In this document: positions 1-64,000 of the stretch, piece after piece
How positions within the stretch are numbered: the first letter of the stretch is position 1
Layout: the number at the start of each line of letters is the position of its first letter
NCBI RefSeq assembly: GCF_032464895.1
Contig: NZ_JAWDIC010000001.1
Coordinates: 1,922,001 to 1,986,000, forward strand
Reading direction: 5' to 3'
DNA length: 64,000 bases
DNA from: Phycicoccus sp. M110.8
Lineage (GTDB): Bacteria; Actinomycetota; Actinomycetes; Actinomycetales; Dermatophilaceae
Program-made: the position numbers and the translations under genes
Notes under the pieces: generated by a model
Seen by the model: the letters and a program-made list of their open reading frames with translations, nothing else
The model's database searches: none
Told to the model about the DNA's origin: nothing

Positions 1-526
1 GGTCCTGCTGTGCAACGCCGACCGCGGCATCCTGCTCCCCGTCTACGGCGTCCCCTGGGTGGTGCTGCTCGTCTTCGCCGTCCTCGCCTCGTGGACCTTC
101 CTGCTGGGCCGCACCCGGTTCGGGCGCTACGTCTACGCGATCGGCGGGAACGCCGAGGCCGCCCGCCGTGCGGGCATCGGGCTGGCCCGCATCCGGACCG
201 TGGCCTTCGTCCTCGCGTCCCTGACCGCCGGCATCGCCGGCGTCGTGTACGCCTCGCGCCTGCGGTCCATCTCCACCGCCATCGACGGCGGCACCCTCGT
301 CCTGTATGCCGTGGCGGCGGCCGTCATCGGCGGCACGAGCCTGTTCGGCGGCCGGGGCAAGGCGATGCACGGCGTCCTCGGCGGGATCGTCATCGCCGCC
401 ATCGACAACGGCATGGGGCTGCTCGGGTTCAGCGCGGCCAGCAAGTACATGGTGACGGCGGCCGTCCTCATCATCGCCGTCACCATCGACGCCGTCGCCC
501 GGCGCAACCGGCCGTCGGTGCGCTGA
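1..526 (+). CDS. Sugar ABC transporter permease, C-terminal part (XylH/RbsC family)
   Basis: The reading frame is open from base 2, so the gene is cut by the window edge. About 174 residues remain. They contain the typical end of ribose/xylose-type permeases: a GRYVYAIGGN motif followed by AARRAGI, several hydrophobic helices, and a GGTSLFGG glycine-rich loop. The family forms the membrane channel that imports pentoses or similar sugars together with an ATPase and a binding protein. Those partners would lie upstream of the window. The family call is firm; the sugar is not determinable from this fragment. Confidence 0.85.
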   Translation, partial: VLLCNADRGILLPVYGVPWVVLLVFAVLASWTFLLGRTRFGRYVYAIGGNAEAARRAGIGLARIRTVAFVLASLTAGIAGVVYASRLRSISTAIDGGTLVLYAVAAAVIGGTSLFGGRGKAMHGVLGGIVIAAIDNGMGLLGFSAASKYMVTAAVLIIAVTIDAVARRNRPSVR

Positions 527-659
527 CAGGTCCACGGGTCCGGCAGTCCCTCGGCGGCCGGGTGCCCGAAGTGTGCGCATATGCCTGCGCGCAGGGCCGT
601 CGACCGCGTACGGTCTGCACCGACGCCGCCTGAGGTGAAGGGCAGGCAGGGCGTCGGGC

Positions 660-1280
660 GTGGGGGAGACGCGCGGTGCGCGGGCTGGGTTCGTGCTGTG
701 GAACGCGGGCGGGATCCCTGACGTCACAACGACTCCACGGCCGCCAGCCCGACGCTGGGGCCCCTACCCGGTGAGGACCACGGTGCTCGCGTTCTGGATC
801 GTCGGCGGCGTGGGCGTCGCCCTGTTCATGCTCACCTTCGTCTTCGGCGAGCTGCTCGACGGCATCCTCGACGGGGTCGACTTCACCGGCGGGTTCCTCT
901 CGACCGCAGCGGTCGCCGGCTTCGCGGCCGCGTTCGGCATCGTCGGCGGCATCGCCATGAGCATGGGTGCGCCGCTGCCGCTCGCGGTCGTCGTCGGCGT
1001 CGTCGCCGGCGCGGCGATCGGCGCCGTCGGCGGCCTGACGACCAAGGTCGTGAAGAACACTCCGACCGACCGTGCGCCCGGGGCCGACGACCTCGTCGGC
1101 GCCCGCGGCGTCGTCGTCAGCGCCATCGGCGACGGTGCCTACGGCGAGGTGCTGGTCCGCGTCGGCGGCCACCGGCAGAAGTACAACGCCCGGTCCGAGT
1201 CCGGCGCGATCGCCGTCGGGTCCGACGTCCTCGTCACCGACTCCCTGTCCAGCTCGTCCGTGCGCGTCCGCGCCCTCTGA
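660..1280 (+). CDS. NfeD-like membrane protein with C-terminal OB-fold
   Basis: A protein of up to 206 residues with three hydrophobic segments in its first two thirds, then a soluble tail of about 65 residues containing VGARGVVVSAIGDGAYGEVLV, which resembles the OB-fold of NfeD-type flotillin partners. The gene ends 34 bases before a flotillin gene, the classic NfeD-flotillin pairing in bacterial membrane microdomains. The start is uncertain: GTG at 660 is used here, but GTG at 771 (VRTTVLAFW) would begin just before the first membrane helix and is also plausible. Family assignment rests on tail pattern and neighbour rather than on a strong signature. Confidence 0.65.
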   Translation: MGETRGARAGFVLWNAGGIPDVTTTPRPPARRWGPYPVRTTVLAFWIVGGVGVALFMLTFVFGELLDGILDGVDFTGGFLSTAAVAGFAAAFGIVGGIAMSMGAPLPLAVVVGVVAGAAIGAVGGLTTKVVKNTPTDRAPGADDLVGARGVVVSAIGDGAYGEVLVRVGGHRQKYNARSESGAIAVGSDVLVTDSLSSSSVRVRAL

Positions 1281-1314
1281 CCCAGCCGGTCACCACCCCA
1301 GAACGGAGCTCCAC

Positions 1315-2778
1315 GTGTTCGGTCTCAACCCCGTCGTCCTCGGCGTCGTCGCCCTGGTCGCGCTCGTCATCATCTCGGTCCTCGCGGTCGTCTCGCGGTA
1401 CAAGGTCGCCAAGCCCAACGAGGCCCTGCTCATCACCGGCCGCAAGAGCAGCGGCGAGGACCTCGCCGGGCAGAAGGTCGTCATCGGTGCCGGCGTCTTC
1501 GTCCTGCCCGTCGTGCAGAAGATGTCGGTGATGGACCTGTCCAGCCGCGAGATCGAGCTGCGCGTCCCGAACGCGGTGTCCAAGAACAACATCAAGCTCA
1601 CCGTCGACGGCATCGCGATCGTCAAGGTCGGGGGCACCGACGAGGCCGTCCGCGCGGCCGCGCAGCGGTTCGGCAACCAGCAGGCGGCCATCACGGCATT
1701 CACCGAGCGCACCCTGTCCGGCGCCCTGCGCAGCATCGTCGGCACCCTCACCGTCGAGGAGATCATCCGCGACCGTGCCGCCCTCGGCGCGCAGGTGGCC
1801 GAGGTGACCGAGCACGCCCTCACCGGGCAGGGCCTGACCCTCGACAACTTCCAGGTGCTCGACATCAACGACGACACCGACTACCTGCGCAACCTCGGCC
1901 GCCCGGAGGCGGCCCGGGTCGAGCAGGACGCCAAGATCGCCGAGGCCGACGCGATGCGCAACGCCGAGCAGCGGCAGCTCGCCGCCCAGCAGGAGGTGCT
2001 GGCCTCCCGCCGTGACTTCGCGCTGCGCGAGGCGCAGATCAAGGCCGAGACCGAGGCGGCGCAGGCGAATGCTGCGGCCGCCGGGCCGCTCGCCGCCGCC
2101 GCCAAGCAGCAGGAGGTGCTCACCGCGCAGAGCCTCGTCGCCGAGCGCCAGGCCGAGCTCACCGAGCGCCAGCTCGACACCGAGGTGCGCAAGCCCGCCG
2201 ACGCCAAGCGGTATGCCGCGCAGCAGGACGCCGAGGCCGCCCGCTTCACCACGGAGCAGAACGCCGCCGCCGACAAGTACTCCAAGGTCGCCCAGGCGCA
2301 GGCCCAGGCCGAGACCGCGAAGCTCACCGGTGAGGCGGAGCGCGACCGCCGCGCGGCGATCGCCGCCGCGACCAAGCTCGAGGGCGAGGCCGAGGCGGCT
2401 GCCACGCTCGCCCGCGGCCAGGCCGAGGCGCAGACCATGGAGGCCAAGGCCGACGCGCTCGGCAAGTACGGCGAGGCGGCCAAGATGCAGATGCTCGTCG
2501 AGGTGCTGCCGCAGGTGGCGCGCGAGCTAGCCTCGCCCATGGCGGCCATCGACAAGCTGACGGTGGTCTCGACCGACGGCGCCGGGGCCCTGCCCAAGAC
2601 GGTGACGAACAACTTCGCCCAGCTCCAGACGATGCTGCGCGACGCCACCGGGGTCGACCTCAACGGCCTCATGGACGGCATCGCCGGGCGCAACGGCTCG
2701 AGCGCCGCCGCGGCTGCCGGCGCGGCCACCGGGGCGGTCGTTGCCGGGGCGCTCGCGGACGGCGGCACGGAGGCCTGA
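1315..2778 (+). CDS. Flotillin / SPFH domain protein
   Basis: 487 residues. A membrane-inserting hydrophobic N-terminus of about 25 residues is followed by an SPFH/Band 7 domain (about residues 30-200, with motifs such as PNEALLITGR and GTLTVEEIIRDR). A long Ala/Glu/Gln-rich coiled coil (about 205-400) and a C-terminal flotillin tail follow. Flotillins oligomerise on the cytoplasmic membrane and organise ordered lipid domains. The start is GTG with GGAG about seven bases upstream. The next gene, a lipoprotein, overlaps the stop by one base, so NfeD-like, flotillin and lipoprotein genes are probably co-transcribed. Confidence 0.9.
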   Translation: MFGLNPVVLGVVALVALVIISVLAVVSRYKVAKPNEALLITGRKSSGEDLAGQKVVIGAGVFVLPVVQKMSVMDLSSREIELRVPNAVSKNNIKLTVDGIAIVKVGGTDEAVRAAAQRFGNQQAAITAFTERTLSGALRSIVGTLTVEEIIRDRAALGAQVAEVTEHALTGQGLTLDNFQVLDINDDTDYLRNLGRPEAARVEQDAKIAEADAMRNAEQRQLAAQQEVLASRRDFALREAQIKAETEAAQANAAAAGPLAAAAKQQEVLTAQSLVAERQAELTERQLDTEVRKPADAKRYAAQQDAEAARFTTEQNAAADKYSKVAQAQAQAETAKLTGEAERDRRAAIAAATKLEGEAEAAATLARGQAEAQTMEAKADALGKYGEAAKMQMLVEVLPQVARELASPMAAIDKLTVVSTDGAGALPKTVTNNFAQLQTMLRDATGVDLNGLMDGIAGRNGSSAAAAAGAATGAVVAGALADGGTEA

Positions 2779-3332
2779 TGCGCGACCGCTCGGCGAGGGC
2801 TGCCTCCCGCGTGCGCTCCGGGGGCGCAGGCCCGGTGACCGCGGGCACGGTGGCCGTGCTCGCGGTCGCCGTCCTCGCGCTCTCGGGGTGCGAGGTGCGA
2901 CTGCTCGCCGAGCCGAAGGGCACGGCCCCGACGGTGGTCCAGGCCGACCGCGGTCACGGGCTGACCATCGACGCCGACGTCTTCGCCTACCGCGACGACG
3001 TCGGCACGTCGAACGAGGTGCTGCGCGTCGTCAGCGACTCCGGGCGCGAGAAGGTCGTCGGCGCCCTCACAGCAGCCGGCGCCCGGTTCATGCTGGTGGA
3101 CGAGCGGGGCACGGAGTACCACGACGAGGCGGGCATCGAGTCGGCCGCGGCGAACGACCTCTACACGCCCAACTACGTCTCGGACCCGGAGGTGACCGCC
3201 GACGGGGTCGAGCTGTACGTCGACTGCAAGGGCTCGATCGAGGAGCCCATGGCGACGACCTTCCGCAGGATCCTGCGCGAGGAGCTGGAGGCAGCCGGCA
3301 TACGCGGCGCCGTCCACGCCGTCACGTCCTGA
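2778..3332 (+). CDS. Predicted lipoprotein of unknown function
   Basis: 184 residues. A basic N-terminus and hydrophobic stretch end in a lipobox LALSGC with the modified cysteine at about residue 38, so export and membrane anchoring are likely. The mature part has no motif I recognise. It contains an acidic, Asp/Glu-rich region and one further cysteine. Translation is coupled to flotillin: its ATG overlaps the flotillin stop (TGATG). A role at the flotillin-organised membrane is inference from position only. Confidence 0.75.
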   Translation: MRDRSARAASRVRSGGAGPVTAGTVAVLAVAVLALSGCEVRLLAEPKGTAPTVVQADRGHGLTIDADVFAYRDDVGTSNEVLRVVSDSGREKVVGALTAAGARFMLVDERGTEYHDEAGIESAAANDLYTPNYVSDPEVTADGVELYVDCKGSIEEPMATTFRRILREELEAAGIRGAVHAVTS

Positions 3333-3380
3333 CAGCGGGGTGCCCGGGGGCGGCACCGCCCCACACCGGACACGGCAAGG

Positions 3381-3414
3381 CCGAGGGGGCCGGTGGGGAA
3401 GCCGGCCCCCTCGG
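3381..3414. terminator. Bidirectional terminator between convergent genes
   Basis: A perfect 13-bp stem (CCGAGGGGGCCGG pairing with CCGGCCCCCTCGG) closes an 8-base loop. It lies between the plus-strand lipoprotein gene and the minus-strand collagen-like gene, so it can serve both. Confidence 0.8.
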
Positions 3415-3442
3415 GTGGGGGTGCGTGTCGTGCGGGGAGCGG

Positions 3443-4282
3443 TCAGTCGGCCGCGATGGAGACCGACGCGGTCGACGGGCTGCCGCCGAGGATGCCGGTG
3501 TACGCCGAGGAGCAGGACGGCCGGTTGGCGGTGACGTTCGGGATGGCGGCCGGGGAGTTGCACTGGGGCAGGTTGACGGTCAGCGTCGCGTTCGCGAAGC
3601 CCGTCTTCCCGGTGATGCGCCAGGCGTCGCCGAGGAGCCCGACCAGCACGATGCTGCCCGAGGGCCGCGCCAGGGTGACGTTGCAGGACGCCGTGCCCAG
3701 GGTGACGACCCCACCCGGCCAGTGCGAGTCGAAGTCGTTGTCCTTGATGCTCGTGATGGTGTTGGTCAGCGTCGTCGCCGAGCACATGGGCGGCGGGGGC
3801 GTGGTCCCGCTGCAGACGAGCGCACCCGCGGCCGAGAAGCCGGTCACGTACTGCCCGGCCGGGCACGACTTTCCGGCCAGTCCGCTGATCCCGGAGGGAC
3901 CTTGCGGGCCCTGCGGTCCGGTCGCGCCGGTGTCGCCCTTGGGTCCGGCAGGTCCGACGGGTCCGACTGGTCCGGCCGGCCCGGTGGCGCCCGTGGCACC
4001 GGTCGCACCGGTGTCACCCTTGGGTCCGGCCGGTCCCTGGGGACCGGCGGGGCCCTGGATGCCCTGCTGGTTCCAGCTGATCGCGACCTCGGACGGACGG
4101 CACCGCTCGCTGCCGACCAGCAGCCGCAGCATCCCCTGGTTCTTCTGGTAACAGGCGTTGATGACGGTCGGGGCGGTGGCCGAGACCGCCGACGGCTGCG
4201 CCGCGACGACCTGGGCGCCGGTGACCAGCAGGACGGTCGAGCCGAGTACCACCAGGGGTGCTCGCCAGTTGGGTCGTGACAT
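3443..4282 (-). CDS. Secreted collagen-like repeat protein
   Basis: 279 residues from ATG at 4282, preceded by AAGGGAG at good distance. This start yields a clean signal peptide (basic MSRPNWR, then a hydrophobic core ending near AQVVAAQPSA). A short domain with conserved Cys (NACYQKNQGMLRLL) comes next, then about 60 residues of Gly-X-Y repeats rich in GPAGP, GATGA and GDTGA, then a Cys-containing C-terminal domain. Such bacterial collagen-like proteins form triple-helical stalks at the cell surface. Function (adhesion, spacer) is inference. A longer frame upstream exists but has no signal-peptide logic. Confidence 0.8.
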   Translation of the reverse strand: MSRPNWRAPLVVLGSTVLLVTGAQVVAAQPSAVSATAPTVINACYQKNQGMLRLLVGSERCRPSEVAISWNQQGIQGPAGPQGPAGPKGDTGATGATGATGPAGPVGPVGPAGPKGDTGATGPQGPQGPSGISGLAGKSCPAGQYVTGFSAAGALVCSGTTPPPPMCSATTLTNTITSIKDNDFDSHWPGGVVTLGTASCNVTLARPSGSIVLVGLLGDAWRITGKTGFANATLTVNLPQCNSPAAIPNVTANRPSCSSAYTGILGGSPSTASVSIAAD

Positions 4283-4609
4283 CGTGCTCCCTTTCTGTCC
4301 CGGGCCCGTGTGGCGGCGCCGGCGACGTTGCCGGATGCGTTCCGATGCCCGCGTTGGACGGTAGGCAGAAGTCATGAGCACGTCTTCGAGCATCTGGGGC
4401 GTGACGGCAGCCTTCGCCCGCTGCTAACTTGTGATGGCCTGCGAATGCCGTTGGGTAACGCAATCGTCAAGGCGATGTGGGTGGTTTCGCCCGGTCGTCG
4501 CCGGTTCGCGCACGTGCAGGTACCGGCCCTCCCCGGAGCCCCTGGCCCTCCCGGCGCCGGGCTCGTCGAGTCCGCCCTCCAGCCCCGTCGTGTGCGTAAG
4601 GTCCGGATC
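4283..4609. other. Divergent intergenic region
   Basis: Non-coding stretch between the collagen-like gene (minus) and the VOC gene (plus). It must hold both promoters. I see TACCGT on the minus strand near 4360 as a possible -10 for the collagen-like gene but no matching -35, and no convincing RNA or operator. Confidence 0.4.
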
Positions 4610-4960
4610 GTGGACCTCCCCAAGCTGACGCACGTGCGCGTGAACGTACGGCACCTCGCGGCATCCATCGACTGGTACGAGCGTCTCCTAGGAGTGCCTG
4701 CTCGTGGCCACTGGCCGCCGCAGGCCCCGACATATGTCCACTTCGACCTCGGGCCGACCCAGTTCGCGCTCGGCCAGTACGAGCCCGCGCCGGCAACGGG
4801 AGCTCGATTCAACGTCGAGGTGGACGACGTCGACGGGTGGTGGCGGAGGCTGGGGGAGGACGTCGATGTCCTCGAACCCCTGATGAACACGCCCTACGGA
4901 ACGCGCAAGTTCACGATCCGTGACCCCGACGGCAACGAGCTGGGGTTCGTCCAGGCGTAG
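4610..4960 (+). CDS. VOC (glyoxalase/bleomycin-resistance fold) family protein
   Basis: 116 residues, one vicinal-oxygen-chelate module. It starts LTHVRVNV, has a mid-protein strand VHFDLGPTQFALGQYE and ends with the family's TIRDPDGNELGFVQ signature, whose Glu and nearby residues usually bind a divalent metal. Members range from glyoxalases to dioxygenases and antibiotic-binding proteins, so the substrate is not predictable. GTG at 4610 is chosen because AAGG lies about eight bases before it and the protein then begins like its relatives; GTG at 4592 is an alternative. Confidence 0.8.
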   Translation: MDLPKLTHVRVNVRHLAASIDWYERLLGVPARGHWPPQAPTYVHFDLGPTQFALGQYEPAPATGARFNVEVDDVDGWWRRLGEDVDVLEPLMNTPYGTRKFTIRDPDGNELGFVQA

Positions 4961-5235
4961 TGGGGCGTGGCGAGCCGGGTCTGGGTGCCCGGGAGCTCCA
5001 TGGATGGCGTGGTGATCTCCACGACGCCCGGCCGCCTTCGCCTCTTCGAAAACCGGTGGAGCCCGAAGTCCGTGGGTCGTTACCGTGCTCTCGGCCCTGT
5101 CCCCGGGTGAGAGCCGTTGAGGATCTGTCCTTGTACACCACGTGAGAACCGTCGAGCGCTGATTTCGTCGCGCGTTGCGCCTGTGCGCCGCGCTCTTCTC
5201 CGCTGTGAACTTCTCACTGGGACCGGTGTATCTCT
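4961..5235. other. Intergenic stretch with no recognised feature
   Basis: About 275 bases between the VOC and DUF1062 genes. No tRNA, clear hairpin or conserved ORF seen. Frames here are shadows. Confidence 0.4.
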
Positions 5236-5784
5236 GTGCCACAACCCTGGGCCGTCGTGCCCACCTGCCTGCCTGTCATCCTCCGCCGTTGCCACGCCTG
5301 TAGCTCGGGGCGCTTCCGGGCGAGCGGCACGTTCCGTGTCAACGCACACCACAAGCTCCTCGACGCATGGCTGCTCGCGCTGTGCACCAGGTGCGGGGAC
5401 ACCACCAAGCTCACGGTCGTCGAGCGGATGAACGTGCGCGTGTTTCCCCCTGACCTGCTGGACCGGCTGCACCGCAACGACCCCGGCCTGGTGGCCGAGC
5501 TGCTCCAGGACCCGGTCGTTCTACGCCGCAATCGGCTCGCCCTCGACTGGGACGATGCCTGGCGCCTCGACACCGGCGACCCCATTGCGCTGGGACACGA
5601 GGCGATCGACATCTCGGTCCACTTCGCGGCGCGGATCCCTGTCCGACCCGTGCGACTGATAGCCGAAGGCTTCGGCCTCTCACGAGCCGAGGTCGAGAGG
5701 CTGCTTGCGGAGGGGAACCTCGTATCGGGGGTGCGCCTGACGGGAAGGCGCTCGAGTGACTTCGCGTTCACGCTCAAGCGTTGA
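5236..5784 (+). CDS. DUF1062 family protein
   Basis: 182 residues. The opening (WAVVPTCLPVILRRC) and two CxxC pairs, CHAC near residue 19 and CTRC near residue 51, match my memory of the DUF1062 family, small cytosolic proteins with a probable zinc ribbon at the N-terminus. An S4-like helix pattern (LSRAEVERLLAEGNLVSG) lies near the C-terminus and might bind nucleic acid. No biochemical role is established to my knowledge. The start is GTG and its ribosome-binding site is weak, so the exact N-terminus is uncertain. The gene appears to stand alone. Confidence 0.75.
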   Translation: MPQPWAVVPTCLPVILRRCHACSSGRFRASGTFRVNAHHKLLDAWLLALCTRCGDTTKLTVVERMNVRVFPPDLLDRLHRNDPGLVAELLQDPVVLRRNRLALDWDDAWRLDTGDPIALGHEAIDISVHFAARIPVRPVRLIAEGFGLSRAEVERLLAEGNLVSGVRLTGRRSSDFAFTLKR

Positions 5785-5970
5785 ACCCGCAGGTTCGTCG
5801 CGTCTGCGCGGGGACGGGAGCCGTCGCGCGGGGACGCCGCGCGCCGGCGCCGCGCGCTCCGCCGTGGTGGGCAGCGTGCGCTCGTCGCGGGCGCCGATGC
5901 CGGGAGCCGTCGCGATGGGGGCGCTTCGCGCCGAGGGGGCTCCTCCCGATTCCCGCCGTGCCTCCAAGTC

Positions 5971-6020
5971 AAAAGAAGGAATGCCCCGACGAAAAAGCGT
6001 GTCGGGGCATTCCTTCTTTT
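5971..6020 (-). terminator. Strong terminator of the tRNA-Gly gene
   Basis: Perfect 20-bp inverted repeat (5971-5990 with 6001-6020) around a 10-base loop, ending in TTCTTTT on the minus strand immediately 3' of the tRNA. Its core GCCCCGAC/GTCGGGGC recurs in the terminators of two other tRNA genes in the window. It could also stop plus-strand transcription from the DUF1062 gene. Confidence 0.9.
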
Positions 6021-6021
6021 G

Positions 6022-6092
6022 AGCCGATGACGGGAATCGAACCCGCGTGTCCAGCTTGGGAAGCTGGCGCTCTACCATTGAGCTACATCGGC
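6022..6092 (-). tRNA. tRNA-Gly (anticodon CCC)
   Basis: On the minus strand the 71-nt sequence folds as a cloverleaf: acceptor GCCGATG/CATCGGC, anticodon stem CCAGC/GCTGG around loop TTCCCAA giving anticodon CCC, and a GGTTCGATTCC T-arm. The discriminator is T, normal for glycine; no CCA is encoded. A TAGACT -10 box lies at 6128-6123 (minus), and a GCACCGCCGG inverted repeat (6095-6116) occupies the leader between promoter and tRNA. Confidence 0.95.
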
Positions 6093-6175
6093 GTGCACCG
6101 CCGGAACCGGCGGTGCGGCAGGAGTCTAACCGACGCCGCGGGCCGGACCGACCGCCCCCGCCACAGCCCTCGCGT

Positions 6176-6181
6176 TACTCT
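6176..6181 (+). promoter_or_regulatory. Possible -10 box of a leaderless dcd transcript
   Basis: TACTCT ends six bases before the GTG start of dcd, the spacing seen for leaderless mRNAs in actinobacteria. There is no ribosome-binding site. No clear -35 was found. Confidence 0.35.
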
Positions 6182-6187
6182 TCCCCC

Positions 6188-6763
6188 GTGCTGCTGAGCG
6201 ACCGCGACATCATCGCCGAGATCGACGCCGGGCGGGTCGTCCTCGACCCCTGGGACCCCGAGATGGTCCAGCCGAGCAGCATCGACGTGCGCCTCGACAA
6301 GTACTTCCGGCTGTTCGACAACCACAAGTACCCCTACATCGACCCGGCCGAGGACCAGCCCGACCTCACCCGCCTCGTCGAGGTCAGCGACGGCGAGCCG
6401 TTCGTCCTGCACCCGGGCGAGTTCGTCCTCGGCTCCATCTACGAGACCGTGACGCTGCCCGACGACGTCGCCGCCCGGGTCGAGGGCAAGTCGAGCCTGG
6501 GCCGCCTCGGGCTGCTCACCCACGCGACCGCCGGCTTCGTCGACCCCGGCTTCACCGGCCACGTCACCCTCGAGCTGAGCAACGTCGCGACCCTGCCGAT
6601 CAAGCTGTGGCCCGGCATGAAGATCGGCCAGCTCTGCTTCTTCCGCCTCTCCAGCCCGGTCGACAACCCCTACGGCTCGGCCAAGTACGGCTCGCACTAC
6701 CAGGGCCAGCGCGGCCCCACGGCCAGCCGCTCGTTCAAGAACTTCCACACCAGCAAGGTCTGA
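6188..6763 (+). CDS. dcd: dCTP deaminase (dUMP-forming type)
   Basis: 191 residues, the normal length of this trimeric enzyme. It deaminates dCTP and in the actinobacterial type also hydrolyses the product to dUMP, supplying dTMP synthesis. Visible signatures are the N-terminal LLSDRDI, the [14 protein letters not shown] block, the active-site [10 protein letters not shown], and the [16 protein letters not shown] region. GTG at 6188 reproduces the family's standard N-terminus. The gene is divergent from tRNA-Gly, a neighbourhood often seen for dcd in actinobacteria. Confidence 0.95.
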
Positions 6764-6839
6764 CCGGTCGGCCCAGGCCGACCAATCCAGCGGGAGGCCG
6801 ACGGCGAATCCGTCGTGCCCGTCCCGACCCAGGAGTTCC

Positions 6840-7478
6840 ATGCCCGCCTCCCGCCTGCTGTGGCCCACCGAGCTCGCCCAGCCCGACGCCGTCGTCCTCG
6901 TCCTGCACGGAGGCCGTGAGCACGGCCACGACGCCGTGCGCGACTGGCAGGCCGCCGTGTGGCGGATGCGGCCGTTCGAACGGGCCGTCGCGCGCGCCGG
7001 CCGGGGCCGCGTGGCGGTGGCGTCGATCCGGTATGCCGTGCGCGGCTGGAACGCGGACGAGGCGAGCCCGCTCGTGGACACCCTGCTGGCGCTCGAGCAG
7101 ATCGAGGCCCGGCACCCCGGCGTGCCCGTGGGCCTCCTCGGCCACTCGATGGGCGGCCGGGTCGCCCTCCACCTCGCCGGCGACGAACGGGTCCGCGCCA
7201 TCGCGGCCCTCGCGCCCTGGGTCGAGGCGCAGGACCGTGCCCGCTGGCACCGCGGCCTGCACGTCCTGTTCATGCACGGCACCCGCGACCGGATCACCTC
7301 CCCCCGGCGCTCACGAGCGATGGCCGACGCCATGGCCGCCATGGGGGCCGACGTCACCTACCGCGACGTGCACGGCGACGTCCACGGGATGCTGCGCCAG
7401 CCGGGCCGCTGGCACCGCGAGTCCGCCGAGTTCCTCGCCACCCACCTGACCGGGCCGCAGGCCCGGGCCCAGGCCTAG
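6840..7478 (+). CDS. Alpha/beta hydrolase (dienelactone hydrolase-like)
   Basis: 212 residues. The nucleophile elbow GHSMGG (about residue 102), an acidic position in HGTRDRI (about 147) and a histidine in the VHGDVHGML segment (about 181) form a plausible Ser-Asp-His triad; VLHGGREHG near the start supplies the oxyanion region. The substrate cannot be read from sequence. An AGGAG site precedes the ATG. The stop codon interlocks with the stop of the convergent lyase gene (TAG shared within CTAG), so the two genes have no intergenic space. Confidence 0.85.
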   Translation: MPASRLLWPTELAQPDAVVLVLHGGREHGHDAVRDWQAAVWRMRPFERAVARAGRGRVAVASIRYAVRGWNADEASPLVDTLLALEQIEARHPGVPVGLLGHSMGGRVALHLAGDERVRAIAALAPWVEAQDRARWHRGLHVLFMHGTRDRITSPRRSRAMADAMAAMGADVTYRDVHGDVHGMLRQPGRWHRESAEFLATHLTGPQARAQA

Positions 7479-8947
7479 GAGGCCGGACCGCCGCCCGCGC
7501 TCGGCACGGGCTCCGCGGCATACGCCTCGAGCACCCGCTCGGCCACCTCGAAGTCGCCGGCCAGGTCGCGGTCGGCGAGGTCGGCGGGCAGCTGGTCGCA
7601 CCGCGCCAGCGCCTCGGCGAGCGGCCCGACGGGACGCTTGCCCGACTGCCGCACCGCCCGCACGGCGCACACGAGCTCGACCGCCACCAGCCGCCGGTAG
7701 GCCTGTGCGGCCCGGGTGAGCCGCTCCGCGGCGGCGGCCGCGAACGACGCATCGTCCTCGATCCCGGCCGAGACCTCGGCGGTCTGCACCGCCGACGGCG
7801 CCGCCGCGGACTGGCGCACCACGGAGACCGCCGACGCCGCGACGTACTCGGCGATGAGCAGGCCCGAGGACCCCGAGACCTCGTCGGCGAGGAAGAGGGG
7901 CAGCCCCTCCCGGCCGGTGAGCAGGTGGGCCACGCGCGACTGCACGGCGGCGGCGGAGCGCGCGAGGGCCAGCAGCGTGGAGTCCGCCCCGAGGGCGAGG
8001 TATGCCGCGTGGAAGCCGCCGTGGTGCGCGACCTGCGGACCGTCCGGGCCGGGGGTGAAGACGGGGTTCTCCGAGGCGGTGTTGACGGCCGTCTCGACGA
8101 CGGTGCGCAGGTTCGCAGCAAAGTCGAGCAGCGGTCCGTGGACCTGCGGCCAGGTGCGCAGGCCGAAGAAGTCCTGGATGTACGCGGGACGGCCCGGCTG
8201 TCCGGTCACGAGGGCGCGGACGTGCCCCGCGACCTCGGCTGCGCCCGGGAACGGGGTGGCGTGCGCTGCTGCCTCGCTGAACGCCTCGGGGTTGCCCCGC
8301 AGGGCGACGAACGTGAGGGCACAGACGGTGCTGGCGGCTCGGGCCGTCCGCGCCACCGAGCGGGTCGCCAGGGCGGACTCCCCGAGCGCGAACGCGTTCG
8401 AGGACAGCAGGGGGAGGGCGTCGCCGGCGTCGAGGTGCAGCACCCGCCGGCGGGGGCCGCGCGCACGGTCCCGCTCGCCGATCAGGGTGAGGCCCACCTC
8501 GGCCAGGGCGGTCAGGTCCGCGGTGCCGAGCGACCCGTGACGGTGCACGACGGGCAGGTCGTCGGCCGGCATCCCCGCGAGGTCGGCCAGCGCCACCGCG
8601 AGCTCGGGCCGCGCGCCAGAACCGCCCACCAGCAGCTGGTTCGCGCGGATCGCCAGGGCCGCGCGCACGACCGGCTCCGGCAGCGGGTCGCCCCACCCCG
8701 CGGCGTGCGTGCGCAGCAGCCGCCGGCCGTGCTCCTCGTCCGTACCGGTCAGCTCCTCCCGCGCGGCGCCGACGCCCGTCGTGTGGCCGTACACCTCGCG
8801 CCGCTCGGCGACCACCGCCGCGTCGTGGTGGGCCCGGGCGGCCCGGGCGACGGAGTCCGGGTGCGCTGCCACCGATGCGCCGCGGGCGAGGACGGCGATG
8901 GACTCGAGGTCGAGGTCCGCCCCGGTGAGTTCGACGGTCTGTGCCAC
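7475..8947 (-). CDS. Aromatic amino acid lyase (HAL/PAL) homologue lacking the MIO tripeptide
   Basis: 490 residues, full length for the family. Recognisable blocks are YGHTTGVG (about 53-60, keeping the catalytic-type Tyr), RANQLLVGGSGARPEL, and QDFFGLRTWPQVHG, equivalent to the QDxYSxRCxPQVxG block of true lyases. The decisive site reads GSLGTADLTALAE (138-150), where histidine and phenylalanine ammonia-lyases have GASGDL. The Ala-Ser-Gly that cyclises to the MIO electrophile is absent, so ordinary ammonia elimination is not expected. Ergothionase is a known MIO-independent member of this fold that eliminates trimethylamine, and the divergent neighbour here is a quaternary-amine transporter. 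That function is inference. Possible leaderless GTG start with GATACT seven bases upstream. Confidence 0.8.
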   Translation of the reverse strand: MAQTVELTGADLDLESIAVLARGASVAAHPDSVARAARAHHDAAVVAERREVYGHTTGVGAAREELTGTDEEHGRRLLRTHAAGWGDPLPEPVVRAALAIRANQLLVGGSGARPELAVALADLAGMPADDLPVVHRHGSLGTADLTALAEVGLTLIGERDRARGPRRRVLHLDAGDALPLLSSNAFALGESALATRSVARTARAASTVCALTFVALRGNPEAFSEAAAHATPFPGAAEVAGHVRALVTGQPGRPAYIQDFFGLRTWPQVHGPLLDFAANLRTVVETAVNTASENPVFTPGPDGPQVAHHGGFHAAYLALGADSTLLALARSAAAVQSRVAHLLTGREGLPLFLADEVSGSSGLLIAEYVAASAVSVVRQSAAAPSAVQTAEVSAGIEDDASFAAAAAERLTRAAQAYRRLVAVELVCAVRAVRQSGKRPVGPLAEALARCDQLPADLADRDLAGDFEVAERVLEAYAAEPVPSAGGGPAS

Positions 8948-8954
8948 GGGCCCC

Positions 8955-8960
8955 AGTATC
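8955..8960 (-). promoter_or_regulatory. Possible -10 box of the lyase gene
   Basis: GATACT on the minus strand, seven bases before the GTG start, suggests a leaderless transcript. The 129-bp gap to the divergent transporter operon holds both promoters. Confidence 0.35.
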
Positions 8961-9063
8961 GCGACCGCCGGCCGGCCCCGGACGCCGGATCCGCGGCCTG
9001 CGCACGCTCACGTCGTCACGGGTCGGCGGGCCCAGTGGATCGGCGGCTGTCACCGACAGGGTT

Positions 9064-9069
9064 TAGGTT
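9064..9069 (+). promoter_or_regulatory. Possible -10 box of the transporter operon
   Basis: TAGGTT ends seven bases before the ATG of the ATPase gene; the arrangement again fits a leaderless mRNA. Confidence 0.35.
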
Positions 9070-9076
9070 GAACGGC

Positions 9077-10195
9077 ATGATCGTCTTCGACGGCGTGACC
9101 AAGGAGTACCCCGATGGCACCGTCGCCGTCGACAAGCTGAGCTTCGAGGCGCCCACCGGCAAGATCACCGTGCTGGTCGGGCCGTCCGGCTGCGGCAAGA
9201 CGACGTCCCTGCGGATGATCAACCGGATGATCCAGCCCACCTCGGGGACCATCTCCCTCGACGGTCGTGACACCGCCCGGATGAAGGAGTCCGAGCTGCG
9301 GCGCGGCATCGGGTACGTCATCCAGCACGCGGGCCTGTTCCCGCACCGCACCGTCCTGGACAACGTCGGCACCGTCCCGCGACTGCTCGGGCGCGACAAG
9401 CGCGAGACGGAGAAGCGCTCCATGGAGCTGCTCGAGCGGGTCGGGCTCGACCCGGCCTTCGCCAAGCGGTACCCCGCCCAGCTCTCCGGTGGCCAGCAGC
9501 AGCGCGTCGGCGTCGCCCGGGCGCTCGCGGCCGACCCGCCCGTCATGCTCATGGACGAGCCGTTCAGCGCCGTCGACCCCGTCGTGCGCGAGCAGCTGCA
9601 GGACGAGTTCCTGCGGCTGCAGGGCGAGCTCGGCAAGACCATCGTCTTCGTCACCCACGACATCGACGAGGCGATCAAGCTCGGCGACCAGGTGGCCGTG
9701 CTCCAGGTGGGCGGCCACCTCGCCCAGATCGCAGAACCCGCCTACCTGCTGGCCCACCCGGTCAACGACTTCGTCGCGGACTTCGTGGGCCGTGACCGCG
9801 GCTACCGTGCGCTGTCGTTCCAGCCCACGCCCAAGCTGCCGCTGCGCCCCGAGCGCACCATCACCGTCGGGGAGTCGACCAAGGACATCGACGCCGACTG
9901 GCTGCTCGTCGTCGACGAGCAGAACCACCCGCTCGGCTGGGTCGAGCCCCGGCGCGTCGACGGCGAGGTCGCCAGCGAGCACCTGCACCGCGGCGGCACG
10001 GTGGCCCGTGCCAGCGGCCCGCTGCGCTCGTCCCTCGACGCAGCCCTGTCCAGCCCCAGCCGCCGCGGCGTCATCGTCGACGACTCCGGCTCCCTCGTCG
10101 GCACGGTGCGGGCGCACGAGGTGCTCACCGCGATCGAGGACGCCGACCGGCCCGAGCTGGAGGACCGCGACCGCCCCGGGGCCCCGGTCGCATGA
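9077..10195 (+). CDS. Quaternary-amine ABC transporter ATP-binding protein (OpuCA/ProV family)
   Basis: 372 residues. Walker A GPSGCGKTT (35-43), signature LSGGQQQR, Walker B VMLMDEPFSAVD and the H-loop VTHDIDEA are intact. The C-terminal extension of about 120 residues resembles the CBS-type regulatory tail of OpuCA-like proteins (RRGVIVDDSGSLVGTVR). It energises uptake of betaine-type compounds (glycine betaine, choline, carnitine, possibly ergothioneine). It is the first gene of a four-gene operon and its stop overlaps the next start by ATGA. Confidence 0.9.
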   Translation: MIVFDGVTKEYPDGTVAVDKLSFEAPTGKITVLVGPSGCGKTTSLRMINRMIQPTSGTISLDGRDTARMKESELRRGIGYVIQHAGLFPHRTVLDNVGTVPRLLGRDKRETEKRSMELLERVGLDPAFAKRYPAQLSGGQQQRVGVARALAADPPVMLMDEPFSAVDPVVREQLQDEFLRLQGELGKTIVFVTHDIDEAIKLGDQVAVLQVGGHLAQIAEPAYLLAHPVNDFVADFVGRDRGYRALSFQPTPKLPLRPERTITVGESTKDIDADWLLVVDEQNHPLGWVEPRRVDGEVASEHLHRGGTVARASGPLRSSLDAALSSPSRRGVIVDDSGSLVGTVRAHEVLTAIEDADRPELEDRDRPGAPVA

Positions 10196-10839
10196 CCTGG
10201 TTCCTCGACCACGTCGGCGACGTCCTCGACCTGGCCGTGCAGCACGCCTACCTCGCCGGCATACCGCTCGTCGTGGGACTGGTCCTCGCGCTCCCCCTCG
10301 GCTGGCTGGCGCGGCGCTACTCGTGGCTCTACGCGCCGTTCACCGCGGGCTTCGGCCTGCTCTACACGATCCCCAGCCTCGCGCTCTTCGTGATCCTTCC
10401 GCTCGTGACCGGCTACGGCATCCTCAGCCCGGTCAACGTCATCGTCGCCCTGTCGCTCTACACGGTGGCGCTGCTCGTGCGCACGGTCGCCGACGGGCTG
10501 GGTGCCGTGCCCGAGGCGGTCGAGAACGCCGCCACCGCGATGGGCTACACCCGCGGCAAGCGGTTCTTCGCGGTCGAGCTGCCGCTGGCCGTGCCGGTCA
10601 TTGCGGCCGGCCTGCGCGTGGCGGCGGTGAGCAACGTCAGCATCGTCAGCGTCGCGACCGTGATCGGGGTGCAGCAGCTCGGCCTGCTCTTCAGCGACGG
10701 CTTCAACCGCGACTTCTACGACCCGCTCGTCGTCGGCATCCTCGGGTGCGTCGCGCTCGCCCTCCTCTTCGACGGCATCATCATCACGGCCGCCAGGGCG
10801 CTGACCCCGTGGACCCGCGCGACGGGGGCACGGGCATGA
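10192..10839 (+). CDS. Quaternary-amine ABC transporter permease (OpuCB/ProW family)
   Basis: 215 residues with about five to six membrane helices. The binding-protein-dependent permease loop is visible as PEAVENAATAMGYTRGKRFFAVELPLA, the EAA-type motif that contacts the ATPase. It begins inside the stop of the ATPase gene (ATGA) and its own stop overlaps the next permease start in the same way, so the three are translationally coupled. Confidence 0.9.
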   Translation: MTWFLDHVGDVLDLAVQHAYLAGIPLVVGLVLALPLGWLARRYSWLYAPFTAGFGLLYTIPSLALFVILPLVTGYGILSPVNVIVALSLYTVALLVRTVADGLGAVPEAVENAATAMGYTRGKRFFAVELPLAVPVIAAGLRVAAVSNVSIVSVATVIGVQQLGLLFSDGFNRDFYDPLVVGILGCVALALLFDGIIITAARALTPWTRATGARA

Positions 10840-11621
10840 ACGGCGTCCTCACCTGGCTCACCGACCCGATGAACTGGTCGGGCCCGGCCGGCATACCCGC
10901 CCAGACGGTCTCCCACCTCTGGTACTCCGGGCTGTCCCTGCTCGTCGCCGCCCTCATCGCGATCCCGGCCGGGCTCGCCGTCGGGCACACGGGCCGCGGC
11001 CGCTTCCTCGTCGTCGGCCTCGCCGGTGCCGCGCGCGCCATCCCCAGCCTGGGCCTGCTCTACCTCATGGTGCTGTGGCTGTTCCCCCGGCTCACGGGCG
11101 ACTCGGCGTTCCTCGTGCCGTGCCTGGTCGTGCTCGTGGTCCTGGCGATCCCCCCGATCATGGCCGGGGCGTATGCCGGTGTGGAGGGTGTCGACCCGGC
11201 GGCCCGGGACGCTGCGCGCGGCATGGGCATGACGGGCGGCCAGGTCCTGGCCAAGGTCGAGGTCCCCAACGCGATGCCGCTGATCTTCTCCGGCTTCCGC
11301 TCGGCCACCCTGCAGGTGATCGCCACCGCGACCCTGGCCGCCGTGGCGGGCACGGGTGGGCTGGGCCGGTTCCTCATCGACGGCCAGAAGGTCCGCGACT
11401 ACCCGCAGATGGCGGGCGGGGCGCTCCTCGTGGCCGTCCTCGCCCTGGTGGTCGACCTGGTCCTCGCCGTCGTGCAGCGCTACGTCGTGTCGCCGGGACT
11501 GACCGGCCGCGGGACGGGCGGGGGCCGACGCGGGCGGCGCCGGCTCGCCCGCCGAGCAAATACCCCACAGGATGTAGAGATTCGCGAGCCGCGGCGTACC
11601 GTGGACGCCCAAGCCAGTTGA
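10836..11621 (+). CDS. Quaternary-amine ABC transporter permease (OpuCD family)
   Basis: 261 residues; the second permease of the complex. The coupling loop reads VDPAARDAARGMGMTGGQVLAKVEVPNAMPL, followed by the family's TLAAVAGTGGLGRFL segment. The last 40 residues are Arg/Gly-rich and probably cytoplasmic. Two non-identical permeases plus ATPase plus lipoprotein is the standard OpuC arrangement. Start ATG overlaps the preceding stop. Confidence 0.9.
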   Translation: MNGVLTWLTDPMNWSGPAGIPAQTVSHLWYSGLSLLVAALIAIPAGLAVGHTGRGRFLVVGLAGAARAIPSLGLLYLMVLWLFPRLTGDSAFLVPCLVVLVVLAIPPIMAGAYAGVEGVDPAARDAARGMGMTGGQVLAKVEVPNAMPLIFSGFRSATLQVIATATLAAVAGTGGLGRFLIDGQKVRDYPQMAGGALLVAVLALVVDLVLAVVQRYVVSPGLTGRGTGGGRRGRRRLARRANTPQDVEIREPRRTVDAQAS

Positions 11622-11654
11622 CGACCTGTCGACCGAACCGAGAGGCACGACCAA

Positions 11655-12584
11655 GTGAAGCTGACCAGAATGACCGTGACCGTGGCCACCGTGGCCGCGC
11701 TGCTGGGGACGGCCGCCTGTGGCAGCTCCGGTGGGGACCCGCTCGCGACCAAGACCAGCAGCAGCTCAGCCGGGGGCTCGAGCAGCGGCATCACCGTCGG
11801 CTCGGCCGACTTCCCGGAGAGCGCCCTGCTCGCCGAGATCTACGCCGGTGCCCTCGAGGCCAAGGGCATCAAGGTGACCAAGCGGCTCAACATCGGTGCG
11901 CGTGAGGCGTACATCCCGGCCCTGCAGGACGGGTCGATCGACCTCATCCCGGAGTACACCGGGGTCCTGACCCAGTACTTCAACAAGAACGCCAAGGCGA
12001 CCGACGCCGACGGCGTCTACTCCGAGCTCAAGTCCTCCCTGCCGGCGACGCTGACCGTGCTCGACAAGTCGGCGGCCGAGGACAAGGACGCCCTGGTGAT
12101 GAAGAAGTCCAAGGCCGACCAGCTCGGGGTGAAGTCGATCGCCGACCTCAAGGGCAAGAGCCAGGACCTCACCGTCGGCGGCCCGCCGGAGTGGAAGACC
12201 CGCCTCACGGGCCTGCCCGGGTTCAAGAAGATCTACGGCCTGGAGTTCAAGACGTTCCGGCCGCTCGACGCCGGTGGCCCGCTCACCCTGGCTGCCCTGA
12301 AGAACGGCCAGATCGACGCCGGTGACCTCTTCACCACCGACCCCAACATCGCGGCCAACGACCTCGTCGCGCTCGAGGACCCCAAGAGCATGTACGCGGC
12401 GCAGAACGTCGTCCCGCTCATCACCAAGAGCAAGAGCAACGACACCATCGCCGGCGCGCTCAACGCCGTCTCGGCCAAGCTCGACACGCAGACCCTGGCG
12501 GCCCTGCTCAAGGAGGTCGTCGTCGACAAGAAGGACGCGTCGGCGGTGGCCAAGGAGTTCCTCGGCAAGAACGGCCTCGGCTGA
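11655..12584 (+). CDS. Quaternary-amine ABC transporter substrate-binding lipoprotein (OpuCC/ProX family)
   Basis: 309 residues. A signal peptide ends in a GTAAC lipobox with the lipid-modified Cys at residue 22. After a Ser/Gly linker comes a type II binding fold starting ITVGSADFPESALLAEIYA, with the family block DLIPEYTGVLTQYF. These proteins bind trimethylammonium groups in an aromatic cage; which residues form it here would need a structural model. A GAGAGG site precedes the GTG start. The gene closes the transporter operon and is followed by a strong terminator. Confidence 0.9.
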   Translation: MKLTRMTVTVATVAALLGTAACGSSGGDPLATKTSSSSAGGSSSGITVGSADFPESALLAEIYAGALEAKGIKVTKRLNIGAREAYIPALQDGSIDLIPEYTGVLTQYFNKNAKATDADGVYSELKSSLPATLTVLDKSAAEDKDALVMKKSKADQLGVKSIADLKGKSQDLTVGGPPEWKTRLTGLPGFKKIYGLEFKTFRPLDAGGPLTLAALKNGQIDAGDLFTTDPNIAANDLVALEDPKSMYAAQNVVPLITKSKSNDTIAGALNAVSAKLDTQTLAALLKEVVVDKKDASAVAKEFLGKNGLG

Positions 12585-12630
12585 CCTGACCCCACCTGAC
12601 CTGACCGGCCAGGACACCGGCGCACACGAC

Positions 12631-12671
12631 GAGGCCGGGTGCGGACTCCCCCCGAGTCCGCACCCGGCCTC
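12631..12671 (+). terminator. Terminator of the quaternary-amine transporter operon
   Basis: Perfect 17-bp stem (12631-12647 with 12655-12671) with a 7-base C-rich loop, 47 bases after the last stop codon. Confidence 0.85.
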
Positions 12672-12708
12672 TGTGCGGCGGGGCCCCGTCCCGCCTGCGC
12701 CGAACGGA

Positions 12709-12738
12709 CCTGGGATGCGCCCCTCCACGCATCCCAGG
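12709..12738. repeat. Second inverted repeat upstream of the LuxR-type gene
   Basis: CCTGGGATGCG and CGCATCCCAGG, perfect 11-bp arms around 8 bases. It could be a second terminator hairpin or an operator for the gene starting at 12842. Confidence 0.5.
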
Positions 12739-12829
12739 CCCGTCCCGCGAGCTGTGTGCGGGACCAGACTGCCGGGACCGGCGCACCGGGGGCATCGGTG
12801 AAACCACCGATACCGCGAAACGCTGTGGG

Positions 12830-12835
12830 TAGCCT
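12830..12835 (+). promoter_or_regulatory. Possible -10 box of the LuxR-type regulator gene
   Basis: TAGCCT ends six bases before the GTG start, fitting a leaderless transcript; no ribosome-binding site is present. Confidence 0.35.
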
Positions 12836-12841
12836 GAACGG

Positions 12842-15268
12842 GTGCTGACTCCGTGCGTGGGCCGTGACGAGGTCATCGACCGCGTCCGACAGCTCGTCGA
12901 GGAGCACCGCTGGGTGACCCTCACGGGCGCTCCCGGCTGCGGCAAGACGCTCGTCGCGCGGCACGCAGCCGCCGCCGTGCCGGCGTCCCTCTGGGTGAGC
13001 GCGCACGCCCACAGCTCGCGTGCCAGCCTCGTCACCGCGTGCCTGGGCGCGCTGAACGCGGAGGTGGCGCCCGGCGACTCCGAGACCATGGCCCTCAAGC
13101 GGGCCCTCGACGGCCGGGACGTCCTGCTCGTGCTCGACGGCGTCGACTCGGTCGACGGGCTGGGCGCGCTGCTGCAGGACCTGGTCGAGGAGACCGACAC
13201 CTGGCGGCTGCTGTGCACCGCCCAGACCGTCGCGGGGCGCCCCCACGAGCGGGTGCTACGGCTGCAGCCGCTGCCGGCGCCGAAGGCGTCCGGGGAGCTC
13301 GAGGGCCCGGCGGTGGAGCTGCTGCTGGCCCGCGTGGCGGCGGCCGGCGGCCACCTCGTCGACCTCGACACCCACGGGCCGACCATCCGCCGGCTCATCA
13401 CCGCCAGCGGTGGCCTGCCCCTCCTCCTGGAGCAGCTCGCGGTGCAGATCGCCCTCGTCGGTGTCAGTGACGTCGCGCCCGTCGGCTCGATGGACGAGGC
13501 GGTCCGGGCCTCCTACGCCCTGCTCGACGAGGAGCAGCAGCGGTGCTTCCGACGGCTGGCCGTGATCGGCCAGCCCGTGGGGCTCGACGTCATCGCCCAC
13601 GGCTGCGGCGTCTCCCGGGCGCAGGCCGTCCAGCTCGCCTCGGCCCTGTCCCGCCGCAGCCTCGTCGAGGTCCACGCCGACGGCCGGTTCGCGATGCTGG
13701 CCCCGCTGCGCGAGGTCGGGCGGGCCCTGGCCGCCGAGACCGACGACGAGGTGGGCGCGTTCCAGGGCCTCGTGGCCTGGGCCGACGCCGTGCTCCCGCG
13801 CGACTTCTTCTCCGGGGCGGCGAACGAGCCGTGGCTCGCCGAGCTCGACCTGCTCGCCATGGCCGTCCGGTACGCCTGCGCGCAGGACGCGACCCGTCCG
13901 CTCGGGTACGAGCTCGCCAACCGCGCGTTCTCCACGCTGTACACGGCCATGCGGGTCCGCGAGGCCGTCGACCTGCTCGAGTCGGTCCTCGACAGCGGTG
14001 ACGGGCCGCCGCTCGTGGGCTCCCAGCTCGCCCGCCGCGCCGGCATCTGCGCCTCCGAGGCCCGCGGAACGTACGAGGGCCTGCGCCTGCTGGAACGCGC
14101 CGAGCAGCACGCCCAGGCCCTGGACCCCCAGGAGCGCGACCTCGAGGTCGCCCGCACCGCCGCGATCCGCGCGGAGATGCACCTCGACGCGGGCAAGCTC
14201 GCCGAGGCCCGGGCCGACGCCGAGCGCACGCTCGAGCTGGGCCAGGGGGACCCGTACGTCGTCCGCCAGGTCCGCCGCACCCTGATGGACGTCTGCGTGT
14301 CGACCGGCGACTGGGACGAGGCCGAGCGGCTCGCCGCGCTGGTCGTCGACGCGCCGCCGCCCGACGAGCTGTGGATCGCGCTGGCGGCTCGGGTGCTCCA
14401 GGCGAAGGTCGCCTGGGAGCAGGGGCGCCTGGTCGAGGCCGAGTCCCTGGCCCGGGTGGCCCGCGAGCAGGCCCGTGAGATCCACGAGGACCGGATCGCC
14501 CTGCTCGCCGACACGGTCCACCGGCTGGTGACCGGCGAGCCCGGCGCCGAGGTCGAGCCGGACGGGCTGCCCTGGGCCGTGCGCCTCGTCGTGCAGCTGC
14601 AGGAGGTGCGCGAGCTGCTCGCCGCCGGCGAGACGGCCCGGGCCGCGGGCCTGGCTGCCGACATCGTGGTCCTCGCCGACAGCAGCAACCTCGGTCGCGA
14701 CGCGGTCGAGGCGCGACTGCTCGTGGGGGACGCCCTCGTCGAGCTGGGCGAGCCCGGCCAGGCCCAGGCGTCGTACCTGTCGGCCCTGCGGCGCGCCGCC
14801 CAGGTGCCGTTGCCGCTCCGGGCGGCCGACGCCCTCGACGGGCTCGCCGGCCTGCTGCGGCGCAACGCCAACCCCGCCCACCGGCACGTCGCCGGCGCCG
14901 CCGCGGCCCTGCGGGTGACGCGCCAGGCGGTGGGCCGGGACCGGCCAGGCGTGGCGTATACCGCGGGCGCCGTCCGCGACTGCCCCTCCGGCTGGGTGGT
15001 GGACCAGCAGCTCACGGCGGACGGCGTGGCCGCGGTCACCGCCCTCTTCGCCGCGTCCACGGCCGAGGTCGTGACCCCGCTGGACGCCCTCACCAAGGCC
15101 GAGCGGGCGGTGGCCGAGCTGGTCGCGGAGGGGCTGACGAGCCGGCAGATCGCCACCCGGCTCTTCGTGTCGCCGCGCACGGTGGACGCCCACCTGTCGC
15201 ACATCTACCGCAAGCTCGAGATCGCCTCGCGGGCCAAGCTCGCGGCGCTCATGGCCGAGGTCGCCTGA
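12842..15268 (+). CDS. LuxR-family regulator with N-terminal NTPase domain
   Basis: 808 residues. Walker A GAPGCGKT at 29-36 and Walker B VLLVLD at about 94-99 mark an AAA/STAND-type ATPase. A long helical middle region (about 350-690), probably TPR-like, is followed by a C-terminal LuxR helix-turn-helix (about 748-808) with LTKAERAVAELVAEG and the recognition region LFVSPRTVDAHL. The layout is that of large ATP-binding LuxR regulators, which use NTP binding and a sensor repeat domain to gate DNA binding. No cognate target is visible. The gene is preceded by two hairpins and has its own possible promoter. Confidence 0.85.
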   Translation: MLTPCVGRDEVIDRVRQLVEEHRWVTLTGAPGCGKTLVARHAAAAVPASLWVSAHAHSSRASLVTACLGALNAEVAPGDSETMALKRALDGRDVLLVLDGVDSVDGLGALLQDLVEETDTWRLLCTAQTVAGRPHERVLRLQPLPAPKASGELEGPAVELLLARVAAAGGHLVDLDTHGPTIRRLITASGGLPLLLEQLAVQIALVGVSDVAPVGSMDEAVRASYALLDEEQQRCFRRLAVIGQPVGLDVIAHGCGVSRAQAVQLASALSRRSLVEVHADGRFAMLAPLREVGRALAAETDDEVGAFQGLVAWADAVLPRDFFSGAANEPWLAELDLLAMAVRYACAQDATRPLGYELANRAFSTLYTAMRVREAVDLLESVLDSGDGPPLVGSQLARRAGICASEARGTYEGLRLLERAEQHAQALDPQERDLEVARTAAIRAEMHLDAGKLAEARADAERTLELGQGDPYVVRQVRRTLMDVCVSTGDWDEAERLAALVVDAPPPDELWIALAARVLQAKVAWEQGRLVEAESLARVAREQAREIHEDRIALLADTVHRLVTGEPGAEVEPDGLPWAVRLVVQLQEVRELLAAGETARAAGLAADIVVLADSSNLGRDAVEARLLVGDALVELGEPGQAQASYLSALRRAAQVPLPLRAADALDGLAGLLRRNANPAHRHVAGAAAALRVTRQAVGRDRPGVAYTAGAVRDCPSGWVVDQQLTADGVAAVTALFAASTAEVVTPLDALTKAERAVAELVAEGLTSRQIATRLFVSPRTVDAHLSHIYRKLEIASRAKLAALMAEVA

Positions 15269-15345
15269 GCCGCTCGCGTCATCGAGCCGAAGGCATCCCG
15301 CGGGGGCACGGTACATCGGGCAGGCCGGGCAGCCGCCCGCTCCGA

Positions 15346-16125
15346 ATGCCGGGTGTGCGCGACCTGACCTACCGCCTCGTCATCGGGGCGTGCCGTGCGC
15401 TGTTCCGGGCGCTCGGCCTGCGGATCGACGTGCGCGGCGCCGAGCGGCTCCCAGCCACCGGGCCGGTCGTCGTGGCCGCCAACCACAGCAGCTTCATCGA
15501 CTTCATGGTGGTCGGGCTCGCGGCGACCCTGCGCGGCCGGCTCGTGCGCTTCATGGCGAAGCAGTCGGTCTTCGCGGCCCCGGTCTCAGGGCAGCTCATG
15601 CGCGGCATGCACCACATCGCCGTCGACCGGGCGCACGGCGCGGTCGCGGCCCGCCACGCCCTGCGCGCGCTGCGCCGGGGCGAGGTCGTCGGCATCTACC
15701 CCGAGGCGACCATCGGCCGGGCCTTCGTCGTCAAGGACCGCGCCGACGTCAGGCGGGGCGCGGCATACCTCGCGCTCGCGACCGGCGCGCCGCTGGTGCC
15801 GGTCGCGCACTGGGGCGTGCACCGCGTGTTCACGGTCGGCGGCCGCTGGAGCCTGCGCCGCGGCACCGCGGTCACCGTCCTCGTCGGCGAGCCGCTCGTG
15901 CCACGTCCCGGCGAGGACGCCGAGGCTCTCACCGACCGGCTGCACGCGACGCTGGTCGAGATGGTCGACCACCTCCTCGACACCTACCCGCAGCCCCCGA
16001 CCGAGCCCGCCACCGCGTGGTGGTGGCCGGCCTCCCGGGGAGGGGACGCACCGGCAACGCAGGAGGCGCGCCTCCTCGACGAGGAAGCGCGCCTCCGGGC
16101 GGACGCGGGCCGGGTCCGTCGCTGA
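15346..16125 (+). CDS. 1-acyl-sn-glycerol-3-phosphate acyltransferase family (PlsC)
   Basis: 259 residues. The catalytic HX4D motif appears as NHSSFID (His47, Asp52) and the substrate-binding block as YPEATIG (about 118-124), where the more usual form is (F/Y)PEG. The family transfers a fatty acyl chain to lysophosphatidate in phospholipid synthesis, at the inner membrane surface. The last 60 residues (Trp/Pro then acidic/Arg-rich) are outside the conserved domain. Start could also be GTG at 15352. Confidence 0.85.
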   Translation: MPGVRDLTYRLVIGACRALFRALGLRIDVRGAERLPATGPVVVAANHSSFIDFMVVGLAATLRGRLVRFMAKQSVFAAPVSGQLMRGMHHIAVDRAHGAVAARHALRALRRGEVVGIYPEATIGRAFVVKDRADVRRGAAYLALATGAPLVPVAHWGVHRVFTVGGRWSLRRGTAVTVLVGEPLVPRPGEDAEALTDRLHATLVEMVDHLLDTYPQPPTEPATAWWWPASRGGDAPATQEARLLDEEARLRADAGRVRR

Positions 16126-16143
16126 CGGCGGGTCCGAGGAGCC

Positions 16144-18519
16144 TCAGACCGGCTGGGGCTCCGGCTCGGGCTCGGGGTCCGGGGTGGGCTCCTGTGCCTC
16201 GGCGTCGGCGGGCTGGCCGCCGTCGCCGCGCTTGACCGCGGCGAGCAGCATCTGCGCGACGTCGACGACCTCGACGTCCTCGCCCCGGCCCTCGGACTGG
16301 GCGGCGGTGAGCCCGTCGGACATCATCACGCGGCAGAACGGGCAGCCGATCGCGATGCGCTGGGCTCCGGTGCCGAGGGCCTCCTCGGTGCGGTTGGTGT
16401 TGATCCGCGTGCCGAGCTTCTCCTCCATCCACATGCGGGCACCGCCGGCGCCGCAGCAGAACGACTTCTCCTTGCTGCGCTCCATCTCGGTGAGCTCGAC
16501 GCCGGGCAGGGCGCCGATGAGCTCGCGCGGCGGGGCGTAGACGCCGTTGTGGCGGCCGAGGTAGCACGGGTCGTGGTAGGTCACCGTGGCCGCGGTGGAG
16601 GCGACGTCCTTGGTGGACGACTTGGCGGGCGCCTCGGCCGGACGGGCGACCGGGACGAGCTTCTTCTCGCGGACGAGCCGGTTGAGCAGCTGGGTGTGGT
16701 GGACGACCTCGTACTTGCCGCCGAGCTGCGGGTACTCGTTCTTGATCGTGTTGAAGCAGTGGGCGCAGGTGACGACGATCTTGGTCGCGCCGACCTCGTT
16801 GAGGGTCTCGACGTTCTGCTGGGCGAGCATCTGGAACAGGAACTCGTTGCCGGCCCGGCGCGCGGAGTCACCGGTGCAGGACTCGCCGTCGCCGAGGATC
16901 GCGAAGGTGACCCCGGCCTGGTCGAGCAGCTCGGCCACCGCGCGGGTCGTCTTCTTGGCCCGGTCCTCGTACGCGCCGGCGCAGCCCACCCAGAACAGGT
17001 AGTCGACGTCGTCGGCGGACTCGACGTCCTGGCCGAGGATCTTGACCTCGAACGGCAGGTCCTTGGCCCAGTCGAGCCGGGCCCGGGCAGCCATGCCCCA
17101 CGGGTTGCCCTTGTTCTCGAGGTTCTTGAACAGGCCGCCGAGCTCGTTCGGGAACGCGCTCTCGATCAGGTTCTGGTAGCGGCGCATGTCGACGATCGCG
17201 TCGACGTGCTCGATGTCGACGGGGCACTGCTCGACGCAGGCACCGCAGGTGGTGCACGACCACAGGACGTCCTGGTCGATGACCGCGTCCGGCCCGTGCG
17301 GGTTGTATGCCGCGAGCGCGCCGACGCCGCCACCCACGCCGTGGGTGCCCAGCGCGCCGTCGCCGGCCTTCTCGGCATACCCGGTGTCGCCGATGAGCGG
17401 CACCTCGGCGAGGGCCGACAGGGACTCCGGCAGCTCGCCGCGGGCGTCCTCGGACGCGAGCAGCCACGGTGCCTTGGCGTGCGCGTGGTCGCGCAGCGTC
17501 ATCACGAGCAGCTTGGGGGAGAGGGGCTTGTCGGTGTTCCAGGCGGGGCACTGCGACTGGCAGCGGCCGCACTCGGTGCAGGTCGTGAAGTCGAGCAGGC
17601 CCTTCCAGGTGAAGTCCTCGACCTTGCCGACGCCGAGCGCGGCGTCCTCGTCGAGCTCCTCGATGTTCTCGAAGTCGACCGGCTCGCCCTTGACCAGCAG
17701 CGGCTGGAGCTCACCGAGCGAGGTGCGGCCGTCGGCGTGCCGCTTGAGGAAGATGTTGAAGAACGCCAGGAAGCGGTGCCAGGCCACGCCCATCGTCGGC
17801 TGCAGCGAGATGGTGATCATCCACGCGAACGAGATGAGGATCTTGACGGCCGCGATGACGACGATGAGGTTCTTGACCGTGTCGGTGGACAGGCCGGTGA
17901 ACGCGCTGCCGATCCAGCCGGTCAGGGGGAAGTGCAGGGCGGTGTCCTGGCCGGTGCCGAGCTGGCGGGCCAGGGTCCACTCCAGCGCGCGGAGCAGGCC
18001 GATGCAGATGGTGACGCCGAGGATGGTGAGCTCGACGTAGTAGGCCTGCCAGAACGTCGACCCGAAGAACCGGCTGCGGCGGCCGCCCTCGCCGGCGGCG
18101 CTGCGCGGGTGGTTCTTCTGGCGGATCGCCATGAGCACGACGATGCCGATGAAGCCGCCGAACGCGAAGACGTCGGTGACCCACTCGTAGAGGAAGAAGT
18201 GCCCGATCAGAGGGAGCGCGAACTCCGGGTCCGCCAGCTGCCCGAACGCGTTGACCAGCGTGAAGAACAGCACGCCGAAGCTGATCATCGTGAACCAGTG
18301 CGCCACCGCCACGACCGGCAGCCGCGACATCCTCGTGTGGCCGAGGAACTCGCGCAGCAGGGTGCGGGTGCGGGCGGCCTTGTCGTCGGTGCGGCCGGGA
18401 GCCGGCTGGCCGAGGCGGAAGACCGCGAGGAACTGGCCGACCACCCGGGCGAATAGCGCCACCGCGACGAGCGTGACGACCCCGCAGACCACGAGCGCGA
18501 CGATCTGGAGAGCAGACAT
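16144..18519 (-). CDS. etfD: Membrane-bound iron-sulfur oxidoreductase EtfD-like
   Basis: 791 residues. The N-terminal third has about five to six membrane helices resembling a heme-binding NarI-type domain. Two 4Fe-4S clusters follow (CTECGRCQSQCP and CTTCGACVEQCP), then two CCG-type domains with CAHCFN and CCGAGGARMW. This is the layout of mycobacterial Rv0338c/EtfD, which takes electrons from electron-transfer flavoprotein during fatty-acid beta-oxidation and passes them to menaquinone. ATG at 18519 gives a sensible membrane N-terminus. The C-terminus ends in a Glu/Pro repeat. No etfAB is in the window; an acyl-CoA dehydrogenase lies 18 kb away. Confidence 0.88.
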   Translation of the reverse strand: MSALQIVALVVCGVVTLVAVALFARVVGQFLAVFRLGQPAPGRTDDKAARTRTLLREFLGHTRMSRLPVVAVAHWFTMISFGVLFFTLVNAFGQLADPEFALPLIGHFFLYEWVTDVFAFGGFIGIVVLMAIRQKNHPRSAAGEGGRRSRFFGSTFWQAYYVELTILGVTICIGLLRALEWTLARQLGTGQDTALHFPLTGWIGSAFTGLSTDTVKNLIVVIAAVKILISFAWMITISLQPTMGVAWHRFLAFFNIFLKRHADGRTSLGELQPLLVKGEPVDFENIEELDEDAALGVGKVEDFTWKGLLDFTTCTECGRCQSQCPAWNTDKPLSPKLLVMTLRDHAHAKAPWLLASEDARGELPESLSALAEVPLIGDTGYAEKAGDGALGTHGVGGGVGALAAYNPHGPDAVIDQDVLWSCTTCGACVEQCPVDIEHVDAIVDMRRYQNLIESAFPNELGGLFKNLENKGNPWGMAARARLDWAKDLPFEVKILGQDVESADDVDYLFWVGCAGAYEDRAKKTTRAVAELLDQAGVTFAILGDGESCTGDSARRAGNEFLFQMLAQQNVETLNEVGATKIVVTCAHCFNTIKNEYPQLGGKYEVVHHTQLLNRLVREKKLVPVARPAEAPAKSSTKDVASTAATVTYHDPCYLGRHNGVYAPPRELIGALPGVELTEMERSKEKSFCCGAGGARMWMEEKLGTRINTNRTEEALGTGAQRIAIGCPFCRVMMSDGLTAAQSEGRGEDVEVVDVAQMLLAAVKRGDGGQPADAEAQEPTPDPEPEPEPQPV

Positions 18520-18529
18520 GCGCAGCACT

Positions 18530-19150
18530 CTACTGGCCGGTAAGCGCCCGCTCACCTCGTTGTGACCCGTGCCGCACCGCGGCGCCGGACCCCTCCGGGC
18601 CGCCCTCGCCAGACCCATCCGGCACCCGGCGTTCGGGCGACGCGACGGGGTCGGCGTCGAGCACCCGACGCAGCCGCTCCCGGGCGCGTTGCAGCCGCTT
18701 GCGGGCCGAGGCGGGGCTGACCGCCAGCACGACGGCGACCTGCTCGCCCGTGAGCCCGTCCCAGTACGCCAGCGCGAGCACCTCCCGGTCGTCGGCGGCC
18801 AGGCTCCCCAGGGCCTCGCGCACCCCGTCGACCGCCGGGTCGTCCGCGGGCAGCGGCGTCCGGCCTCCCGCGAGCTCGGCCCGCAGCCGGGCCGTCGCAT
18901 CGTGCCGGCGTGCCTGGCCGCGACGGTGGTTGGCGAGGGTCCGCCGGGCGATCGCGAGCAGCCAGGCGAGGGCGTGGTCCGGGTCGTCGGGGGCGTCGGA
19001 GATCCGGCGCCACGCGGTGGTGAGGACCTCCTGGAGCACGTCGGCGGCGTCCTCGGCCGGGGTGGTGCGGCGGGCGAGGTAGGCCAGCACCCGCGGCCCG
19101 TGCGCGGCGGCGAGCTCCTCGAGGCGGCGCTCCGCGGGAGTCCGGGTCAT
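18530..19150 (-). CDS. ECF-type RNA polymerase sigma factor
   Basis: 206 residues. Region 2 is seen in EDAADVLQEVLTTAWRRI followed by the hydrophobic AWLLAIARRTLANHRR. Region 4 ends in a helix-turn-helix, GLTGEQVAVVLAVSPASARKRLQRAR. It redirects RNA polymerase to a small promoter set. Its ATG lies inside the stop of an upstream membrane-protein gene (ATGA), so the two are co-expressed; the order (membrane protein first) is the reverse of the usual sigma/anti-sigma order. The target promoter is unknown. Confidence 0.88.
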   Translation of the reverse strand: MTRTPAERRLEELAAAHGPRVLAYLARRTTPAEDAADVLQEVLTTAWRRISDAPDDPDHALAWLLAIARRTLANHRRGQARRHDATARLRAELAGGRTPLPADDPAVDGVREALGSLAADDREVLALAYWDGLTGEQVAVVLAVSPASARKRLQRARERLRRVLDADPVASPERRVPDGSGEGGPEGSGAAVRHGSQRGERALTGQ

Positions 19151-19863
19151 CGCTGGCACCCGACGAACTTCGGGTCGCGGCTGACGGCGAGGAACCGGTC
19201 CGGCTCCCAGGTCCCGACGCTCCCCTCCTGCGGGCTGATCCGGTGCGCCTCGGCGTCGAGGCCCTCCATCGCCCGGCGCGCCTCGGCCGTCGCCGCCGGG
19301 TCGCGGTCCCGGGTCGCCCGCACGAGGGCGCACCCCCAGTCACCGCTCGCGCTCGACAGCATCCCGACCCGCAGGCTCGTCTCCTGCACCGTGCCCGGTG
19401 CCCCGGGCGTGCAGGTGCCGTCCGAAGCGTACGACCGTGCCTGCTGCGCGGCGTAGTCCGACCACCGGTGTCCGGGCGGCGCCGGGAGGTCGGTCGGGGC
19501 GAGCGTGACGACGTATGCCGCGAAGTCCCGTGCGCACGTGTCGATCCGCTCCGAGCCGTCCTCCAGGCCCGGGTTCAGCGCGGGGTTGCCGTACGTGCCG
19601 GTCTGCGCGAGGAAGTGCTGGGCCGCCCACGCCCCGCTCGGCACGAGGACGATCGCTGCCGCCGTCGCGACGGCGGCCGCGCGGTGTCGGCGCCGCAGGC
19701 CGCGGACCCGGCCGCGGAGGGTCCGGTCGGTCTCGACGACCTCGGCCGCGAGGGCTCGGGCCAGACCGGAGGTGCGGTCCGGGTCGAGCACGGGCAGGGG
19801 CGGGGCCGTTGCGGTGAGCAGCGCGCCCAGGGCGTCGCCGTCGGCGGGGGTGGGAGTGTCCAT
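19147..19863 (-). CDS. Single-pass membrane protein coupled to a sigma factor
   Basis: 238 residues. A cytoplasmic N-terminal domain of about 60 residues ends in an Arg-rich stretch, one hydrophobic helix (about 60-85) follows, and the outer domain has several cysteines (TCARDF, GTCTPG, WGCALV, VGCQR) that could form disulfides. The topology is that of an anti-sigma factor, but I see no HxxxCxxC zinc anti-sigma motif in the cytoplasmic part. It overlaps the downstream sigma gene by four bases. An anti-sigma or sensor role is inferred from topology and coupling only. Confidence 0.65.
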   Translation of the reverse strand: MDTPTPADGDALGALLTATAPPLPVLDPDRTSGLARALAAEVVETDRTLRGRVRGLRRRHRAAAVATAAAIVLVPSGAWAAQHFLAQTGTYGNPALNPGLEDGSERIDTCARDFAAYVVTLAPTDLPAPPGHRWSDYAAQQARSYASDGTCTPGAPGTVQETSLRVGMLSSASGDWGCALVRATRDRDPAATAEARRAMEGLDAEAHRISPQEGSVGTWEPDRFLAVSRDPKFVGCQR

Positions 19864-20059
19864 GCCCCCGTACTGTCCGCCCACGCCCGAAGTGTGACAG
19901 GGGTCCCGGGGCATGGGTTCCACGACGGGCGTCCCGGCGTTGCGGGGCCGGATAACCGTCTGTTGGAATATGCATAACCCCAGATTCGCTGAACCTGGCG
20001 AGACAGCGATCGCCGCTCCCGCGCGCCCGGAGCACGCGGCATACCGACAAGGACGGCCC

Positions 20060-20986
20060 ATGCCCATCTACGACGACGTGACCCAGCTCATCGGCAACAC
20101 CCCGCTGGTGCGGATCAACCGGCTCATCGACAGCGACGCGACCGTCGCGGCGAAGCTGGAGTTCTACAACCCGGCGAGCTCGGTCAAGGACCGCATCGGT
20201 GTCTCGATCATCGACGCCGCGGAGGCGGCGGGCGAGCTGAAGCCGGGCGGCACGATCGTCGAGGCCACGTCGGGCAACACCGGCATCGCGCTGGCGATGG
20301 TCGGCGCGGCCCGCGGCTACAACGTCGTCCTCACCATGCCGGAGACGATGAGCAAGGAGCGCCGGGCCCTGCTGCGGGCCTACGGCGCCGAGCTCGTCCT
20401 TACCGAGGGCGCCCTGGGCATGAAGGGCGCGGTCGCCAAGTCCGAGGAGATCGCCGCCGAGCGCGGTGGCATCCTCGCCCGCCAGTTCGCGAACGCAGCC
20501 AACCCGGAGATCCACCGCAAGACCACCGCGGAGGAGATCTGGAAGGACACCGACGGCCAGGTCGACATCGTCGTGGCGGGCATCGGCACCGGCGGCACCA
20601 TCACTGGCGTCGGGCAGGTGCTCAAGGCCCGCAAGCCCGGGGTGCAGATGATCGCCGTCGAGCCGGCCGAGTCGCCGATCCTCAACGGTGGCGAGCCCGG
20701 CCCGCACAAGATCCAGGGCCTCGGCGCCAACTTCGTCCCGGAGATCCTCGACCGCGACATCTACGACGAGGTCATCGACATCAACGCCGAGACCTCCGTC
20801 GAGTGGGCGCGTCGCGCCGCCAAGGAGGAGGGCCTGCTCGTCGGCCTCTCGTCCGGTGCTGCGCTCGCCGCCGCCGACCAGGTCGCCCGCCGCCCCGAGA
20901 ACGCCGGCAAGACGATCGTCGTGATCATCCCCAGCTTCGGCGAGCGGTACCTGTCCACCATCCTCTTCTCCGACCTCCTCGACTGA
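20060..20986 (+). CDS. cysK: Cysteine synthase A (O-acetylserine sulfhydrylase)
   Basis: 308 residues. The PLP lysine is in [11 protein letters not shown] (Lys43), the substrate loop is ATSGNTG (69-75), the phosphate cradle is GTGGT, and the C-terminal [10 protein letters not shown] motif is intact. It makes cysteine from O-acetylserine and sulfide. AAGGACGG precedes the ATG. cysE begins 17 bases downstream, so O-acetylserine supply and use are encoded together, and the two enzymes usually form a complex. Confidence 0.95.
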
Positions 20987-21003
20987 TCGGCGGCGCTTCC
21001 TCC

Positions 21004-21606
21004 GTGACCCTCGCCCTGTACGCCCGCCGCGCCCGCCACCGCGTCGTCGACGACCTCGACGCCGCGGTGGCGCGCGACCCCGCAGCCGCCTCGCGGTTCG
21101 ACCTCGCGCTGAACTCGCCCGGCCTGCACGCCGTCTGGGCCTACCGACTCGCCCACCGGATGTGGCTGCGCGGCGGCGCCTGGAAGCCCGTCGCCCGGCT
21201 GCTCATGACGGCCGTCCGCTCGGTGACGGGCGTCGAGATCCACCCGGCGGCCGTCATCGGCCGGCGCTTCTTCATCGACCACGGCATGGGAGTGGTCATC
21301 GGCGAGACCGCCGAGGTCGGCGACGACGTCATGCTCTACCACGGCGTCACCCTGGGCGGCCGGTCGCTGGAGAAGGTCAAGCGCCACCCGACCGTCGGCT
21401 CGCGCGTGACGATCGGCGCCGGGGCTCGCGTCCTCGGGCCGGTCTACATCGGCGACGACGTGCAGATCGGCGCGAACTCCGTGGTGGTCAAGGACGTCCC
21501 GGCCGGGGCGATCGCGACCGGCGTGCCGGCGACCATCCGCTTCCCGCAGGGCCGCCGCGAGGACCCCTACGAGGCGATGTTCCGCGACCCGGCGATCTGG
21601 ATCTGA
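21004..21606 (+). CDS. cysE: Serine O-acetyltransferase
   Basis: 200 residues, a short type. A helical N-terminal part is followed by left-handed beta-helix hexapeptide repeats (about 78-180) with the active-site [17 protein letters not shown] and the YHGVTLGG loop. It converts serine and acetyl-CoA to O-acetylserine for CysK. The C-terminus ends in an isoleucine (DPAIWI), as needed for docking into the CysK active site. Start GTG follows cysK by 17 bases. Its last 40 bases overlap, in opposite orientation, the end of the CHAT gene. Confidence 0.93.
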
Positions 21607-24218
21607 CCGCCGACCGGGCGGCCGGCGGCTCCCGGACGCCTCTCCCCGGCCACCGCTGCACGGTCGCGCCGGGCGCGCCCGACGCTCGTCGTGCCGGCGC
21701 GGCCGGCAGAGGCCGCGACCGGCGGCTGCCAGTCGGTGCCGTAGAGGCAGAACGCCCCGGCTGCCGGCTCCTGCGCCACCACGGCGGCGAGGGCTGCCGA
21801 CGCGGACCTGCCTGAGGCGAGCCCGGCGTGGTACGCCTCCATCGCCGTGGCGGCCACCTCGTCGGTGACCGGTGCCACGGCGGCGACCACGCTGCGGACG
21901 CCGAGGCCGAGCAGCGCCGCGGTGAGCCCCAGCGGCTCGTCGCCCGGGCGCGGGTCCATGCGGCCGACGTCGCAGGCGGAGAGCACCACGTGCCGTGGTG
22001 CCGCCGGGCGCGGGAGCTCGTGCGCGAAGACGGGGCCGTCGGCCATGTGCAGCGAGGAGAACCACGGGCTCTGCGGCTCGTGCGTCCCGTGCGCCGCCAC
22101 GTGGACGAGGCCGTCGACACCCAGCGCCTCCCGGACGTCGCCGCTGTCCGCCAACAGGGCGACGCGCGCCGCCACCCCCCTCGTGCGCCAGTGGGCGGTC
22201 ACCCGCTCGGCCTCGACGTCGGCCCGGCGCAGGCGGGGACCGGTGAGCGCGGTGACCGTCAACGGCCGTTCCGCGGCAGGGCCGTCCTCCAGCAGCGGCG
22301 CCGACCACCGGGTCATCGACGGGGCGACCGTCACGGCGCGGCCCGCCAGCCGCGGCAGCATCCCCCAGGGCACCGAGCGCAGCGTCAGCCCGGGGACGAC
22401 CACGACCGGCCCGTCCCCGAGCGGCAGCGGGCCGAGCAGCAGGTCGCCCAGGGCGCCGAGCGACTCCTCGACGGCCCGGCCGACGGCAGCCTGCAGGGCG
22501 GGGTGGGGGCCGGCGAACGCGTGTGCCCGCAGGTCGCGGGACAGCCGGTCGGCGAGCTCGACCGCCCGGGCTGCGGGGCCGAGGTGGTGCACCGACGACG
22601 TGCGGGCGCCCACCACGAGCGCGTGCTGCTCGCCGTCGTGCGCGAACATCACGACCGCCTGCTCGCCCCGGTCGTGCAGCAGCCGCCGGGCCGTGCCGTA
22701 TGCCGTGGGTGCGCCCCTGCCGGCGGCCCCACGGTCCTCGGCCGTGGCCCAGTCGAGCTGGCTGACCTGCCACTCGAGGTCCGCCGCCCGCGACCGCAGG
22801 CGTGCCGCGTCGCTCCCGTCGGCGCTGTCGGCCGCCTCGCGCCGGGCCTGGCGCAGCTCCGCCAGCAGGGACGCCGCCCGGGAGTCCGTGGGCACCGTCA
22901 CCGGGGCGAGCCGGTGGGAGACGGCCCGCCAGCGCTCCACCGAGTCGAACACCCGGCCCACGGTGCCGTCGGCGAGGGCGTCGGTGACGTCGAAGTCGGC
23001 CAGCCGCTGGCCGTGCAGCGCCAGCGCGGAGCGGATCTCCAGGCTCTGGGTGGGGGCGACCCGGTCGGTGAGGCGCTGCAGGGCGGTGCGGACGGTCCGG
23101 CGGGCGCGCGCCCGGTCCCCCTGCGCCACGGCGACCCTCGCGACCAGCAGCCGCTCGTGCATGTCGGCGGCCAGTCCCTGGCGTACCCGACCGCCCAGCC
23201 GGCCGACCGCCGTGCCGGCCGCGTCGAGGTCGCCGCGCAGCAGCGCCGCCTCGACCTCGACGCGGGTCGCGAGCCGCTCGTCCGGCAGCACCGGCCGCGC
23301 GACCTCGTGCCACGGGGCGACCACCCGGTCCAACCCGCGCGGGACGACGCCTTCGGCGAGGTCGACGGAGGACCGCAGCAGCGCGGCATACCGCTGCCGG
23401 TCGGTCGCCCCGCGCGTCCGGTAGGCGGTCGCGGCCGCGCCGAGGTGCTCGCGGGCCGCGGCGGGGTCGTCGCGCAGCAGCGCGCACGTCGCGAGGTCGA
23501 CGCGCAGGTCCGCCTCCTCGAGCCGGTGCCCCTCGGCCAGCGCCTCCCCGAGCGCCCGCGCGAGGGTCTCGCGCGCCTGGTCGAGCAGGCCCGCCTCGAG
23601 CAGGACGAGGGCCAGGTCGTGCTGCGCCCGGACCCGGCCGACCGGCGCCTCCATGGCGTCCGCCTCGCGCATGAGGGTGATGGCCTCGGGCAGCCGACCC
23701 GCGTAGAAGGCGAGGCAGCCCAGGTTGTGGCGCGCCTTGAACTCCTGCTCCGGAACCCCCTCGGCGACGGCGATCGCCAGGGCCCGCTCGAGCTCGTCGC
23801 GGGCGGGGTCGAGCTCGAGCAGCGACAGGTGGGCCAGGCCGCCGTTGAGCAGGGCCGACACCTGCTCGCGCGGGGTGAGCAGCTCGGTCGGCCGCTCGAC
23901 CCGCGCCAGGGCGGCGAGGGCGCCTCGCCAGTCCTGGCACGCCACCTGCACCACCGCCTCCTGCACGCCGGCCAGGGCGTGCAGCCGCGGGGAGCCGGTG
24001 GAGGTGCGGACGTCCTCGAGCAGCGCGAGCGCGCGGTCGCGGCCGTGCAGTGCGACGGTCGCCCAGGCGAGGGTGATGAGGACCCGGCCACGGGCGAGCT
24101 CGCGGGCCTCGCCGGACAGGGCGTCAGCGAGCCGCAGCGCCCGGCGCAGGCAGCGCTCGGCGTCGCGGAACCGGCCGATCGAGTTGAGGTGGCGGCCCTG
24201 CTCGAGCAGCTGCAGCAC
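21567..24218 (-). CDS. TPR-like repeat protein with C-terminal CHAT (caspase-like) protease domain
   Basis: 883 residues. The first half is Ala/Leu/Arg-rich helical repeats of TPR type (for example [20 protein letters not shown]). The C-terminal 300 residues form a CHAT domain: the catalytic His is in HVAAHGTHE (about 710) and the catalytic Cys in VVLSACDVG (about 749), the separase/caspase-like dyad. CHAT proteins cleave specific partners, often on activation of associated sensors. The GTG start lies 29 bases after the preceding stop. It is the last gene of an operon with an S8 protease, a sigma factor and a beta-sandwich protein. Its target is unknown; the operon partners are obvious candidates. 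Confidence 0.85.
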
Positions 24219-24247
24219 GCGGGGGTCGGCTACCTCGATGGCGGGTC

Positions 24248-24766
24248 CTAGACCTCGATCGCCGGCGTGATGACCGGCTTGCCGTCGGGCTCGTCGAGGC
24301 GCCGCATGACGAGGTGCACCAGTCCCCGCTCGACCGAGGCGAAGGTGAACCGCCCGGCCTCGTCGGTGGTGGTCTCCTGCGTGCCCGAGCGCTCACGCAG
24401 CTCGACCGCCGTGGGTCCGGTCGTCACCCAGCCGCTGATCCGGGCCTTCGTGCCGTCGACCACCTCGATGGTGATCATGGCGCTGAGCCGGTCGCTGGAG
24501 AACGTCACGGTGCCGGCGCGGTCGTACGCGGTCGTCCGGACGCCGGCGAGCTCTGCGGTCGTCGTGGTGATCTCGGCGACCTCGGCCTCGAGGGCCGCCA
24601 CGCTCATCGCGAACTTCGCCCGGTCGGCCAGCCCACTGGGCACCGGGTCGCTCGCCTGCCACACGGCCCGCAGCGTCGCGAGCGCCCGCAGGTCGAGGTC
24701 GTCGAGCGCGCCGTCCTCCCCGTCGGCCGGTCCGGTCACCGTGTCCCATTCGTTCGGTGCACTCAT
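24248..24766 (-). CDS. Small protein with C-terminal carboxypeptidase-regulatory-like beta-sandwich
   Basis: 172 residues, no signal peptide or membrane helix. The N-terminal half is acidic and helical. The C-terminal half (about 85-172) has the strand pattern of carboxypeptidase-regulatory-like or Cna-B folds, including TTDEAGRFTFASVERGLVHLVM. Its ATG lies within the stop of the sigma gene (ATGA) and the CHAT gene follows closely. In such a place it may be a sigma-binding regulator or a protease substrate; both are inference. Confidence 0.65.
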   Translation of the reverse strand: MSAPNEWDTVTGPADGEDGALDDLDLRALATLRAVWQASDPVPSGLADRAKFAMSVAALEAEVAEITTTTAELAGVRTTAYDRAGTVTFSSDRLSAMITIEVVDGTKARISGWVTTGPTAVELRERSGTQETTTDEAGRFTFASVERGLVHLVMRRLDEPDGKPVITPAIEV

Positions 24767-25356
24767 CACGCCGCCCATCCCGGGTCGCCCACGAGGGCGT
24801 TCCGCAGCTTCGCCAGGCACCGACCCCGCGTCGGGCCGATGCTCCCCACCGGCATGCCCAGCGCCTGCGCGACCTGGGCGTAGTCCGGGCGCTCCGCCAG
24901 CGCGATGACCCGCAGCAGCGCCTGGCACCGCTCGGGCAGGTCCTTGAAGTGCCGCCACAGCAGGCCCTGGTCCTGGCTGCGCAGCACCACCTCGAGGGTC
25001 TCGTCGGACCCGCTGCCGGCCGGCTCGCCCGCGTCCGTCAGGTCCTCGCGGAAGTCCTCGCGGCGCGTCTTGCGGCTGCTCGCCCAGGCCTCGCGGCGGG
25101 TGGTCGTGAGGAGCCACTTGAGCACGCCGCCCGGGTCGGTGATGCCCTGGGAGTGCTGGAGCAGCTGGAGCCAGGTGTTCTGCACGACGTCCTCGGCCTG
25201 CGCGGCACCGAGGCCCTGGGCGCGCGCGGTGTGCCAGAGCAGCGGGGTGAGCGCGTCGACCAAGGTCCCCATCGCGTCCGGGTGCCCGTCGCGGTATGCC
25301 GTGAACGCCGCTGCCGCCTCCTCGGCGAGGCTGCGCGTGCCGCCTTCCGCCTGCAT
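24766..25356 (-). CDS. Sigma-70 family (ECF-like) RNA polymerase sigma factor
   Basis: 196 residues. Region 2 is seen in QAEDVVQNTWLQLLQH and VLKWLLTTTRREAW. Region 4 is DYAQVAQALGMPVGSIGPTRGRCLAKLR, in which GSIGPTRGR matches a widespread actinobacterial ECF subtype. The ATG at 25356 overlaps the stop of the S8 protease gene by four bases, mirroring the next junction, so I prefer it to GTG at 25359. Coupling between a protease and two putative regulators suggests that proteolysis controls its activity, but no anti-sigma is recognisable. Confidence 0.88.
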   Translation of the reverse strand: MQAEGGTRSLAEEAAAAFTAYRDGHPDAMGTLVDALTPLLWHTARAQGLGAAQAEDVVQNTWLQLLQHSQGITDPGGVLKWLLTTTRREAWASSRKTRREDFREDLTDAGEPAGSGSDETLEVVLRSQDQGLLWRHFKDLPERCQALLRVIALAERPDYAQVAQALGMPVGSIGPTRGRCLAKLRNALVGDPGWAA

Positions 25357-26969
25357 CACCGCTCCATCCCGTGGGTGTCGGCCAGGACCTTCTCGACCAC
25401 CTCGGCGAGGTGCTTCCTGCGCGCGTCGGGATCGGGAGCCGCCTGCTGGTGCGCGCCGCTCGCGGCGAGCTGCGCGGCATACTCACCGGCCAGGGCGGGC
25501 GCGGAGAACGAGGTGCCGCTCCACATGCCGAAGCCCAGCCGGTAGCCGTCGGGCTTGGACGCGCCGCGCGGCGGGTTCGGGCTCGGGTGGTGGTAGAGCG
25601 TGCCGCGCAGGCTGCCGTCGAACGTGACCGGCATGGTGCTGACGACTGCCGTGCCACAGCGGTAGGCCCGCACCCACCGGCCGGTGTTCGAGAACACCGC
25701 GACGGACCGGGCGTCGGGGTTGAGGGCGCCGACGCTGGCGAGGGGCACCTCGAACCCGTCGGCCAGCGCGAACGCCGCCGGGTAGAACGGGTGGTCCGTG
25801 CCGCCGTTGCCCGCGGCCGCGGTGATCGCCACGCCCGTCGCGGCCAGCGCACGCAGGATGGACAGGAACGCCGGCTCGTCGTCGAAGGCGCCGGGGGTCT
25901 CGTGGTAGTAGCCGAGCGAGAGCGACAGCACGTCGATGAGCGGGCCCTCGTGCTTCCCGCGGTGCGTGAGCCACTGGCGCACCCACAGCAGCTGCAGCGT
26001 CTCGACGAGGAACGCCTCGTCCGCGACACCGTCGCCGTACATGACCGGGACGACCAGCAGCGTGGCCGAGGGGCAGTGCTGCCGGACGACGCCGGCGATG
26101 AAGGTGCCGTGCCCGGCGCACCGGTCGAGGACGCCGTTGACGCGGTCGAGCGTGCAGCCCGTGAGCTCCGGGTCGTCCTCGGGCGTGAAGCGCAGGCCGA
26201 TGGGGATGCCGTCGACCTCGACGTCGCGGACGACGCCGTGGCGGAACCAGGGGTGCTCGCCGATGCCGGTGTCCAGCAGGGCCACGACGGGGCCGTCCTT
26301 GACGCGACGGGAGCGCGGGTCGGGGGCCGCCCAGACGACCGGTCGCCGGGCCGAGGGGCCGCCGCCGGGGAGCTGGACGCCGTCGCCGTACCCGACCCCG
26401 TCGCCGTAACCCACACCGTCGCCATAGCCGACGCCGTCGCCGTAGCCGACCCCGTCGCCGTAACCCACGCCGTCGCCGTAGCCGACCCCGTCGCCGTACC
26501 CGGACGCGGTCATGATGTGGCTGAGGCTGACGCCCTTGGCAGCGGACGGGTCCTCGGCCCGCAGCGTCTGCAGGATCAGCCACGCGTCGGGGGCCTCGAC
26601 CGGGCGGTCCGGCAGCGGCCGGAACTCCACCACGGTCGCGGCGACGGCGTCCGCCTCGTCGCCGAGCTCGTACCGGTCGAGCAGCGCCTCGAGCTGCTCG
26701 TCGCGGCGCGGCACCGCGGCATACCCCAGGCGCTCGGCGATCTGCGTCAGGGCGCCGATGGGGCCCTCGCCCGAGCGGGTGGGCAGGCCGGGCACGATGA
26801 GCCGGTTGCCGCTGTAGATCGTCGGGCTGAGCGCGTCGTCCCCGTCGAGGCGGACGGCCTTGGCCGGGTCGAGCACGCGCACGTCGAGGCGGCGCTCGGC
26901 CGAGCGGGGCACGGCCACGCGGGGGATGCGCCCGGGGCTCCCCTGCGGGGGCGGGACGTCTGCGGTCAT
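25356..26969 (-). CDS. S8 family (subtilisin-like) serine protease with GYGDGV repeat array
   Basis: 537 residues with no signal peptide, so probably cytoplasmic. The triad is intact: Asp233 in LLDTGIG, His287 in GHGTFIAG, Ser487 in SGTSFSAP. An N-terminal domain of about 155 residues, possibly a pro-domain, is joined to the catalytic domain by seven tandem GYGDGV hexapeptides (157-198) and a Gly/Pro/Arg-rich stretch. The core YGDGV occurs again at 311-315 inside the catalytic domain. AGGAG lies before the ATG. First gene of a four-gene operon (protease, sigma, beta-sandwich, CHAT). Not a mycosin: no exported N-terminus or C-terminal membrane helix. Confidence 0.9.
   Translation of the reverse strand: MTADVPPPQGSPGRIPRVAVPRSAERRLDVRVLDPAKAVRLDGDDALSPTIYSGNRLIVPGLPTRSGEGPIGALTQIAERLGYAAVPRRDEQLEALLDRYELGDEADAVAATVVEFRPLPDRPVEAPDAWLILQTLRAEDPSAAKGVSLSHIMTASGYGDGVGYGDGVGYGDGVGYGDGVGYGDGVGYGDGVGYGDGVQLPGGGPSARRPVVWAAPDPRSRRVKDGPVVALLDTGIGEHPWFRHGVVRDVEVDGIPIGLRFTPEDDPELTGCTLDRVNGVLDRCAGHGTFIAGVVRQHCPSATLLVVPVMYGDGVADEAFLVETLQLLWVRQWLTHRGKHEGPLIDVLSLSLGYYHETPGAFDDEPAFLSILRALAATGVAITAAAGNGGTDHPFYPAAFALADGFEVPLASVGALNPDARSVAVFSNTGRWVRAYRCGTAVVSTMPVTFDGSLRGTLYHHPSPNPPRGASKPDGYRLGFGMWSGTSFSAPALAGEYAAQLAASGAHQQAAPDPDARRKHLAEVVEKVLADTHGMER
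26383..26510 (-). repeat. 18-bp tandem repeats encoding (GYGDGV)7
   Basis: Seven units of 18 bp (about 126 bp) within the S8 protease gene, varying mostly at synonymous positions (GTA/ATA, ACC/GCC on the plus strand), which indicates selection on the peptide rather than recent slippage. Confidence 0.9.
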
Positions 26970-27439
26970 CGGTTCTCCTGGCCTGGTGCGGACCGCGCTG
27001 CTGCACGGTCAGCGTAGTGAGCGATCGCGTCACCTGACAGGAGAACGGCGAGGTCCGGGTGATACCCGCGGGAGCTCGGCAACTTTTCTCGGCGCCCGTG
27101 TATCAGGGCCGGCTTCCGGTGCTCCTTCCGTCGTCAGCCTGGTCGGGGGACGAGGCGGTGGGAAACACAGGAAGGACACCCGGGATGTCGTGCAGGGGCA
27201 TGAGGATCGCGGGTGGCCGTCCGACGCTGGAGCGGCGGCAACAGGGGTGCCGCTGCTCCCGGCGGTCGGCGTCGGGAACACGTCGCCGCCACGCCCCTCG
27301 GGGCACGTCGTCGGGTGGGTTCGGTCGTGGAAGGTGCTGGTCGGGGGTTCCCAGCACGCGCCCGGTCGGGCCCGCCCGGCGGCGCCGCTGAGGCAGGACG
27401 GCGTGCGGGTCGAGGGAACCGCACGGTGAGGGGACGCAG
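26970..27439. other. Long intergenic region upstream of the S8 operon, no convincing protein
   Basis: About 470 bases. The first part must carry the promoter of the minus-strand S8 operon. The remaining sequence has no ORF with plausible composition or start, yet it ends in a good plus-strand terminator (27440-27474), so it may be transcribed into a non-coding RNA or be a decayed gene. Confidence 0.4.
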
Positions 27440-27474
27440 GAGCGGCGCGACTCCAGGGGTGGGTCGCGCCGCTC
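27440..27474 (+). terminator. Hairpin terminator with no obvious upstream gene
   Basis: Perfect 12-bp stem GAGCGGCGCGAC/GTCGCGCCGCTC around 11 bases, followed by the T-rich TCGTCTGCCGTGTTCTT. Nothing protein-coding on the plus strand ends here. Confidence 0.6.
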
Positions 27475-27491
27475 TCGTCTGCCGTGTTCTT

Positions 27492-27566
27492 CCCACTTGT
27501 TGCCACGTGGTGGTCACGAGCGGGCCGTTTTCCGGTCCCGGTGACCACCGGCTGGCAACAAGTGGG
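27492..27566. repeat. Long interrupted inverted repeat, probably terminator of the YtxH-like gene
   Basis: Two 26-base arms (27492-27517 and 27541-27566) match at 23 of 26 positions: a 14-bp outer block CCCACTTGTTGCCA, a 3-base mismatch, and a 9-bp inner block GGTGGTCAC, around a 23-base loop. It lies 13 bases after the stop of the minus-strand gene. The length is unusual for a simple terminator. Confidence 0.7.
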
Positions 27567-27579
27567 GGACGGGGCGCGG

Positions 27580-27912
27580 CTAGGGGAGCTTGCCGGGGCC
27601 CGGGCCGAAGCCGGTGGTGTCGGTGTGCAGCCGGCCGTCGGTGCCGCGGTGCAGCGTCTCCGGCAGGTGCTCGCCCGTCACGCGCTCGCGTGCGGCCGAG
27701 CCGGCGGTCTTCGCCGCGTCGCCGACCTTCGCCGCGACGACCGGTGCCTGGTCCTTGACCGTCTGCACGACCGTGTCGACCTTCGACTGGACCGGGTCGC
27801 TGGACCAGACCTGGGTCGCCTTGCCCTTGATCTGCTCGTAGCGCTTCTGGCCGGCCTTGGCACCGAGCACGTAGCCCGCCGCCAGACCAGCGAGGAAGGA
27901 CAGCTTTGCCAT
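27580..27912 (-). CDS. YtxH-like small protein
   Basis: 110 residues. It begins with a short glycine-rich hydrophobic helix (FLAGLAAGYVLGAKAGQKRYEQI), as in YtxH-domain proteins, then an Ala/Val/Lys-rich amphipathic helix (residues 30-75) and a polar tail. Relatives are general-stress-associated envelope proteins; no precise function is known to me. It has the best ribosome-binding site in the window, AAGGAGGT about six bases before the ATG, so it is probably well expressed. Confidence 0.75.
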   Translation of the reverse strand: MAKLSFLAGLAAGYVLGAKAGQKRYEQIKGKATQVWSSDPVQSKVDTVVQTVKDQAPVVAAKVGDAAKTAGSAARERVTGEHLPETLHRGTDGRLHTDTTGFGPGPGKLP

Positions 27913-27959
27913 GGTTCGACCTCCTTGAGGGGATCCGTCGACCCTAACAAAGGCGCTGG

Positions 27960-28871
27960 TCAGGGGCTCGTCGAGCGATCGCCCGGGTGCGTGGTGGGCT
28001 CCGGTTCGCCGGTCGGCTCGGGGGCCGACATCCCGCGGGCGAGCTGGACGGTGCCGGCCGCGAGCACGGCCACGCAGAGCAGGTATGCCGCGAGGTGCGC
28101 GGGCGAGACCGGGAGCCGTTCGTGCAGCAGGGCGGCCGCGAGGACCACGGCGACCACCGGGGCGGCGACCTCATTGGCAGGGAAGCTCGCGCCGAGGGCG
28201 CCGACCTGGAACGAGACCTGGGTCAGGACGAGGGCGGCCGCACCCGTGAGCAGCAGCGCGAGGAGTGGCACCCACCCGTCGGGGTCGGCGAAGCCGGACA
28301 GCCCGGCGCGCTGCCAGCGACCCGCGACGGCATCGAGCAGCACGCCGACGAGGCCGAACCCGGCACCGGCCACCGCGCCGTACACCGCCGCCCGGGCCGT
28401 CGCGGACCCGCGGCGGACGGCGAGCATCAGCACGGCGCCCACGACCGCGGCGACCACCACCGCCCACGCCGCTTCGGCGGCCGGCAGCGGGCGGGCGTGG
28501 CCGGGGTCGCCGACCAGCGCGAAGAAGGCGGCGAGGGCGGCGAGGATCCCGCCGCAGGCGACGTAGTCGCGCCAGCCGGGCGCAGGTCCGCCGAGGAGGC
28601 GACCGACCGGCAGGGCCACGGGGACGGCGAGGACGAGCAGCGGCTGCACGACGAGTACCGGGCCGGTCGCGAGGGCGACGACCTGCAGCACGAGGCCGAG
28701 GGTGTCGCCGCCGACCGAGGCCAGCCAGCGGGGGTCGCGCAGCAGCCGCAGGACCCCGCGGGCGTCGGCCCGTCCCGTGCCCCGGTGCGCGGCGCGATGC
28801 TGTACCGCCGTCGAGGTGCCGTACGCGACGGCCGACAGGACGGCGCAGGGCAGGGCCACGGCCAGGGACAC
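27960..28871 (-). CDS. DMT-superfamily membrane transporter (EamA/NIPA-like)
   Basis: 303 residues with nine to ten hydrophobic helices and a polar C-terminal tail. The N-terminal VLSAVAYGTSTAVQHRAA and the mid-protein GPVLVVQPLLVLAVPVALP resemble actinobacterial DMT proteins related to NIPA-type magnesium transporters. The internal pairing of helices fits two five-helix halves. Substrate unknown. GTG start. Confidence 0.75.
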   Translation of the reverse strand: MSLAVALPCAVLSAVAYGTSTAVQHRAAHRGTGRADARGVLRLLRDPRWLASVGGDTLGLVLQVVALATGPVLVVQPLLVLAVPVALPVGRLLGGPAPGWRDYVACGGILAALAAFFALVGDPGHARPLPAAEAAWAVVVAAVVGAVLMLAVRRGSATARAAVYGAVAGAGFGLVGVLLDAVAGRWQRAGLSGFADPDGWVPLLALLLTGAAALVLTQVSFQVGALGASFPANEVAAPVVAVVLAAALLHERLPVSPAHLAAYLLCVAVLAAGTVQLARGMSAPEPTGEPEPTTHPGDRSTSP

Positions 28872-28959
28872 GCGCCGACGCTACCCCGGCGGTGGCTCGG
28901 CGGGGTCGGTGGAACCCTCGACGCCTCGTGTGCCGCGGTACGGCACAATCGCTGCCCAA

Positions 28960-29046
28960 GGAGGGCTCGCATAGTGGCCTAGTGCGGCGGTCTTGAAAAC
29001 CGCTATGGCGGCAACGTCATCGTGGGTTCGAATCCCACGCCCTCCG
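28960..29046 (+). tRNA. tRNA-Ser (anticodon TGA)
   Basis: 87-nt class II tRNA: acceptor GGAGGGC/GCCCTCC, anticodon arm GCGGT/ACCGC around CTTGAAA giving TGA, a long variable arm, and T-arm GTGGGTTCGAATCCCAC. Discriminator G as expected for serine; CCA is not encoded. Its 3' end is repeated 106 bases downstream. Confidence 0.95.
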
Positions 29047-29153
29047 CGCGCAGGGTTCGGGCGGGCCGAGGTACGAGGCCCGTCCGGTTCCTGCGCATTG
29101 AGCACGCGGGAGCCGTCGCGGCGAGCGAGCCCGCGGAGTCCCACGCCCTCCGC
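29033..29153 (+). repeat. Direct repeat of the tRNA-Ser(TGA) 3' end (att-like scar)
   Basis: TCCCACGCCCTCCGC occurs at 29033-29047, spanning the tRNA 3' end, and again at 29139-29153, where it continues into CA so that the copy reads as a CCA-bearing tRNA end. This is the pattern left by tRNA-targeted integration. Confidence 0.6.
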
Positions 29154-29171
29154 CAGGAACCGCTCGGGCGC

Positions 29172-29260
29172 GAGGGCGATTCGCGCCGGAAGCGTCAGAA
29201 GTCGCCCTCGCTGCGCGGTCGGGAGGGCGATTCGCGCCGGATCCGTCACGAGTCGCCCTC
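29172..29260 (+). repeat. Two tandem copies of a 38-bp hairpin unit
   Basis: Units at 29172-29209 and 29223-29260. Each begins GAGGGCGATTCGCGCCGGA and ends TCGCCCTC, so each can fold with an 8-bp terminal stem. They lie in the tract downstream of tRNA-Ser(TGA), separated by 13 bases. Confidence 0.7.
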
Positions 29261-29353
29261 GTGATGGCCGGGCCGAGCACATCCCCCGCTTCACGTGCGT
29301 CCGGCCCCTCGTGGGTACAACAATTGTGGGAGTCGTCCGAGTTGGGCGCCCTC

Positions 29354-29434
29354 TAGCGTTGAGGACCGGGGAACACAGTCGTCCACCTTCGGGTGGATGG
29401 CCGAAGGCCGGGCAACCCTGCAGCCCGGCCTTCG
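29354..29434 (+). ncRNA. Candidate small structured RNA or terminator tract
   Basis: TAGCGT at 29354-29359 could be a -10 box. It is followed by a UUCG-tetraloop hairpin (TCCACC-TTCG-GGTGGA, 29382-29397) and a 12-bp terminator-like hairpin CGAAGGCCGGGC/GCCCGGCCTTCG (29402-29413 with 29423-29434). No ORF is present. No -35 is clear, and the second hairpin may simply terminate the minus-strand MocR gene. Confidence 0.35.
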
Positions 29435-29538
29435 TGCCGTCCGGGGGTCGGTGGCACCGTCGCGCCGCCCGGCGCCGGCCCGCGCCGGCCCGCGCCGCAC
29501 TCGTGGCCGACTGGTGCGCCGCCGCGGGTGCCGCCTGC

Positions 29539-30885
29539 TCAGCGCCCGCCCCGCCAGCCCGCCGACCGGGCGGCCGCGGCCAGGGCGTCGGCCAGCTCGG
29601 GCACGCCCGAGTCGACGAGCCCGACGGTCAGCCGCACGTGCCCGGCCTCGCCGGTCGTCCCCACCCGGAACGGCCGACCCGGCGCGACGCCGATCCCCTG
29701 GCTGGCCAGCCGGACGACCGCCGCGGTCTCGTCCCCGACCGGCACCCACACGTTGAGCCCCTCGGACCCGCCGACCTCCACGCCCCGCTCGCCCAGGGCG
29801 GCAACGAGCGCTGCCCGCCGCGCGGCATACGTGCTCGCGGCCCGGGCCACCTCCTCGCCGGCACCCGTGAGCAGCTGCACGAGCACCTGCTGGAGCAGCC
29901 GGCTGGACCACCCCTGCCCGAGCTGGCGGCGGGCGGTCACGGCACGGTGCACCTCCGGCGGCGCGCTCATCGCGGCGAGCCGCAGGTCCGGACCGTAGGC
30001 CTTGGAGAACGAGCGGACGTGGACGGTCGAGCCCGGCAGCCACCGCCCCAGGCTGACGAGGGGCGTGGTGCACAGGCCGTATGCCGAGTCGTCCTCGACG
30101 ACGAGCGCGTCCGAGCCGTCGAGCAGCCGGGCCAGGGCCCGCGCCCGGCGCTCGCTGGTGCCGACGCCCGTGGGGTTCTGGGCGCGCGGCTGGAGGAAGA
30201 CGGCCCGCGCGCCGTCGCGCAGGGCGGCGGCCAGCGCGTCGGGGTCGAGCCCCTCGTCCTCGACGGGCACACCGACCACCTGCGCCCCGACCGACTCGAG
30301 CAGGTCGAGCAACGGCGGGAAGCCGGGGTCTTCGACGACGACCCGGTCGCCGAAGCGCAAGGTCGTGCGCACCAGGAGGTCGATCGCGTCCATCGCGCCG
30401 TCGGCGACGGTGAGCTCGGCGGGGTCGTACGGCCAGTCCGCGCGCAGCGCCTCGGCGAGCTCGGGCAGCACGGGGTCGTCGAGGTAGCTGCCCGTGGCAG
30501 GCGCCGCGGGCAGGCTGCGCAGGGCCGCGCCGAGGTCGGGCAGCAGCGCCGGGTCGGGGACGCCGGTGGACAGGTCGAGGGCGAATGCCGTGTGCCGGTC
30601 CAGCGCCGTGCGGTACCGGCCGCCGGCGCCCGGGACGCCCTGCTCGAGCACGCGCGTGCCGCGGCGCCCGTCGGTGGACACGGTGCCCGACCGGGTGAGC
30701 AGGCCCCACGCGGCGCTGACGGTGGTCGGCGACATCGCCAGCTCGGTGGCGACGACCCGGATCGGTGGCAGCCGGTCGCCGGCGCGCAGGACGCCGTCGC
30801 GGACAGCCGCGGAGACGGCGTGCGCCAGCCCCTTGGCGGTGGGGTCCTCGAGGCGTTCCTCGAGGGCGGACAGGACGGCGGTCAC
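29539..30885 (-). CDS. MocR-type regulator (GntR HTH fused to aminotransferase domain)
   Basis: 448 residues. An N-terminal winged helix (about 15-85) contains GDRLPPIRVVATELAMSPTTVSAAW; the rest is a fold-type I aminotransferase domain with the PLP lysine in RSFSKAYGPDLR. MocR proteins sense amino compounds or PLP and usually control a divergent catabolic or PLP-related operon. Here the divergent genes are mmsA, an aminotransferase and an amine-type oxidase. The GTG start is seven bases from TACGGT, so the mRNA may be leaderless. A 14-bp repeat overlaps that -10 box, which fits autoregulation. Confidence 0.88.
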   Translation of the reverse strand: MTAVLSALEERLEDPTAKGLAHAVSAAVRDGVLRAGDRLPPIRVVATELAMSPTTVSAAWGLLTRSGTVSTDGRRGTRVLEQGVPGAGGRYRTALDRHTAFALDLSTGVPDPALLPDLGAALRSLPAAPATGSYLDDPVLPELAEALRADWPYDPAELTVADGAMDAIDLLVRTTLRFGDRVVVEDPGFPPLLDLLESVGAQVVGVPVEDEGLDPDALAAALRDGARAVFLQPRAQNPTGVGTSERRARALARLLDGSDALVVEDDSAYGLCTTPLVSLGRWLPGSTVHVRSFSKAYGPDLRLAAMSAPPEVHRAVTARRQLGQGWSSRLLQQVLVQLLTGAGEEVARAASTYAARRAALVAALGERGVEVGGSEGLNVWVPVGDETAAVVRLASQGIGVAPGRPFRVGTTGEAGHVRLTVGLVDSGVPELADALAAAARSAGWRGGR

Positions 30886-30941
30886 GGTTTGTACCGTAGC
30901 AATCGACGTATTGTGTGACCAGCGACTGGTTCGTATCGTGG
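30886..30941. promoter_or_regulatory. Divergent promoter region with 14-bp direct repeats, probable MocR operator
   Basis: GGTTTGTACCGTAG (30886-30899) and GGTTCGTATCGTGG (30928-30941) match at 11 of 14 positions and start 42 bp apart, four helical turns. The first covers the minus-strand -10 (TACGGT) and the second the plus-strand -10 (TATCGT), each seven bases from a start codon. MocR regulators such as GabR bind spaced direct repeats. Confidence 0.5.
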
Positions 30942-30946
30942 GCGGC

Positions 30947-32437
30947 ATGACCACGCGCATCCCCCACTGGGTCGACGGCCGTCGCCACGAGGGCACCTCC
31001 GGCCGGACCTCCCCCGTGTACAACCCGGCCACCGGCGAGACGTCCGGCGAGGTCGACCTCGCCTCCGTGGAGGAGGTCGACGCGGCGGTCGCCAGCGCCC
31101 GCGCCGCGGCCCGCGAGTGGCGGCACTCCTCGCTGTCGCAGCGCGCCGGTGTGCTGTTCGCGATGCGCGAGCTGCTGCACTCTCGCACCGACGAGCTCGC
31201 CGCGATCATCACGGCCGAGCACGGCAAGGTGCTCTCCGACGCGGCGGGGGAGATCGCGCGCGGCCTCGAGAACGTCGAGTTCGCCACCGGGGTGCCGAAC
31301 CTGCTCAAGGGTGGCTACTCCGAGCAGGCGTCGACGGGCGTCGACGTGTACTCGATCCGGCAACCGCTGGGGGTCGTCGCCGGCATCACGCCCTTCAACT
31401 TCCCGGCCATGGTGCCGCTGTGGATGTGCGCCAACGCGATCGCGTGCGGCAACGCGTTCGTCCTCAAGCCGAGCGAGAAGGACCCCTCGGCCGCGCTGTT
31501 CCTGGCCGAGCTGTGGAAGGAGGCCGGGCTGCCCGACGGCGTCTTCACCGTCGTCCAGGGCGACAAGCTCGCCGTCGACGCCCTGCTCGACCACCCGGAC
31601 GTGGCGGCCGTGTCGTTCGTCGGCTCGACCCCCATCGCCAAGTACATCTACGAGCGCGGTACGGCCAACGGCAAGCGGGTGCAGGCCCTCGGCGGCGCCA
31701 AGAACCACGCCCTCGTCCTGCCTGACGCCGACGTCGACATGGCGGCCGACGCGGTCGTCTCCGCGGCATACGGCGCTGCCGGCGAGCGGTGCATGGCGCT
31801 GTCGGTCGCCGTCGCGGTCGGCGACGTCGCGCAGCCGCTGGTCGACGCGATCGCCGCCCGGCTCCCCAAGCTGACCGTGGGCGACGGCGCCGACCCCGAC
31901 ACGGACATGGGGCCGCTCATCACCGCCGAGCACCGCGACAAGGTGGCCGGCTACGTCGACGCGGGCGAGGCCGCGGGGGCGAGCGTCGTCGTCGACGGCC
32001 GCACCGGCGAGCACCCGCAGGAGGGCTTCTTCCTCGGCACCACGCTGCTCGACCACGTGCAGCCGGAGATGACCGTCTACACCGACGAGATCTTCGGGCC
32101 GGTGCTGTCGGTCGTACGCGTGGACACCTACGAGGAGGGCCTCGAGCTCATCAACGCCAACCAGTACGCCAACGGCACCGCCATCTTCACCCGCGACGGC
32201 GGCGTGGCCCGGCAGTTCCAGTACGACGTGCAGGTCGGCATGGTCGGCATCAACGTGCCGATCCCCGTGCCCGTCGCGTACTACTCCTTCGGCGGCTGGA
32301 AGGACTCGCTCTTCGGCGACACCCACATGTACGGGCCCGAGGGCATCAGCTTTTACACCCGCGGCAAGGTCGTCACCTCGCGCTGGCCCGACCCGGCCAC
32401 GTCGTCGGTCGACCTCGGCTTCCCCAGGACCCGCTGA
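30947..32437 (+). CDS. mmsA: CoA-acylating methylmalonate-semialdehyde dehydrogenase
   Basis: 496 residues. The NAD-binding start GVVAGITPFNFPAMVPLWM, the FVGSTPIAKYI block, the active-site Cys in AAGERCMALS and the C-terminal SFGGWKDSLFGD are those of the MmsA branch, which lacks the usual catalytic Glu and transfers the acyl group to CoA. It oxidises methylmalonate semialdehyde (from valine, beta-aminoisobutyrate) or malonate semialdehyde (from beta-alanine) to propionyl-CoA or acetyl-CoA. Its stop overlaps the aminotransferase start, which could make its substrate. Confidence 0.9.
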   Translation: MTTRIPHWVDGRRHEGTSGRTSPVYNPATGETSGEVDLASVEEVDAAVASARAAAREWRHSSLSQRAGVLFAMRELLHSRTDELAAIITAEHGKVLSDAAGEIARGLENVEFATGVPNLLKGGYSEQASTGVDVYSIRQPLGVVAGITPFNFPAMVPLWMCANAIACGNAFVLKPSEKDPSAALFLAELWKEAGLPDGVFTVVQGDKLAVDALLDHPDVAAVSFVGSTPIAKYIYERGTANGKRVQALGGAKNHALVLPDADVDMAADAVVSAAYGAAGERCMALSVAVAVGDVAQPLVDAIAARLPKLTVGDGADPDTDMGPLITAEHRDKVAGYVDAGEAAGASVVVDGRTGEHPQEGFFLGTTLLDHVQPEMTVYTDEIFGPVLSVVRVDTYEEGLELINANQYANGTAIFTRDGGVARQFQYDVQVGMVGINVPIPVPVAYYSFGGWKDSLFGDTHMYGPEGISFYTRGKVVTSRWPDPATSSVDLGFPRTR

Positions 32438-33807
32438 TGAGCCTCGACGTCGTGACCACCGCCTCGGAGGAGCGGGTCCGGCGCGACGACCGCGCGCACG
32501 TCTTCCACTCCTGGTCGGCGCAGGCGCTCATCGACCCGCTGCCGATCGCCTCGGCGCAGGGCTCGTACTTCACCGACTACTCCGGCAAGCGCTACCTCGA
32601 CTTCTCCAGCCAGCTCGTCAACGTGAACATCGGCTACCAGCACCCCAAGCTCGTCGCCGCGATCCAGGAGCAGGCGGCACGCCTCACGACGATCAGCCCG
32701 GCCTTCGCCAACGACGCCCGCTCCGAGGCGGCCCGCCTCATCGCGGAGATCGCGCCGGGTGACCTCAACCGGGTGTTCTTCACCAACGGCGGGGCCGAGG
32801 CCAACGAGAACGCGATCCGCATGGCTCGTCTGCACACCGGCCGGCACAAGGTGCTCGCTGCCTACCGCAGCTACCACGGCGCGACCGCGGGTTCCATTGC
32901 CCTGACCGGTGATCCGCGACGCTGGCCCTCCGAGCCCGGTATGCCGGGTGTGGTGCGCCACTGGGGCCCGTACCTCTACCGCTCGGCGTTCCACGCGACC
33001 ACCGAGGAGGAGGAGTCGCAGCGGGCGCTGCAGCACCTGCGCGACCTGCTCATGGTCGAGGGACCGCACACGGTCGCCGCGATCATCCTGGAGACGGTCG
33101 TCGGCACCAACGGCATCCTCGTGCCGCCGCCCGGCTACCTCGCCGGCGTGCGCGAGATCTGCGACGAGCACGGGGTCGTGATGATCGCCGACGAGGTCAT
33201 GGCCGGGTTCGCCCGCTGCGGCGAGTGGTTCGCCGTCGACCACTGGGGCGTCACGCCGGACCTCATCACCTTCGCCAAGGGGGTCAACAGCGGCTACGTC
33301 CCGCTGGGCGGCGTCGTCATCTCGGAGCGCGTGGCCCAGACGTTCGACTCCCGCCCGTTCCCCGGCGGCCTCACCTACTCGGGCCACCCGCTGGCCTGCG
33401 CGTCCGCGGTCGCCTCGATCGAGGTGTTCCGCGAGGAGGGCATCGTCGAGCACGCCCGCTCCCTGGGCGCCGACGTCATCGGCCCCGGGCTGCGCGAGCT
33501 CGCCGAGCGGCACCCGTCGGTCGGCGAGGTCCGCGGCCTCGGCGCGTTCTGGGCTGTGGAGCTCGTGCGCGACCGCGCCACCCGGGAGCCGCTCGTGCCC
33601 TTCAACGCCGGTGGGGCAGACGCCAAGCCGATGAACGACTTCGCCGCTGCCTGCAAGGAGCGCGGGCTGTGGCCGTTCACCCACTTCAACCGGACCCACG
33701 TCGTCCCGCCGTGCACCACGACGGCGGACGAGGTGCGTGAGGGCCTGGCGATCCTCGACGAGGCGCTCGCGGTGGCAGACCGGCACTACACCGGCGCCGA
33801 CGCCTGA
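32437..33807 (+). CDS. Class III PLP-dependent aminotransferase (omega-amino acid type)
   Basis: 456 residues. Blocks FFTNGGAEANENAIRMAR, MIADEVMAGFARCGEWF and the PLP-lysine region ITFAKGVNSGYVPLGGV are typical of beta-alanine/omega-amino-acid:pyruvate aminotransferases. With mmsA one base away it would convert beta-alanine, beta-aminoisobutyrate or a similar amine to the semialdehyde that MmsA oxidises. The exact substrate is not readable. Confidence 0.88.
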   Translation: MSLDVVTTASEERVRRDDRAHVFHSWSAQALIDPLPIASAQGSYFTDYSGKRYLDFSSQLVNVNIGYQHPKLVAAIQEQAARLTTISPAFANDARSEAARLIAEIAPGDLNRVFFTNGGAEANENAIRMARLHTGRHKVLAAYRSYHGATAGSIALTGDPRRWPSEPGMPGVVRHWGPYLYRSAFHATTEEEESQRALQHLRDLLMVEGPHTVAAIILETVVGTNGILVPPPGYLAGVREICDEHGVVMIADEVMAGFARCGEWFAVDHWGVTPDLITFAKGVNSGYVPLGGVVISERVAQTFDSRPFPGGLTYSGHPLACASAVASIEVFREEGIVEHARSLGADVIGPGLRELAERHPSVGEVRGLGAFWAVELVRDRATREPLVPFNAGGADAKPMNDFAAACKERGLWPFTHFNRTHVVPPCTTTADEVREGLAILDEALAVADRHYTGADA

Positions 33808-33824
33808 CGCGGCGGAGCTGGGTG

Positions 33825-35321
33825 ATGCGGGGGACGACGCCCGAGTCCAGGTTCGGGCGGGTGGCTGGCCGGACGTCGAGCAGGGTGTCCAGCAGGGCAT
33901 CCACCCGGACGTCTGGCCAGGCAGCCGGGCAGGCGAGCGCGCCTACTGAACAGCCGCGCCACCCGGCCCTCGCCGACGCCGCGCCGTCGGTGTTCTGGCT
34001 CGACCGCCCGGACCGGCCGGCGCCACGGCCGCCGCTGGACCGGTCCGTCGACACCGACCTGCTCGTCGTCGGCGGCGGCTACAGCGGCCTCTGGACGGCC
34101 CTGCTGGCGAAGGAGACCGACCCCTCCCGGGACGTCCTCGTTCTCGAGGCCGGGTCGGTCGGCTGGGCCGCCTCGGGTCGCAACGGCGGCTTCTGCGCGG
34201 CGAGCCTCACCCACGGCGAGGCCAACGGCAGGGCGCGGTGGCCCCAGGAGATGGACGCGCTGCGCCGCCTCGGCCGGGAGAACCTCGACGGCATCGAGGC
34301 CACCGTGCAGCGGTACGGCATCGAGTGCGACTTCCGGCGGTCGGGCGCGCTGACCGTGGCCACCGAGCCGCACCAGGTCGAGTGGCTGGCCGACGAGCCG
34401 GGCGAGTTCCTCGACAGGGACGCAGTGCGCGCGCAGCTGGACTCACCGACGTACGTCGCTGGCGTCTGGGACCGCGACGAGACGGCGATGGTCGACCCGG
34501 CTCGCCTCGCCTGGGGCCTGGCCCGGGCTGCCGAGTCGCTCGGCGTCCGCATCGTCGAGGGCACCAGGGCGACCGGGCTGCGACGCCACGGTGCCGGTGT
34601 CGAGGTCAGCGCCTCGACCGGGCACGTCGTCCGCGCCGACCGGGTCGCATTGGGTACCAACGCCTTTCCGTCGCTGCTGCGCCGGGTCCGGCTGCACACC
34701 GTGCCCGTCTACGACTACGTCCTCATGACCGAGCCGCTGAGCGACGCCCAGCTCGCCTCGCTCGGCTGGGCCAGCCGGGCCGGTGTCGGCGACATGACGA
34801 ACCAGTTCCACTACTACCGGCTGACCGACGACAACCGCATCCTGTGGGGCGGCTACGACGCGATCTACCACTACGGCCGCCGGCTGGCGCCCTCCCTCGA
34901 CCAGCGGCCCGAGACGTTCGACCGCCTCGCCGGCCACTTCTTCGAGACCTTCCCCCAGCTCGAGGGGCTGCGCTTCACCCACCGGTGGGGCGGGGCCATC
35001 GACACGTGCACCCGGTTCTGCGCGTTCTACGGCGAGGCCCTCGACGGCCGGGTCGCCTACGCCCTCGGCTACACCGGGCTCGGCGTGGGCGCGACCCGCT
35101 TCGGCGCGCAGGTCATGCTCGACCTGCTCGACGCCCGCAGCACCGAGCGCACGCGGCTGCAGATGGTGCGCGAGATGCCGATGCCGTTCCCGCCGGAGCC
35201 GCTGGCCTGGGCCGGGATCGAGCTCACCCGGTGGTCTCTCGCCCGCGCCGACGAGCGGCAGGGCCGGCGCAACCTGTGGCTGCGCGCCCTCGACGCCGCC
35301 GGCCTCGGCTTCGACTCCTGA
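33825..35321 (+). CDS. FAD-dependent amine/amino acid oxidoreductase (PuuB/DAO-like)
   Basis: 498 residues from ATG at 33825, with GGAG seven bases upstream. The FAD-binding VVGGGYSGLWTALLAKE lies at about residue 80, followed by SGRNGGFCAAS and a C-terminal GYTGLGVGATRFGA that closes the FAD site, as in gamma-glutamylputrescine oxidase and glycine oxidase relatives. In this operon it probably oxidises an amine to feed the aminotransferase/MmsA route. The first 40 or so residues are Arg/Ser/Thr/Gln-rich, unlike relatives, and the DNA there carries an inverted repeat (about 33863-33926), so the true start could differ, though no better start codon exists downstream in frame. Confidence 0.82.
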   Translation: MRGTTPESRFGRVAGRTSSRVSSRASTRTSGQAAGQASAPTEQPRHPALADAAPSVFWLDRPDRPAPRPPLDRSVDTDLLVVGGGYSGLWTALLAKETDPSRDVLVLEAGSVGWAASGRNGGFCAASLTHGEANGRARWPQEMDALRRLGRENLDGIEATVQRYGIECDFRRSGALTVATEPHQVEWLADEPGEFLDRDAVRAQLDSPTYVAGVWDRDETAMVDPARLAWGLARAAESLGVRIVEGTRATGLRRHGAGVEVSASTGHVVRADRVALGTNAFPSLLRRVRLHTVPVYDYVLMTEPLSDAQLASLGWASRAGVGDMTNQFHYYRLTDDNRILWGGYDAIYHYGRRLAPSLDQRPETFDRLAGHFFETFPQLEGLRFTHRWGGAIDTCTRFCAFYGEALDGRVAYALGYTGLGVGATRFGAQVMLDLLDARSTERTRLQMVREMPMPFPPEPLAWAGIELTRWSLARADERQGRRNLWLRALDAAGLGFDS

Positions 35322-35339
35322 CCCCTCTCTCCCGGGATC

Positions 35340-35379
35340 GGGTGCCCAAGTGGTCGGTTGTCCGACCCTCTGGGCACCC
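35340..35379. terminator. Terminator between convergent oxidoreductase and phosphotransferase genes
   Basis: Stem GGGTGCCCA/TGGGCACCC enclosing an inner GGTCGG/CCGACC stem with a TTGT loop. Symmetric, so usable from both sides. Confidence 0.75.
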
Positions 35380-35430
35380 AAACGCCGACCCGAGGTGAGG
35401 CCGAGCAGGGTCGGTCAGAGCCGCCCGGTG

Positions 35431-36468
35431 TCAGGCCAGATGGGACAGGGCGCGCTCGACGATCAGCGGCACCGAGGCGCCGGCGCGGTCGTACCCGGGA
35501 CCGCTCGCCGCACCCGCCAGGTAGCGGGCGTGCACGCCCTCGGCGATGACGGCGAGGCGGAAGTCGGTGAAGGCGCGGTACCAGTCCAGGTGCGACACGT
35601 CGCGGCCGGTGGCCACGGCATACCGGCGGGCGAGCTCCTCCGCGGACGGGAAGCCGGGCATCGCCGGCACCCCCGCCCCGACGATGAGCGGCCGGCCCTC
35701 GGTGTCGCGCCCGGTCCAGTAGGTGAGCCACGTGGCGAGGTCGGCGAGCGGGTCGCCGAGCGTGCTCAGCTCCCAGTCGACGACCGCGGCGACCTCGGGC
35801 CGTCCCTCGGGGCCGACCCGCACGAGGGTGTTGTCGTGCCGGTAGTCGCCGTGGACGAGCGTGACCTCGCCCTCCTGCGGCCGCCCGGCCTCGAGCCGTC
35901 GCACGAGCTCGTCCATCGCGGGCAGTTCGCGCGTGCGGCTGGCCTCCCACTGCCCGGACCAGCGGCGAAGCTGGCGCTCGAGGTAGCCCGACGGGCGGCC
36001 GAAGTCGCGCAGGCCGGTCGCGTCGAGGTCGACCGCGTGGATCGCGGCCAGGACGGCCACGAGCGCGTCGCTCCACGCGTCGCGCTGCGCCTCGGTGAGT
36101 CCGGCGGCCTCCTCCGGCTCGCGGTGCACGTCACCGGTGACCTCGGCCATGACGTAGAACGGTGCCCCGACGACCTCCGGGTCCTCGCACAGCGCGAGCA
36201 CCTCGGGCACGGGGACGGTGGTGCCCTGCAGGGCGGCCAGCACCCGGTGCTCGCGCGCCATGTCGTGCGCGCTCGGCAGCAGCTTGCCCATCGGGGGGCG
36301 GCGCACGATGACGGTCCGCTCGGCCCCGGTGACGCGGTAGGTGATGTTCGACAGGCCGCCCGAGATGACCTCCGCGTGCCAGTCCTCGCCGAGGCCCGGC
36401 ACCGCCTCGGCCGCCCAGGCCGTGAACGAGGCGCGGGGTATGCCGCGGACCTCCTCGTGTGCGCTCAC
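35431..36468 (-). CDS. Phosphotransferase family protein (aminoglycoside-phosphotransferase fold, ACAD10-like)
   Basis: 345 residues. The kinase-like catalytic loop is VHGDYRHDN with the metal site VVDWELSTLGDPLADL. Members located beside acyl-CoA dehydrogenases are related to the kinase domain of ACAD10/ACAD11, which phosphorylate 4-hydroxy acyl-CoAs for beta-oxidation. Here the GTG start overlaps the acyl-CoA dehydrogenase stop by four bases (GTGA), which supports that role. It should not be read as an aminoglycoside resistance gene. Confidence 0.85.
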   Translation of the reverse strand: MSAHEEVRGIPRASFTAWAAEAVPGLGEDWHAEVISGGLSNITYRVTGAERTVIVRRPPMGKLLPSAHDMAREHRVLAALQGTTVPVPEVLALCEDPEVVGAPFYVMAEVTGDVHREPEEAAGLTEAQRDAWSDALVAVLAAIHAVDLDATGLRDFGRPSGYLERQLRRWSGQWEASRTRELPAMDELVRRLEAGRPQEGEVTLVHGDYRHDNTLVRVGPEGRPEVAAVVDWELSTLGDPLADLATWLTYWTGRDTEGRPLIVGAGVPAMPGFPSAEELARRYAVATGRDVSHLDWYRAFTDFRLAVIAEGVHARYLAGAASGPGYDRAGASVPLIVERALSHLA

Positions 36469-37736
36469 TCGCCGGAGCCCTCGCTGCGGGAGCCGTCCCG
36501 GCCGGAGCCGTCACCGTCGGCGGCCCGGTGGCCGAGCACCTCGCCGCGGGCGGCGAGCCGCTCGGCGGCCCGCTTCGCCGCACGCCGGGCGATCGACATC
36601 TTGTGCACCTCGGTGGCGCCGTCGTAGATCCGGAACGAGCGGATGTCGCGGTAGATCCGGCCGAGCACGAGCTCCTCTGAGGTGCCCATGCCGCCGGCGA
36701 GCTGGACCGAGCGGTCGACGACGCGGCACACCGCCTCGCTCACGAACACCTTGGCGCGCGAGGACTCCTCGCTGCTGCGCGACCCCTCCGCGATCTGCCA
36801 GGCCGCGTGGCGGACGACGGTGCGGGCGGCGTCGAGGTCGATCTCGTTCTCCGCGATGAGCGCCTGGGCCATCCCCAGGTCGGCCAGCCGCGACCCGAAC
36901 AGCTCGCGGCCCACCGCGCGCTCGAGCGCGATGTCGTGGGCCCGCCGGGCGGCGCCCAGCCAGCGCATGCAGTGGGTCAGGCGCGCGGGGGCGAGCCGCA
37001 CCTGGGCGCTCTGGAAGCCGCGTCCGGGCTCGCCCAGCACTCGGTCGTCGGGGACGAAGCAGTCGCGGATCGTCACGCGGCAGTGCCCGCCGACGCCGGT
37101 CGCGTCGATCGTGTCGATGTGGTCGCCGACGACGAAGCCGGGGTTGTCGGCGTCGACGAGGAACATCGTGGCGCCCTCGGGGGCGTCGTCACCGGTGTTG
37201 CGCGCCATGACGATCGAGAACGCCGCGCCGTCGGCGCCGGTGATGAGCCACTTGTCGCCGTCGAGGACCCACCCGCCGTCGACGCGCCGCGCGGTGGTGC
37301 GCAGCGCGGACGGGTCGGACCCCGCCCCGGGCGGCGGCTCGGTCATCGAGAAGCACGAGCGCACCTCCCCGGAGACGAGCGGGCGCAGGTATGCCGCGTG
37401 CTGCTCGGGGGTGCCCGTCTGGTGGATCAGGTGGATGTTGCCCTCGTCCGGGGCGGCGCAGTTGAGCGCGAGCGGGCCGAGCAGGGAGTACCCGGCCTCC
37501 TCGAGCAGCACCGCCGACTCGTCGAAGCGGAAGCCCCCGCCGCCGTGCTCCCTCGGCGCCTGCGGGGCGAACACCCCGGCCGCCTTGGCCCGTCCCTGCA
37601 GGTCGCGCCGCAGCGCGTCGGTCATGCCGTCACGGAACACCCGCTGCTCCAGCGGGACCACCTCGGTCACCACGAACTCGGCGACCCGGCGGCGTTGCTC
37701 CTCCAGGGCGGGGCTGATGCTGAAGTCGAAGGCCAC
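36465..37736 (-). CDS. Acyl-CoA dehydrogenase (ACAD10/11-like)
   Basis: 423 residues. CFSMTEPPPGAGSDPSAL is the substrate/FAD-binding block, WLITGADGAAFSIVMARN the second, and the C-terminal GGMGTSEELVLGRIYRDIRSFRIYDGATEVHKMSIARRAAKR closes the flavin site. It oxidises acyl-CoAs, passing electrons to ETF. With the coupled phosphotransferase it resembles the two-component bacterial counterpart of ACAD11 for 4-hydroxy acids. The GTG start has TATAGG eight bases upstream, suggesting a leaderless mRNA. Confidence 0.88.
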   Translation of the reverse strand: MAFDFSISPALEEQRRRVAEFVVTEVVPLEQRVFRDGMTDALRRDLQGRAKAAGVFAPQAPREHGGGGFRFDESAVLLEEAGYSLLGPLALNCAAPDEGNIHLIHQTGTPEQHAAYLRPLVSGEVRSCFSMTEPPPGAGSDPSALRTTARRVDGGWVLDGDKWLITGADGAAFSIVMARNTGDDAPEGATMFLVDADNPGFVVGDHIDTIDATGVGGHCRVTIRDCFVPDDRVLGEPGRGFQSAQVRLAPARLTHCMRWLGAARRAHDIALERAVGRELFGSRLADLGMAQALIAENEIDLDAARTVVRHAAWQIAEGSRSSEESSRAKVFVSEAVCRVVDRSVQLAGGMGTSEELVLGRIYRDIRSFRIYDGATEVHKMSIARRAAKRAAERLAARGEVLGHRAADGDGSGRDGSRSEGSGE

Positions 37737-37744
37737 GAGCCGAC

Positions 37745-37752
37745 CCTATACA
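37745..37752. promoter_or_regulatory. Overlapping divergent -10 boxes
   Basis: The eight bases CCTATACA read TATAGG on the minus strand (eight bases before the acyl-CoA dehydrogenase GTG) and TATACA on the plus strand (about 30 bases before the FolP2 start). The two promoters would share one melting region. Confidence 0.35.
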
Positions 37753-37781
37753 CCGCAGGTGTGGGTGCGAGGATGGCCGGC

Positions 37782-38744
37782 GTGACGCCTCCCGAGCCAC
37801 GCCAGCCCGAGTCGGACCAGGGCGGTCCGCACCGGCCCGAGCCGCAGCCGCTGGTGCTGCCCCGCACGCCACCGCTCGTCCTGCGGGGTCGCACGTTCGA
37901 CGCGGGCAGCCCGGCCGTCATGGGCATCATCAACCGCACGAGGGACTCGTTCTTCGCCGGCAACCGGCACGCCGACCTCGACTCGGCGAAGCGCGCCCTC
38001 GACGCCCACGTCGCGGCCGGTGCCGACATCGTCGACGTCGGCGGGGTCCGGGCGGGCCAGGAGGGTGAGCACGTCAGCGCGGAGCAGGAGGTCGAGCGGG
38101 TCCTGCCCTTCCTCGCCCACGCGCGCGAGACCTACCCCGACCTGATTCTGTCGCTGGACACCTGGCGCTCGGAGGTCGCCCGCGAGGCGGGGACCGTGGG
38201 CATCGACCTCGTCAACGACACCTGGGCGGGGCACGACCCCGAGCTGGTCGGCGTCGCCGCGCAGATCGGCGCCGGCGTCGTCGTGTCCCACACCGGTGGC
38301 CTCCCGCCGCGGACCGACCCGGTGAAGGTGACCTACGGGCCGGACCCGCTCGATGTCGTCCGGGACGTGCTGCGGACCCTGGCCGCCGGCGCGCGCACCG
38401 CCCAGCAGGCCGGCATACCGGCCGAGCGCATCCTCGTGGACCCCACGCTGGACTTCGGGAAGACGACCGCCCACTCGCTGGAGGTGCTGCGGCACACCGC
38501 CGACATCGCGGCCCTCGGCTTCCCGATCCTGCAGGCGCTGTCCCGCAAGGACTTCGTGGGGGAGTCGCTCGGGCTCGAGCCCGACGAGCGGCTCGAGGGG
38601 ACGCTCGCGTCCACGGCCGTCGCGGCGTGGCTGGGCGCCACCGTGTTCCGCGCCCACGACGTCCGCGCCACCCGGCGCGTCGTCGACATGGTGGCCGTCA
38701 TCCGCGGGGACCGGCCGCCCGTGCTCGCGGTCCGCGGCGTCTGA
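37782..38744 (+). CDS. folP: Dihydropteroate synthase-like protein, FolP2 type
   Basis: 320 residues from GTG at 37782, with GAGG about nine bases upstream (ATG 37773 is an alternative). TIM-barrel blocks are present: MGIINRTRDSFF, ADIVDVGGVRAG, LSLDTWRSEVA, LVNDTWAG, ILVDPTLDFGKT and ALSRKDFVG. It follows the actinobacterial FolP2 pattern (GGVRAG in place of the classical GGESTRP), and the normally conserved NxTPDSF reads NRTRDSF. FolP2 of Mycobacterium leprae is reported not to have classical dihydropteroate synthase activity, so folate synthesis by this gene is not assured. It is a chromosomal housekeeping-type gene, not a sulfonamide-resistance sul gene. Confidence 0.85.
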   Translation: MTPPEPRQPESDQGGPHRPEPQPLVLPRTPPLVLRGRTFDAGSPAVMGIINRTRDSFFAGNRHADLDSAKRALDAHVAAGADIVDVGGVRAGQEGEHVSAEQEVERVLPFLAHARETYPDLILSLDTWRSEVAREAGTVGIDLVNDTWAGHDPELVGVAAQIGAGVVVSHTGGLPPRTDPVKVTYGPDPLDVVRDVLRTLAAGARTAQQAGIPAERILVDPTLDFGKTTAHSLEVLRHTADIAALGFPILQALSRKDFVGESLGLEPDERLEGTLASTAVAAWLGATVFRAHDVRATRRVVDMVAVIRGDRPPVLAVRGV

Positions 38745-38787
38745 GGCGCGCCGGGCGCCACCGGGGCGCCACCATCGGGGAACGCAA

Positions 38788-38819
38788 CGCGGCCCGGGAC
38801 CAGCAGGTCCCGGGCCGCG
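38788..38819. terminator. Bidirectional terminator between folP2 and the HYR gene
   Basis: Perfect 14-bp stem CGCGGCCCGGGACC/GGTCCCGGGCCGCG with an AGCA loop, located between convergent genes. Confidence 0.85.
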
Positions 38820-38833
38820 CTCCACCGAGGGGG

Positions 38834-41776
38834 TCAGCGCAAGCTGATCGTCACGGTGCGTGCGACGCCGTCACCGAGGTCGACGCGCAGCTCGTAGCTG
38901 CCGACCCCGAGCGGCTTGGTGTTGAGGTTGAACAGGTACTGCCCGTCCGTGTACCGGAACAGGTTCCCGGTCGTGGCAGCAGAGGTCGACACGGCCACGG
39001 GGTCCGAACCGGTCGTCGCCGACGGCAGCTTCCGCAGCCAGAGGGTGGCCTGCAGGTTCGTCACGCCGGCCGAGGCGCCCGTGAGGGCGAACTTCACCGG
39101 AATCGTGCTGCCCTGCTTGTACGACCCGCCCTCGGTGACCGGGGCCAGGAACCCGCTCCACGCCACCGTGACCGTGACCGTGAAGGTCTTCGTCGCCGTG
39201 TTGCCGGCCTGGTCCGTCGACGTGCAGATCACCGTCGTGGTGCCGAGCGGGAAGGTGCTGCCGCTCGCCGGGGCGCAGGTGACAGCGGTCGCGCCGTCGA
39301 CCAGGTCGGTGGCCACCGGGTTGGTGTAGGTGACCTTGGCCCCGCTCGCCGAGGTCGCCACGGCCGTGAGGTTCGGCGCGGCGCCGAACGCCGGAGCGGT
39401 GGTGTCCTGGACCGTGACGGTGAAGGAGGACGACCCGACGTTCTTGCTCAGGTCGCTCGCCGAACAGGTCACGACCGTCGTCCCGAGCGGGAAGGTGCTG
39501 CCCTGCTCGTGGTCGCAGGTCACCGGACGGTCGCCGTCGACCAGGTCGGTCGCGGTCGGCATCACCCACGTGTATGCCGCGCCGGCGGCCGAGGTGGCCT
39601 CGATCGTCTGGCTCGGCGGGGTGCTCACGACTGGCTCCGTGGTGTCGGCGACGTTGACCGTGAAGGTCTGCGCCGACTTGTTGCCCGAGAAGTCCGTCGC
39701 CGTGCAGGTGACCTGCGTGGCGCCCAGCGGGAAGGTCGAGCCGGACGCGTGGTCACAGGCGATCGCGGGGGTCGCGTCGACGGTGTCCGTGGCGTGCGGC
39801 GCGAACGTCACCGCTGCACCGTCCGGGCCGGTGGCCTCGGCCGTGTCGACCGAGATCGGGTCGAACGTCGGCGGCGTCGTGTCCTGCACCGTCACGGTCA
39901 ACGTGCCGCTGTCGGCGTTGCCGTGCTTGTCGGTCGCGGTGCACGTGACCGTGGTCGCGCCGAGCTTGAACGTCGAGCCGCTCGCCGGCGAGCAGGTCAG
40001 GGCGACGTCGCCGTCGACCAGGTCCTTCGCCGGGTCGACCGAGTACTCGACGGCTGCGCCCTGGGGGCCCGTGGCCTCGGCGGTGACGTCCGTGAAGGAC
40101 GGCAGCGAGGGTGCGGTGGTGTCCCTCACCGTGACCGTGAAGGAGCCGGTCGCCGGGTTGCCGTGCGAGTCGGTCGCGGTGCAGGTCACCGTCGCGGGTG
40201 CGTCGAGCGCGAACTGGGTGCCCGAGGCCGGGTCGCAGCTCAGGTCCACGGCGCCGTCGACGAGGTCGGTGGCCGAGGCCTTCCAGCTCACCACGGCACC
40301 GTTGGGGCTGGTCGCCTCCGCAGTGACGGCCTTCGGCAGGTCGAGCGCCGGCGGCGTCGTGTCGGTGACGACGACCGCGAAGGTCGCCGTGCCGGTGTTG
40401 CCGTGGGTGTCGTCGGCCGAGCAGGTCACGGTCGTGCTGCCCACCGGGTAGGTGGCGCCGCTGGCGTGGTCGCAGGTGACCGGACGGCTGCCGTCAACGT
40501 CGTCGGTGGCCGTCGCAGCCTCCCAGCTGACGACCGCGCCGTCGGGGCCGGTGGCCTCCACGGACTTCGGCTCGTGGACCGTCACGACCGGCGCCGTCTT
40601 GTCCTGGACGGTGACGACGAAGGACGCGCTGCTCGTGTTGCCGGCCTTGTCGCCGGCGCTGCAGGTGACCTTGGTGTCACCGAACGCGAAGGTGCTGCCC
40701 GAGGCCGGGCTGCAGGAGGGCGTGAGGTCGCCGTCCACGTTGTCCGTCGCGGTCGCGGTGTACGAGTACGCGGCGCCCGCCGGGCTGGTCGCCGCGAGGG
40801 TGACGTCCTTGGGCACCGTGACGACGGGGGCGGTGGTGTCTGCGACCTTCACTGCGAAGGTGGTCGTCCCCTTGTTGCCGGTGAGGTCGGTGGCCGAGCA
40901 GGTAACCGTGGTGCTGCCGAGCGAGAAGGTCGAGCCCGACGCCGGTGCGCAGGTCACCGGGCGGTCGCCGTCGACCGCGTCGGTCGCGGTCGGCGCGGTG
41001 TAGGTCACCGCTGCGCCGCTGGCGTCGACGGCCGAGGCCGAGACGTCCGCCACGGTGCCGAGCACGGGACCGGTCGTGTCGACGATCGAGTAGCTGGCCG
41101 AGGCCGTGCCGACGAGGCCGGCCGAGTCGGTCTTGCTGCAGCTGACCGTCTGGGTGCCGAGCTTGCCGCTCGGCCCGCTGACGGTCGGCAGGACCGTGCC
41201 CGAGCCGTCGTGGTCGTCGGTCCAGGAACAGCTGGCGGCCGGGACGCTGCCGTACTCGTAAGACGCGCCGTTGGTGACGCCCCCGATGGTGAGGACCGGT
41301 GCGGTGTTCGTGCTGCAGCTCCAGCTCACCGCGTAGGTCGCGGCGGTCATGCTGGTGTAGCCCGGCTGGGTCACCTTCACCGAGACGGTCGACTGCCCGG
41401 TGCTGGCCGCACTGGCCTTGATGGTCGTGCGGATGCCGACCTGGAAGGAGTCCTGGCCGTTCTGGTCGTAGGTGGCCGGCACCTTCTGCGTGGTGTCCGT
41501 GCGCTCGACCGTGACGTTGGTGTCGCTGCTGGACCAGACCAGGCTGAAGTCCGCACCTGGCGTCAGGTGCGCGTTGCCGTTGCGCTTGACCGTGACGAGG
41601 CCGTCGCGCTGGACGGGAAGGGTGCAGCCGGAGACTGCGATGTCGGTGGTGGACATGGCGGCGGTGTCCCCGTCCACGACCGGGATGGAGTCGGCGTAGG
41701 CCGACCCCGCGGCATACGTCGTGAGGAGGGCGACCGCGAGCGCGGCGACTCCTCGAGAGGCAAGGCGTAGGTGCAT
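38834..41776 (-). CDS. Large secreted HYR-repeat protein with C-terminal PxKF-type domain
   Basis: 980 residues. A signal peptide ends near AGSAYADS. After an N-terminal region with a Cys-containing Ig-like module come eight HYR domains of about 83 residues. Each contains an EATGPxGA-type strand, a DLVDG loop, a Cys (VTCxPASGSTF) and an LGxTTVTCxATD hallmark, so each can form one disulfide. The C-terminal 110 residues include TIPVKFAL, the PxKF motif, with a beta-rich end. No LPXTG or membrane anchor is seen, so it may be released or bound non-covalently. HYR modules are extracellular Ig-like adhesion repeats. Role unknown. Confidence 0.85.
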   Translation of the reverse strand: MHLRLASRGVAALAVALLTTYAAGSAYADSIPVVDGDTAAMSTTDIAVSGCTLPVQRDGLVTVKRNGNAHLTPGADFSLVWSSSDTNVTVERTDTTQKVPATYDQNGQDSFQVGIRTTIKASAASTGQSTVSVKVTQPGYTSMTAATYAVSWSCSTNTAPVLTIGGVTNGASYEYGSVPAASCSWTDDHDGSGTVLPTVSGPSGKLGTQTVSCSKTDSAGLVGTASASYSIVDTTGPVLGTVADVSASAVDASGAAVTYTAPTATDAVDGDRPVTCAPASGSTFSLGSTTVTCSATDLTGNKGTTTFAVKVADTTAPVVTVPKDVTLAATSPAGAAYSYTATATDNVDGDLTPSCSPASGSTFAFGDTKVTCSAGDKAGNTSSASFVVTVQDKTAPVVTVHEPKSVEATGPDGAVVSWEAATATDDVDGSRPVTCDHASGATYPVGSTTVTCSADDTHGNTGTATFAVVVTDTTPPALDLPKAVTAEATSPNGAVVSWKASATDLVDGAVDLSCDPASGTQFALDAPATVTCTATDSHGNPATGSFTVTVRDTTAPSLPSFTDVTAEATGPQGAAVEYSVDPAKDLVDGDVALTCSPASGSTFKLGATTVTCTATDKHGNADSGTLTVTVQDTTPPTFDPISVDTAEATGPDGAAVTFAPHATDTVDATPAIACDHASGSTFPLGATQVTCTATDFSGNKSAQTFTVNVADTTEPVVSTPPSQTIEATSAAGAAYTWVMPTATDLVDGDRPVTCDHEQGSTFPLGTTVVTCSASDLSKNVGSSSFTVTVQDTTAPAFGAAPNLTAVATSASGAKVTYTNPVATDLVDGATAVTCAPASGSTFPLGTTTVICTSTDQAGNTATKTFTVTVTVAWSGFLAPVTEGGSYKQGSTIPVKFALTGASAGVTNLQATLWLRKLPSATTGSDPVAVSTSAATTGNLFRYTDGQYLFNLNTKPLGVGSYELRVDLGDGVARTVTISLR

Positions 41777-42200
41777 GACGTCCCCTGGGCAACCTGAAGA
41801 AATGGTGGCCGGAACTGTCGCACCGGGTCAGGGGACGGTAAAGATGCAGGTGAGGGAGCTGTGCCGGATCGATCCGAACGGTTGACGCGTCCGTTGAGGA
41901 GGCCTGTGACCACCTCGGTTTGGGTGCGCGTGGAGCCTTTGGGGACCCGGTGTCGGGAGCTTTGCCCGGTTGACGGAAATTTGGTCTGCCGCACCTCCAC
42001 GCCGCCTGCGTCGCGTGCTAGCGTCTCTCGCGGTTGCACCAAGCAGTTCCTCGCAGGTCGACGAAGTGCCCGCCAGCACCATCGCGCGGGCCTTTCGCTT
42101 CTGTGGACGAGCATGATCTCGTCGGGTGGGGTTGTGTACGGCAGCCTGGGGCCCCGCAAAGTGCGGGTTCCCAATGGCTACAAAGGAAAGAGTTAACCCC
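41777..42200. promoter_or_regulatory. Intergenic region with the cold-shock gene promoter and long 5' UTR
   Basis: 424 bases between divergent genes. A TAGCGT -10 candidate at 42019-42024 would give cspA a leader of about 170 bases, typical of cold-shock genes whose mRNA leader controls expression. It also carries the palindrome GGATCGATCC near 41870. I find no clean -35 and no protein-coding frame. Confidence 0.45.
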
Positions 42201-42404
42201 ATGGCACAGGGAACCGTTAAGTGGTTCAACGCTGAGAAGGGCTTCGGCTTCATCGCCCAGGACGGCGGGGGCCCCGACGTGTTCGTCCACTACTCGGCCA
42301 TCGACTCCTCGGGCTACCGCTCGCTGGACGAGGCTCAGCGTGTGGAGTTCGAGGTCACCCAGGGTCCGAAGGGCCCCCAGGCTGACGCCGTTCGCCCGAT
42401 CTGA
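42201..42404 (+). CDS. cspA: Cold-shock protein
   Basis: 67 residues, the standard single cold-shock domain. RNP-1 is KGFGFI and RNP-2 VFVHY, the single-stranded RNA/DNA binding motifs, after the usual [11 protein letters not shown] start. It acts as an RNA chaperone. AAGGAAAG precedes the ATG. The gene is alone between a long leader and a strong terminator. Confidence 0.97.
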
Positions 42405-42431
42405 TCGAGGACTGCCCAACCACAGTCTTCA

Positions 42432-42469
42432 CGACGAGGCCCCTCACCGACTGGTGAGGGGCCTCGTCG
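42432..42469 (+). terminator. Terminator of the cold-shock gene
   Basis: Perfect 17-bp stem (42432-42448 with 42453-42469) with a GACT loop, between the cold-shock gene and the convergent penicillin-binding protein gene. Confidence 0.88.
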
Positions 42470-42508
42470 CGTGTCCGGACGCCGTTGTCCCGCAGGCCGA
42501 TCCGCGGG

Positions 42509-44431
42509 CTACTGCCGCGACGCGAGGTCGGTGAGGAACGCCTTGGCGACCGGGGCCGCGACCGCGCCGCCGCTGCGTCCCTCCTCGACGAGGACGGCGA
42601 ACGCGAGGTCGCCCTGGTAGCCGATGAACCACGCGTGCGTCCTCGGCGGGTTCTCGGTGCCGAACTCCGCGGTGCCCGTCTTGCCGCGGACCGTGCCGCC
42701 GGGCGTGCCGCGCAGCACCGTCGCCGTCCCGTCGCTGACCACCCGGCCCATGAGGGTGCGGAGCTGGTCCACGACGCCGGCGTCGAGCTGCTGCGGCGAG
42801 CGGTCCGCACCCGCGGGGTCGGGGTCGGTCACCAGGGCCGGCGGGACGTAGGCGCCGCGCGCCACGCTGCCGGCCATGACAGCCAGGGCCAGCGGGGAGA
42901 CCAGGTTGCGCCCCTGCCCGATGGACGCGGACGCCTTGTCGGTCTTGCCGTTGTTCGTCGGGATGCTGCCGTCGAAGGCACCCGCCACGCCGAGCGTCTT
43001 CGCCCAGCCGGCGCCGATGCCGAGCGCCTTGCCGGCCGCGGCCATGTCGCCGTCGCCCAGCCGGGAGGAGAGCTGCACGAATGCCGTGTTGCACGAGTGC
43101 GCGAAGTCGTCGGCGAAGTTCGGGGTGCCGAGCTCCTCGCCCTCGAAGTTCTTGTACGACCGGCCGTCGACGACGAAGGTCTTCGGGCAGGTGACGGTGG
43201 TGCCCGGCGTGACCTTCTTCCCGGTGAGCAGGGCGTAGGTCGTCGCGACCTTGAACGAGGACCCCGGCGGGTAGCGACCCGTGATCGCCCGGTCGAGGCC
43301 GAGCTCGGGCGAGTTCGCGGAGGCGAGCACGTCACCGGTCTTGACGTCGACCGCCACCAGTGCCGAGGGCACGTCCTTGGTGCCGGTCAGCGCCTTCTCG
43401 GCTGCCGCCTGCACCGTCGGGTCGAGCGTGGTCTTCACGTCCTTGCCGTCGACCGCGGCCTTCTGGAACAGCGGGGTGTCCGGCGCGCCGCTGGAGGTGA
43501 CCGTGACGCCGGGGGTGCCGCCGAGCGTGGCGTCGTACTGGCCCTGTAGCCCGCTGGTGCCGGCGTAGTCGCCGGCGGTGTAGCGGCCCTTGCCCGCGGC
43601 GACCTTCTCGGCACTCACGGGCCCGAACGAGCCGAGCAGCGGCTGGCCGAAGGTGCGCGTCCGCCCGAGCGGCTGCTCCCGGGCCGGGTAGACGACGCCC
43701 TTGAGCGCGTCGAGCTTGTCCCGCCGCGCGTCGAAGTCCGACTGCCGGTAGGTGATGACGGGGATGGGCGCCTTCGACCCCGCCTTCTGGGCCGCGGCCA
43801 GCTTCGCCACGAGGCTGCCGGACGGCTCGTCGACGATCTTCTCCAGCGCCCTGGCCGTCTCGGCGGTCGCGCGGCCCGGGTCGAGCTGCACCGGGTAGAC
43901 CTTGCCGAGCGGCATGAGCGCGGTGCCCGACCGGTCCAGCAGGTCGCCGCGGGTGCCCCAGGTCCGGGAGGCGATGAGCCGGTCGGACTTCTTCAGCGTC
44001 GGGTGCCACGGCGAGGAGCCGGTGGGCAGGCTGACCGCCCAGGACCCGCCGTCCCGCTTCGCCACCGTCACCGGGACGTCGTAGCTCCACGGCACGCCGC
44101 CCGGCAGCGTCCACGTGACGCGCAGGGTCGAGGTCGCCCGGTCGCCCGTGCGGCGGACTGCCCCCGGAGCGACCGTGACCGGGCCGGAGCCGAGCCCCGA
44201 CGTGGCGCGCGTGAAGTCCGCCTGCACCGTCGCCGTGGGCGAGGTGAAGTCCGTGCCCGTCTTGGCGAAGGAGCGCTGGGACCACCCCGAGGCGTATGCC
44301 GTGACCTCGGCGCGGGCGGCCCGGTCCGCCTCCTGCTCGGCCTGGTCGTGCCGCCACCACCAGACCCCGGCGCCGCCGGCCGCCACCACGGCCACCGCTG
44401 CCACTGCCCCGACGACCCCTCGTCTGTCCAT
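42509..44431 (-). CDS. Penicillin-binding protein (transpeptidase with NTF2-like/MecA-N domain)
   Basis: 640 residues. One N-terminal membrane helix (about 6-25) is followed by an NTF2-like domain (about 30-145), a PBP dimerisation domain and the transpeptidase domain. Catalytic motifs are intact: SSFK with Ser391, SCN at 446-448 and KTG at 584-586. It cross-links peptidoglycan outside the membrane. The architecture is like Mycobacterium tuberculosis PbpA/PBP2a-type class B enzymes; the NTF2 domain alone does not imply beta-lactam resistance. ATG at 44431 gives the expected short cytoplasmic tail. Confidence 0.9.
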   Translation of the reverse strand: MDRRGVVGAVAAVAVVAAGGAGVWWWRHDQAEQEADRAARAEVTAYASGWSQRSFAKTGTDFTSPTATVQADFTRATSGLGSGPVTVAPGAVRRTGDRATSTLRVTWTLPGGVPWSYDVPVTVAKRDGGSWAVSLPTGSSPWHPTLKKSDRLIASRTWGTRGDLLDRSGTALMPLGKVYPVQLDPGRATAETARALEKIVDEPSGSLVAKLAAAQKAGSKAPIPVITYRQSDFDARRDKLDALKGVVYPAREQPLGRTRTFGQPLLGSFGPVSAEKVAAGKGRYTAGDYAGTSGLQGQYDATLGGTPGVTVTSSGAPDTPLFQKAAVDGKDVKTTLDPTVQAAAEKALTGTKDVPSALVAVDVKTGDVLASANSPELGLDRAITGRYPPGSSFKVATTYALLTGKKVTPGTTVTCPKTFVVDGRSYKNFEGEELGTPNFADDFAHSCNTAFVQLSSRLGDGDMAAAGKALGIGAGWAKTLGVAGAFDGSIPTNNGKTDKASASIGQGRNLVSPLALAVMAGSVARGAYVPPALVTDPDPAGADRSPQQLDAGVVDQLRTLMGRVVSDGTATVLRGTPGGTVRGKTGTAEFGTENPPRTHAWFIGYQGDLAFAVLVEEGRSGGAVAAPVAKAFLTDLASRQ

Positions 44432-44626
44432 GGGCCCATCAAACCCCACCGCCGTGGGGCGAACTGCACCCATATGTCCCCCGCGGCCAACCGGCCCGTC
44501 CGCTACGGCGTCTGAGGTGGCGGGAGCATCCCGAGAAGGTTCTCAGGTTGCGCCCTTAGACTCCCGGAGGCGATCGGTCGCCTCAGCCGCCCCCGAGGGC
44601 GGCTTGTCCTGACCAGAGAGGTGCAT

Positions 44627-46216
44627 GTGAGCGAGCCCACCCACGGCTCCGCCTCGGGCGACCAGCCCGCCGTCGGAGATCACGGTGCCTCGGAGGGCGG
44701 CACGGAGCAGGCCCCGGCGGTCACCCGCCGGTCCGACCGGGTCCGCCAGGACCACCGCCACCCCTGGGTGCGCCGCGGCCTCTTCGCGGTCGCCGCGCTG
44801 ACGGTCGCCGCGCTGGTCCTGGGCATCGCGGCATACGTCAAGCTCAACGGGAACATCCAGCGCGTCGACATCACCAAGGCGCTCGGCGACCGGCCCAAGC
44901 AGCAGGCGACGACCGACGCCCAGACGAACTTGAAGCCGCTCAACATCTTCGTGATGGGCTCGGACAGCCGCCAGGGCACGACGCTGGGCAAGCAGCAGAC
45001 CGAGTACGGCATCTACGGCGCGCGCTCGGACACCAACCTGGTCGTCCACCTGTCCGCCGACCGCAAGTCCGCCATCGTCGTGTCGATCCCGCGTGACTCG
45101 ATGACCAAGGCGCCGCGCGACTGCAAGAACCCCCGCGACAAGGTCGCCGACGGCGTCATCCGTCAGTGGAACTCGAACTTCACCCTGGGTGGCCCTGCGT
45201 GCACGATCCGCACGTTCGAGGGCCTGACCGACATCTACATCGACCACTTCGTCGTCATTGACTTCCGCGGCTTCAAGAAGATGGTCGACGCCCTCGGTGG
45301 GGTCACCGTCTGCACCCCGGTGCCGATCAACGACAAGGACAGCCACCTCACCCTGAAGGCGGGTCGGAGCCGGGTCAACGGCACCCAGGCGCTGGGGTAC
45401 GTGCGCGTGCGCAAGACCCTCGGCGACGGCTCGGACCTCGGCCGCATCGACCGGCAGCAGGCGTTCATGTCCTCGGTCGTCCAGGAGGCGACCAAGTCCT
45501 CGCTGCTGCTGCGCCCGGACAAGCTGTTCCGGTTCCTCGACGCGGCCACCCAGTCGATGACCACCGACACGGGTCTCGACGTCGGCGAGATGAAGGACAT
45601 CGCGCAGAGCCTGGCGCGGATCGGCACCGACCAGATCCGGTTCGTCAAACTGCCGACCGAGACCTACCCGGCAGACCCGAACCGGGTGCAGTGGACCCCT
45701 GCGGCGGAGACCATCTGGACCGCGATGCGCGACGACAAGCCGCTGCCGGGCACCAAGGTGCCGTCGGGCACGACGTCGGCCACGGCGTCCCCGACGACCC
45801 AGCCGGCCCTGACGGTGAGCCCGGGCGACATCCACCTGCGCGTCACCAACGACTCCGGGGTGCCCGGCCTGGCGAAGCAGGCGGCCGCGGAGCTGAGCGT
45901 CCAGGGCTTCCACGTCGACACCTACGTCTCCGGCTCGGGCACGCCGACCCGCGGCGTGGTCGTCCGCTACGGGCCCGGGATGAAGGAGGCCGCCCGCACG
46001 GTCGCGGCGGCCTACCCGGGCGCGCAGATCCGGGCCGACTCCCTGCTGGGCTCGACGCTCGAGCTGAGCATGGGGCTCGGCGCCCCCAAGGCGGTCGAGG
46101 TCCCCAACCGCCTGGGCACCCAGCCGCTGCCCAAGCAGACCATCACGGCCACCCCGCCGAGCTCGTCGACGGAGACGATCAAGGCACGGACGGCGAACCA
46201 GGACATCTGCAGCTGA
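44627..46216 (+). CDS. LytR-CpsA-Psr (LCP) family cell-wall glycopolymer ligase
   Basis: 529 residues. A charged N-terminus, one membrane helix (about 53-73), then the LCP domain: NIFVMGSDSR, SDTNLVVHLSADRKSAIVVSIPRDS with its pyrophosphate-binding arginine, and YVRVRKTLGDGSDLGRIDRQQ. A C-terminal LytR_C domain (about 405-490) follows. LCP enzymes attach arabinogalactan or teichoic-type polymers to peptidoglycan. GTG at 44627 is preferred over 44621 because AGAGAGG then lies six bases away. TAGACT at 44557 could be its -10 box. Confidence 0.92.
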   Translation: MSEPTHGSASGDQPAVGDHGASEGGTEQAPAVTRRSDRVRQDHRHPWVRRGLFAVAALTVAALVLGIAAYVKLNGNIQRVDITKALGDRPKQQATTDAQTNLKPLNIFVMGSDSRQGTTLGKQQTEYGIYGARSDTNLVVHLSADRKSAIVVSIPRDSMTKAPRDCKNPRDKVADGVIRQWNSNFTLGGPACTIRTFEGLTDIYIDHFVVIDFRGFKKMVDALGGVTVCTPVPINDKDSHLTLKAGRSRVNGTQALGYVRVRKTLGDGSDLGRIDRQQAFMSSVVQEATKSSLLLRPDKLFRFLDAATQSMTTDTGLDVGEMKDIAQSLARIGTDQIRFVKLPTETYPADPNRVQWTPAAETIWTAMRDDKPLPGTKVPSGTTSATASPTTQPALTVSPGDIHLRVTNDSGVPGLAKQAAAELSVQGFHVDTYVSGSGTPTRGVVVRYGPGMKEAARTVAAAYPGAQIRADSLLGSTLELSMGLGAPKAVEVPNRLGTQPLPKQTITATPPSSSTETIKARTANQDICS

Positions 46217-46220
46217 GGCG

Positions 46221-46240
46221 TCCCACCGCCACCGGTGGGG
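46221..46240 (+). terminator. Short terminator hairpin after the LCP gene
   Basis: CCCACCG pairs with CGGTGGG (46222-46228 with 46233-46239), followed by CCGCTTTG. Weak but well placed, five bases after the stop. Confidence 0.45.
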
Positions 46241-46245
46241 CCGCT

Positions 46246-46275
46246 TTGCCCCGCCGCGGGCGGGCCGGATACCCT
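46246..46275 (+). promoter_or_regulatory. Promoter of tRNA-Ser(GCT)
   Basis: TTGCCC (46246-46251), an 18-base spacer and TACCCT (46270-46275), about 30 bases before the tRNA. Confidence 0.5.
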
Positions 46276-46305
46276 GTGCGGGCTCGGGTGTCCGCACCCG
46301 GGCGT

Positions 46306-46398
46306 GGAGGCGTCGCCTAGTCCGGTCTATGGCGCCGCACTGCTAATGCGGTTTGGGTTAATCGCCCATCGAGGGTTCAAATCCCTCCGCCTCCGCCA
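46306..46398 (+). tRNA. tRNA-Ser (anticodon GCT)
   Basis: Class II tRNA with acceptor GGAGGCG/CGCCTCC, anticodon arm CCGCA/TGCGG around CTGCTAA giving GCT, a long variable arm and T-arm GAGGGTTCAAATCCCTC. Discriminator G at 46395, and CCA is encoded at 46396-46398. Its 3' end is echoed three times downstream. Confidence 0.95.
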
Positions 46399-46447
46399 AC
46401 GCGAAGATGGCCCCGACACGCTTTTCGTCGGGGCCATCTTCGCGTTT
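46399..46447 (+). terminator. Terminator of tRNA-Ser(GCT)
   Basis: A long stem beginning AACGCGAAGATGGCCCCGAC and returning as GTCGGGGCCATCTTCGCGTT, around the loop ACGCTTTTC. The central GCCCCGAC-ACGCTTTT-GTCGGGGC is nearly identical to that of the tRNA-Gly terminator. Confidence 0.9.
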
Positions 46448-46506
46448 TCGAACGCGCGGGATTTGGGAGGAGCGGGCGGCCGGGTGAGGAACGAACCCGT
46501 CCGCCC

Positions 46507-46654
46507 GCGACGGCGTCCCTCCGCCTCCGAGGTGACGTCGCGGGCGGCGGAGACCCAGGGGAGGGCGAGCGACGGCGTCCCTCCGCCTCCGCCGGGTGAC
46601 GTCGGCACCTGCGTGGGGCTCGTCCGTCCCCGGCCGCGTCTCCCGCCTCCGCCA
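46507..46654 (+). repeat. Three partial copies of the tRNA-Ser(GCT) 3' end
   Basis: TCCCTCCGCCTCCG at 46516-46529, TCCCTCCGCCTCCGCC at 46578-46593 and CCGCCTCCGCCA at 46643-46654 repeat the tRNA end at 46382-46398. The first two also share flanks (GCGACGGCG before, GTGACGTCG after). The rest of this non-coding tract holds nothing recognised. Confidence 0.7.
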
Positions 46655-46699
46655 GATGGGACTGGGACGCGTCCGGCAGTGGGAGCAGGTGTGCGGGTG

Positions 46700-46735
46700 C
46701 TGCGTCACTGATCCGCATCCGGATCAGTGACGCAG
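46700..46735. terminator. Terminator spanning the stop codon of the GT2/GtrA gene
   Basis: Perfect 16-bp stem CTGCGTCACTGATCCG/CGGATCAGTGACGCAG with a CATC loop. The minus-strand gene ends at 46724, inside the right arm. Confidence 0.8.
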
Positions 46736-48094
46736 TGCCGGCGCGGTGGTCCTCGTGCCGAGGGCCTCGGCCGCGCCCGGGCTGGGAAGGGCCTCCCCGG
46801 GAGGGGCCGTGATTCCCGCGGGCCGGAACATCCACGACCGCATCGCCACGAACCGCACCAGCGTCGACAGGCCGGTCGCCACCCCCAGCACCGCCGTGGC
46901 GACGGTGGTGGACGGTTGCGCGTCCACGAGGTGGAGCAGGCCCAGCGCGCCCGCCGTCATCGCCCAGGTGAGCCCGAAGACCACCAGCCCCTGGGCCTGG
47001 TGGCGCAGCCGGCCGGGACCCTGCACGCCGAACGTCCAGCGCCGGTTGAGGCCGGTGTTGACGAGCGTCGCGAGCAGCAGCGCCACCAGGTTGGCCGTCT
47101 GCGTCGAGCCGACGGGGTGGACCAGCGCCGCGAACAGGCCCAGGTGCAGGACGGTGCACAGCAACCCGACGGCGGCGAACCGCCGCGCCTGCTGCCACGT
47201 CCCGCCCACGGCCGCGCCGAGCGGCCCGCCCACGGCCGTGCCGGCCGCGCCCGTCCCGTCGTCCGCACTGCCACCGTCGCCCGCACCGCCACCGCCGACC
47301 GCGCCCGCCGGCCCAGCCACGGGGAACCGACCCATCCGCCGGGCCACGTCCGCGACGGGGAGGACGCCCCGCCGCAGGTCGCGCCGGACGCGCCGGACGC
47401 CCCGCAGGTCGTCCAGTGCCGTGGCCACGACGTCGACCCGCGAGTCCGGGTCGTCGTACCAGTCGACCGGCACCTCGTGGATCCGCAGACCCGACCGCTC
47501 CGCGAGCACGAGCAGCTCGGTGTCGAAGAACCACGTCGGGTCCTGCACCATCGGCAGTAGCTCGGCCGCGACGTCCGCGCGGATCGCCTTGAAGCCGCAC
47601 TGCGCGTCGGAGAACCGTGCGCCGAGCGCACCCCTCAGCACCAGGTTGTAGCAGCGCGAGATGACCTCGCGCTTCACCCCGCGGACCACCCGGGCCCCCC
47701 GCGCCAGCCGCGAGCCGATGGCGAGGTCGGAGTGCCCCGACATCAACGGTGCGACCAGCGGCCAGAGGGCGTCGAGGTCGGTCGACAGGTCGACGTCCAT
47801 GTACGCCAGGATCGGCGCGTCCGACGCCAGCCACACCTGCTTGAGCGCCCGTCCGCGGCCCTTCTGCTCCAGCTCGACCAGCGCCACCCCGGGCAGCCCG
47901 GCGACCAGTCCCCGGGCCACCTCGGCGGTGCCGTCGGTGCTGGCGTTGTCCGCCACCGTGATCCGGAAGGGGTACGGGAAGGTCTGCACGAGGTGCGCGT
48001 GCAGCCGCCGGACGCACGCGCCCACCGTGTGCTGCTCGTTGTGGACCGGCACGACCACGTCGAGGACGGGGGCCGCCGGCTCCTGGCCGGTCAT
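46724..48094 (-). CDS. Polyprenyl-phosphate glycosyltransferase fused to a GtrA membrane domain
   Basis: 456 residues. The N-terminal GT2 domain (about 1-240) shows VVVPVHNEQHTV, the DVDLSTDLD metal site and DAQCGFKA, as in dolichol-phosphate mannose/glucose synthases. A Gly/Ala-rich linker (about 255-290) leads to a four-helix GtrA domain (about 300-425, with NRRWTFGV). Such fusions make a lipid-linked sugar and flip or hold it in the membrane for transfer outside. It overlaps the GT39 gene by ATGA and probably supplies that enzyme's donor. Confidence 0.88.
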   Translation of the reverse strand: MTGQEPAAPVLDVVVPVHNEQHTVGACVRRLHAHLVQTFPYPFRITVADNASTDGTAEVARGLVAGLPGVALVELEQKGRGRALKQVWLASDAPILAYMDVDLSTDLDALWPLVAPLMSGHSDLAIGSRLARGARVVRGVKREVISRCYNLVLRGALGARFSDAQCGFKAIRADVAAELLPMVQDPTWFFDTELLVLAERSGLRIHEVPVDWYDDPDSRVDVVATALDDLRGVRRVRRDLRRGVLPVADVARRMGRFPVAGPAGAVGGGGAGDGGSADDGTGAAGTAVGGPLGAAVGGTWQQARRFAAVGLLCTVLHLGLFAALVHPVGSTQTANLVALLLATLVNTGLNRRWTFGVQGPGRLRHQAQGLVVFGLTWAMTAGALGLLHLVDAQPSTTVATAVLGVATGLSTLVRFVAMRSWMFRPAGITAPPGEALPSPGAAEALGTRTTAPALRH

Positions 48095-50202
48095 CACGAC
48101 GCCTGGGTGGTGGTCGACGCCGTGCCACCGGTGGAGGTCAGCGGCTGGGTCAGGTCGTAGAAGGTCTGGCCGCCGATGCTCACCTGCGTGTAGTTGGCCT
48201 GCACCCACTGGGAGATCTGCGACCCGGTGCCCGAGCCACCCATCCCGCCGGGCCCGCCGCCCATGCCGCCGCTGCTTGCGAGGAAGTAGTGGATCTGCCC
48301 CGAGGCGACGTACTGCTGGAACTGCGCCAGGGTGGGCGAGGGGTCGCTGCCGTTGAAGCCGCCGATGGCCATGACCGGTAGACCCGTGCCGAGCTGCAGG
48401 CCGGCCGCGTTCTGCGACCCGATGGCCGCGGCCACCCAGCGGTAGGACGAGGCGTTCGCTGACAGGGCCGCCACGACCTCGGTCGACGGCGTCGAGGCGT
48501 CGAGCAGGCCGCCCATGCCACCACGTGCCTGGCCGGTGGTGCCGCCCGTCGTGCCGCGGGGGACGGTCCCCTGGGTCGTCGTGCCGCCCTGGGTGGTACC
48601 GCCCTGCGTGCCGGCGGGGCCGCCGAGGCCCTGCGGCGGGCCGCCGTTGCCGCCGGGCCCGCCCCCTCCGGGACCACCGCGGCCCGTGCTCGGGCCGGCG
48701 GTCACGATGGAGCCGGTGTGCGCCGTGCGCACCGTGTCGATGCTGTATGCCGCGGGGCCGGCGAGCGCAGCGACGATCGCCCCGGCCACGACCAGGGGCA
48801 CCGCCCGGCGGTGCAGCTGGGTGATGGCCAGGAGCAGGAACGCGCTCGCCATCCCGAGCGCCAGGACGCCCACCCGCAGCACGCTGGACCAGTCGGTGCG
48901 CGAGAGCAGGATGAAGGACCACGTGGCAGCGGCAGCAGTGGCGACGGCGAGGGTCACCGACCCGACCGGTCGGCGCCGGTGCTCCCAGGCCTCGGCCGCA
49001 CCCATGCCGACGAGGGCGGCGACGGCGGGCGCCAGGGCCACCGTGTAGTACTCGTGGAAGATGCCCGCCATGAAGGAGAAGGTCACTGCCGTCACGAGCA
49101 GCCAGCCGCCCCACACGACGTAGGCCGCGCGGCGCAGGTCCGTGCGCGGGGCCCGGCCGCGCAGCCACAGGCCGACGCCGAGCAGGACGAGCGCGGAGGG
49201 GATGAGCCACGAGATCTGCCCGCCGATGGAGCTGGAGAACATCCGCGTGATGCCGGTGGCGCCCCACCCGTTCCCACCGCCGACCGAGCCGGTCTCGTTG
49301 CCGCTGATCCGGCCCAGGCCGTTGTAGCCGAAGGTGACCGACAGGAACGAGTTGTCCTGCGAGCCGCCGATGTAGGGCCGCATGCTGGCAGGGACGAGCT
49401 GGACGATCGCGACCCACCAGCCGGCCGACAGCACCATGGCGGCGGTCCCGGCGAGGGAGCCGGTGATGCGTCGCCGCAGGGTGGTGTCTGCGAACAGGAG
49501 GTAGGCCAGGCCGAACGCCGGGACGACGAGCAGCACCTGCAGCGCCTTGGTCAGGAAGCCCAGGCCGATGAGGACGCCGACGAGGACGAACCACCGCGCC
49601 GAGCCGCGCTCGATCGACCGCAGCGTCGCCCAGGCACCGAGCGCCATGAGCAGCACGAGGAGGGCATCCGGGTTGTTGAACCGGAACATCAGTACGGCCA
49701 CCGGCGTCAGGGCCATCACCGTGCCGGAGAGCAGGCCCGCCGCAGCGCCCCAGTAGCGCTTCACCGTGGCGTACACGACGCCGACGGTGGCCACGCCCAT
49801 CAGGACCTCGGGGAGCAGGATGCTGAACGAGCTGAGGCCGAGCAGCCGCACGGACAGGGCCATCACCCACAGGGCGGCCGGCGGCTTGTCGACGGTGATC
49901 GAGTTGCCGGCATCGGAGGAGCCGTAGAAGAACGCCTTCCAGCTCTCGCTGCCGGCCTGGACGGCCGCGGAGTAGAACGAGTTCGCGTAGCCGTTCGCCG
50001 TCAGGCCGTAGAGGTAGAACAGGGCCGTCGCCAGGAGCAGGCCGAGCAGGGCGGGCCGGGCCCACGTCGGGTCGGCCTGGGGACCCCGCCACAGCCGGCG
50101 GATCCTCGAGGGCGTGCCGGGCGCGCCGGCCCGGGCTGTCGTGGGCGGCAGCACGGAGGAGGCTCCCGCGTCCGCGGTGCGGTGGAGGGTCATGGTGTCC
50201 AT
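48094..50202 (-). CDS. GT39-family membrane glycosyltransferase with Gly-rich extracellular tail
   Basis: 702 residues. Twelve or so membrane helices with the catalytic first loop containing NSITVDKPPAALWVMALS; the DKPP stretch is typical of ArnT/PMT-like enzymes. A long Gly/Thr/Pro/Gln-rich linker (about 505-570) precedes a C-terminal domain ending in YTQVSIGGQTFYDLTQPL. These enzymes use polyprenyl-phosphate sugars to decorate envelope polymers or proteins outside the membrane. The coupled downstream GT2/GtrA gene fits donor synthesis. ATG at 50202 chosen; 50193 is possible. Confidence 0.87.
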   Translation of the reverse strand: MDTMTLHRTADAGASSVLPPTTARAGAPGTPSRIRRLWRGPQADPTWARPALLGLLLATALFYLYGLTANGYANSFYSAAVQAGSESWKAFFYGSSDAGNSITVDKPPAALWVMALSVRLLGLSSFSILLPEVLMGVATVGVVYATVKRYWGAAAGLLSGTVMALTPVAVLMFRFNNPDALLVLLMALGAWATLRSIERGSARWFVLVGVLIGLGFLTKALQVLLVVPAFGLAYLLFADTTLRRRITGSLAGTAAMVLSAGWWVAIVQLVPASMRPYIGGSQDNSFLSVTFGYNGLGRISGNETGSVGGGNGWGATGITRMFSSSIGGQISWLIPSALVLLGVGLWLRGRAPRTDLRRAAYVVWGGWLLVTAVTFSFMAGIFHEYYTVALAPAVAALVGMGAAEAWEHRRRPVGSVTLAVATAAAATWSFILLSRTDWSSVLRVGVLALGMASAFLLLAITQLHRRAVPLVVAGAIVAALAGPAAYSIDTVRTAHTGSIVTAGPSTGRGGPGGGGPGGNGGPPQGLGGPAGTQGGTTQGGTTTQGTVPRGTTGGTTGQARGGMGGLLDASTPSTEVVAALSANASSYRWVAAAIGSQNAAGLQLGTGLPVMAIGGFNGSDPSPTLAQFQQYVASGQIHYFLASSGGMGGGPGGMGGSGTGSQISQWVQANYTQVSIGGQTFYDLTQPLTSTGGTASTTTQAS

Positions 50203-50319
50203 GGCTCCACGGTCGGGGCCGGCACTGTGCGGTTGCTGTGGCATCCCTGAGGTGCCCGGATGAGTGCCGGCTGCCGAAATCCGCTGGGCCGCAGGGGTGC
50301 CGGGCTGGTAGACAGCACC

Positions 50320-51132
50320 GTGCGCAACGACCTGCCCTCCGCCGACCTCTCCTCGCGGGACCTCGACTTCGACGACCTGCTGCGGCTGGTCGACGAGCGG
50401 TCCGCGGCGTTCCGTGCCGCGGTCGAGGCCGCGCCCGACCTCGGCGCCCAGGTGCCCACGTGCCCGGAGTGGACGCTGCTCGACCTGGCCGAGCACATCG
50501 GGACCGGCCGGCGGGCGTGGGCCGCGACCGTGGCAGCCGGCCCGGACGCGACCGGCAAGGCGGCCCCTGCCGACCCCACGCCGGCGCCGCGGGACCGCGC
50601 GGCCCTCGTGGAGTGGCTGGCGGAGTCGACCCGGCTGCTGCTCGACGCCCTCGCCGAGGCCGGCCCCGACCGCGGGTGCTGGACCTGGTGGGGCGACTCG
50701 CAGTCCCCGAGCACCTGCGGGGCCGTGGCCCGCCACCAGCTGCAGGAGGTGGCGGTCCACACGTACGACGCCGAGCTCACCGTCCACGGCGCGGCGTCGC
50801 TGCCCGCCGACGTGGCGCTCGACGGGGTCGAGGAGTTCCTGGCGACCTGCAACGCGACGACGAGCGCGTGGCCGCACGCCGCGGCGACCGTCGACTACGT
50901 CGTGACCGAGGGGCGCGCGTGGCGGCTGCACCTGTCCGGCGACGGTGCCCGCGCCGAGCGACTGGCCGCACCGGCCGGACAGGGCGGGCCGCCGGAGCCT
51001 GCGGACGTCTCGGCCCACGCCACGGCCTCCGACGTCGTCCTCTTCATGTACGGCCGCAGGAGCGTCGAGCAGATGCCGATCGACGGCAACGTCGAGGTGT
51101 TCGACCAGCTGATCGCCTGGGTCCCCGAGTAG
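50320..51132 (+). CDS. Maleylpyruvate isomerase family mycothiol-dependent enzyme (DinB-like)
   Basis: 270 residues from GTG at 50320 (ATG at 50260 would add 20 residues). The N-terminal metal-binding region has VPTCPEWTLLDLAEHIG, and a later histidine lies in ARHQLQEVAVHTYDAE; together they match the DinB/mycothiol-maleylpyruvate isomerase metal triad. The C-terminal 100 residues form the second domain common in this actinobacterial family. Exact reaction unknown. It stands alone, divergent from the GT39 gene. Confidence 0.82.
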   Translation: MRNDLPSADLSSRDLDFDDLLRLVDERSAAFRAAVEAAPDLGAQVPTCPEWTLLDLAEHIGTGRRAWAATVAAGPDATGKAAPADPTPAPRDRAALVEWLAESTRLLLDALAEAGPDRGCWTWWGDSQSPSTCGAVARHQLQEVAVHTYDAELTVHGAASLPADVALDGVEEFLATCNATTSAWPHAAATVDYVVTEGRAWRLHLSGDGARAERLAAPAGQGGPPEPADVSAHATASDVVLFMYGRRSVEQMPIDGNVEVFDQLIAWVPE

Positions 51133-51186
51133 GCCGGCGCCGTCCCCGCCGCGGCACAGCCCCACCCGGTCGACGGGCGTGCGGAC

Positions 51187-52653
51187 TCAGCCGGCCGGCA
51201 GGAGCACCGAGAACCGGGTCTCGCCCGGGCGGCTGGCGAGCTCGACCCGGCCGCCGTGCGACTTCGCCACGGCGTCGACGATCGACAGGCCAAGGCCCGT
51301 CGAGCCGGCGGCGCGGTTGCGGGAGTCGTCACCCCGGGTGAAGCGCTGGAACACGTGCCGCTGCAGCGACTCCGGGATGCCGGGGCCGTCGTCGGCGACG
51401 CTGATCCGCACCCACGAGTCGTCGGGCTGCACCGACGTCACGACCTTGGTGCCGGCCGGGGTGTGCGTCCTGGCGTTGGCGAGCAGGTTCGCCACGACCT
51501 GGTGCAGCCGCGCCTGGTCGCCGCTCACCTCGATGGGCTCGTCGGGCAGGTCGAGCTCCCACCGGTGGTCCGGGGCCGCCGCGTGCGCGTCGCTCACGGC
51601 GTCCATGGCCAGCAGCGACAGGTCCACCGGCTTGCGCTCCAGCGGGCGTCCGGCGTCGAGCCGGGCGAGCAGCAGCAGGTCCTCGACGAGGCCCTGCATC
51701 CGCAGCGCCTCGGACTCCACGCGCGCCAGCGCGTGGCTCACCGACGCGGGCACCGGCTCGCGCTCGCGACGGGACAGCTCGGCATACCCGCGGATGGAGG
51801 CGAGCGGGGTCCTCAGCTCGTGCGAGGCATCGGCGACGAACTGCCGCACCCTCTGCTCGCTCTCGTGCCGCGCCTGCAGGGCGCCCTCGACGTTGTCGAG
51901 CATGCTGTTGAGGGCGAGCCCGACCTGGCCGACCTCCGTGCGCGGGTCGGTGTCGGCGTCGGGCACGCGCTGCGCGAGGGCGACGTCGCCGGAGTCGAGC
52001 TTGAGGTGCGAGACGCTCGTCGCGGTGTGGGCGACTCGCTGCAGCGGGGCGAGGTTGCGCCGCACGAGCCACAGCCCGCCGGTGGACACCACGACGAAGC
52101 CGATGATGGTGCCGGCCGCGACGAGCGTGACGACCTGGCTGACCGTCTCGGTGACCCCGGACATGGGCAGCCCGGTGATCACGGTGGTGCCGGTGGGGGT
52201 CCGGCGGGAGATGAGGCGGTACTCGCCGAGGCCGGTCACGTTGAGGGTCTGCGGGGACGTGCCGATGCCGGCGCCGTCGATCTGGCGGACCTGGGCGTCG
52301 GTGAGGGTGCCGTAGGTGTCGCCGGTGACGACGCGGCTGCCGGTGACGGTCCCGCCCGACATGGTCAGGGTCAGGAACCGGCCGCCCCCGCCGGGCGGCG
52401 CGCCGGGCGGACGCCCGTGGTTGTCGCCGTCGCCGTCGTCGGGGCCCCCGCCGAGGCGCACCACGCTGGAGCGCAGGTCCTGGTCGAGCCGGCCCTCGAG
52501 GTAGCCGCGCAGCAGCAGCACGGTCAGCGCGGACGTCGCCAGCGTGACGACGAGGAAGAGGCCGACGACGGTCGCGACGAGCTTGGTGCTCAGCGACCAG
52601 GTCGAGGGGCGGATCCGCTCGCGGGCCAAGCCCACGGCAGCAACAGGGCTCAT
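51187..52653 (-). CDS. Sensor histidine kinase (PhoR/TrcS-like)
   Basis: 488 residues. Two membrane helices (about 25-49 and 172-198) flank an outer sensor domain that contains an Asp/Gly/Pro-rich insert. A HAMP domain, the phospho-acceptor His278 in DASHELRTPL, the N-box VVANLLANARTH and the G-boxes DDGPGIPE and GLGLSI follow. It phosphorylates the response regulator encoded just upstream, with which it overlaps by ATGA. The signal is unknown. Confidence 0.9.
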   Translation of the reverse strand: MSPVAAVGLARERIRPSTWSLSTKLVATVVGLFLVVTLATSALTVLLLRGYLEGRLDQDLRSSVVRLGGGPDDGDGDNHGRPPGAPPGGGGRFLTLTMSGGTVTGSRVVTGDTYGTLTDAQVRQIDGAGIGTSPQTLNVTGLGEYRLISRRTPTGTTVITGLPMSGVTETVSQVVTLVAAGTIIGFVVVSTGGLWLVRRNLAPLQRVAHTATSVSHLKLDSGDVALAQRVPDADTDPRTEVGQVGLALNSMLDNVEGALQARHESEQRVRQFVADASHELRTPLASIRGYAELSRREREPVPASVSHALARVESEALRMQGLVEDLLLLARLDAGRPLERKPVDLSLLAMDAVSDAHAAAPDHRWELDLPDEPIEVSGDQARLHQVVANLLANARTHTPAGTKVVTSVQPDDSWVRISVADDGPGIPESLQRHVFQRFTRGDDSRNRAAGSTGLGLSIVDAVAKSHGGRVELASRPGETRFSVLLPAG

Positions 52654-53384
52654 GACGTGGGCTTGAGGACGTACCCGACGCCGCGCATGGTGTGGATCAT
52701 GGGCTCGCGACCGGCGTCGATCTTCTTGCGCAGGTAGGAGATGTAGAGCTCGACGACGTTCGCCTGGCCGCCGAAGTCGTAGTTCCAGACGCGGTCGAGG
52801 ATCTGCGCCTTGGACAGCACCCGCTTGGGGTTGCGCATGAGGTAGCGCAGCAGCTCGAACTCGGTGGCGGTGAGCTGGACCTGCTCGCCGCCACGGGTGA
52901 CCTCGTGGCTGTCCTCGTCCATGGTGAGGTCGCCGACGACGAGCATCGAGGACGACTCGTCCGCGACGACGGCGGTGCGGCGCATGAGGGCGCGCAGCCG
53001 GGCGACGACCTCCTCGAGGCTGAACGGCTTGGTGACGTAGTCGTCGCCGCCGGCGGTCAGCCCCGCGACCCGGTCCTCCACCGCGTCCTTGGCGGTGAGG
53101 AACAGGACAGGGATGTTGGCGTTGTCGCCGCGCATCCGGCGCAGCACCTCGAGGCCGTCGAAGTCGGGCAGCATCATGTCGAGGGCGACCGCGTCGGGCT
53201 GGAACTCGCGCGCGACCCGCACGGCCTGCTGGCCGTTGGCGGCGGTGCGCACCTCCCACCCCTCGTACCGCAGCGCCATCGAGAGCAGCTCGGTGAGGTT
53301 GCTCTCGTCGTCGACGACGAGGACCCGCACCGGTGAGCCGTCGAGGCGCTGGAGGCGCGGGTTCGTCTGCTGCTGCGTGTTCAT
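52650..53384 (-). CDS. OmpR-family response regulator, PhoP-like
   Basis: 244 residues. The receiver domain has DD at 25-26, the phospho-acceptor Asp69 and the Lys in DDYVTKPFSLEEVVARLRAL. The winged-helix domain ends RKIDAGREPMIHTMRGVGYVLKP. Overall it closely resembles mycobacterial PhoP in both domains. ATG at 53384. The upstream gap carries 11-bp-phased TGTGNGG repeats like PhoP direct-repeat boxes, so autoregulation and control of the divergent gene are likely. Confidence 0.92.
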   Translation of the reverse strand: MNTQQQTNPRLQRLDGSPVRVLVVDDESNLTELLSMALRYEGWEVRTAANGQQAVRVAREFQPDAVALDMMLPDFDGLEVLRRMRGDNANIPVLFLTAKDAVEDRVAGLTAGGDDYVTKPFSLEEVVARLRALMRRTAVVADESSSMLVVGDLTMDEDSHEVTRGGEQVQLTATEFELLRYLMRNPKRVLSKAQILDRVWNYDFGGQANVVELYISYLRKKIDAGREPMIHTMRGVGYVLKPTS

Positions 53385-53408
53385 GGCCCCTAGGAAACAC
53401 CCGAACCA

Positions 53409-53459
53409 TGTGAGGTCGCGCGGTGGAGCCTGTGCGGATCCTGTGAGGCCTCTGTGCCC
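53409..53459. promoter_or_regulatory. Phased direct repeats, probable PhoP-type binding boxes
   Basis: TGTGAGG at 53409, TGTGCGG at 53431, TGTGAGG at 53442 and TGTGCCC at 53453 are spaced 22, 11 and 11 bp; a degenerate GCGGTGG fills the missing phase at 53420. Read as CCTGTGC-N4-CCTGTGA it mirrors the reverse complement of the TCACAGC-N4-TCACAGC box of mycobacterial PhoP. Confidence 0.6.
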
Positions 53460-53547
53460 AGGACTCAGCACCCCGACACCCCCGTCACAGCACGGGCACA
53501 GCACGGCGCCCGACGCTGCGAGCACCGACTACCTCGTGGAGGCACCG

Positions 53548-54201
53548 ATGACCCAGCGCACACCGGCTCCCGACGACACCGCCCCGGTGCCGTGGGCCAC
53601 CACCTGCACCATGCCGTATGCCGGCGAGCCGGCTCCCGGGCCCACCGCGCCACCCACCGCGCTACCCGGCGCGGCGGCCACGGCGCAGGCCGGGGCGGCG
53701 GGGACGCAGTCACCCACCGTGCCGCCCGTCGCTCCCGACGGGACGGCCCCGGAGGCGGCGGCCGCGCCCATCCCGGGAGCGGCCGCGACCACCGCTCCTG
53801 CCCTCAACCCGCCCACGTGGTCGGGGCGCAAGACGGCCATCGCCGCCGCGCTCGCCATCGGGATCTCCTCGATGGGCGGGGTGGCGGCCGCGGCGATGCT
53901 CCCCGCCGGCAGCTCGGTCCAGGACGGCCGCGGCTTCCAGAACGGCCAGTTCGGCCCGGGTGGTCGCGGCGGCTTCGGCCAGCAGGGACAGGGCGGCTTC
54001 GGCCAGCAGGGCACGGGGACCCAGCAGGGGACGGGCGCCGGCCAGGGTGGCCTGACCCAGCAGGGGCAGGGCGGCTTCGGCCAGCAGGGGACCCTCCCCG
54101 GCCAGCAGGGGCAGCTCCCCGGCCAGCAGGGCACCCAGCAGGGGTTCCCCGGTGGCCCGCGGGACGACGACGACCAGGGCGCGCCTGCGAGGACGTCGTG
54201 A
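53548..54201 (+). CDS. Single-pass membrane protein with Gln/Gly-rich C-terminal repeats
   Basis: 217 residues. A Pro/Ala/Thr-rich N-terminus of about 90 residues, one hydrophobic segment (about 93-118), then an outer domain built almost wholly of GGFGQQGQ, TQQGTG and LPGQQGQ units, ending in an acidic RDDDDQG tail. GAGG lies seven bases before the ATG. Low complexity prevents family assignment. It is divergent from the PhoP-like regulator across the phased repeats, so it is a likely direct target. Possible roles (envelope spacer, matrix protein) are guesses. Confidence 0.7.
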   Translation: MTQRTPAPDDTAPVPWATTCTMPYAGEPAPGPTAPPTALPGAAATAQAGAAGTQSPTVPPVAPDGTAPEAAAAPIPGAAATTAPALNPPTWSGRKTAIAAALAIGISSMGGVAAAAMLPAGSSVQDGRGFQNGQFGPGGRGGFGQQGQGGFGQQGTGTQQGTGAGQGGLTQQGQGGFGQQGTLPGQQGQLPGQQGTQQGFPGGPRDDDDQGAPARTS

Positions 54202-54347
54202 CCGCCCTGCTGGCCCGGGTGGGCCTGCTGCGCGTGCACCACGGCCGAGTGGCGCCCCGCGTCGTCCCCGGCACGGGTCCCGCGAAGGACCTCAGCACGT
54301 TCCCCGTCTGCGGCGGGGTGCGGCCGCTGGCGTCGCAGCGCCGCTAG
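54198..54347 (+). CDS. Small ORF coupled to the Gln/Gly-rich protein gene
   Basis: 49 residues, GTG start overlapping the preceding stop (GTGA), stop six bases before the convergent next gene. Arg/Val-rich with one Cys, no known motif. Overlap and position favour a real gene; composition does not decide. Confidence 0.3.
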   Translation: MTALLARVGLLRVHHGRVAPRVVPGTGPAKDLSTFPVCGGVRPLASQRR

Positions 54348-54352
54348 CCGGG

Positions 54353-55819
54353 TCAGCCGCGGGCGCCGCCGAGGCCCAGCACGACCGCGAGGCCGAGCGC
54401 GCTGCGCGGGTCGTACGGCGTGCGCCACAGTCCGCCGTGCACGGCGCCCTGGGCCTCCTCCCGCCACGGCGCCTGCGGCGGTGTCGGGGCGGTGCGCAGG
54501 TCGTGCACGAGGAGGGCGGCCATGAGCGTGTTGCTCGTGGCGGGCTCGAACACCTCGATGCCGAACCGGTGCGCCCCGGCGTACGCGCTGGCCAGTGCCC
54601 TGTTCTTGACCACCGAGCGCGTGCGGGTCGGCGGGGCGACGTTGAGCGACACCGTGAGCCCGTCGCGCCGGGCCGTCGTCGCGCGCCAGCGCTGGAGCCG
54701 CTTCGCCAGCGCGTAGTTGGGGCCCTGCTGCGGGATGAAGCTGTCGTTGACCCCCGGGTCCGAGCCGGGGGCGTAGTTGCGGCGCAGGAGCCGCCCGGCG
54801 CTCGCCGCCCGCACCGCGGGCCGCACGAGCCGCATGCCGCGCGACGGCTCGCGGTAGGCGCGGGTCGAGTGCTCGACCGCGTCGCGCGGCACTGCGAAGA
54901 CGTCGGTCGGCGTGGCGAGGAAGGCCAGCGCCGTGTCGGCCCGGTGCCGGACCAGCTCCTGGGTGAGCGCGTCGACCGCGGTGGAGACGCGCACGTTCGT
55001 GGCGCCGTCGGCATACACGTAGTTGCCGAGCACCAGGCGTCCCTCCACGCCCTGCAGCCACTGTGCGACCGCCGGCAGCGAGTGCAGGAGGTCCGCGCCG
55101 GCGTGCTCGTGCAGGTCGCCGGCCGACCACGCCGTCCCCGTCGCGACCGGCAGGTGCAGCGTGCCGGCCGACTGGCCCGCCACCTCGAGCACCCGCCGCC
55201 ACAGGTCCGGCCGCGGGAGGTCGACCGCGACGACGTCGCCGCCCCACGACAGGACGCTGCGCAGGGGGCCCATCTCCGCGCCCGCGCCGAGGACCACCAG
55301 CCGCAGGTCGGACAGGTCGAGCCAGTCCGGGTTGGCCAGCACCTCGTGGACGGCCTCGGTGGCGGACGGCTCCATGATCCCGCGCCATAGCCAGTCGTCG
55401 AGCTGGCGGCGCAGCTCGTCGCCGCCGATACGCCTGCCGTGCAGGGGCAGGGTGAGCTCACGCGCGGGAGCCTGGGTGCCGCGCACGGTGGCGGTCTCGA
55501 ACGGCACGTCGACCGGCTGGTCGAACACCGCGTCCAGCGCCACCTCGCCACCCGGGCCGGTCGCGCGCATGCGGGCGTGCAGGGACTCGAGCCCGGCGCG
55601 GGCGATGTCGACCGCGGCCTCGCCGTCCCGCAGCAGCCCGGCCTCGACCAGCCGGCGGAAGTGGGTGAGGTAGTCCTGGCGCCAGTTCGTCTCGCGCTCG
55701 GCCGCGGCCGCGCCCACCGGGTCGACCTCCCGCAGCGCGTCGGCGACGACGCCGCGCCCCAGCGCCGAGGTGCTGCGCCGGCCGTCGACCTCGGGGAACA
55801 CCACGCCGCTGGAAGCCAT
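54353..55819 (-). CDS. Conserved hypothetical protein with Rossmann-like motif
   Basis: 488 residues, no signal peptide or membrane helix. A nucleotide-binding-like segment LRLVVLGAGAEMGPLRSVL followed by GGDVVAVDLPRP (about 178-210) suggests a Rossmann fold of NAD- or SAM-binding type, and a second conserved block contains NYVYADGATNVRVSTAVDAL. I do not recognise a named family. It ends near the Gln/Gly-rich gene (convergent) and is isolated by a terminator on the other side. Confidence 0.7.
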   Translation of the reverse strand: MASSGVVFPEVDGRRSTSALGRGVVADALREVDPVGAAAAERETNWRQDYLTHFRRLVEAGLLRDGEAAVDIARAGLESLHARMRATGPGGEVALDAVFDQPVDVPFETATVRGTQAPARELTLPLHGRRIGGDELRRQLDDWLWRGIMEPSATEAVHEVLANPDWLDLSDLRLVVLGAGAEMGPLRSVLSWGGDVVAVDLPRPDLWRRVLEVAGQSAGTLHLPVATGTAWSAGDLHEHAGADLLHSLPAVAQWLQGVEGRLVLGNYVYADGATNVRVSTAVDALTQELVRHRADTALAFLATPTDVFAVPRDAVEHSTRAYREPSRGMRLVRPAVRAASAGRLLRRNYAPGSDPGVNDSFIPQQGPNYALAKRLQRWRATTARRDGLTVSLNVAPPTRTRSVVKNRALASAYAGAHRFGIEVFEPATSNTLMAALLVHDLRTAPTPPQAPWREEAQGAVHGGLWRTPYDPRSALGLAVVLGLGGARG

Positions 55820-55851
55820 GGCGCGAGTATGCCGGGTGCCGCCGCAAACGC

Positions 55852-55887
55852 CGAGGGGCCCGGAACCGACTCGGTTCCGGCCCCTCG
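55852..55887. terminator. Terminator of pckG
   Basis: Stem GAGGGG-CCCGGAACCGA with TCGGTTCCGG-CCCCTC (one bulge), immediately 3' of the minus-strand pckG gene. Confidence 0.75.
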
Positions 55888-55894
55888 AGGGTTG

Positions 55895-57727
55895 TCAGAG
55901 CCCCAGGCGGGCCTTGAGGCCGTCGAGCTCGACCTGCAGCTGGGTCGGCAGGGTCTCGCCGAACTTGGCGAACCACTCCTCGATCTGCGGGATCTCGGCC
56001 TTCCACTCCTCGGCGTCGACCGCGAGCGCCTGCTCGAGCTCGGCGTCGGTCATGTCCAGGCCGTCGGTGTCGAGCGACTCGGGGGTCGGGACGTGGCCGA
56101 TCGGGGTCTCGACCGCAGCGGCCTTGCCCTCGATCCGCTCGATCGCCCACTTGAGCACGCGGCTGTTCTCGCCGAACCCGGGCCACAGGAAGTTGCCCTC
56201 GTCGTCGCGGCGGAACCAGTTGACGTAGAAGATCTTCGGCAGCTTGGCCGCGTCGGCGTCCTTGCCGAGGTTGATCCAGTGCTGGAAGTAGTCACCGGCG
56301 TTGTAGCCGATGAACGGCAGCATCGCCATCGGGTCGCGGCGCACGACGCCGACCTGGCCGGTGGCGGCGGCGGTGGTCTCCGAGGAGAGGGTCGCGCCCA
56401 TGAAGGTGCCGTGCACCCAGTCCCGGGACTCGGTCACCAGCGGCACGGTCGTCTTGCGGCGGCCGCCGAAGAAGATCGCCGAGATCGGCACGCCCTTGGG
56501 GTCGTAGTACTCCTCGGCGAGGATGTCGCACTGCTCGATCGGGGTGCAGTACCGGCTGTTCGGGTGGGACGAGAGCTCCTCGGAGTCCGGCGTCCAGTCC
56601 TGCTTCTTCCAGCTCGTGGCGTGGGCCGGGGTGTTCTCCAGGCCCTCCCACCACACGTCGCCGTCGTCGGTCAGCGCGACGTTGGTGAAGACCGAGTTGC
56701 CCTTGTTGATGGTCTTCATCGCGTTGGGGTTGGTGTGCTCGTTGGTGCCCGGGGCGACGCCGAAGAACCCGAACTCGGGGTTCACGGCATACAGCCGGCC
56801 GTCCTCGCCGAAGCGCATCCAGGCGATGTCGTCGCCGAGGGTCTCGACCTTCCACCCGGGGATGGTGGGGGCGAGCATCGCGAGGTTGGTCTTGCCGCAG
56901 GCGGACGGGAAGGCCGCCGCGACGTAGTAGACCTGCTGCTCGGGGGAGATCAGCTTGAGGATGAGCATGTGCTCGGCGAGCCAGCCCTCGTCGCGCGCCA
57001 TGACCGAGGCGATCCGCAGCGAGTAGCACTTCTTGCCCAGCAGGGCGTTGCCGCCGTAGCCGGATCCGTAGGACCAGATCATCCGCTCCTCGGGGAACTG
57101 GACGATGTACTTCTCGTCGTTGCACGGCCACGGCACGTCGGCCTGCCCGGGCTCGAGCGGGGCGCCGAGGGAGTGCAGCGCGGGGACGTAGCGGGCGTCC
57201 TCGCCCAGCTCCTCGATGCGGCGCAGCACGTTGACGCCGCAGCGGGCCATGACCCGCATCGACACCACGACGTACTCCGAGTCGGTGATCTCGACGCCGA
57301 ACATCGGGTTCTCGGCGTTGAGGTGACCCATGACGAAGGGGATGACGTACATCGTCCGGCCCTTCATGCTGCCCTTGTACAGGCCCCGCATGAGGTCCTT
57401 CATCTCCTCCGGGTCCATCCAGTTGTTGGTGGGGCCGGAGTCCTTCTCCTCGCGGGAGCAGATGAAGGTGCGGTCCTCGACCCGGGCGACGTCGATCGGG
57501 TCGGACGCGGCGTAGAAGCTGTTCGGCTTCTTGGACTCGTCCAGGCGCACGAAGGTGCCGGCCTCGACGAGCTTGTCGGTGAGGCGGGCCCACTCGGCGT
57601 CGGAGCCGGTGACCCACTCGATGGAGTCGGGGGTGGTCAGCGCGGCCACCTCGTCGACCCACGCCTGCAGCCTGGCGTGCGTCGTCCCCCCTGCGCGCTG
57701 ATCGGTCTGAGTCGCCTCGGTCGTCAT
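55895..57727 (-). CDS. pckG: Phosphoenolpyruvate carboxykinase (GTP)
   Basis: 610 residues, the normal length for the GTP-dependent enzyme. The P-loop with the reactive cysteine is [13 protein letters not shown], the metal/oxaloacetate region includes GDDIAWM, and the guanine-binding region [14 protein letters not shown] is present. It converts oxaloacetate and GTP to PEP for gluconeogenesis. ATG at 57727 gives the usual start; longer frames read through the leader. The gene is monocistronic, with a leader region of about 180 bases. Confidence 0.96.
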
Positions 57728-58112
57728 GTGATCGGCCGTCCCTTTCGTCCCGCAGATCCCTCGCCGCGGTTCGTGCGGTGGTGCGTCCACGCGACATCGG
57801 GTGATGTCCACATGGTGAACGCTGCTGATCCGGCCAAGGTACGCCCACGGCGGAGGGGGTCGGTACCACAGATGCACGGCAGCGCTCGTGAAAAGCCTCA
57901 CAACCGCCGGGGAGTTTGGGGAGGGCTGCCCGGTTCTTGCAGACCTTGCAAGAACCGAGCCGAATTCGCCTGCGGTGCGTGCAGATTCGTCTGCCGACCC
58001 CCGCGCCGTGCCGAGGGCGGCTGGACCCCGATTTCGTGCGGGGCGAGGGACCCGGTAGTCTTTCCCGTCGTTGCTCCGCGTACGGACACCAGGATCCGCC
58101 GGGGCGACATCT
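57728..58112. promoter_or_regulatory. Divergent region of pckG and tRNA-Arg with a perfect inverted repeat
   Basis: CGGTTCTTGCA (57931-57941) and TGCAAGAACCG (57947-57957) form an 11-bp inverted repeat around GACCT, a good candidate operator. TAGTCT at 58056-58061 with TTCGTG 17 bases upstream is a candidate tRNA-Arg promoter. Nothing coding is seen. Confidence 0.45.
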
Positions 58113-58185
58113 GCGCCCGTAGCTCAACGGATAGAGCATCTGACTACGGATCAGAAGGTTAGGGGTTCGAATCCCTTCGGGCGCG
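58113..58185 (+). tRNA. tRNA-Arg (anticodon ACG)
   Basis: 73 nt with acceptor GCGCCCG/CGGGCGC, anticodon arm TCTGA/TCAGA around CTACGGA giving ACG (decoded as ICG after editing), and T-arm AGGGGTTCGAATCCCTT. CCA not encoded. Confidence 0.95.
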
Positions 58186-58208
58186 CACTGTGTTGAGACA
58201 GTAGGACG

Positions 58209-58239
58209 GGCCCCGACAGGCGGAGACGCGGTCGGGGCC
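58209..58239 (+). terminator. Terminator of tRNA-Arg
   Basis: GGCCCCGAC/GTCGGGGCC stem with a 13-base loop, followed by TTGTGCTGT. Same stem core as the tRNA-Gly and tRNA-Ser(GCT) terminators. Confidence 0.8.
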
Positions 58240-58299
58240 TTGTGCTGTCCGCCTCCAGGCCGGTCCTGGTGGGTGTGCCCCCCAGCGGTGGGTTCGCCG

Positions 58300-59781
58300 T
58301 CAGCGGCCCAGCTCGACAGCGACCCGTCCGGAGTCGACGGCGGCGACCAGGGCTGCGTGGTCGCGCTCGTTCTGGTCGGCGTAGGCGACGGCGAAGGCCG
58401 CGATGGCGCGGTCGAAGGAGTCGCCCGCGCCGAGGTAGGCCGCGATGGCGATGCGGTCGCCGGAGCGTGCGTGGGCCCGCGCCAGGGCGGCACCGCACGC
58501 ACGCGCGTAGGCCGTCATCAGGCTCGGGGTCATCGCGTCGACGTCGGCCGAGCCCTTCCAGTCGCGCAGCTGCCGTACGTAGAAGTCGTGGTCCTTTCCG
58601 TCGAGCCCGGTGACCCGCTGCCAGCCGAGGAAGATGTCGCTCACCGCCTGCATGAGCCGCTGGCCCGCCACGACGCGCTGGCCGTGGTTGGGGTACCTGC
58701 TCCTGCCGACGAACCGCTCGAGCACCGACTCCTGCGCCTCCTTGGCCTGGAGGAACAGCGGGTCCCGGCCGTCTCGTCCGAGCAGGAGCAGGATCCACGC
58801 GCGGGTGCCGACGCTGCCGACACCGACCACCTTCCGGGCCGCGTGGACGTAGTCGAAGCTGTCGAGGAGCTCGCGGCGGTCGGTCTCCAGGGTGCGGCGG
58901 TAGGAGCGGATCAGCGCTCGCAGCTCCTCGTCGAGGTCGTGGCGCTCGGCATCCGCGGGGGCGAGCTCCTCGATGGGGACGACCAGCGGCGGGTCGGAGA
59001 CGATGCGGCGCTGGCCGTCGACCTCGTGGGTGAGCTTGCTGAACGCCTGGAGGCTGTCGCGCGTCCGGGCCTTGGCCACGTTGGCCGCGGCCCTGGCGCG
59101 CTGCTTCCTGGTGGTGACGGTGGAGAGCTCCTCGAAGAGCCGGGTGATCTCGATGTGGGCGTACCAGACGTCGAGGTTGCGGGCGGCGGCCATCTGCCGC
59201 ATCCGGGTGCGGTACTCGGCCACGCCGGCGGCGACGACGGCCTTGCGGTCCTGGGGGGTGAAGCCGCGGTCCCGTCCGGCGACCTCGAAGCTCGCGCCGA
59301 GTCTCTTGACGTCCCACTCCGAGGGTCCGGGCAGGGTCTCGTCGAAGTCGTTGATGTCGAACATCACCTGGCGCTCGGGTGAGGCGAACACGCCGAAGTT
59401 CGACAGGTGGGCGTCACCGCAGATCTGCGCCCGCAGACCGGACCGCGGGGTGCGGTCCAGGTCGGATGCCATGAGCAGCGCCGCGCCACGGTAGAAGGTG
59501 AACGGGGAGACCAGCATCCGGCCGTATCGCAACGGCACCAGCTCGGGGATCCGGGTCGCGTCCTGGGCCTCGAGCAGGGCGACGGGGTCCGGCCGCCCGG
59601 CCGCCGGCTCCCACCGGCCGTGGCTGCTGCGGGGCGCATCCCTGCGTGCGGCCCGGCCTCGCGCCTCCCGCTCCTCCGGCGTGAGCCGCGTCGGCGTCCT
59701 CGCGGCGCCCGCGCGGCGGCGGCCGGCAGCACGCCCCGGAACGCCGGGCGCCACGGTCACCGGCTGGTCTCCACTGCTCAT
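58300..59781 (-). CDS. DUF2252 family protein
   Basis: 493 residues. It matches the DUF2252 pattern: RYGRMLVSPFTFYRGAA, then CGDAHLSNFG and FDINDFDETLPGPSEWDVKRL, a kinase-like (aminoglycoside-phosphotransferase-fold) set of motifs, and later RKVVGVGSVGTRAW. The family is widespread in actinobacteria and has no established reaction. ATG at 59781 chosen so that the protein starts with a basic, Gly/Arg/Ala-rich region before the domain. The N-terminal 60 residues are probably disordered. Confidence 0.85.
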   Translation of the reverse strand: MSSGDQPVTVAPGVPGRAAGRRRAGAARTPTRLTPEEREARGRAARRDAPRSSHGRWEPAAGRPDPVALLEAQDATRIPELVPLRYGRMLVSPFTFYRGAALLMASDLDRTPRSGLRAQICGDAHLSNFGVFASPERQVMFDINDFDETLPGPSEWDVKRLGASFEVAGRDRGFTPQDRKAVVAAGVAEYRTRMRQMAAARNLDVWYAHIEITRLFEELSTVTTRKQRARAAANVAKARTRDSLQAFSKLTHEVDGQRRIVSDPPLVVPIEELAPADAERHDLDEELRALIRSYRRTLETDRRELLDSFDYVHAARKVVGVGSVGTRAWILLLLGRDGRDPLFLQAKEAQESVLERFVGRSRYPNHGQRVVAGQRLMQAVSDIFLGWQRVTGLDGKDHDFYVRQLRDWKGSADVDAMTPSLMTAYARACGAALARAHARSGDRIAIAAYLGAGDSFDRAIAAFAVAYADQNERDHAALVAAVDSGRVAVELGR

Positions 59782-59848
59782 CGGCACCCCCGGGCGGTCG
59801 CTCGTCGCCGGCGAGTGGCCGCGACGAGAGCAACATCCCACCGACCCG

Positions 59849-59970
59849 CAGCCGAAGCCACCCCCCGCTGCGGACGAGAGCCGCGGGCAGCCAAAGCCAC
59901 CCCCCGCTGCGGACGAGAGTCCCGAGCAGCCGAACCCGTCCCGCTGCGGACGCGAGCCGCGGGCAGCCGA
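59849..59970. repeat. Imperfect 39-bp tandem repeats
   Basis: Units start at 59849, 59888, 59927 and 59964 (39, 39 and 37 bp, then a partial copy), each beginning CAGCC(G/A)A and containing CGCTGCGGACGAGAG or a close variant. They lie in the 322-bp gap between the DUF2252 and SHOCT genes. The rest of the gap holds two hairpins (60034-60060 and 60066-60090) that can terminate the SHOCT gene. Confidence 0.7.
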
Positions 59971-60103
59971 TGGCTCGTACGCCGATGGTCCCGACGTCGA
60001 CCCCGGCGCGTCCGCCGGGGGGCGGACGACGCAGCCCCGGTCGCCAGTGGCGGCCGGGGCCTTGTCGTCGCCGGTCAGGGGCCGGCGACGCCTTGGGGCG
60101 CGG

Positions 60104-60388
60104 TCAGCCGGCCGGCGGGTGGGTGAGCAGCTCGCGGGTGCGCCGGTACCCGTCCTCGTCCACCTCGCCGCGGGCGAACCGCAGGTCGAGCTCGCGCAGG
60201 GCCTCGTCGGACGGGCTGGGTCCCTGACCCTGCACCGGCGGGGTGCCGGTCGTCAGGTGCGTCTCCCGCGGCGGGCGTGCGGCCACCACGATGGCCACCA
60301 CGGCGGCCACGAGCACCAGCAGGAGCAGCAGCAGGCCGCCGCCCATCATCCACCAGCCCCAACCCCAGCCGCGGTCGTCGTACATCAT
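60104..60388 (-). CDS. SHOCT-domain small membrane protein
   Basis: 94 residues. A Trp/Gly/Met-rich start (WGWGWWMMGGG), one long hydrophobic helix (about 16-37), then a polar linker and a C-terminal SHOCT motif, ALRELDLRFARGEVDEDGYRRTRELL. SHOCT proteins are common small membrane proteins with no clear biochemical role. ATG at 60388 or 60385. Confidence 0.85.
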   Translation of the reverse strand: MMYDDRGWGWGWWMMGGGLLLLLLVLVAAVVAIVVAARPPRETHLTTGTPPVQGQGPSPSDEALRELDLRFARGEVDEDGYRRTRELLTHPPAG

Positions 60389-60485
60389 CGGGCTCTCAGC
60401 TCCTTCGCACCCGGACGCGTCGGTGTCGTCCTGGGTCCACCGTGCGGGGTGGTGGCGCCCCGGGACAGGGCCGAAGGGCCCGGGG

Positions 60486-61349
60486 TCAGAAGACCGGCTT
60501 GCCGCCGGTGACGCCGAGGACGGTCCCGGACACGTAGCTCGCCTCGTCCGAGGCCAGGAAGACGTAGGCCGCGGCCACCTCCACCGGGTGCCCGGCGCGG
60601 CCCAGCGGCACGTCCGACCCGAAGCCCTCGACCTTGTCCGCGGACATCGTCGCGGGGATGAGGGGCGTCCAGATCGGCCCGGGAGCGACCGCGTTGACGC
60701 GGGTGCCCTGGGTGCCGAGCTCCTGGGCCAGGTTGACGACCATGTTCGTCAGGGCTGCCTTGGTGGCGGCGTAGTCCACGAGGTGGGAGCTGGGCTGGTA
60801 GGCCTGCACGGAGGTCGTCACCACGATGCTGCCGCCGTCGGCCAGCTGCGGCGCCAGCTCGTGCACCAGCCAGAAGGTCGAGAACACGTTGGTCTCGAAC
60901 GTCCGCCGCACCTGGTCGGGCGGGAACTCGCGCAGCTCGTCGTGGGACATCTGGAACGCGGCGTTGCAGACCAGCACGTCGAGGCCGCCCAGGGCCGACA
61001 CCGCGTGGTCGGCGAGCTCGACGTTGGCCTGGTGCTCCCGCAGGTCGGTGGCAAAGGACACGCCCTTCCGGCCCTCCGCCCGGATCGCCGCGACGGTGTC
61101 GTCGGCGTCGGCCTGCTCCTGGGGAAGGTGGGCGATGGCGACGTCCGCGCCCTCCTTCGCGAAGGCGATCGCGGTGGCCCGGCCGATGCCGGAGTCGCCG
61201 CCGGTGACCAGGGCGCGCCGCCCGGTGAGCCGGCCCCGTCCCTGCCAGGAGGTCTCGCCGTGGTCGGGTCGCGGGTCCAGGTCCGCGAGGCTGCCGGGCC
61301 ACTCCTGCTCCTGGGCGGGGATCGACGAGAGGTCTGCGCGTTCGCTCAT
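60486..61349 (-). CDS. Short-chain dehydrogenase/reductase (YghA/GsiB-like SDR)
   Basis: 287 residues. The Rossmann motif TGGDSGIGRA is near residue 50; the NNAG-equivalent reads CNAAF; the catalytic Ser (TTSVQAYQ) and YAATK (Tyr-Lys) are present, and the C-terminus ends VSGTVLGVTGGKPVF. An extra N-terminal 40 residues (LADLDPRPDHGETSWQGRGRL) place it with the NADP(H)-dependent stress-type SDRs related to YghA. Substrate unknown. Confidence 0.88.
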   Translation of the reverse strand: MSERADLSSIPAQEQEWPGSLADLDPRPDHGETSWQGRGRLTGRRALVTGGDSGIGRATAIAFAKEGADVAIAHLPQEQADADDTVAAIRAEGRKGVSFATDLREHQANVELADHAVSALGGLDVLVCNAAFQMSHDELREFPPDQVRRTFETNVFSTFWLVHELAPQLADGGSIVVTTSVQAYQPSSHLVDYAATKAALTNMVVNLAQELGTQGTRVNAVAPGPIWTPLIPATMSADKVEGFGSDVPLGRAGHPVEVAAAYVFLASDEASYVSGTVLGVTGGKPVF

Positions 61350-61514
61350 GCCCGCCTCTACCCGCGCCGGGCGGAGGTATGCCTGGCACGGTCGGTCACC
61401 GCATCCTCGGCCGAACGGCCGGAAACGGAGGCGTTCGCGCCGTTCCCGGCGGGAGGGGTGCGGCCGCGGCATACGGTCGCGACCGACCCCACCACCACGA
61501 AGGACGACCCGACG

Positions 61515-63650
61515 ATGACGCCTGCCCCGCGACGGGCACAGTGCCGGCCCGCCGCCCTCGCCGGCGTCCTCGCCGGTGTGCTCGCCCTCGCCGCGTGCAC
61601 CACGGACCCCGCACCCGCGACGGCGCCGACCACCCCGGTCGCTGCCCCGGCCAGCTGGAAGCCCGCGCTCGCCGACCCGCGGTCCTGGGCTCCGCACCCG
61701 ACCACCGCCGGCGGGTTGTCCACGGTGGCGGCCGCCCAGGGGGACCGGCTGCTGCTGCACACCGGGCACGGCGACGTCGACTTCTGGTCGGGCGTCAACC
61801 TCGGGAGCACCACCCCCGGCCACAGCCCGGGCGAGCTCGCGATCAGCCGCGAGGAGTACCGGCGCTGGTTCGCCCAGATGGGCCAGATGGGCGTGCACAC
61901 GCTGCGCGTCTACACGATCCACCCGCCGGCGATGTACGAGGAGCTCAAGGCGTACGACGAGGCGCACCGGGACGCGCCCATCTACCTGGTGCAGGGGGTC
62001 TACCTGCCGGACGAGTCCTACCTGCGCAGCCACGACCTGTTCGCGGCCGGGCCGACCGCCGCGATGGATGCCGAGCTGCGGGACGCGTCCGCAGCCGTGC
62101 ACGGCGACCTCACGCGCGCCCCGCGGACCGGGCGCGCCGGCGGCACGTGGACGGCCGACGTGTCGCCGTGGGTGGCGGCCTGGATCGTCGGCGTGGAGTG
62201 GGACGGGTACGCCACCCGTGCCTCCGACGCCCGCAACGCTGCGAAGCCGCTGCACCGCGGCCGGTACTTCGCCAACACGACGGACGCGACCCCGACCGAG
62301 CGCTGGCTGGCGGCCCGGATGGACGAGCTCGCGACACGCGAGGCGGCGCGAGGGGTCTCGGCACCCATCGCGTTCGTCAACTGGCCCACCACCGACCCGC
62401 TGCGCCACCCGGCGGAGCCGCTCAGGAGCGAGGACGCCGTCGGCGTCGACGCCGACCACGTGCTGCCGACGAAGGCCTGGCCGGGCGGGACGTTCGCCAG
62501 CTTCCACGCCTACCCGTACTACCCGGACTTCCTGCGGCACCAGCCCGCCTACGCGAAGGCCGACGACCCGTACCTCGCCTACCTGCTCGACCTGAAGCGG
62601 CACTTCGCACCGCACATGCCGCTGCTCGTCACCGAGTTCGGCGTGCCGTCCTCGCTGGGCTCGGCCCACGACGGCACCAACGGCCGCGACCAGGGCGACC
62701 ACAGCGAGCAGGAGGCGCTCGCGATGGACGCCTCGATGCTGCGGTCCTTCAAGGACGCCGGGCTCGCGGGCGGCCTGCTCTTCTCCTGGGTCGACGAGTG
62801 GTTCAAGTTCACCTGGAACACCATCGGGCGGCAGGCCGTCGTCGACGGCGAGCGCCGGGCGGTGTGGCACGACCCGCTGACCAACGAGCAGCACTTCGGG
62901 CTGGTCGCGCAGGACCCGTCACGGGTGGGCCGGAGCGTCCCGTGGGAGTCACGCTCCGGCGTGCAGCGGGTCACGGTCGACCACGACGCGTCCTGGGCCT
63001 ACCTCACGATCGACCTGGACAAGGCGCCGACGGCGCCCGTGCGGCTGGGCTTCGACGTCGTCCCCGGCGGACTGGCCCTGCCCGGGGGCTCGACCAGGGC
63101 CGGGGGCGCCTACGACTACGCGGTCACCGTCGACCCGGCGGCGCGGACCGCCACGATGGTCGTCGACGGGGCGATCGACCCGGTGCTGCTCGACGGCCTG
63201 CCCGCGGCCTCCGTGCCCAGGCCCGCGGCCGACGGCTGGTCGCTGGAGCGGCTGACCGTGAACCGGCCGTTCGTCCTCCCGCTGACCGGGCAGCACAGCC
63301 CCGCCGAGTTCCTCGAGGTGGGCCGGCTGAGGCGCGGCTCCTGGGACCCTGCCGCCGCAGACTTCGACGACCGCTCCACCTGGCAGCTGCAAGGCGCCCG
63401 GGTCACCCTGCGGCTGCCGTGGTCGATGCTCGGCCTCGGTGACCCGTCCTCGAGGACGGCTGTGGTCCCGCGCGACCGGCGGCCGGTCGCCGTCCCGGTG
63501 CAGGACATCGGCGTCGTCGTCGACGCGGGCCCCGGGGGCCGGGCCGACCTGCGCCTGCGCTGGGACACCTGGAACCGGGCGACGCACACCGAGCGGGTCA
63601 AGGCCGGCGCACAGGTCTTCGTGGACGCGCTGGCCGACGTCTCGCGCTGA
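61515..63650 (+). CDS. Large lipoprotein with a glycoside-hydrolase-like TIM-barrel domain
   Basis: 711 residues. A signal peptide ends in the lipobox ALAAC (Cys28). The main domain (about 75-460) has barrel-like blocks: FWSGVNLGSTTPGH, MGVHTLRVYTI, WIVGVEWDGY, SFHAYPYYPDF and LLVTEFGVPSSLG, the last resembling the catalytic-glutamate strand (TEFG) of clan GH-A glycosidases, plus LFSWVDEWFKFTW. A beta-sandwich-like C-terminal part follows. A surface polysaccharide-active enzyme is a reasonable guess; the family is not recognised with certainty. Confidence 0.72.
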   Translation: MTPAPRRAQCRPAALAGVLAGVLALAACTTDPAPATAPTTPVAAPASWKPALADPRSWAPHPTTAGGLSTVAAAQGDRLLLHTGHGDVDFWSGVNLGSTTPGHSPGELAISREEYRRWFAQMGQMGVHTLRVYTIHPPAMYEELKAYDEAHRDAPIYLVQGVYLPDESYLRSHDLFAAGPTAAMDAELRDASAAVHGDLTRAPRTGRAGGTWTADVSPWVAAWIVGVEWDGYATRASDARNAAKPLHRGRYFANTTDATPTERWLAARMDELATREAARGVSAPIAFVNWPTTDPLRHPAEPLRSEDAVGVDADHVLPTKAWPGGTFASFHAYPYYPDFLRHQPAYAKADDPYLAYLLDLKRHFAPHMPLLVTEFGVPSSLGSAHDGTNGRDQGDHSEQEALAMDASMLRSFKDAGLAGGLLFSWVDEWFKFTWNTIGRQAVVDGERRAVWHDPLTNEQHFGLVAQDPSRVGRSVPWESRSGVQRVTVDHDASWAYLTIDLDKAPTAPVRLGFDVVPGGLALPGGSTRAGGAYDYAVTVDPAARTATMVVDGAIDPVLLDGLPAASVPRPAADGWSLERLTVNRPFVLPLTGQHSPAEFLEVGRLRRGSWDPAAADFDDRSTWQLQGARVTLRLPWSMLGLGDPSSRTAVVPRDRRPVAVPVQDIGVVVDAGPGGRADLRLRWDTWNRATHTERVKAGAQVFVDALADVSR

Positions 63651-63719
63651 GGCAGCCGGCGCCGACCGGGTGAGGCCGCCGCGGCGAGGCTCGCCGGGGG
63701 AGAGGTGCCGAGGGGCCGG

Positions 63720-63908
63720 TCAGCGCCGCAGCCGGGCACCGCGCAGGGCGAGGACCAGCCCGACGATCGCGACCACCGGCCCGACGACGGCCCACAGGGT
63801 CACGCCGGTCATGGGGCTGCCGCCGACCACGCCGAGACCCTGGAGGGTCCACAGGACCCCGACAGCGAAGACCGCGCCGCCGAGCGCGAGGGCGAGGGGT
63901 CGGGACAT
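63720..63908 (-). CDS. Small two-helix membrane protein
   Basis: 62 residues: two hydrophobic helices (about 5-28 and 36-56) joined by GSPMTGV, with a basic tail RGARLRR. I recall similar short membrane proteins with the WTLQGLG and SPMTG pattern across actinobacteria, function unknown. ATG at 63908. Confidence 0.7.
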   Translation of the reverse strand: MSRPLALALGGAVFAVGVLWTLQGLGVVGGSPMTGVTLWAVVGPVVAIVGLVLALRGARLRR

Positions 63909-64000
63909 GCGGCCAGCGTATGCCGTCGTGGACGCGTGACCACGAGAACGCGGCGGTGCCGCGGGACTTCACGGACATCACCGGCATACGGGCCTGTGGC
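63909..64000. other. Window end, nothing recognised
   Basis: 92 bases containing two copies of the over-represented GGCATAC/GTATGCC word (63918, 63983) but no gene or hairpin. Confidence 0.3.

Follow-up and report, generated by a model that had tools for sequence, protein, structure and literature searches.

A histidine ammonia-lyase homologue lacking the MIO tripeptide is paired with a ProX-type importer in Actinomycetota and may act on histidine betaines

Ergothioneine and its precursor hercynine are produced by actinobacteria and fungi; to our knowledge, little is known of how soil bacteria break them down. Ergothionase (PDB 6s7j/6s7q), which we take to be from Treponema denticola, is a HAL/PAL-type chain without the MIO tripeptide, its loop being one residue shorter (SIG-EGD), as is that of the lyase described here. 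On the transport side, the available text of PMC5894108 reports that Mycobacterium tuberculosis ProX has no aromatic cage, that it bound no betaine, choline or carnitine, and that it bound polyphenols weakly; the same text refers to a report that the ProXVWZ operon imports glycine betaine. Here we analyse a 64,000-nucleotide stretch of Phycicoccus sp. M110.8 DNA (the window), for which the original prediction had proposed an ergothionase-like uptake and cleavage module. The host of the module is a soil actinobacterium.

Table 1. Features of the lyase and importer locus (positions counted from the first letter of the window)
Feature	Position	Strand	Remarks
MIO-less aromatic-amino-acid-lyase homologue (clade A)	7475..8947	-	490 aa, GTG start
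Loop GSLGTADL, lyase residues 138-145	8513..8536	-	MIO enzymes: G-S-x-G-[ACT]-S-G-D-L
Divergent intergenic region, 129 bp	8948..9076	.	
ABC transporter ATPase, ProV-type, 372 aa	9077..10195	+	ABC_tran; TIGR01186 303 bits, below cut-off 327
Permease 1, 215 aa	10192..10839	+	BPD_transp_1
Permease 2, 261 aa	10836..11621	+	BPD_transp_1
Substrate-binding protein, OpuAC/OsmF-ProX type, 309 aa	11655..12584	+	Y-D-F-Q at four aromatic-cage positions

The coordinates, the gene lengths and the gap between the lyase and the divergent operon were all correct on re-checking (Table 1). The operon runs in the order ATPase, permease, permease, binding protein, the last matching Pfam OpuAC at 184 bits; these are the components of an OpuC/ProX-type importer. 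Near the module, the window holds no gene for a urocanase, a true HAL, EgtD or a CDO-family protein.

Pfam Lyase_aromatic covers lyase residues 13-446 with 300 bits, and the motif GSLG-TADLT has one residue fewer than its counterpart GSLGCSGDL in the true HutH of the same genome (G000:C1:1587728), in agreement with the earlier description of a full-length HAL/PAL homologue that has lost the MIO tripeptide. The shortened loop is common to all 25 clade members aligned and is therefore not a sequencing slip. Its Asp is likewise present in 25/25, and its Thr in 24/25, with Ile in L236. Against the curated hutH model the lyase scores 219 bits (cut-off 539), and neither of the two clade members scanned with NCBIfam (the window lyase and L095) reaches any cut-off. 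We considered whether a G-T-G sequence might give a Thr-derived, MIO-like ring; the window lyase and L043 carry Ala at the required Gly (G-T-A-D), which counts against cyclisation without being decisive. An AlphaFold2 model of the lyase, made from six sequences (the window lyase and five of six relatives, L033 being left out), had a pLDDT of 47.

Alignment to 6s7j, from which the residue comparison is drawn rather than from a published list of essential residues, brings out several features that the clade shares with ergothionase. Besides the shortened loop, S-[SC]-N-A replaces N-G-T in the clade (S-C-N-A in ergothionase), and a basic residue stands at position 63, after the Tyr53 motif, this being Arg or Lys in 22/25 clade rows and Ala in 9/9 HAL rows. 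Tyr53, His81, Arg264 and Glu397 are also common to the two proteins. The predicted resemblance to an MIO-less, ergothionase-type architecture is borne out to this extent, whereas other positions differ: the loop Glu of ergothionase is Thr in the window lyase, and most of the clade, unlike ergothionase, has HHGGF and Glu367. The residue before His81 is Ser in most clade members and Thr in the window lyase. The scores favour HAL. Among solved structures ergothionase matched at 72 bits (rank 18 of 39) and HALs at 144 bits; in profile searches ergothionase ranked 10 of 39, and it was not among the matches to the C-terminal fragment of the lyase. By score, the lyase is nearer to HAL than to ergothionase.

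The lyase falls in a supported clade (100/100) that is widespread in Actinomycetota, being present in 27/394 sampled genomes of the class and in 82/200 genomes of one family. In a tree made without the Burkholderia and Cupriavidus ergothionases, one supported branch parts MIO-bearing from MIO-less homologues, with ergothionase among the latter (96/95, or 99/93 when the loop and SSNA columns are left out). In the free tree, ergothionase groups with other MIO-less homologues, apart from the lyase clade; constraining the clade together with 6s7j gave a p-AU of 0.067. Another MIO-less homologue, L246, has ergothionase as its best PDB match at 157.5 bits, HAL being nearly tied at 157.1, and has CDO-like and amidohydrolase genes as neighbours. 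We found no characterised member of the lyase clade, nor any mention of it in the titles and abstract openings of papers on ergothionase, MIO, or ergothioneine and hercynine breakdown, a set in which subscription literature is thinly covered and which includes PMC13405746 and PMC7653990.

Pairing of lyase and transporter exceeds chance. It occurs in 11/11 genomes of the genus and in 21/28 sampled loci outside it, which excludes the lack of pairing in relatives that the original prediction had named as counting against it, and it persists while lyase identity drops to about 37%; an OpuC-type binding protein was found in 0/20 control loci around true HAL genes, two of which held a related ATPase and permease (L109) or a weak permease match (L115). 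The binding-protein family itself is widespread without the lyase (261/394 genomes at E 1e-30).

Neighbouring genes in relatives link the lyase to the synthesis of ergothioneine and the breakdown of histidine, evidence that lay beyond the data behind the original prediction and that supports it in part. In family f35, within fetched stretches of 6-20 kb around the lyase, egtD lies nearby in 11/39 loci, which span 5 genera and show two gene orders; hutU does so in 10/39. The egtABCD genes adjoin the lyase in six genera; EgtA-D of L095 and EgtB-D of L185 score above their curated cut-offs. The hut genes adjoin the lyase across several families and also in a different class, where L237 has a one-strand run of lyase, HAL, ATPase, binding protein, hutU, hutF and hutI. 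A gene for a CDO-like thiol dioxygenase lies beside the lyase in 26/39 f35 loci and, in the other set, in 8/28 loci outside the genus. Seven of the 39 f35 loci, three of them with a full 19.9-kb stretch, showed no binding protein, CDO, LacI, hutU or egtD. An EgtD-family protein occurs in 23/38 lyase genomes, which may therefore make the supposed substrate. The window genome has a single urocanase; no EgtD, thiourocanate hydratase or cluster-type CDO was found there. This urocanase and those of L084, L086, L095 and L101 all pass hutU (NCBIfam), and the same five score 646-652 against a thiourocanate-hydratase cut-off of 930.

The binding protein argues against the transporter being, as had been proposed, a quaternary-amine or ergothioneine importer. 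It has no four-aromatic trimethylammonium cage: the positions of EgtU F293, Y341, Y419 and Y443 are occupied by Y, D, F and Q, and EgtU K242, G244 and T296 (all as named in the available text of PMC9732360) are replaced by A, F and V, with K242 and G244 placed according to our interpretation of how the protein aligns with A. fulgidus ProX. As far as sequence can say, the protein thus lacks a trimethylammonium pocket, an outcome that the original prediction had itself named as counting against it. The quaternary-amine label is doubtful, because Asp and Gln stand at two of the four cage positions and because the cage-less M. tuberculosis ProX bound none of the three such ligands listed above (PMC5894108, available text). 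Nor is the altered cage a special mark of the module, an idea that we dropped since unlinked binding proteins also have Asp at the Tyr111 position in 17/20 cases (Asn in the other 3/20).

Our leading reading, to which we give a probability of about 0.5, is that the lyase is catalytically active and carries out a 1,2-elimination without MIO, on a histidine-derived substrate that offers a better leaving group than ammonia. This group would most likely be trimethylamine, lost from a histidine betaine: hercynine, or else ergothioneine in those relatives that also have the CDO-like gene. That the lyase may strip trimethylamine from such betaines is suggested by the egt and hut genes that surround it in some relatives. 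For the window, hercynine rather than ergothioneine is the best reading of the substrate, because all five urocanases look like HutU and fall short of the thiourocanate-hydratase cut-off. The divergent importer would bring in the substrate, and elimination from hercynine would yield urocanate, to be converted to glutamate by the ordinary hut pathway; where a CDO-like gene is present at the locus, oxidation would take the thione sulfur off ergothioneine or thiourocanate. Scavenging of outside hercynine would be the simplest case for the window organism, since neither EgtD nor thiourocanate hydratase was detected in it. A broader picture, which we offer tentatively, is an undescribed salvage of histidine betaines in Actinomycetota, in which a ProX-type importer with an unusual pocket would take in hercynine or ergothioneine, an MIO-free lyase would release trimethylamine, a CDO-like dioxygenase would strip off the thione sulfur if necessary, and the resulting urocanate would pass into the ordinary hut pathway; in some genera, one cluster with egtABCD could place synthesis and breakdown under common control.

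The hut linkage and the HutU-type urocanases would also suit an accessory enzyme of histidine use, with an importer for histidine or another imidazole amino acid or acid and a lyase that removes some other leaving group (N-acyl, N-methyl or a beta substituent) to give urocanate. The retained HAL-type His81, with its preceding Ser in most members, agrees with this, and Asp instead of Tyr in the cage would be a fitting partner for an imidazolium or a protonated amine. We nevertheless think this alternative rather unlikely, as it leaves unexplained both egtABCD beside the lyase in six genera and the ergothionase-like active-site features. A true ergothionase, as first proposed, would convert imported ergothioneine to thiourocanate and trimethylamine, and could call on the egt linkage and the frequent CDO-like neighbour. 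We regard it as improbable given that all five urocanases score below the thiourocanate-hydratase cut-off, the missing EgtU determinants, and a window genome without a cluster-type CDO. Of the module originally envisaged, then, the MIO loss and the pairing stand, and the egt and hut links in relatives lend it support; the missing cage and EgtU determinants, the scores nearer to HAL and a urocanase that is no thiourocanate hydratase by NCBIfam do not. Most improbable of all is a generic osmolyte or polyphenol importer beside a lyase homologue that is inactive or has nothing to do with it, their pairing being historical: the binding-protein family is indeed common without the lyase, and M. tuberculosis ProX is a reported weak polyphenol binder (PMC5894108, available text), yet the active-site positions are (nearly) invariant over many genera, the pairing outlasts deep lyase divergence, and the egt and hut links recur. 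If the leading reading is true, a large group of proteins that score best against histidine ammonia-lyase models would release trimethylamine instead of ammonia.

The window binding protein resembles M. tuberculosis ProX in the absence of the cage, a likeness drawn from description with the sequences unaligned, and the available text of PMC5894108 mentions no lyase partner for that protein. With EgtU/OpuC, as described in the available text, the module shares an ATPase, a permease and an OpuAC-type binding protein, in which Glu and Arg are kept at the E375 and R379 positions; it differs in having a separate binding protein and two permeases. Like HAL (HutH), the lyase is a full-length chain with the H81, Q258, R264 and E397 positions; unlike HAL, it is without [ACT]-S-G, so that MIO is not expected in it.

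The lyase gene, which encodes a 490-aa homologue of histidine ammonia-lyase (HAL/HutH), is separated by 129 bp from the divergently oriented operon of an OpuC-type ABC importer, and the two constitute an enzyme–importer module that is real and conserved, with no function assigned so far. The lyase scores 219 bits with the NCBIfam hutH model (cut-off 539) and the binding protein 106 with OsmF (cut-off 400). The 4.1-Mb host genome contains a single true HutH and a single urocanase, mutually adjacent and ~340 kb from the module, and one cysteine-dioxygenase-like (CDO) family protein (33% identity to the cluster type, ~1.5 Mb away); no EgtD-family protein was found in it. Immediately 3′ of the importer lies a LuxR-type gene, which could be its regulator; such a gene also adjoins the importer in eight of nine genus loci examined (not tagged in L033).

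Coordinates of the module genes and other features of the window, and of second-clade MIO-less homologues at loci from other genomes
Feature	Position	Strand	Annotation
Lyase	7475-8947	-	Pfam Lyase_aromatic, 300 bits
ATPase	9077-10195	+	Pfam ABC_tran
Permease 1	10192-10839	+	Pfam BPD_transp_1
Permease 2	10836-11621	+	Pfam BPD_transp_1
Binding protein	11655-12584	+	Pfam OpuAC, 184 bits
LuxR-type regulator	12842-15268	+	808 aa, GerE domain
ORF	3443-4393	-	Collagen-like GPAGP/GATG repeat stretch
Second MIO-less clade, locus L101	9976-11442	-	
Second MIO-less clade, locus L135	about 11116-12522	-	
Second MIO-less clade, locus L238	near 12388	-	

Among 58 relatives searched, the lyase is present in all 11 genus genomes (60–100% identity) and, at 38–52% identity, in four further genera of the family; the six named relatives found belong to Pedococcus, Phycicoccus and Knoellia. 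The matched stretches of two genomes (G001 and G035) were flagged for TGA, and the extracted sequences have no internal stop. In the class sample, 27 of 394 genomes carry a member of this MIO-less clade (clade A), with 23 matches at 338 bits or more and four half-length ones at 293–311 bits, the motif being visible in three of those four; the best homologue outside the clade reaches 270 bits and has the HAL motif. One family sampled separately, f35, has the lyase in 82 of 200 genomes (E 2.4e-137 or better), and three genomes from other classes of the phylum also carry a clade member.

The ATPase gene adjoins the lyase in 11/11 genus genomes, and an OpuC-type binding protein is encoded at 21 of 28 lyase loci outside the genus (L070–L077 and L082–L101, from 27 genomes; fetched stretches of 13.6–19.9 kb), including two, L071 and L073, where the ATPase is absent or ~8 kb distant. 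It is found at 14 of 39 f35 lyase loci, from genomes hand-picked among the 82 for spread across genera. No such binding protein was seen around true HAL genes (0/20 control loci). The binding-protein family is itself common (261/394 genomes, E 1e-30), and none of 20 importer loci lacking a nearby lyase match contained a clade A lyase, partly by choice of loci. Because the lyase is paired in 11/11 and 21/28 cases versus 0/20 at HAL, and the binding protein is common without it, the preference runs from lyase to importer and not the reverse.

Further genes accompany the module; the numbers given for them tally loci and not independent events. Locus L095 has the order egtABCD (ergothioneine biosynthesis), CDO-like, Amidohydro_2, LacI, lyase, importer, IclR, HAL, hutU (urocanase), M20 peptidase and hutF; L096 repeats it, with egtA past its end and hutI added. 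In f35, egtD occurs at 11/39 loci (genera g173, g175, g208, g210 and g212), so that with g146 (L095/L096) its linkage to the lyase spans six genera; all four biosynthesis proteins of L095 (EgtA–EgtD) and three of L185 (EgtB–EgtD) score above their NCBIfam cut-offs. The same 39 loci include hutU in 10, a CDO-like gene in 26, an amidohydrolase (AmH) in 21 and LacI in 26, while binding protein, CDO, LacI, hutU and egtD are all absent in seven, of which three (L200, L206 and L218) were obtained as full windows. Since two gene orders exist, lyase-LacI-(AmH)-CDO-egtDCBA and lyase-LacI-egtDCBA-AmH-CDO, these genes stay together through rearrangement. Outside the genus, hutU is found at 12 and a CDO-like gene at 8 of the 28 loci; neither was seen at nine genus loci (some the same genome twice). 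Loci from another class carry, in L237, a plus-strand run of RpiR, HAL, ATPase, binding protein, lyase, M20, hutU, hutF and hutI; in L238, lyase, CDO-like, hutU, M20, hutF and hutI; and in L236, on a short contig, an ATPase alone. For a genetic test L185 would be the locus of choice, with hutU-HAL-IclR-importer-lyase-LacI-AmH-CDO-egtDCBA on one 19.9-kb stretch. L220 (genome G422), where HAL, hutU, IclR, importer, LacI and egtBCD cluster without a lyase match, represents a natural loss and a possible genetic control; hutU occurs in one of the 20 unlinked importer loci, L138, which is the same lyase-less cluster.

The loop reads GSLGCSGDL in the host's own HutH, GSLG-TADL in the window lyase and GSLG-TGDL in genus orthologues. 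The MIO tripeptide is thus missing and the HAL positions H81, Q258, R264 and E397 are retained, with Thr, SSN, His and Glu newly conserved. Twenty diverse clade members are invariant at Y53, H81, G141, T142, D144, S182, S183, A185, Q258, R264, E293, N294, H308, S361, G362 and E397 (window protein numbering); in deeper members added later, H308 is altered in L236, L237 and L238 and T142 is Ile in L236. As the family is so strongly conserved, the aligned sequences do not look like those of a decaying enzyme. Without an electrophile, ammonia would be too poor a leaving group, so that the group released would, as in ergothionase, probably be a quaternary amine. The beta proton would be taken by Tyr53 or a partner and the carboxylate held by Arg264, in line with the roles of these residues in MIO enzymes.

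The original prediction labelled the importer a quaternary-amine transporter, which its pocket does not support. In an alignment with the ProX of A. fulgidus and the EgtU of S. pneumoniae (pocket residues after PMC9732360), the window binding protein has Y, D, F and Q at the cage positions. The carboxylate lysine is replaced by Ala, Gly244 by Phe and Thr296 by Val, but the Glu and Arg of positions E375 and R379 are retained. Asp occupies the Tyr111 position in 25/25 linked rows with that region resolved (6 of 31 are cut there, and one genus supplies many nearly identical rows) and in 17/20 unlinked binding proteins. M. tuberculosis ProX is reported (PMC5894108) to be without the trimethylammonium cage, to show no binding of betaine, choline or carnitine, and to bind polyphenols weakly. 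An earlier report cited in PMC5894108 describes glycine betaine import by the ProXVWZ operon, and the ligands named in the available part of that paper do not include ergothioneine or hercynine.

As to which betaine would be cleaved, the urocanases of L084, L086, L095, L101 and the host pass the NCBIfam hutU model (887–924 versus 375) and fail those for thiourocanate hydratase and S-methyl-thiourocanate hydratase. Profile scores of these five thus speak for urocanate rather than thiourocanate, which makes hercynine the likelier betaine, at any rate where sulfur is not removed in a further step. An EgtD-family match occurs in 23/38 lyase genomes (3/11 within the genus), so the lyase is carried by makers and non-makers alike; in a maker it would have to be regulated.

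Other MIO-less homologues were also encountered. A second, distinct HAL-like clade has the loop GSGA-AGEI, QAPVSFR for QDxxxxR and Arg for His81; in L135 it adjoins an OpuC-type importer, and in L101 and L238 its members share loci with hut genes and clade A lyases. A wider set (L241, L244–L247, L249 and L250) has loops -QGD, -QAD, -LAD, -ASD, -SGD and -SSD; L245 and L246 adjoin genes for CDO-like proteins and amidohydrolases. Among PDB entries, L246 matches the solved ergothionase 6s7j best (157.5 bits), in a near tie with HAL 7tqr (157.1).

The window lyase itself scores 72 bits with 6s7j versus 144 with the best HAL; 6s7j ranks tenth of 39 with clade A profiles and is absent among the matches of a C-terminal lyase fragment. 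In a maximum-likelihood tree of 48 proteins, with MIO status read from the motif in every row, clade A has support of 100/100. Ergothionase falls in a group that holds five further MIO-less homologues (96/93), and a single branch (96/95) sets apart all 13 MIO-bearing rows. Once the loop and SSNA columns are removed, that split is retained (99/93) and ergothionase groups with seven other MIO-less rows (no more than 63/76). Constraining ergothionase to join clade A gives a tree that the AU test does not reject (p-AU 0.067), and the placement of ergothionase is unsure because its branch is long and of unlike composition. In the alignment with clade A, 6s7j has the shortened loop as SIG-EGD, the motif S-C-N-A, a Lys at position 63, Ser-His where the window protein has Thr-His, and the residues Tyr53, Arg264 and Glu397. 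The ergothionase comparison made in the original prediction is apt for the mechanism and tentative for the substrate.
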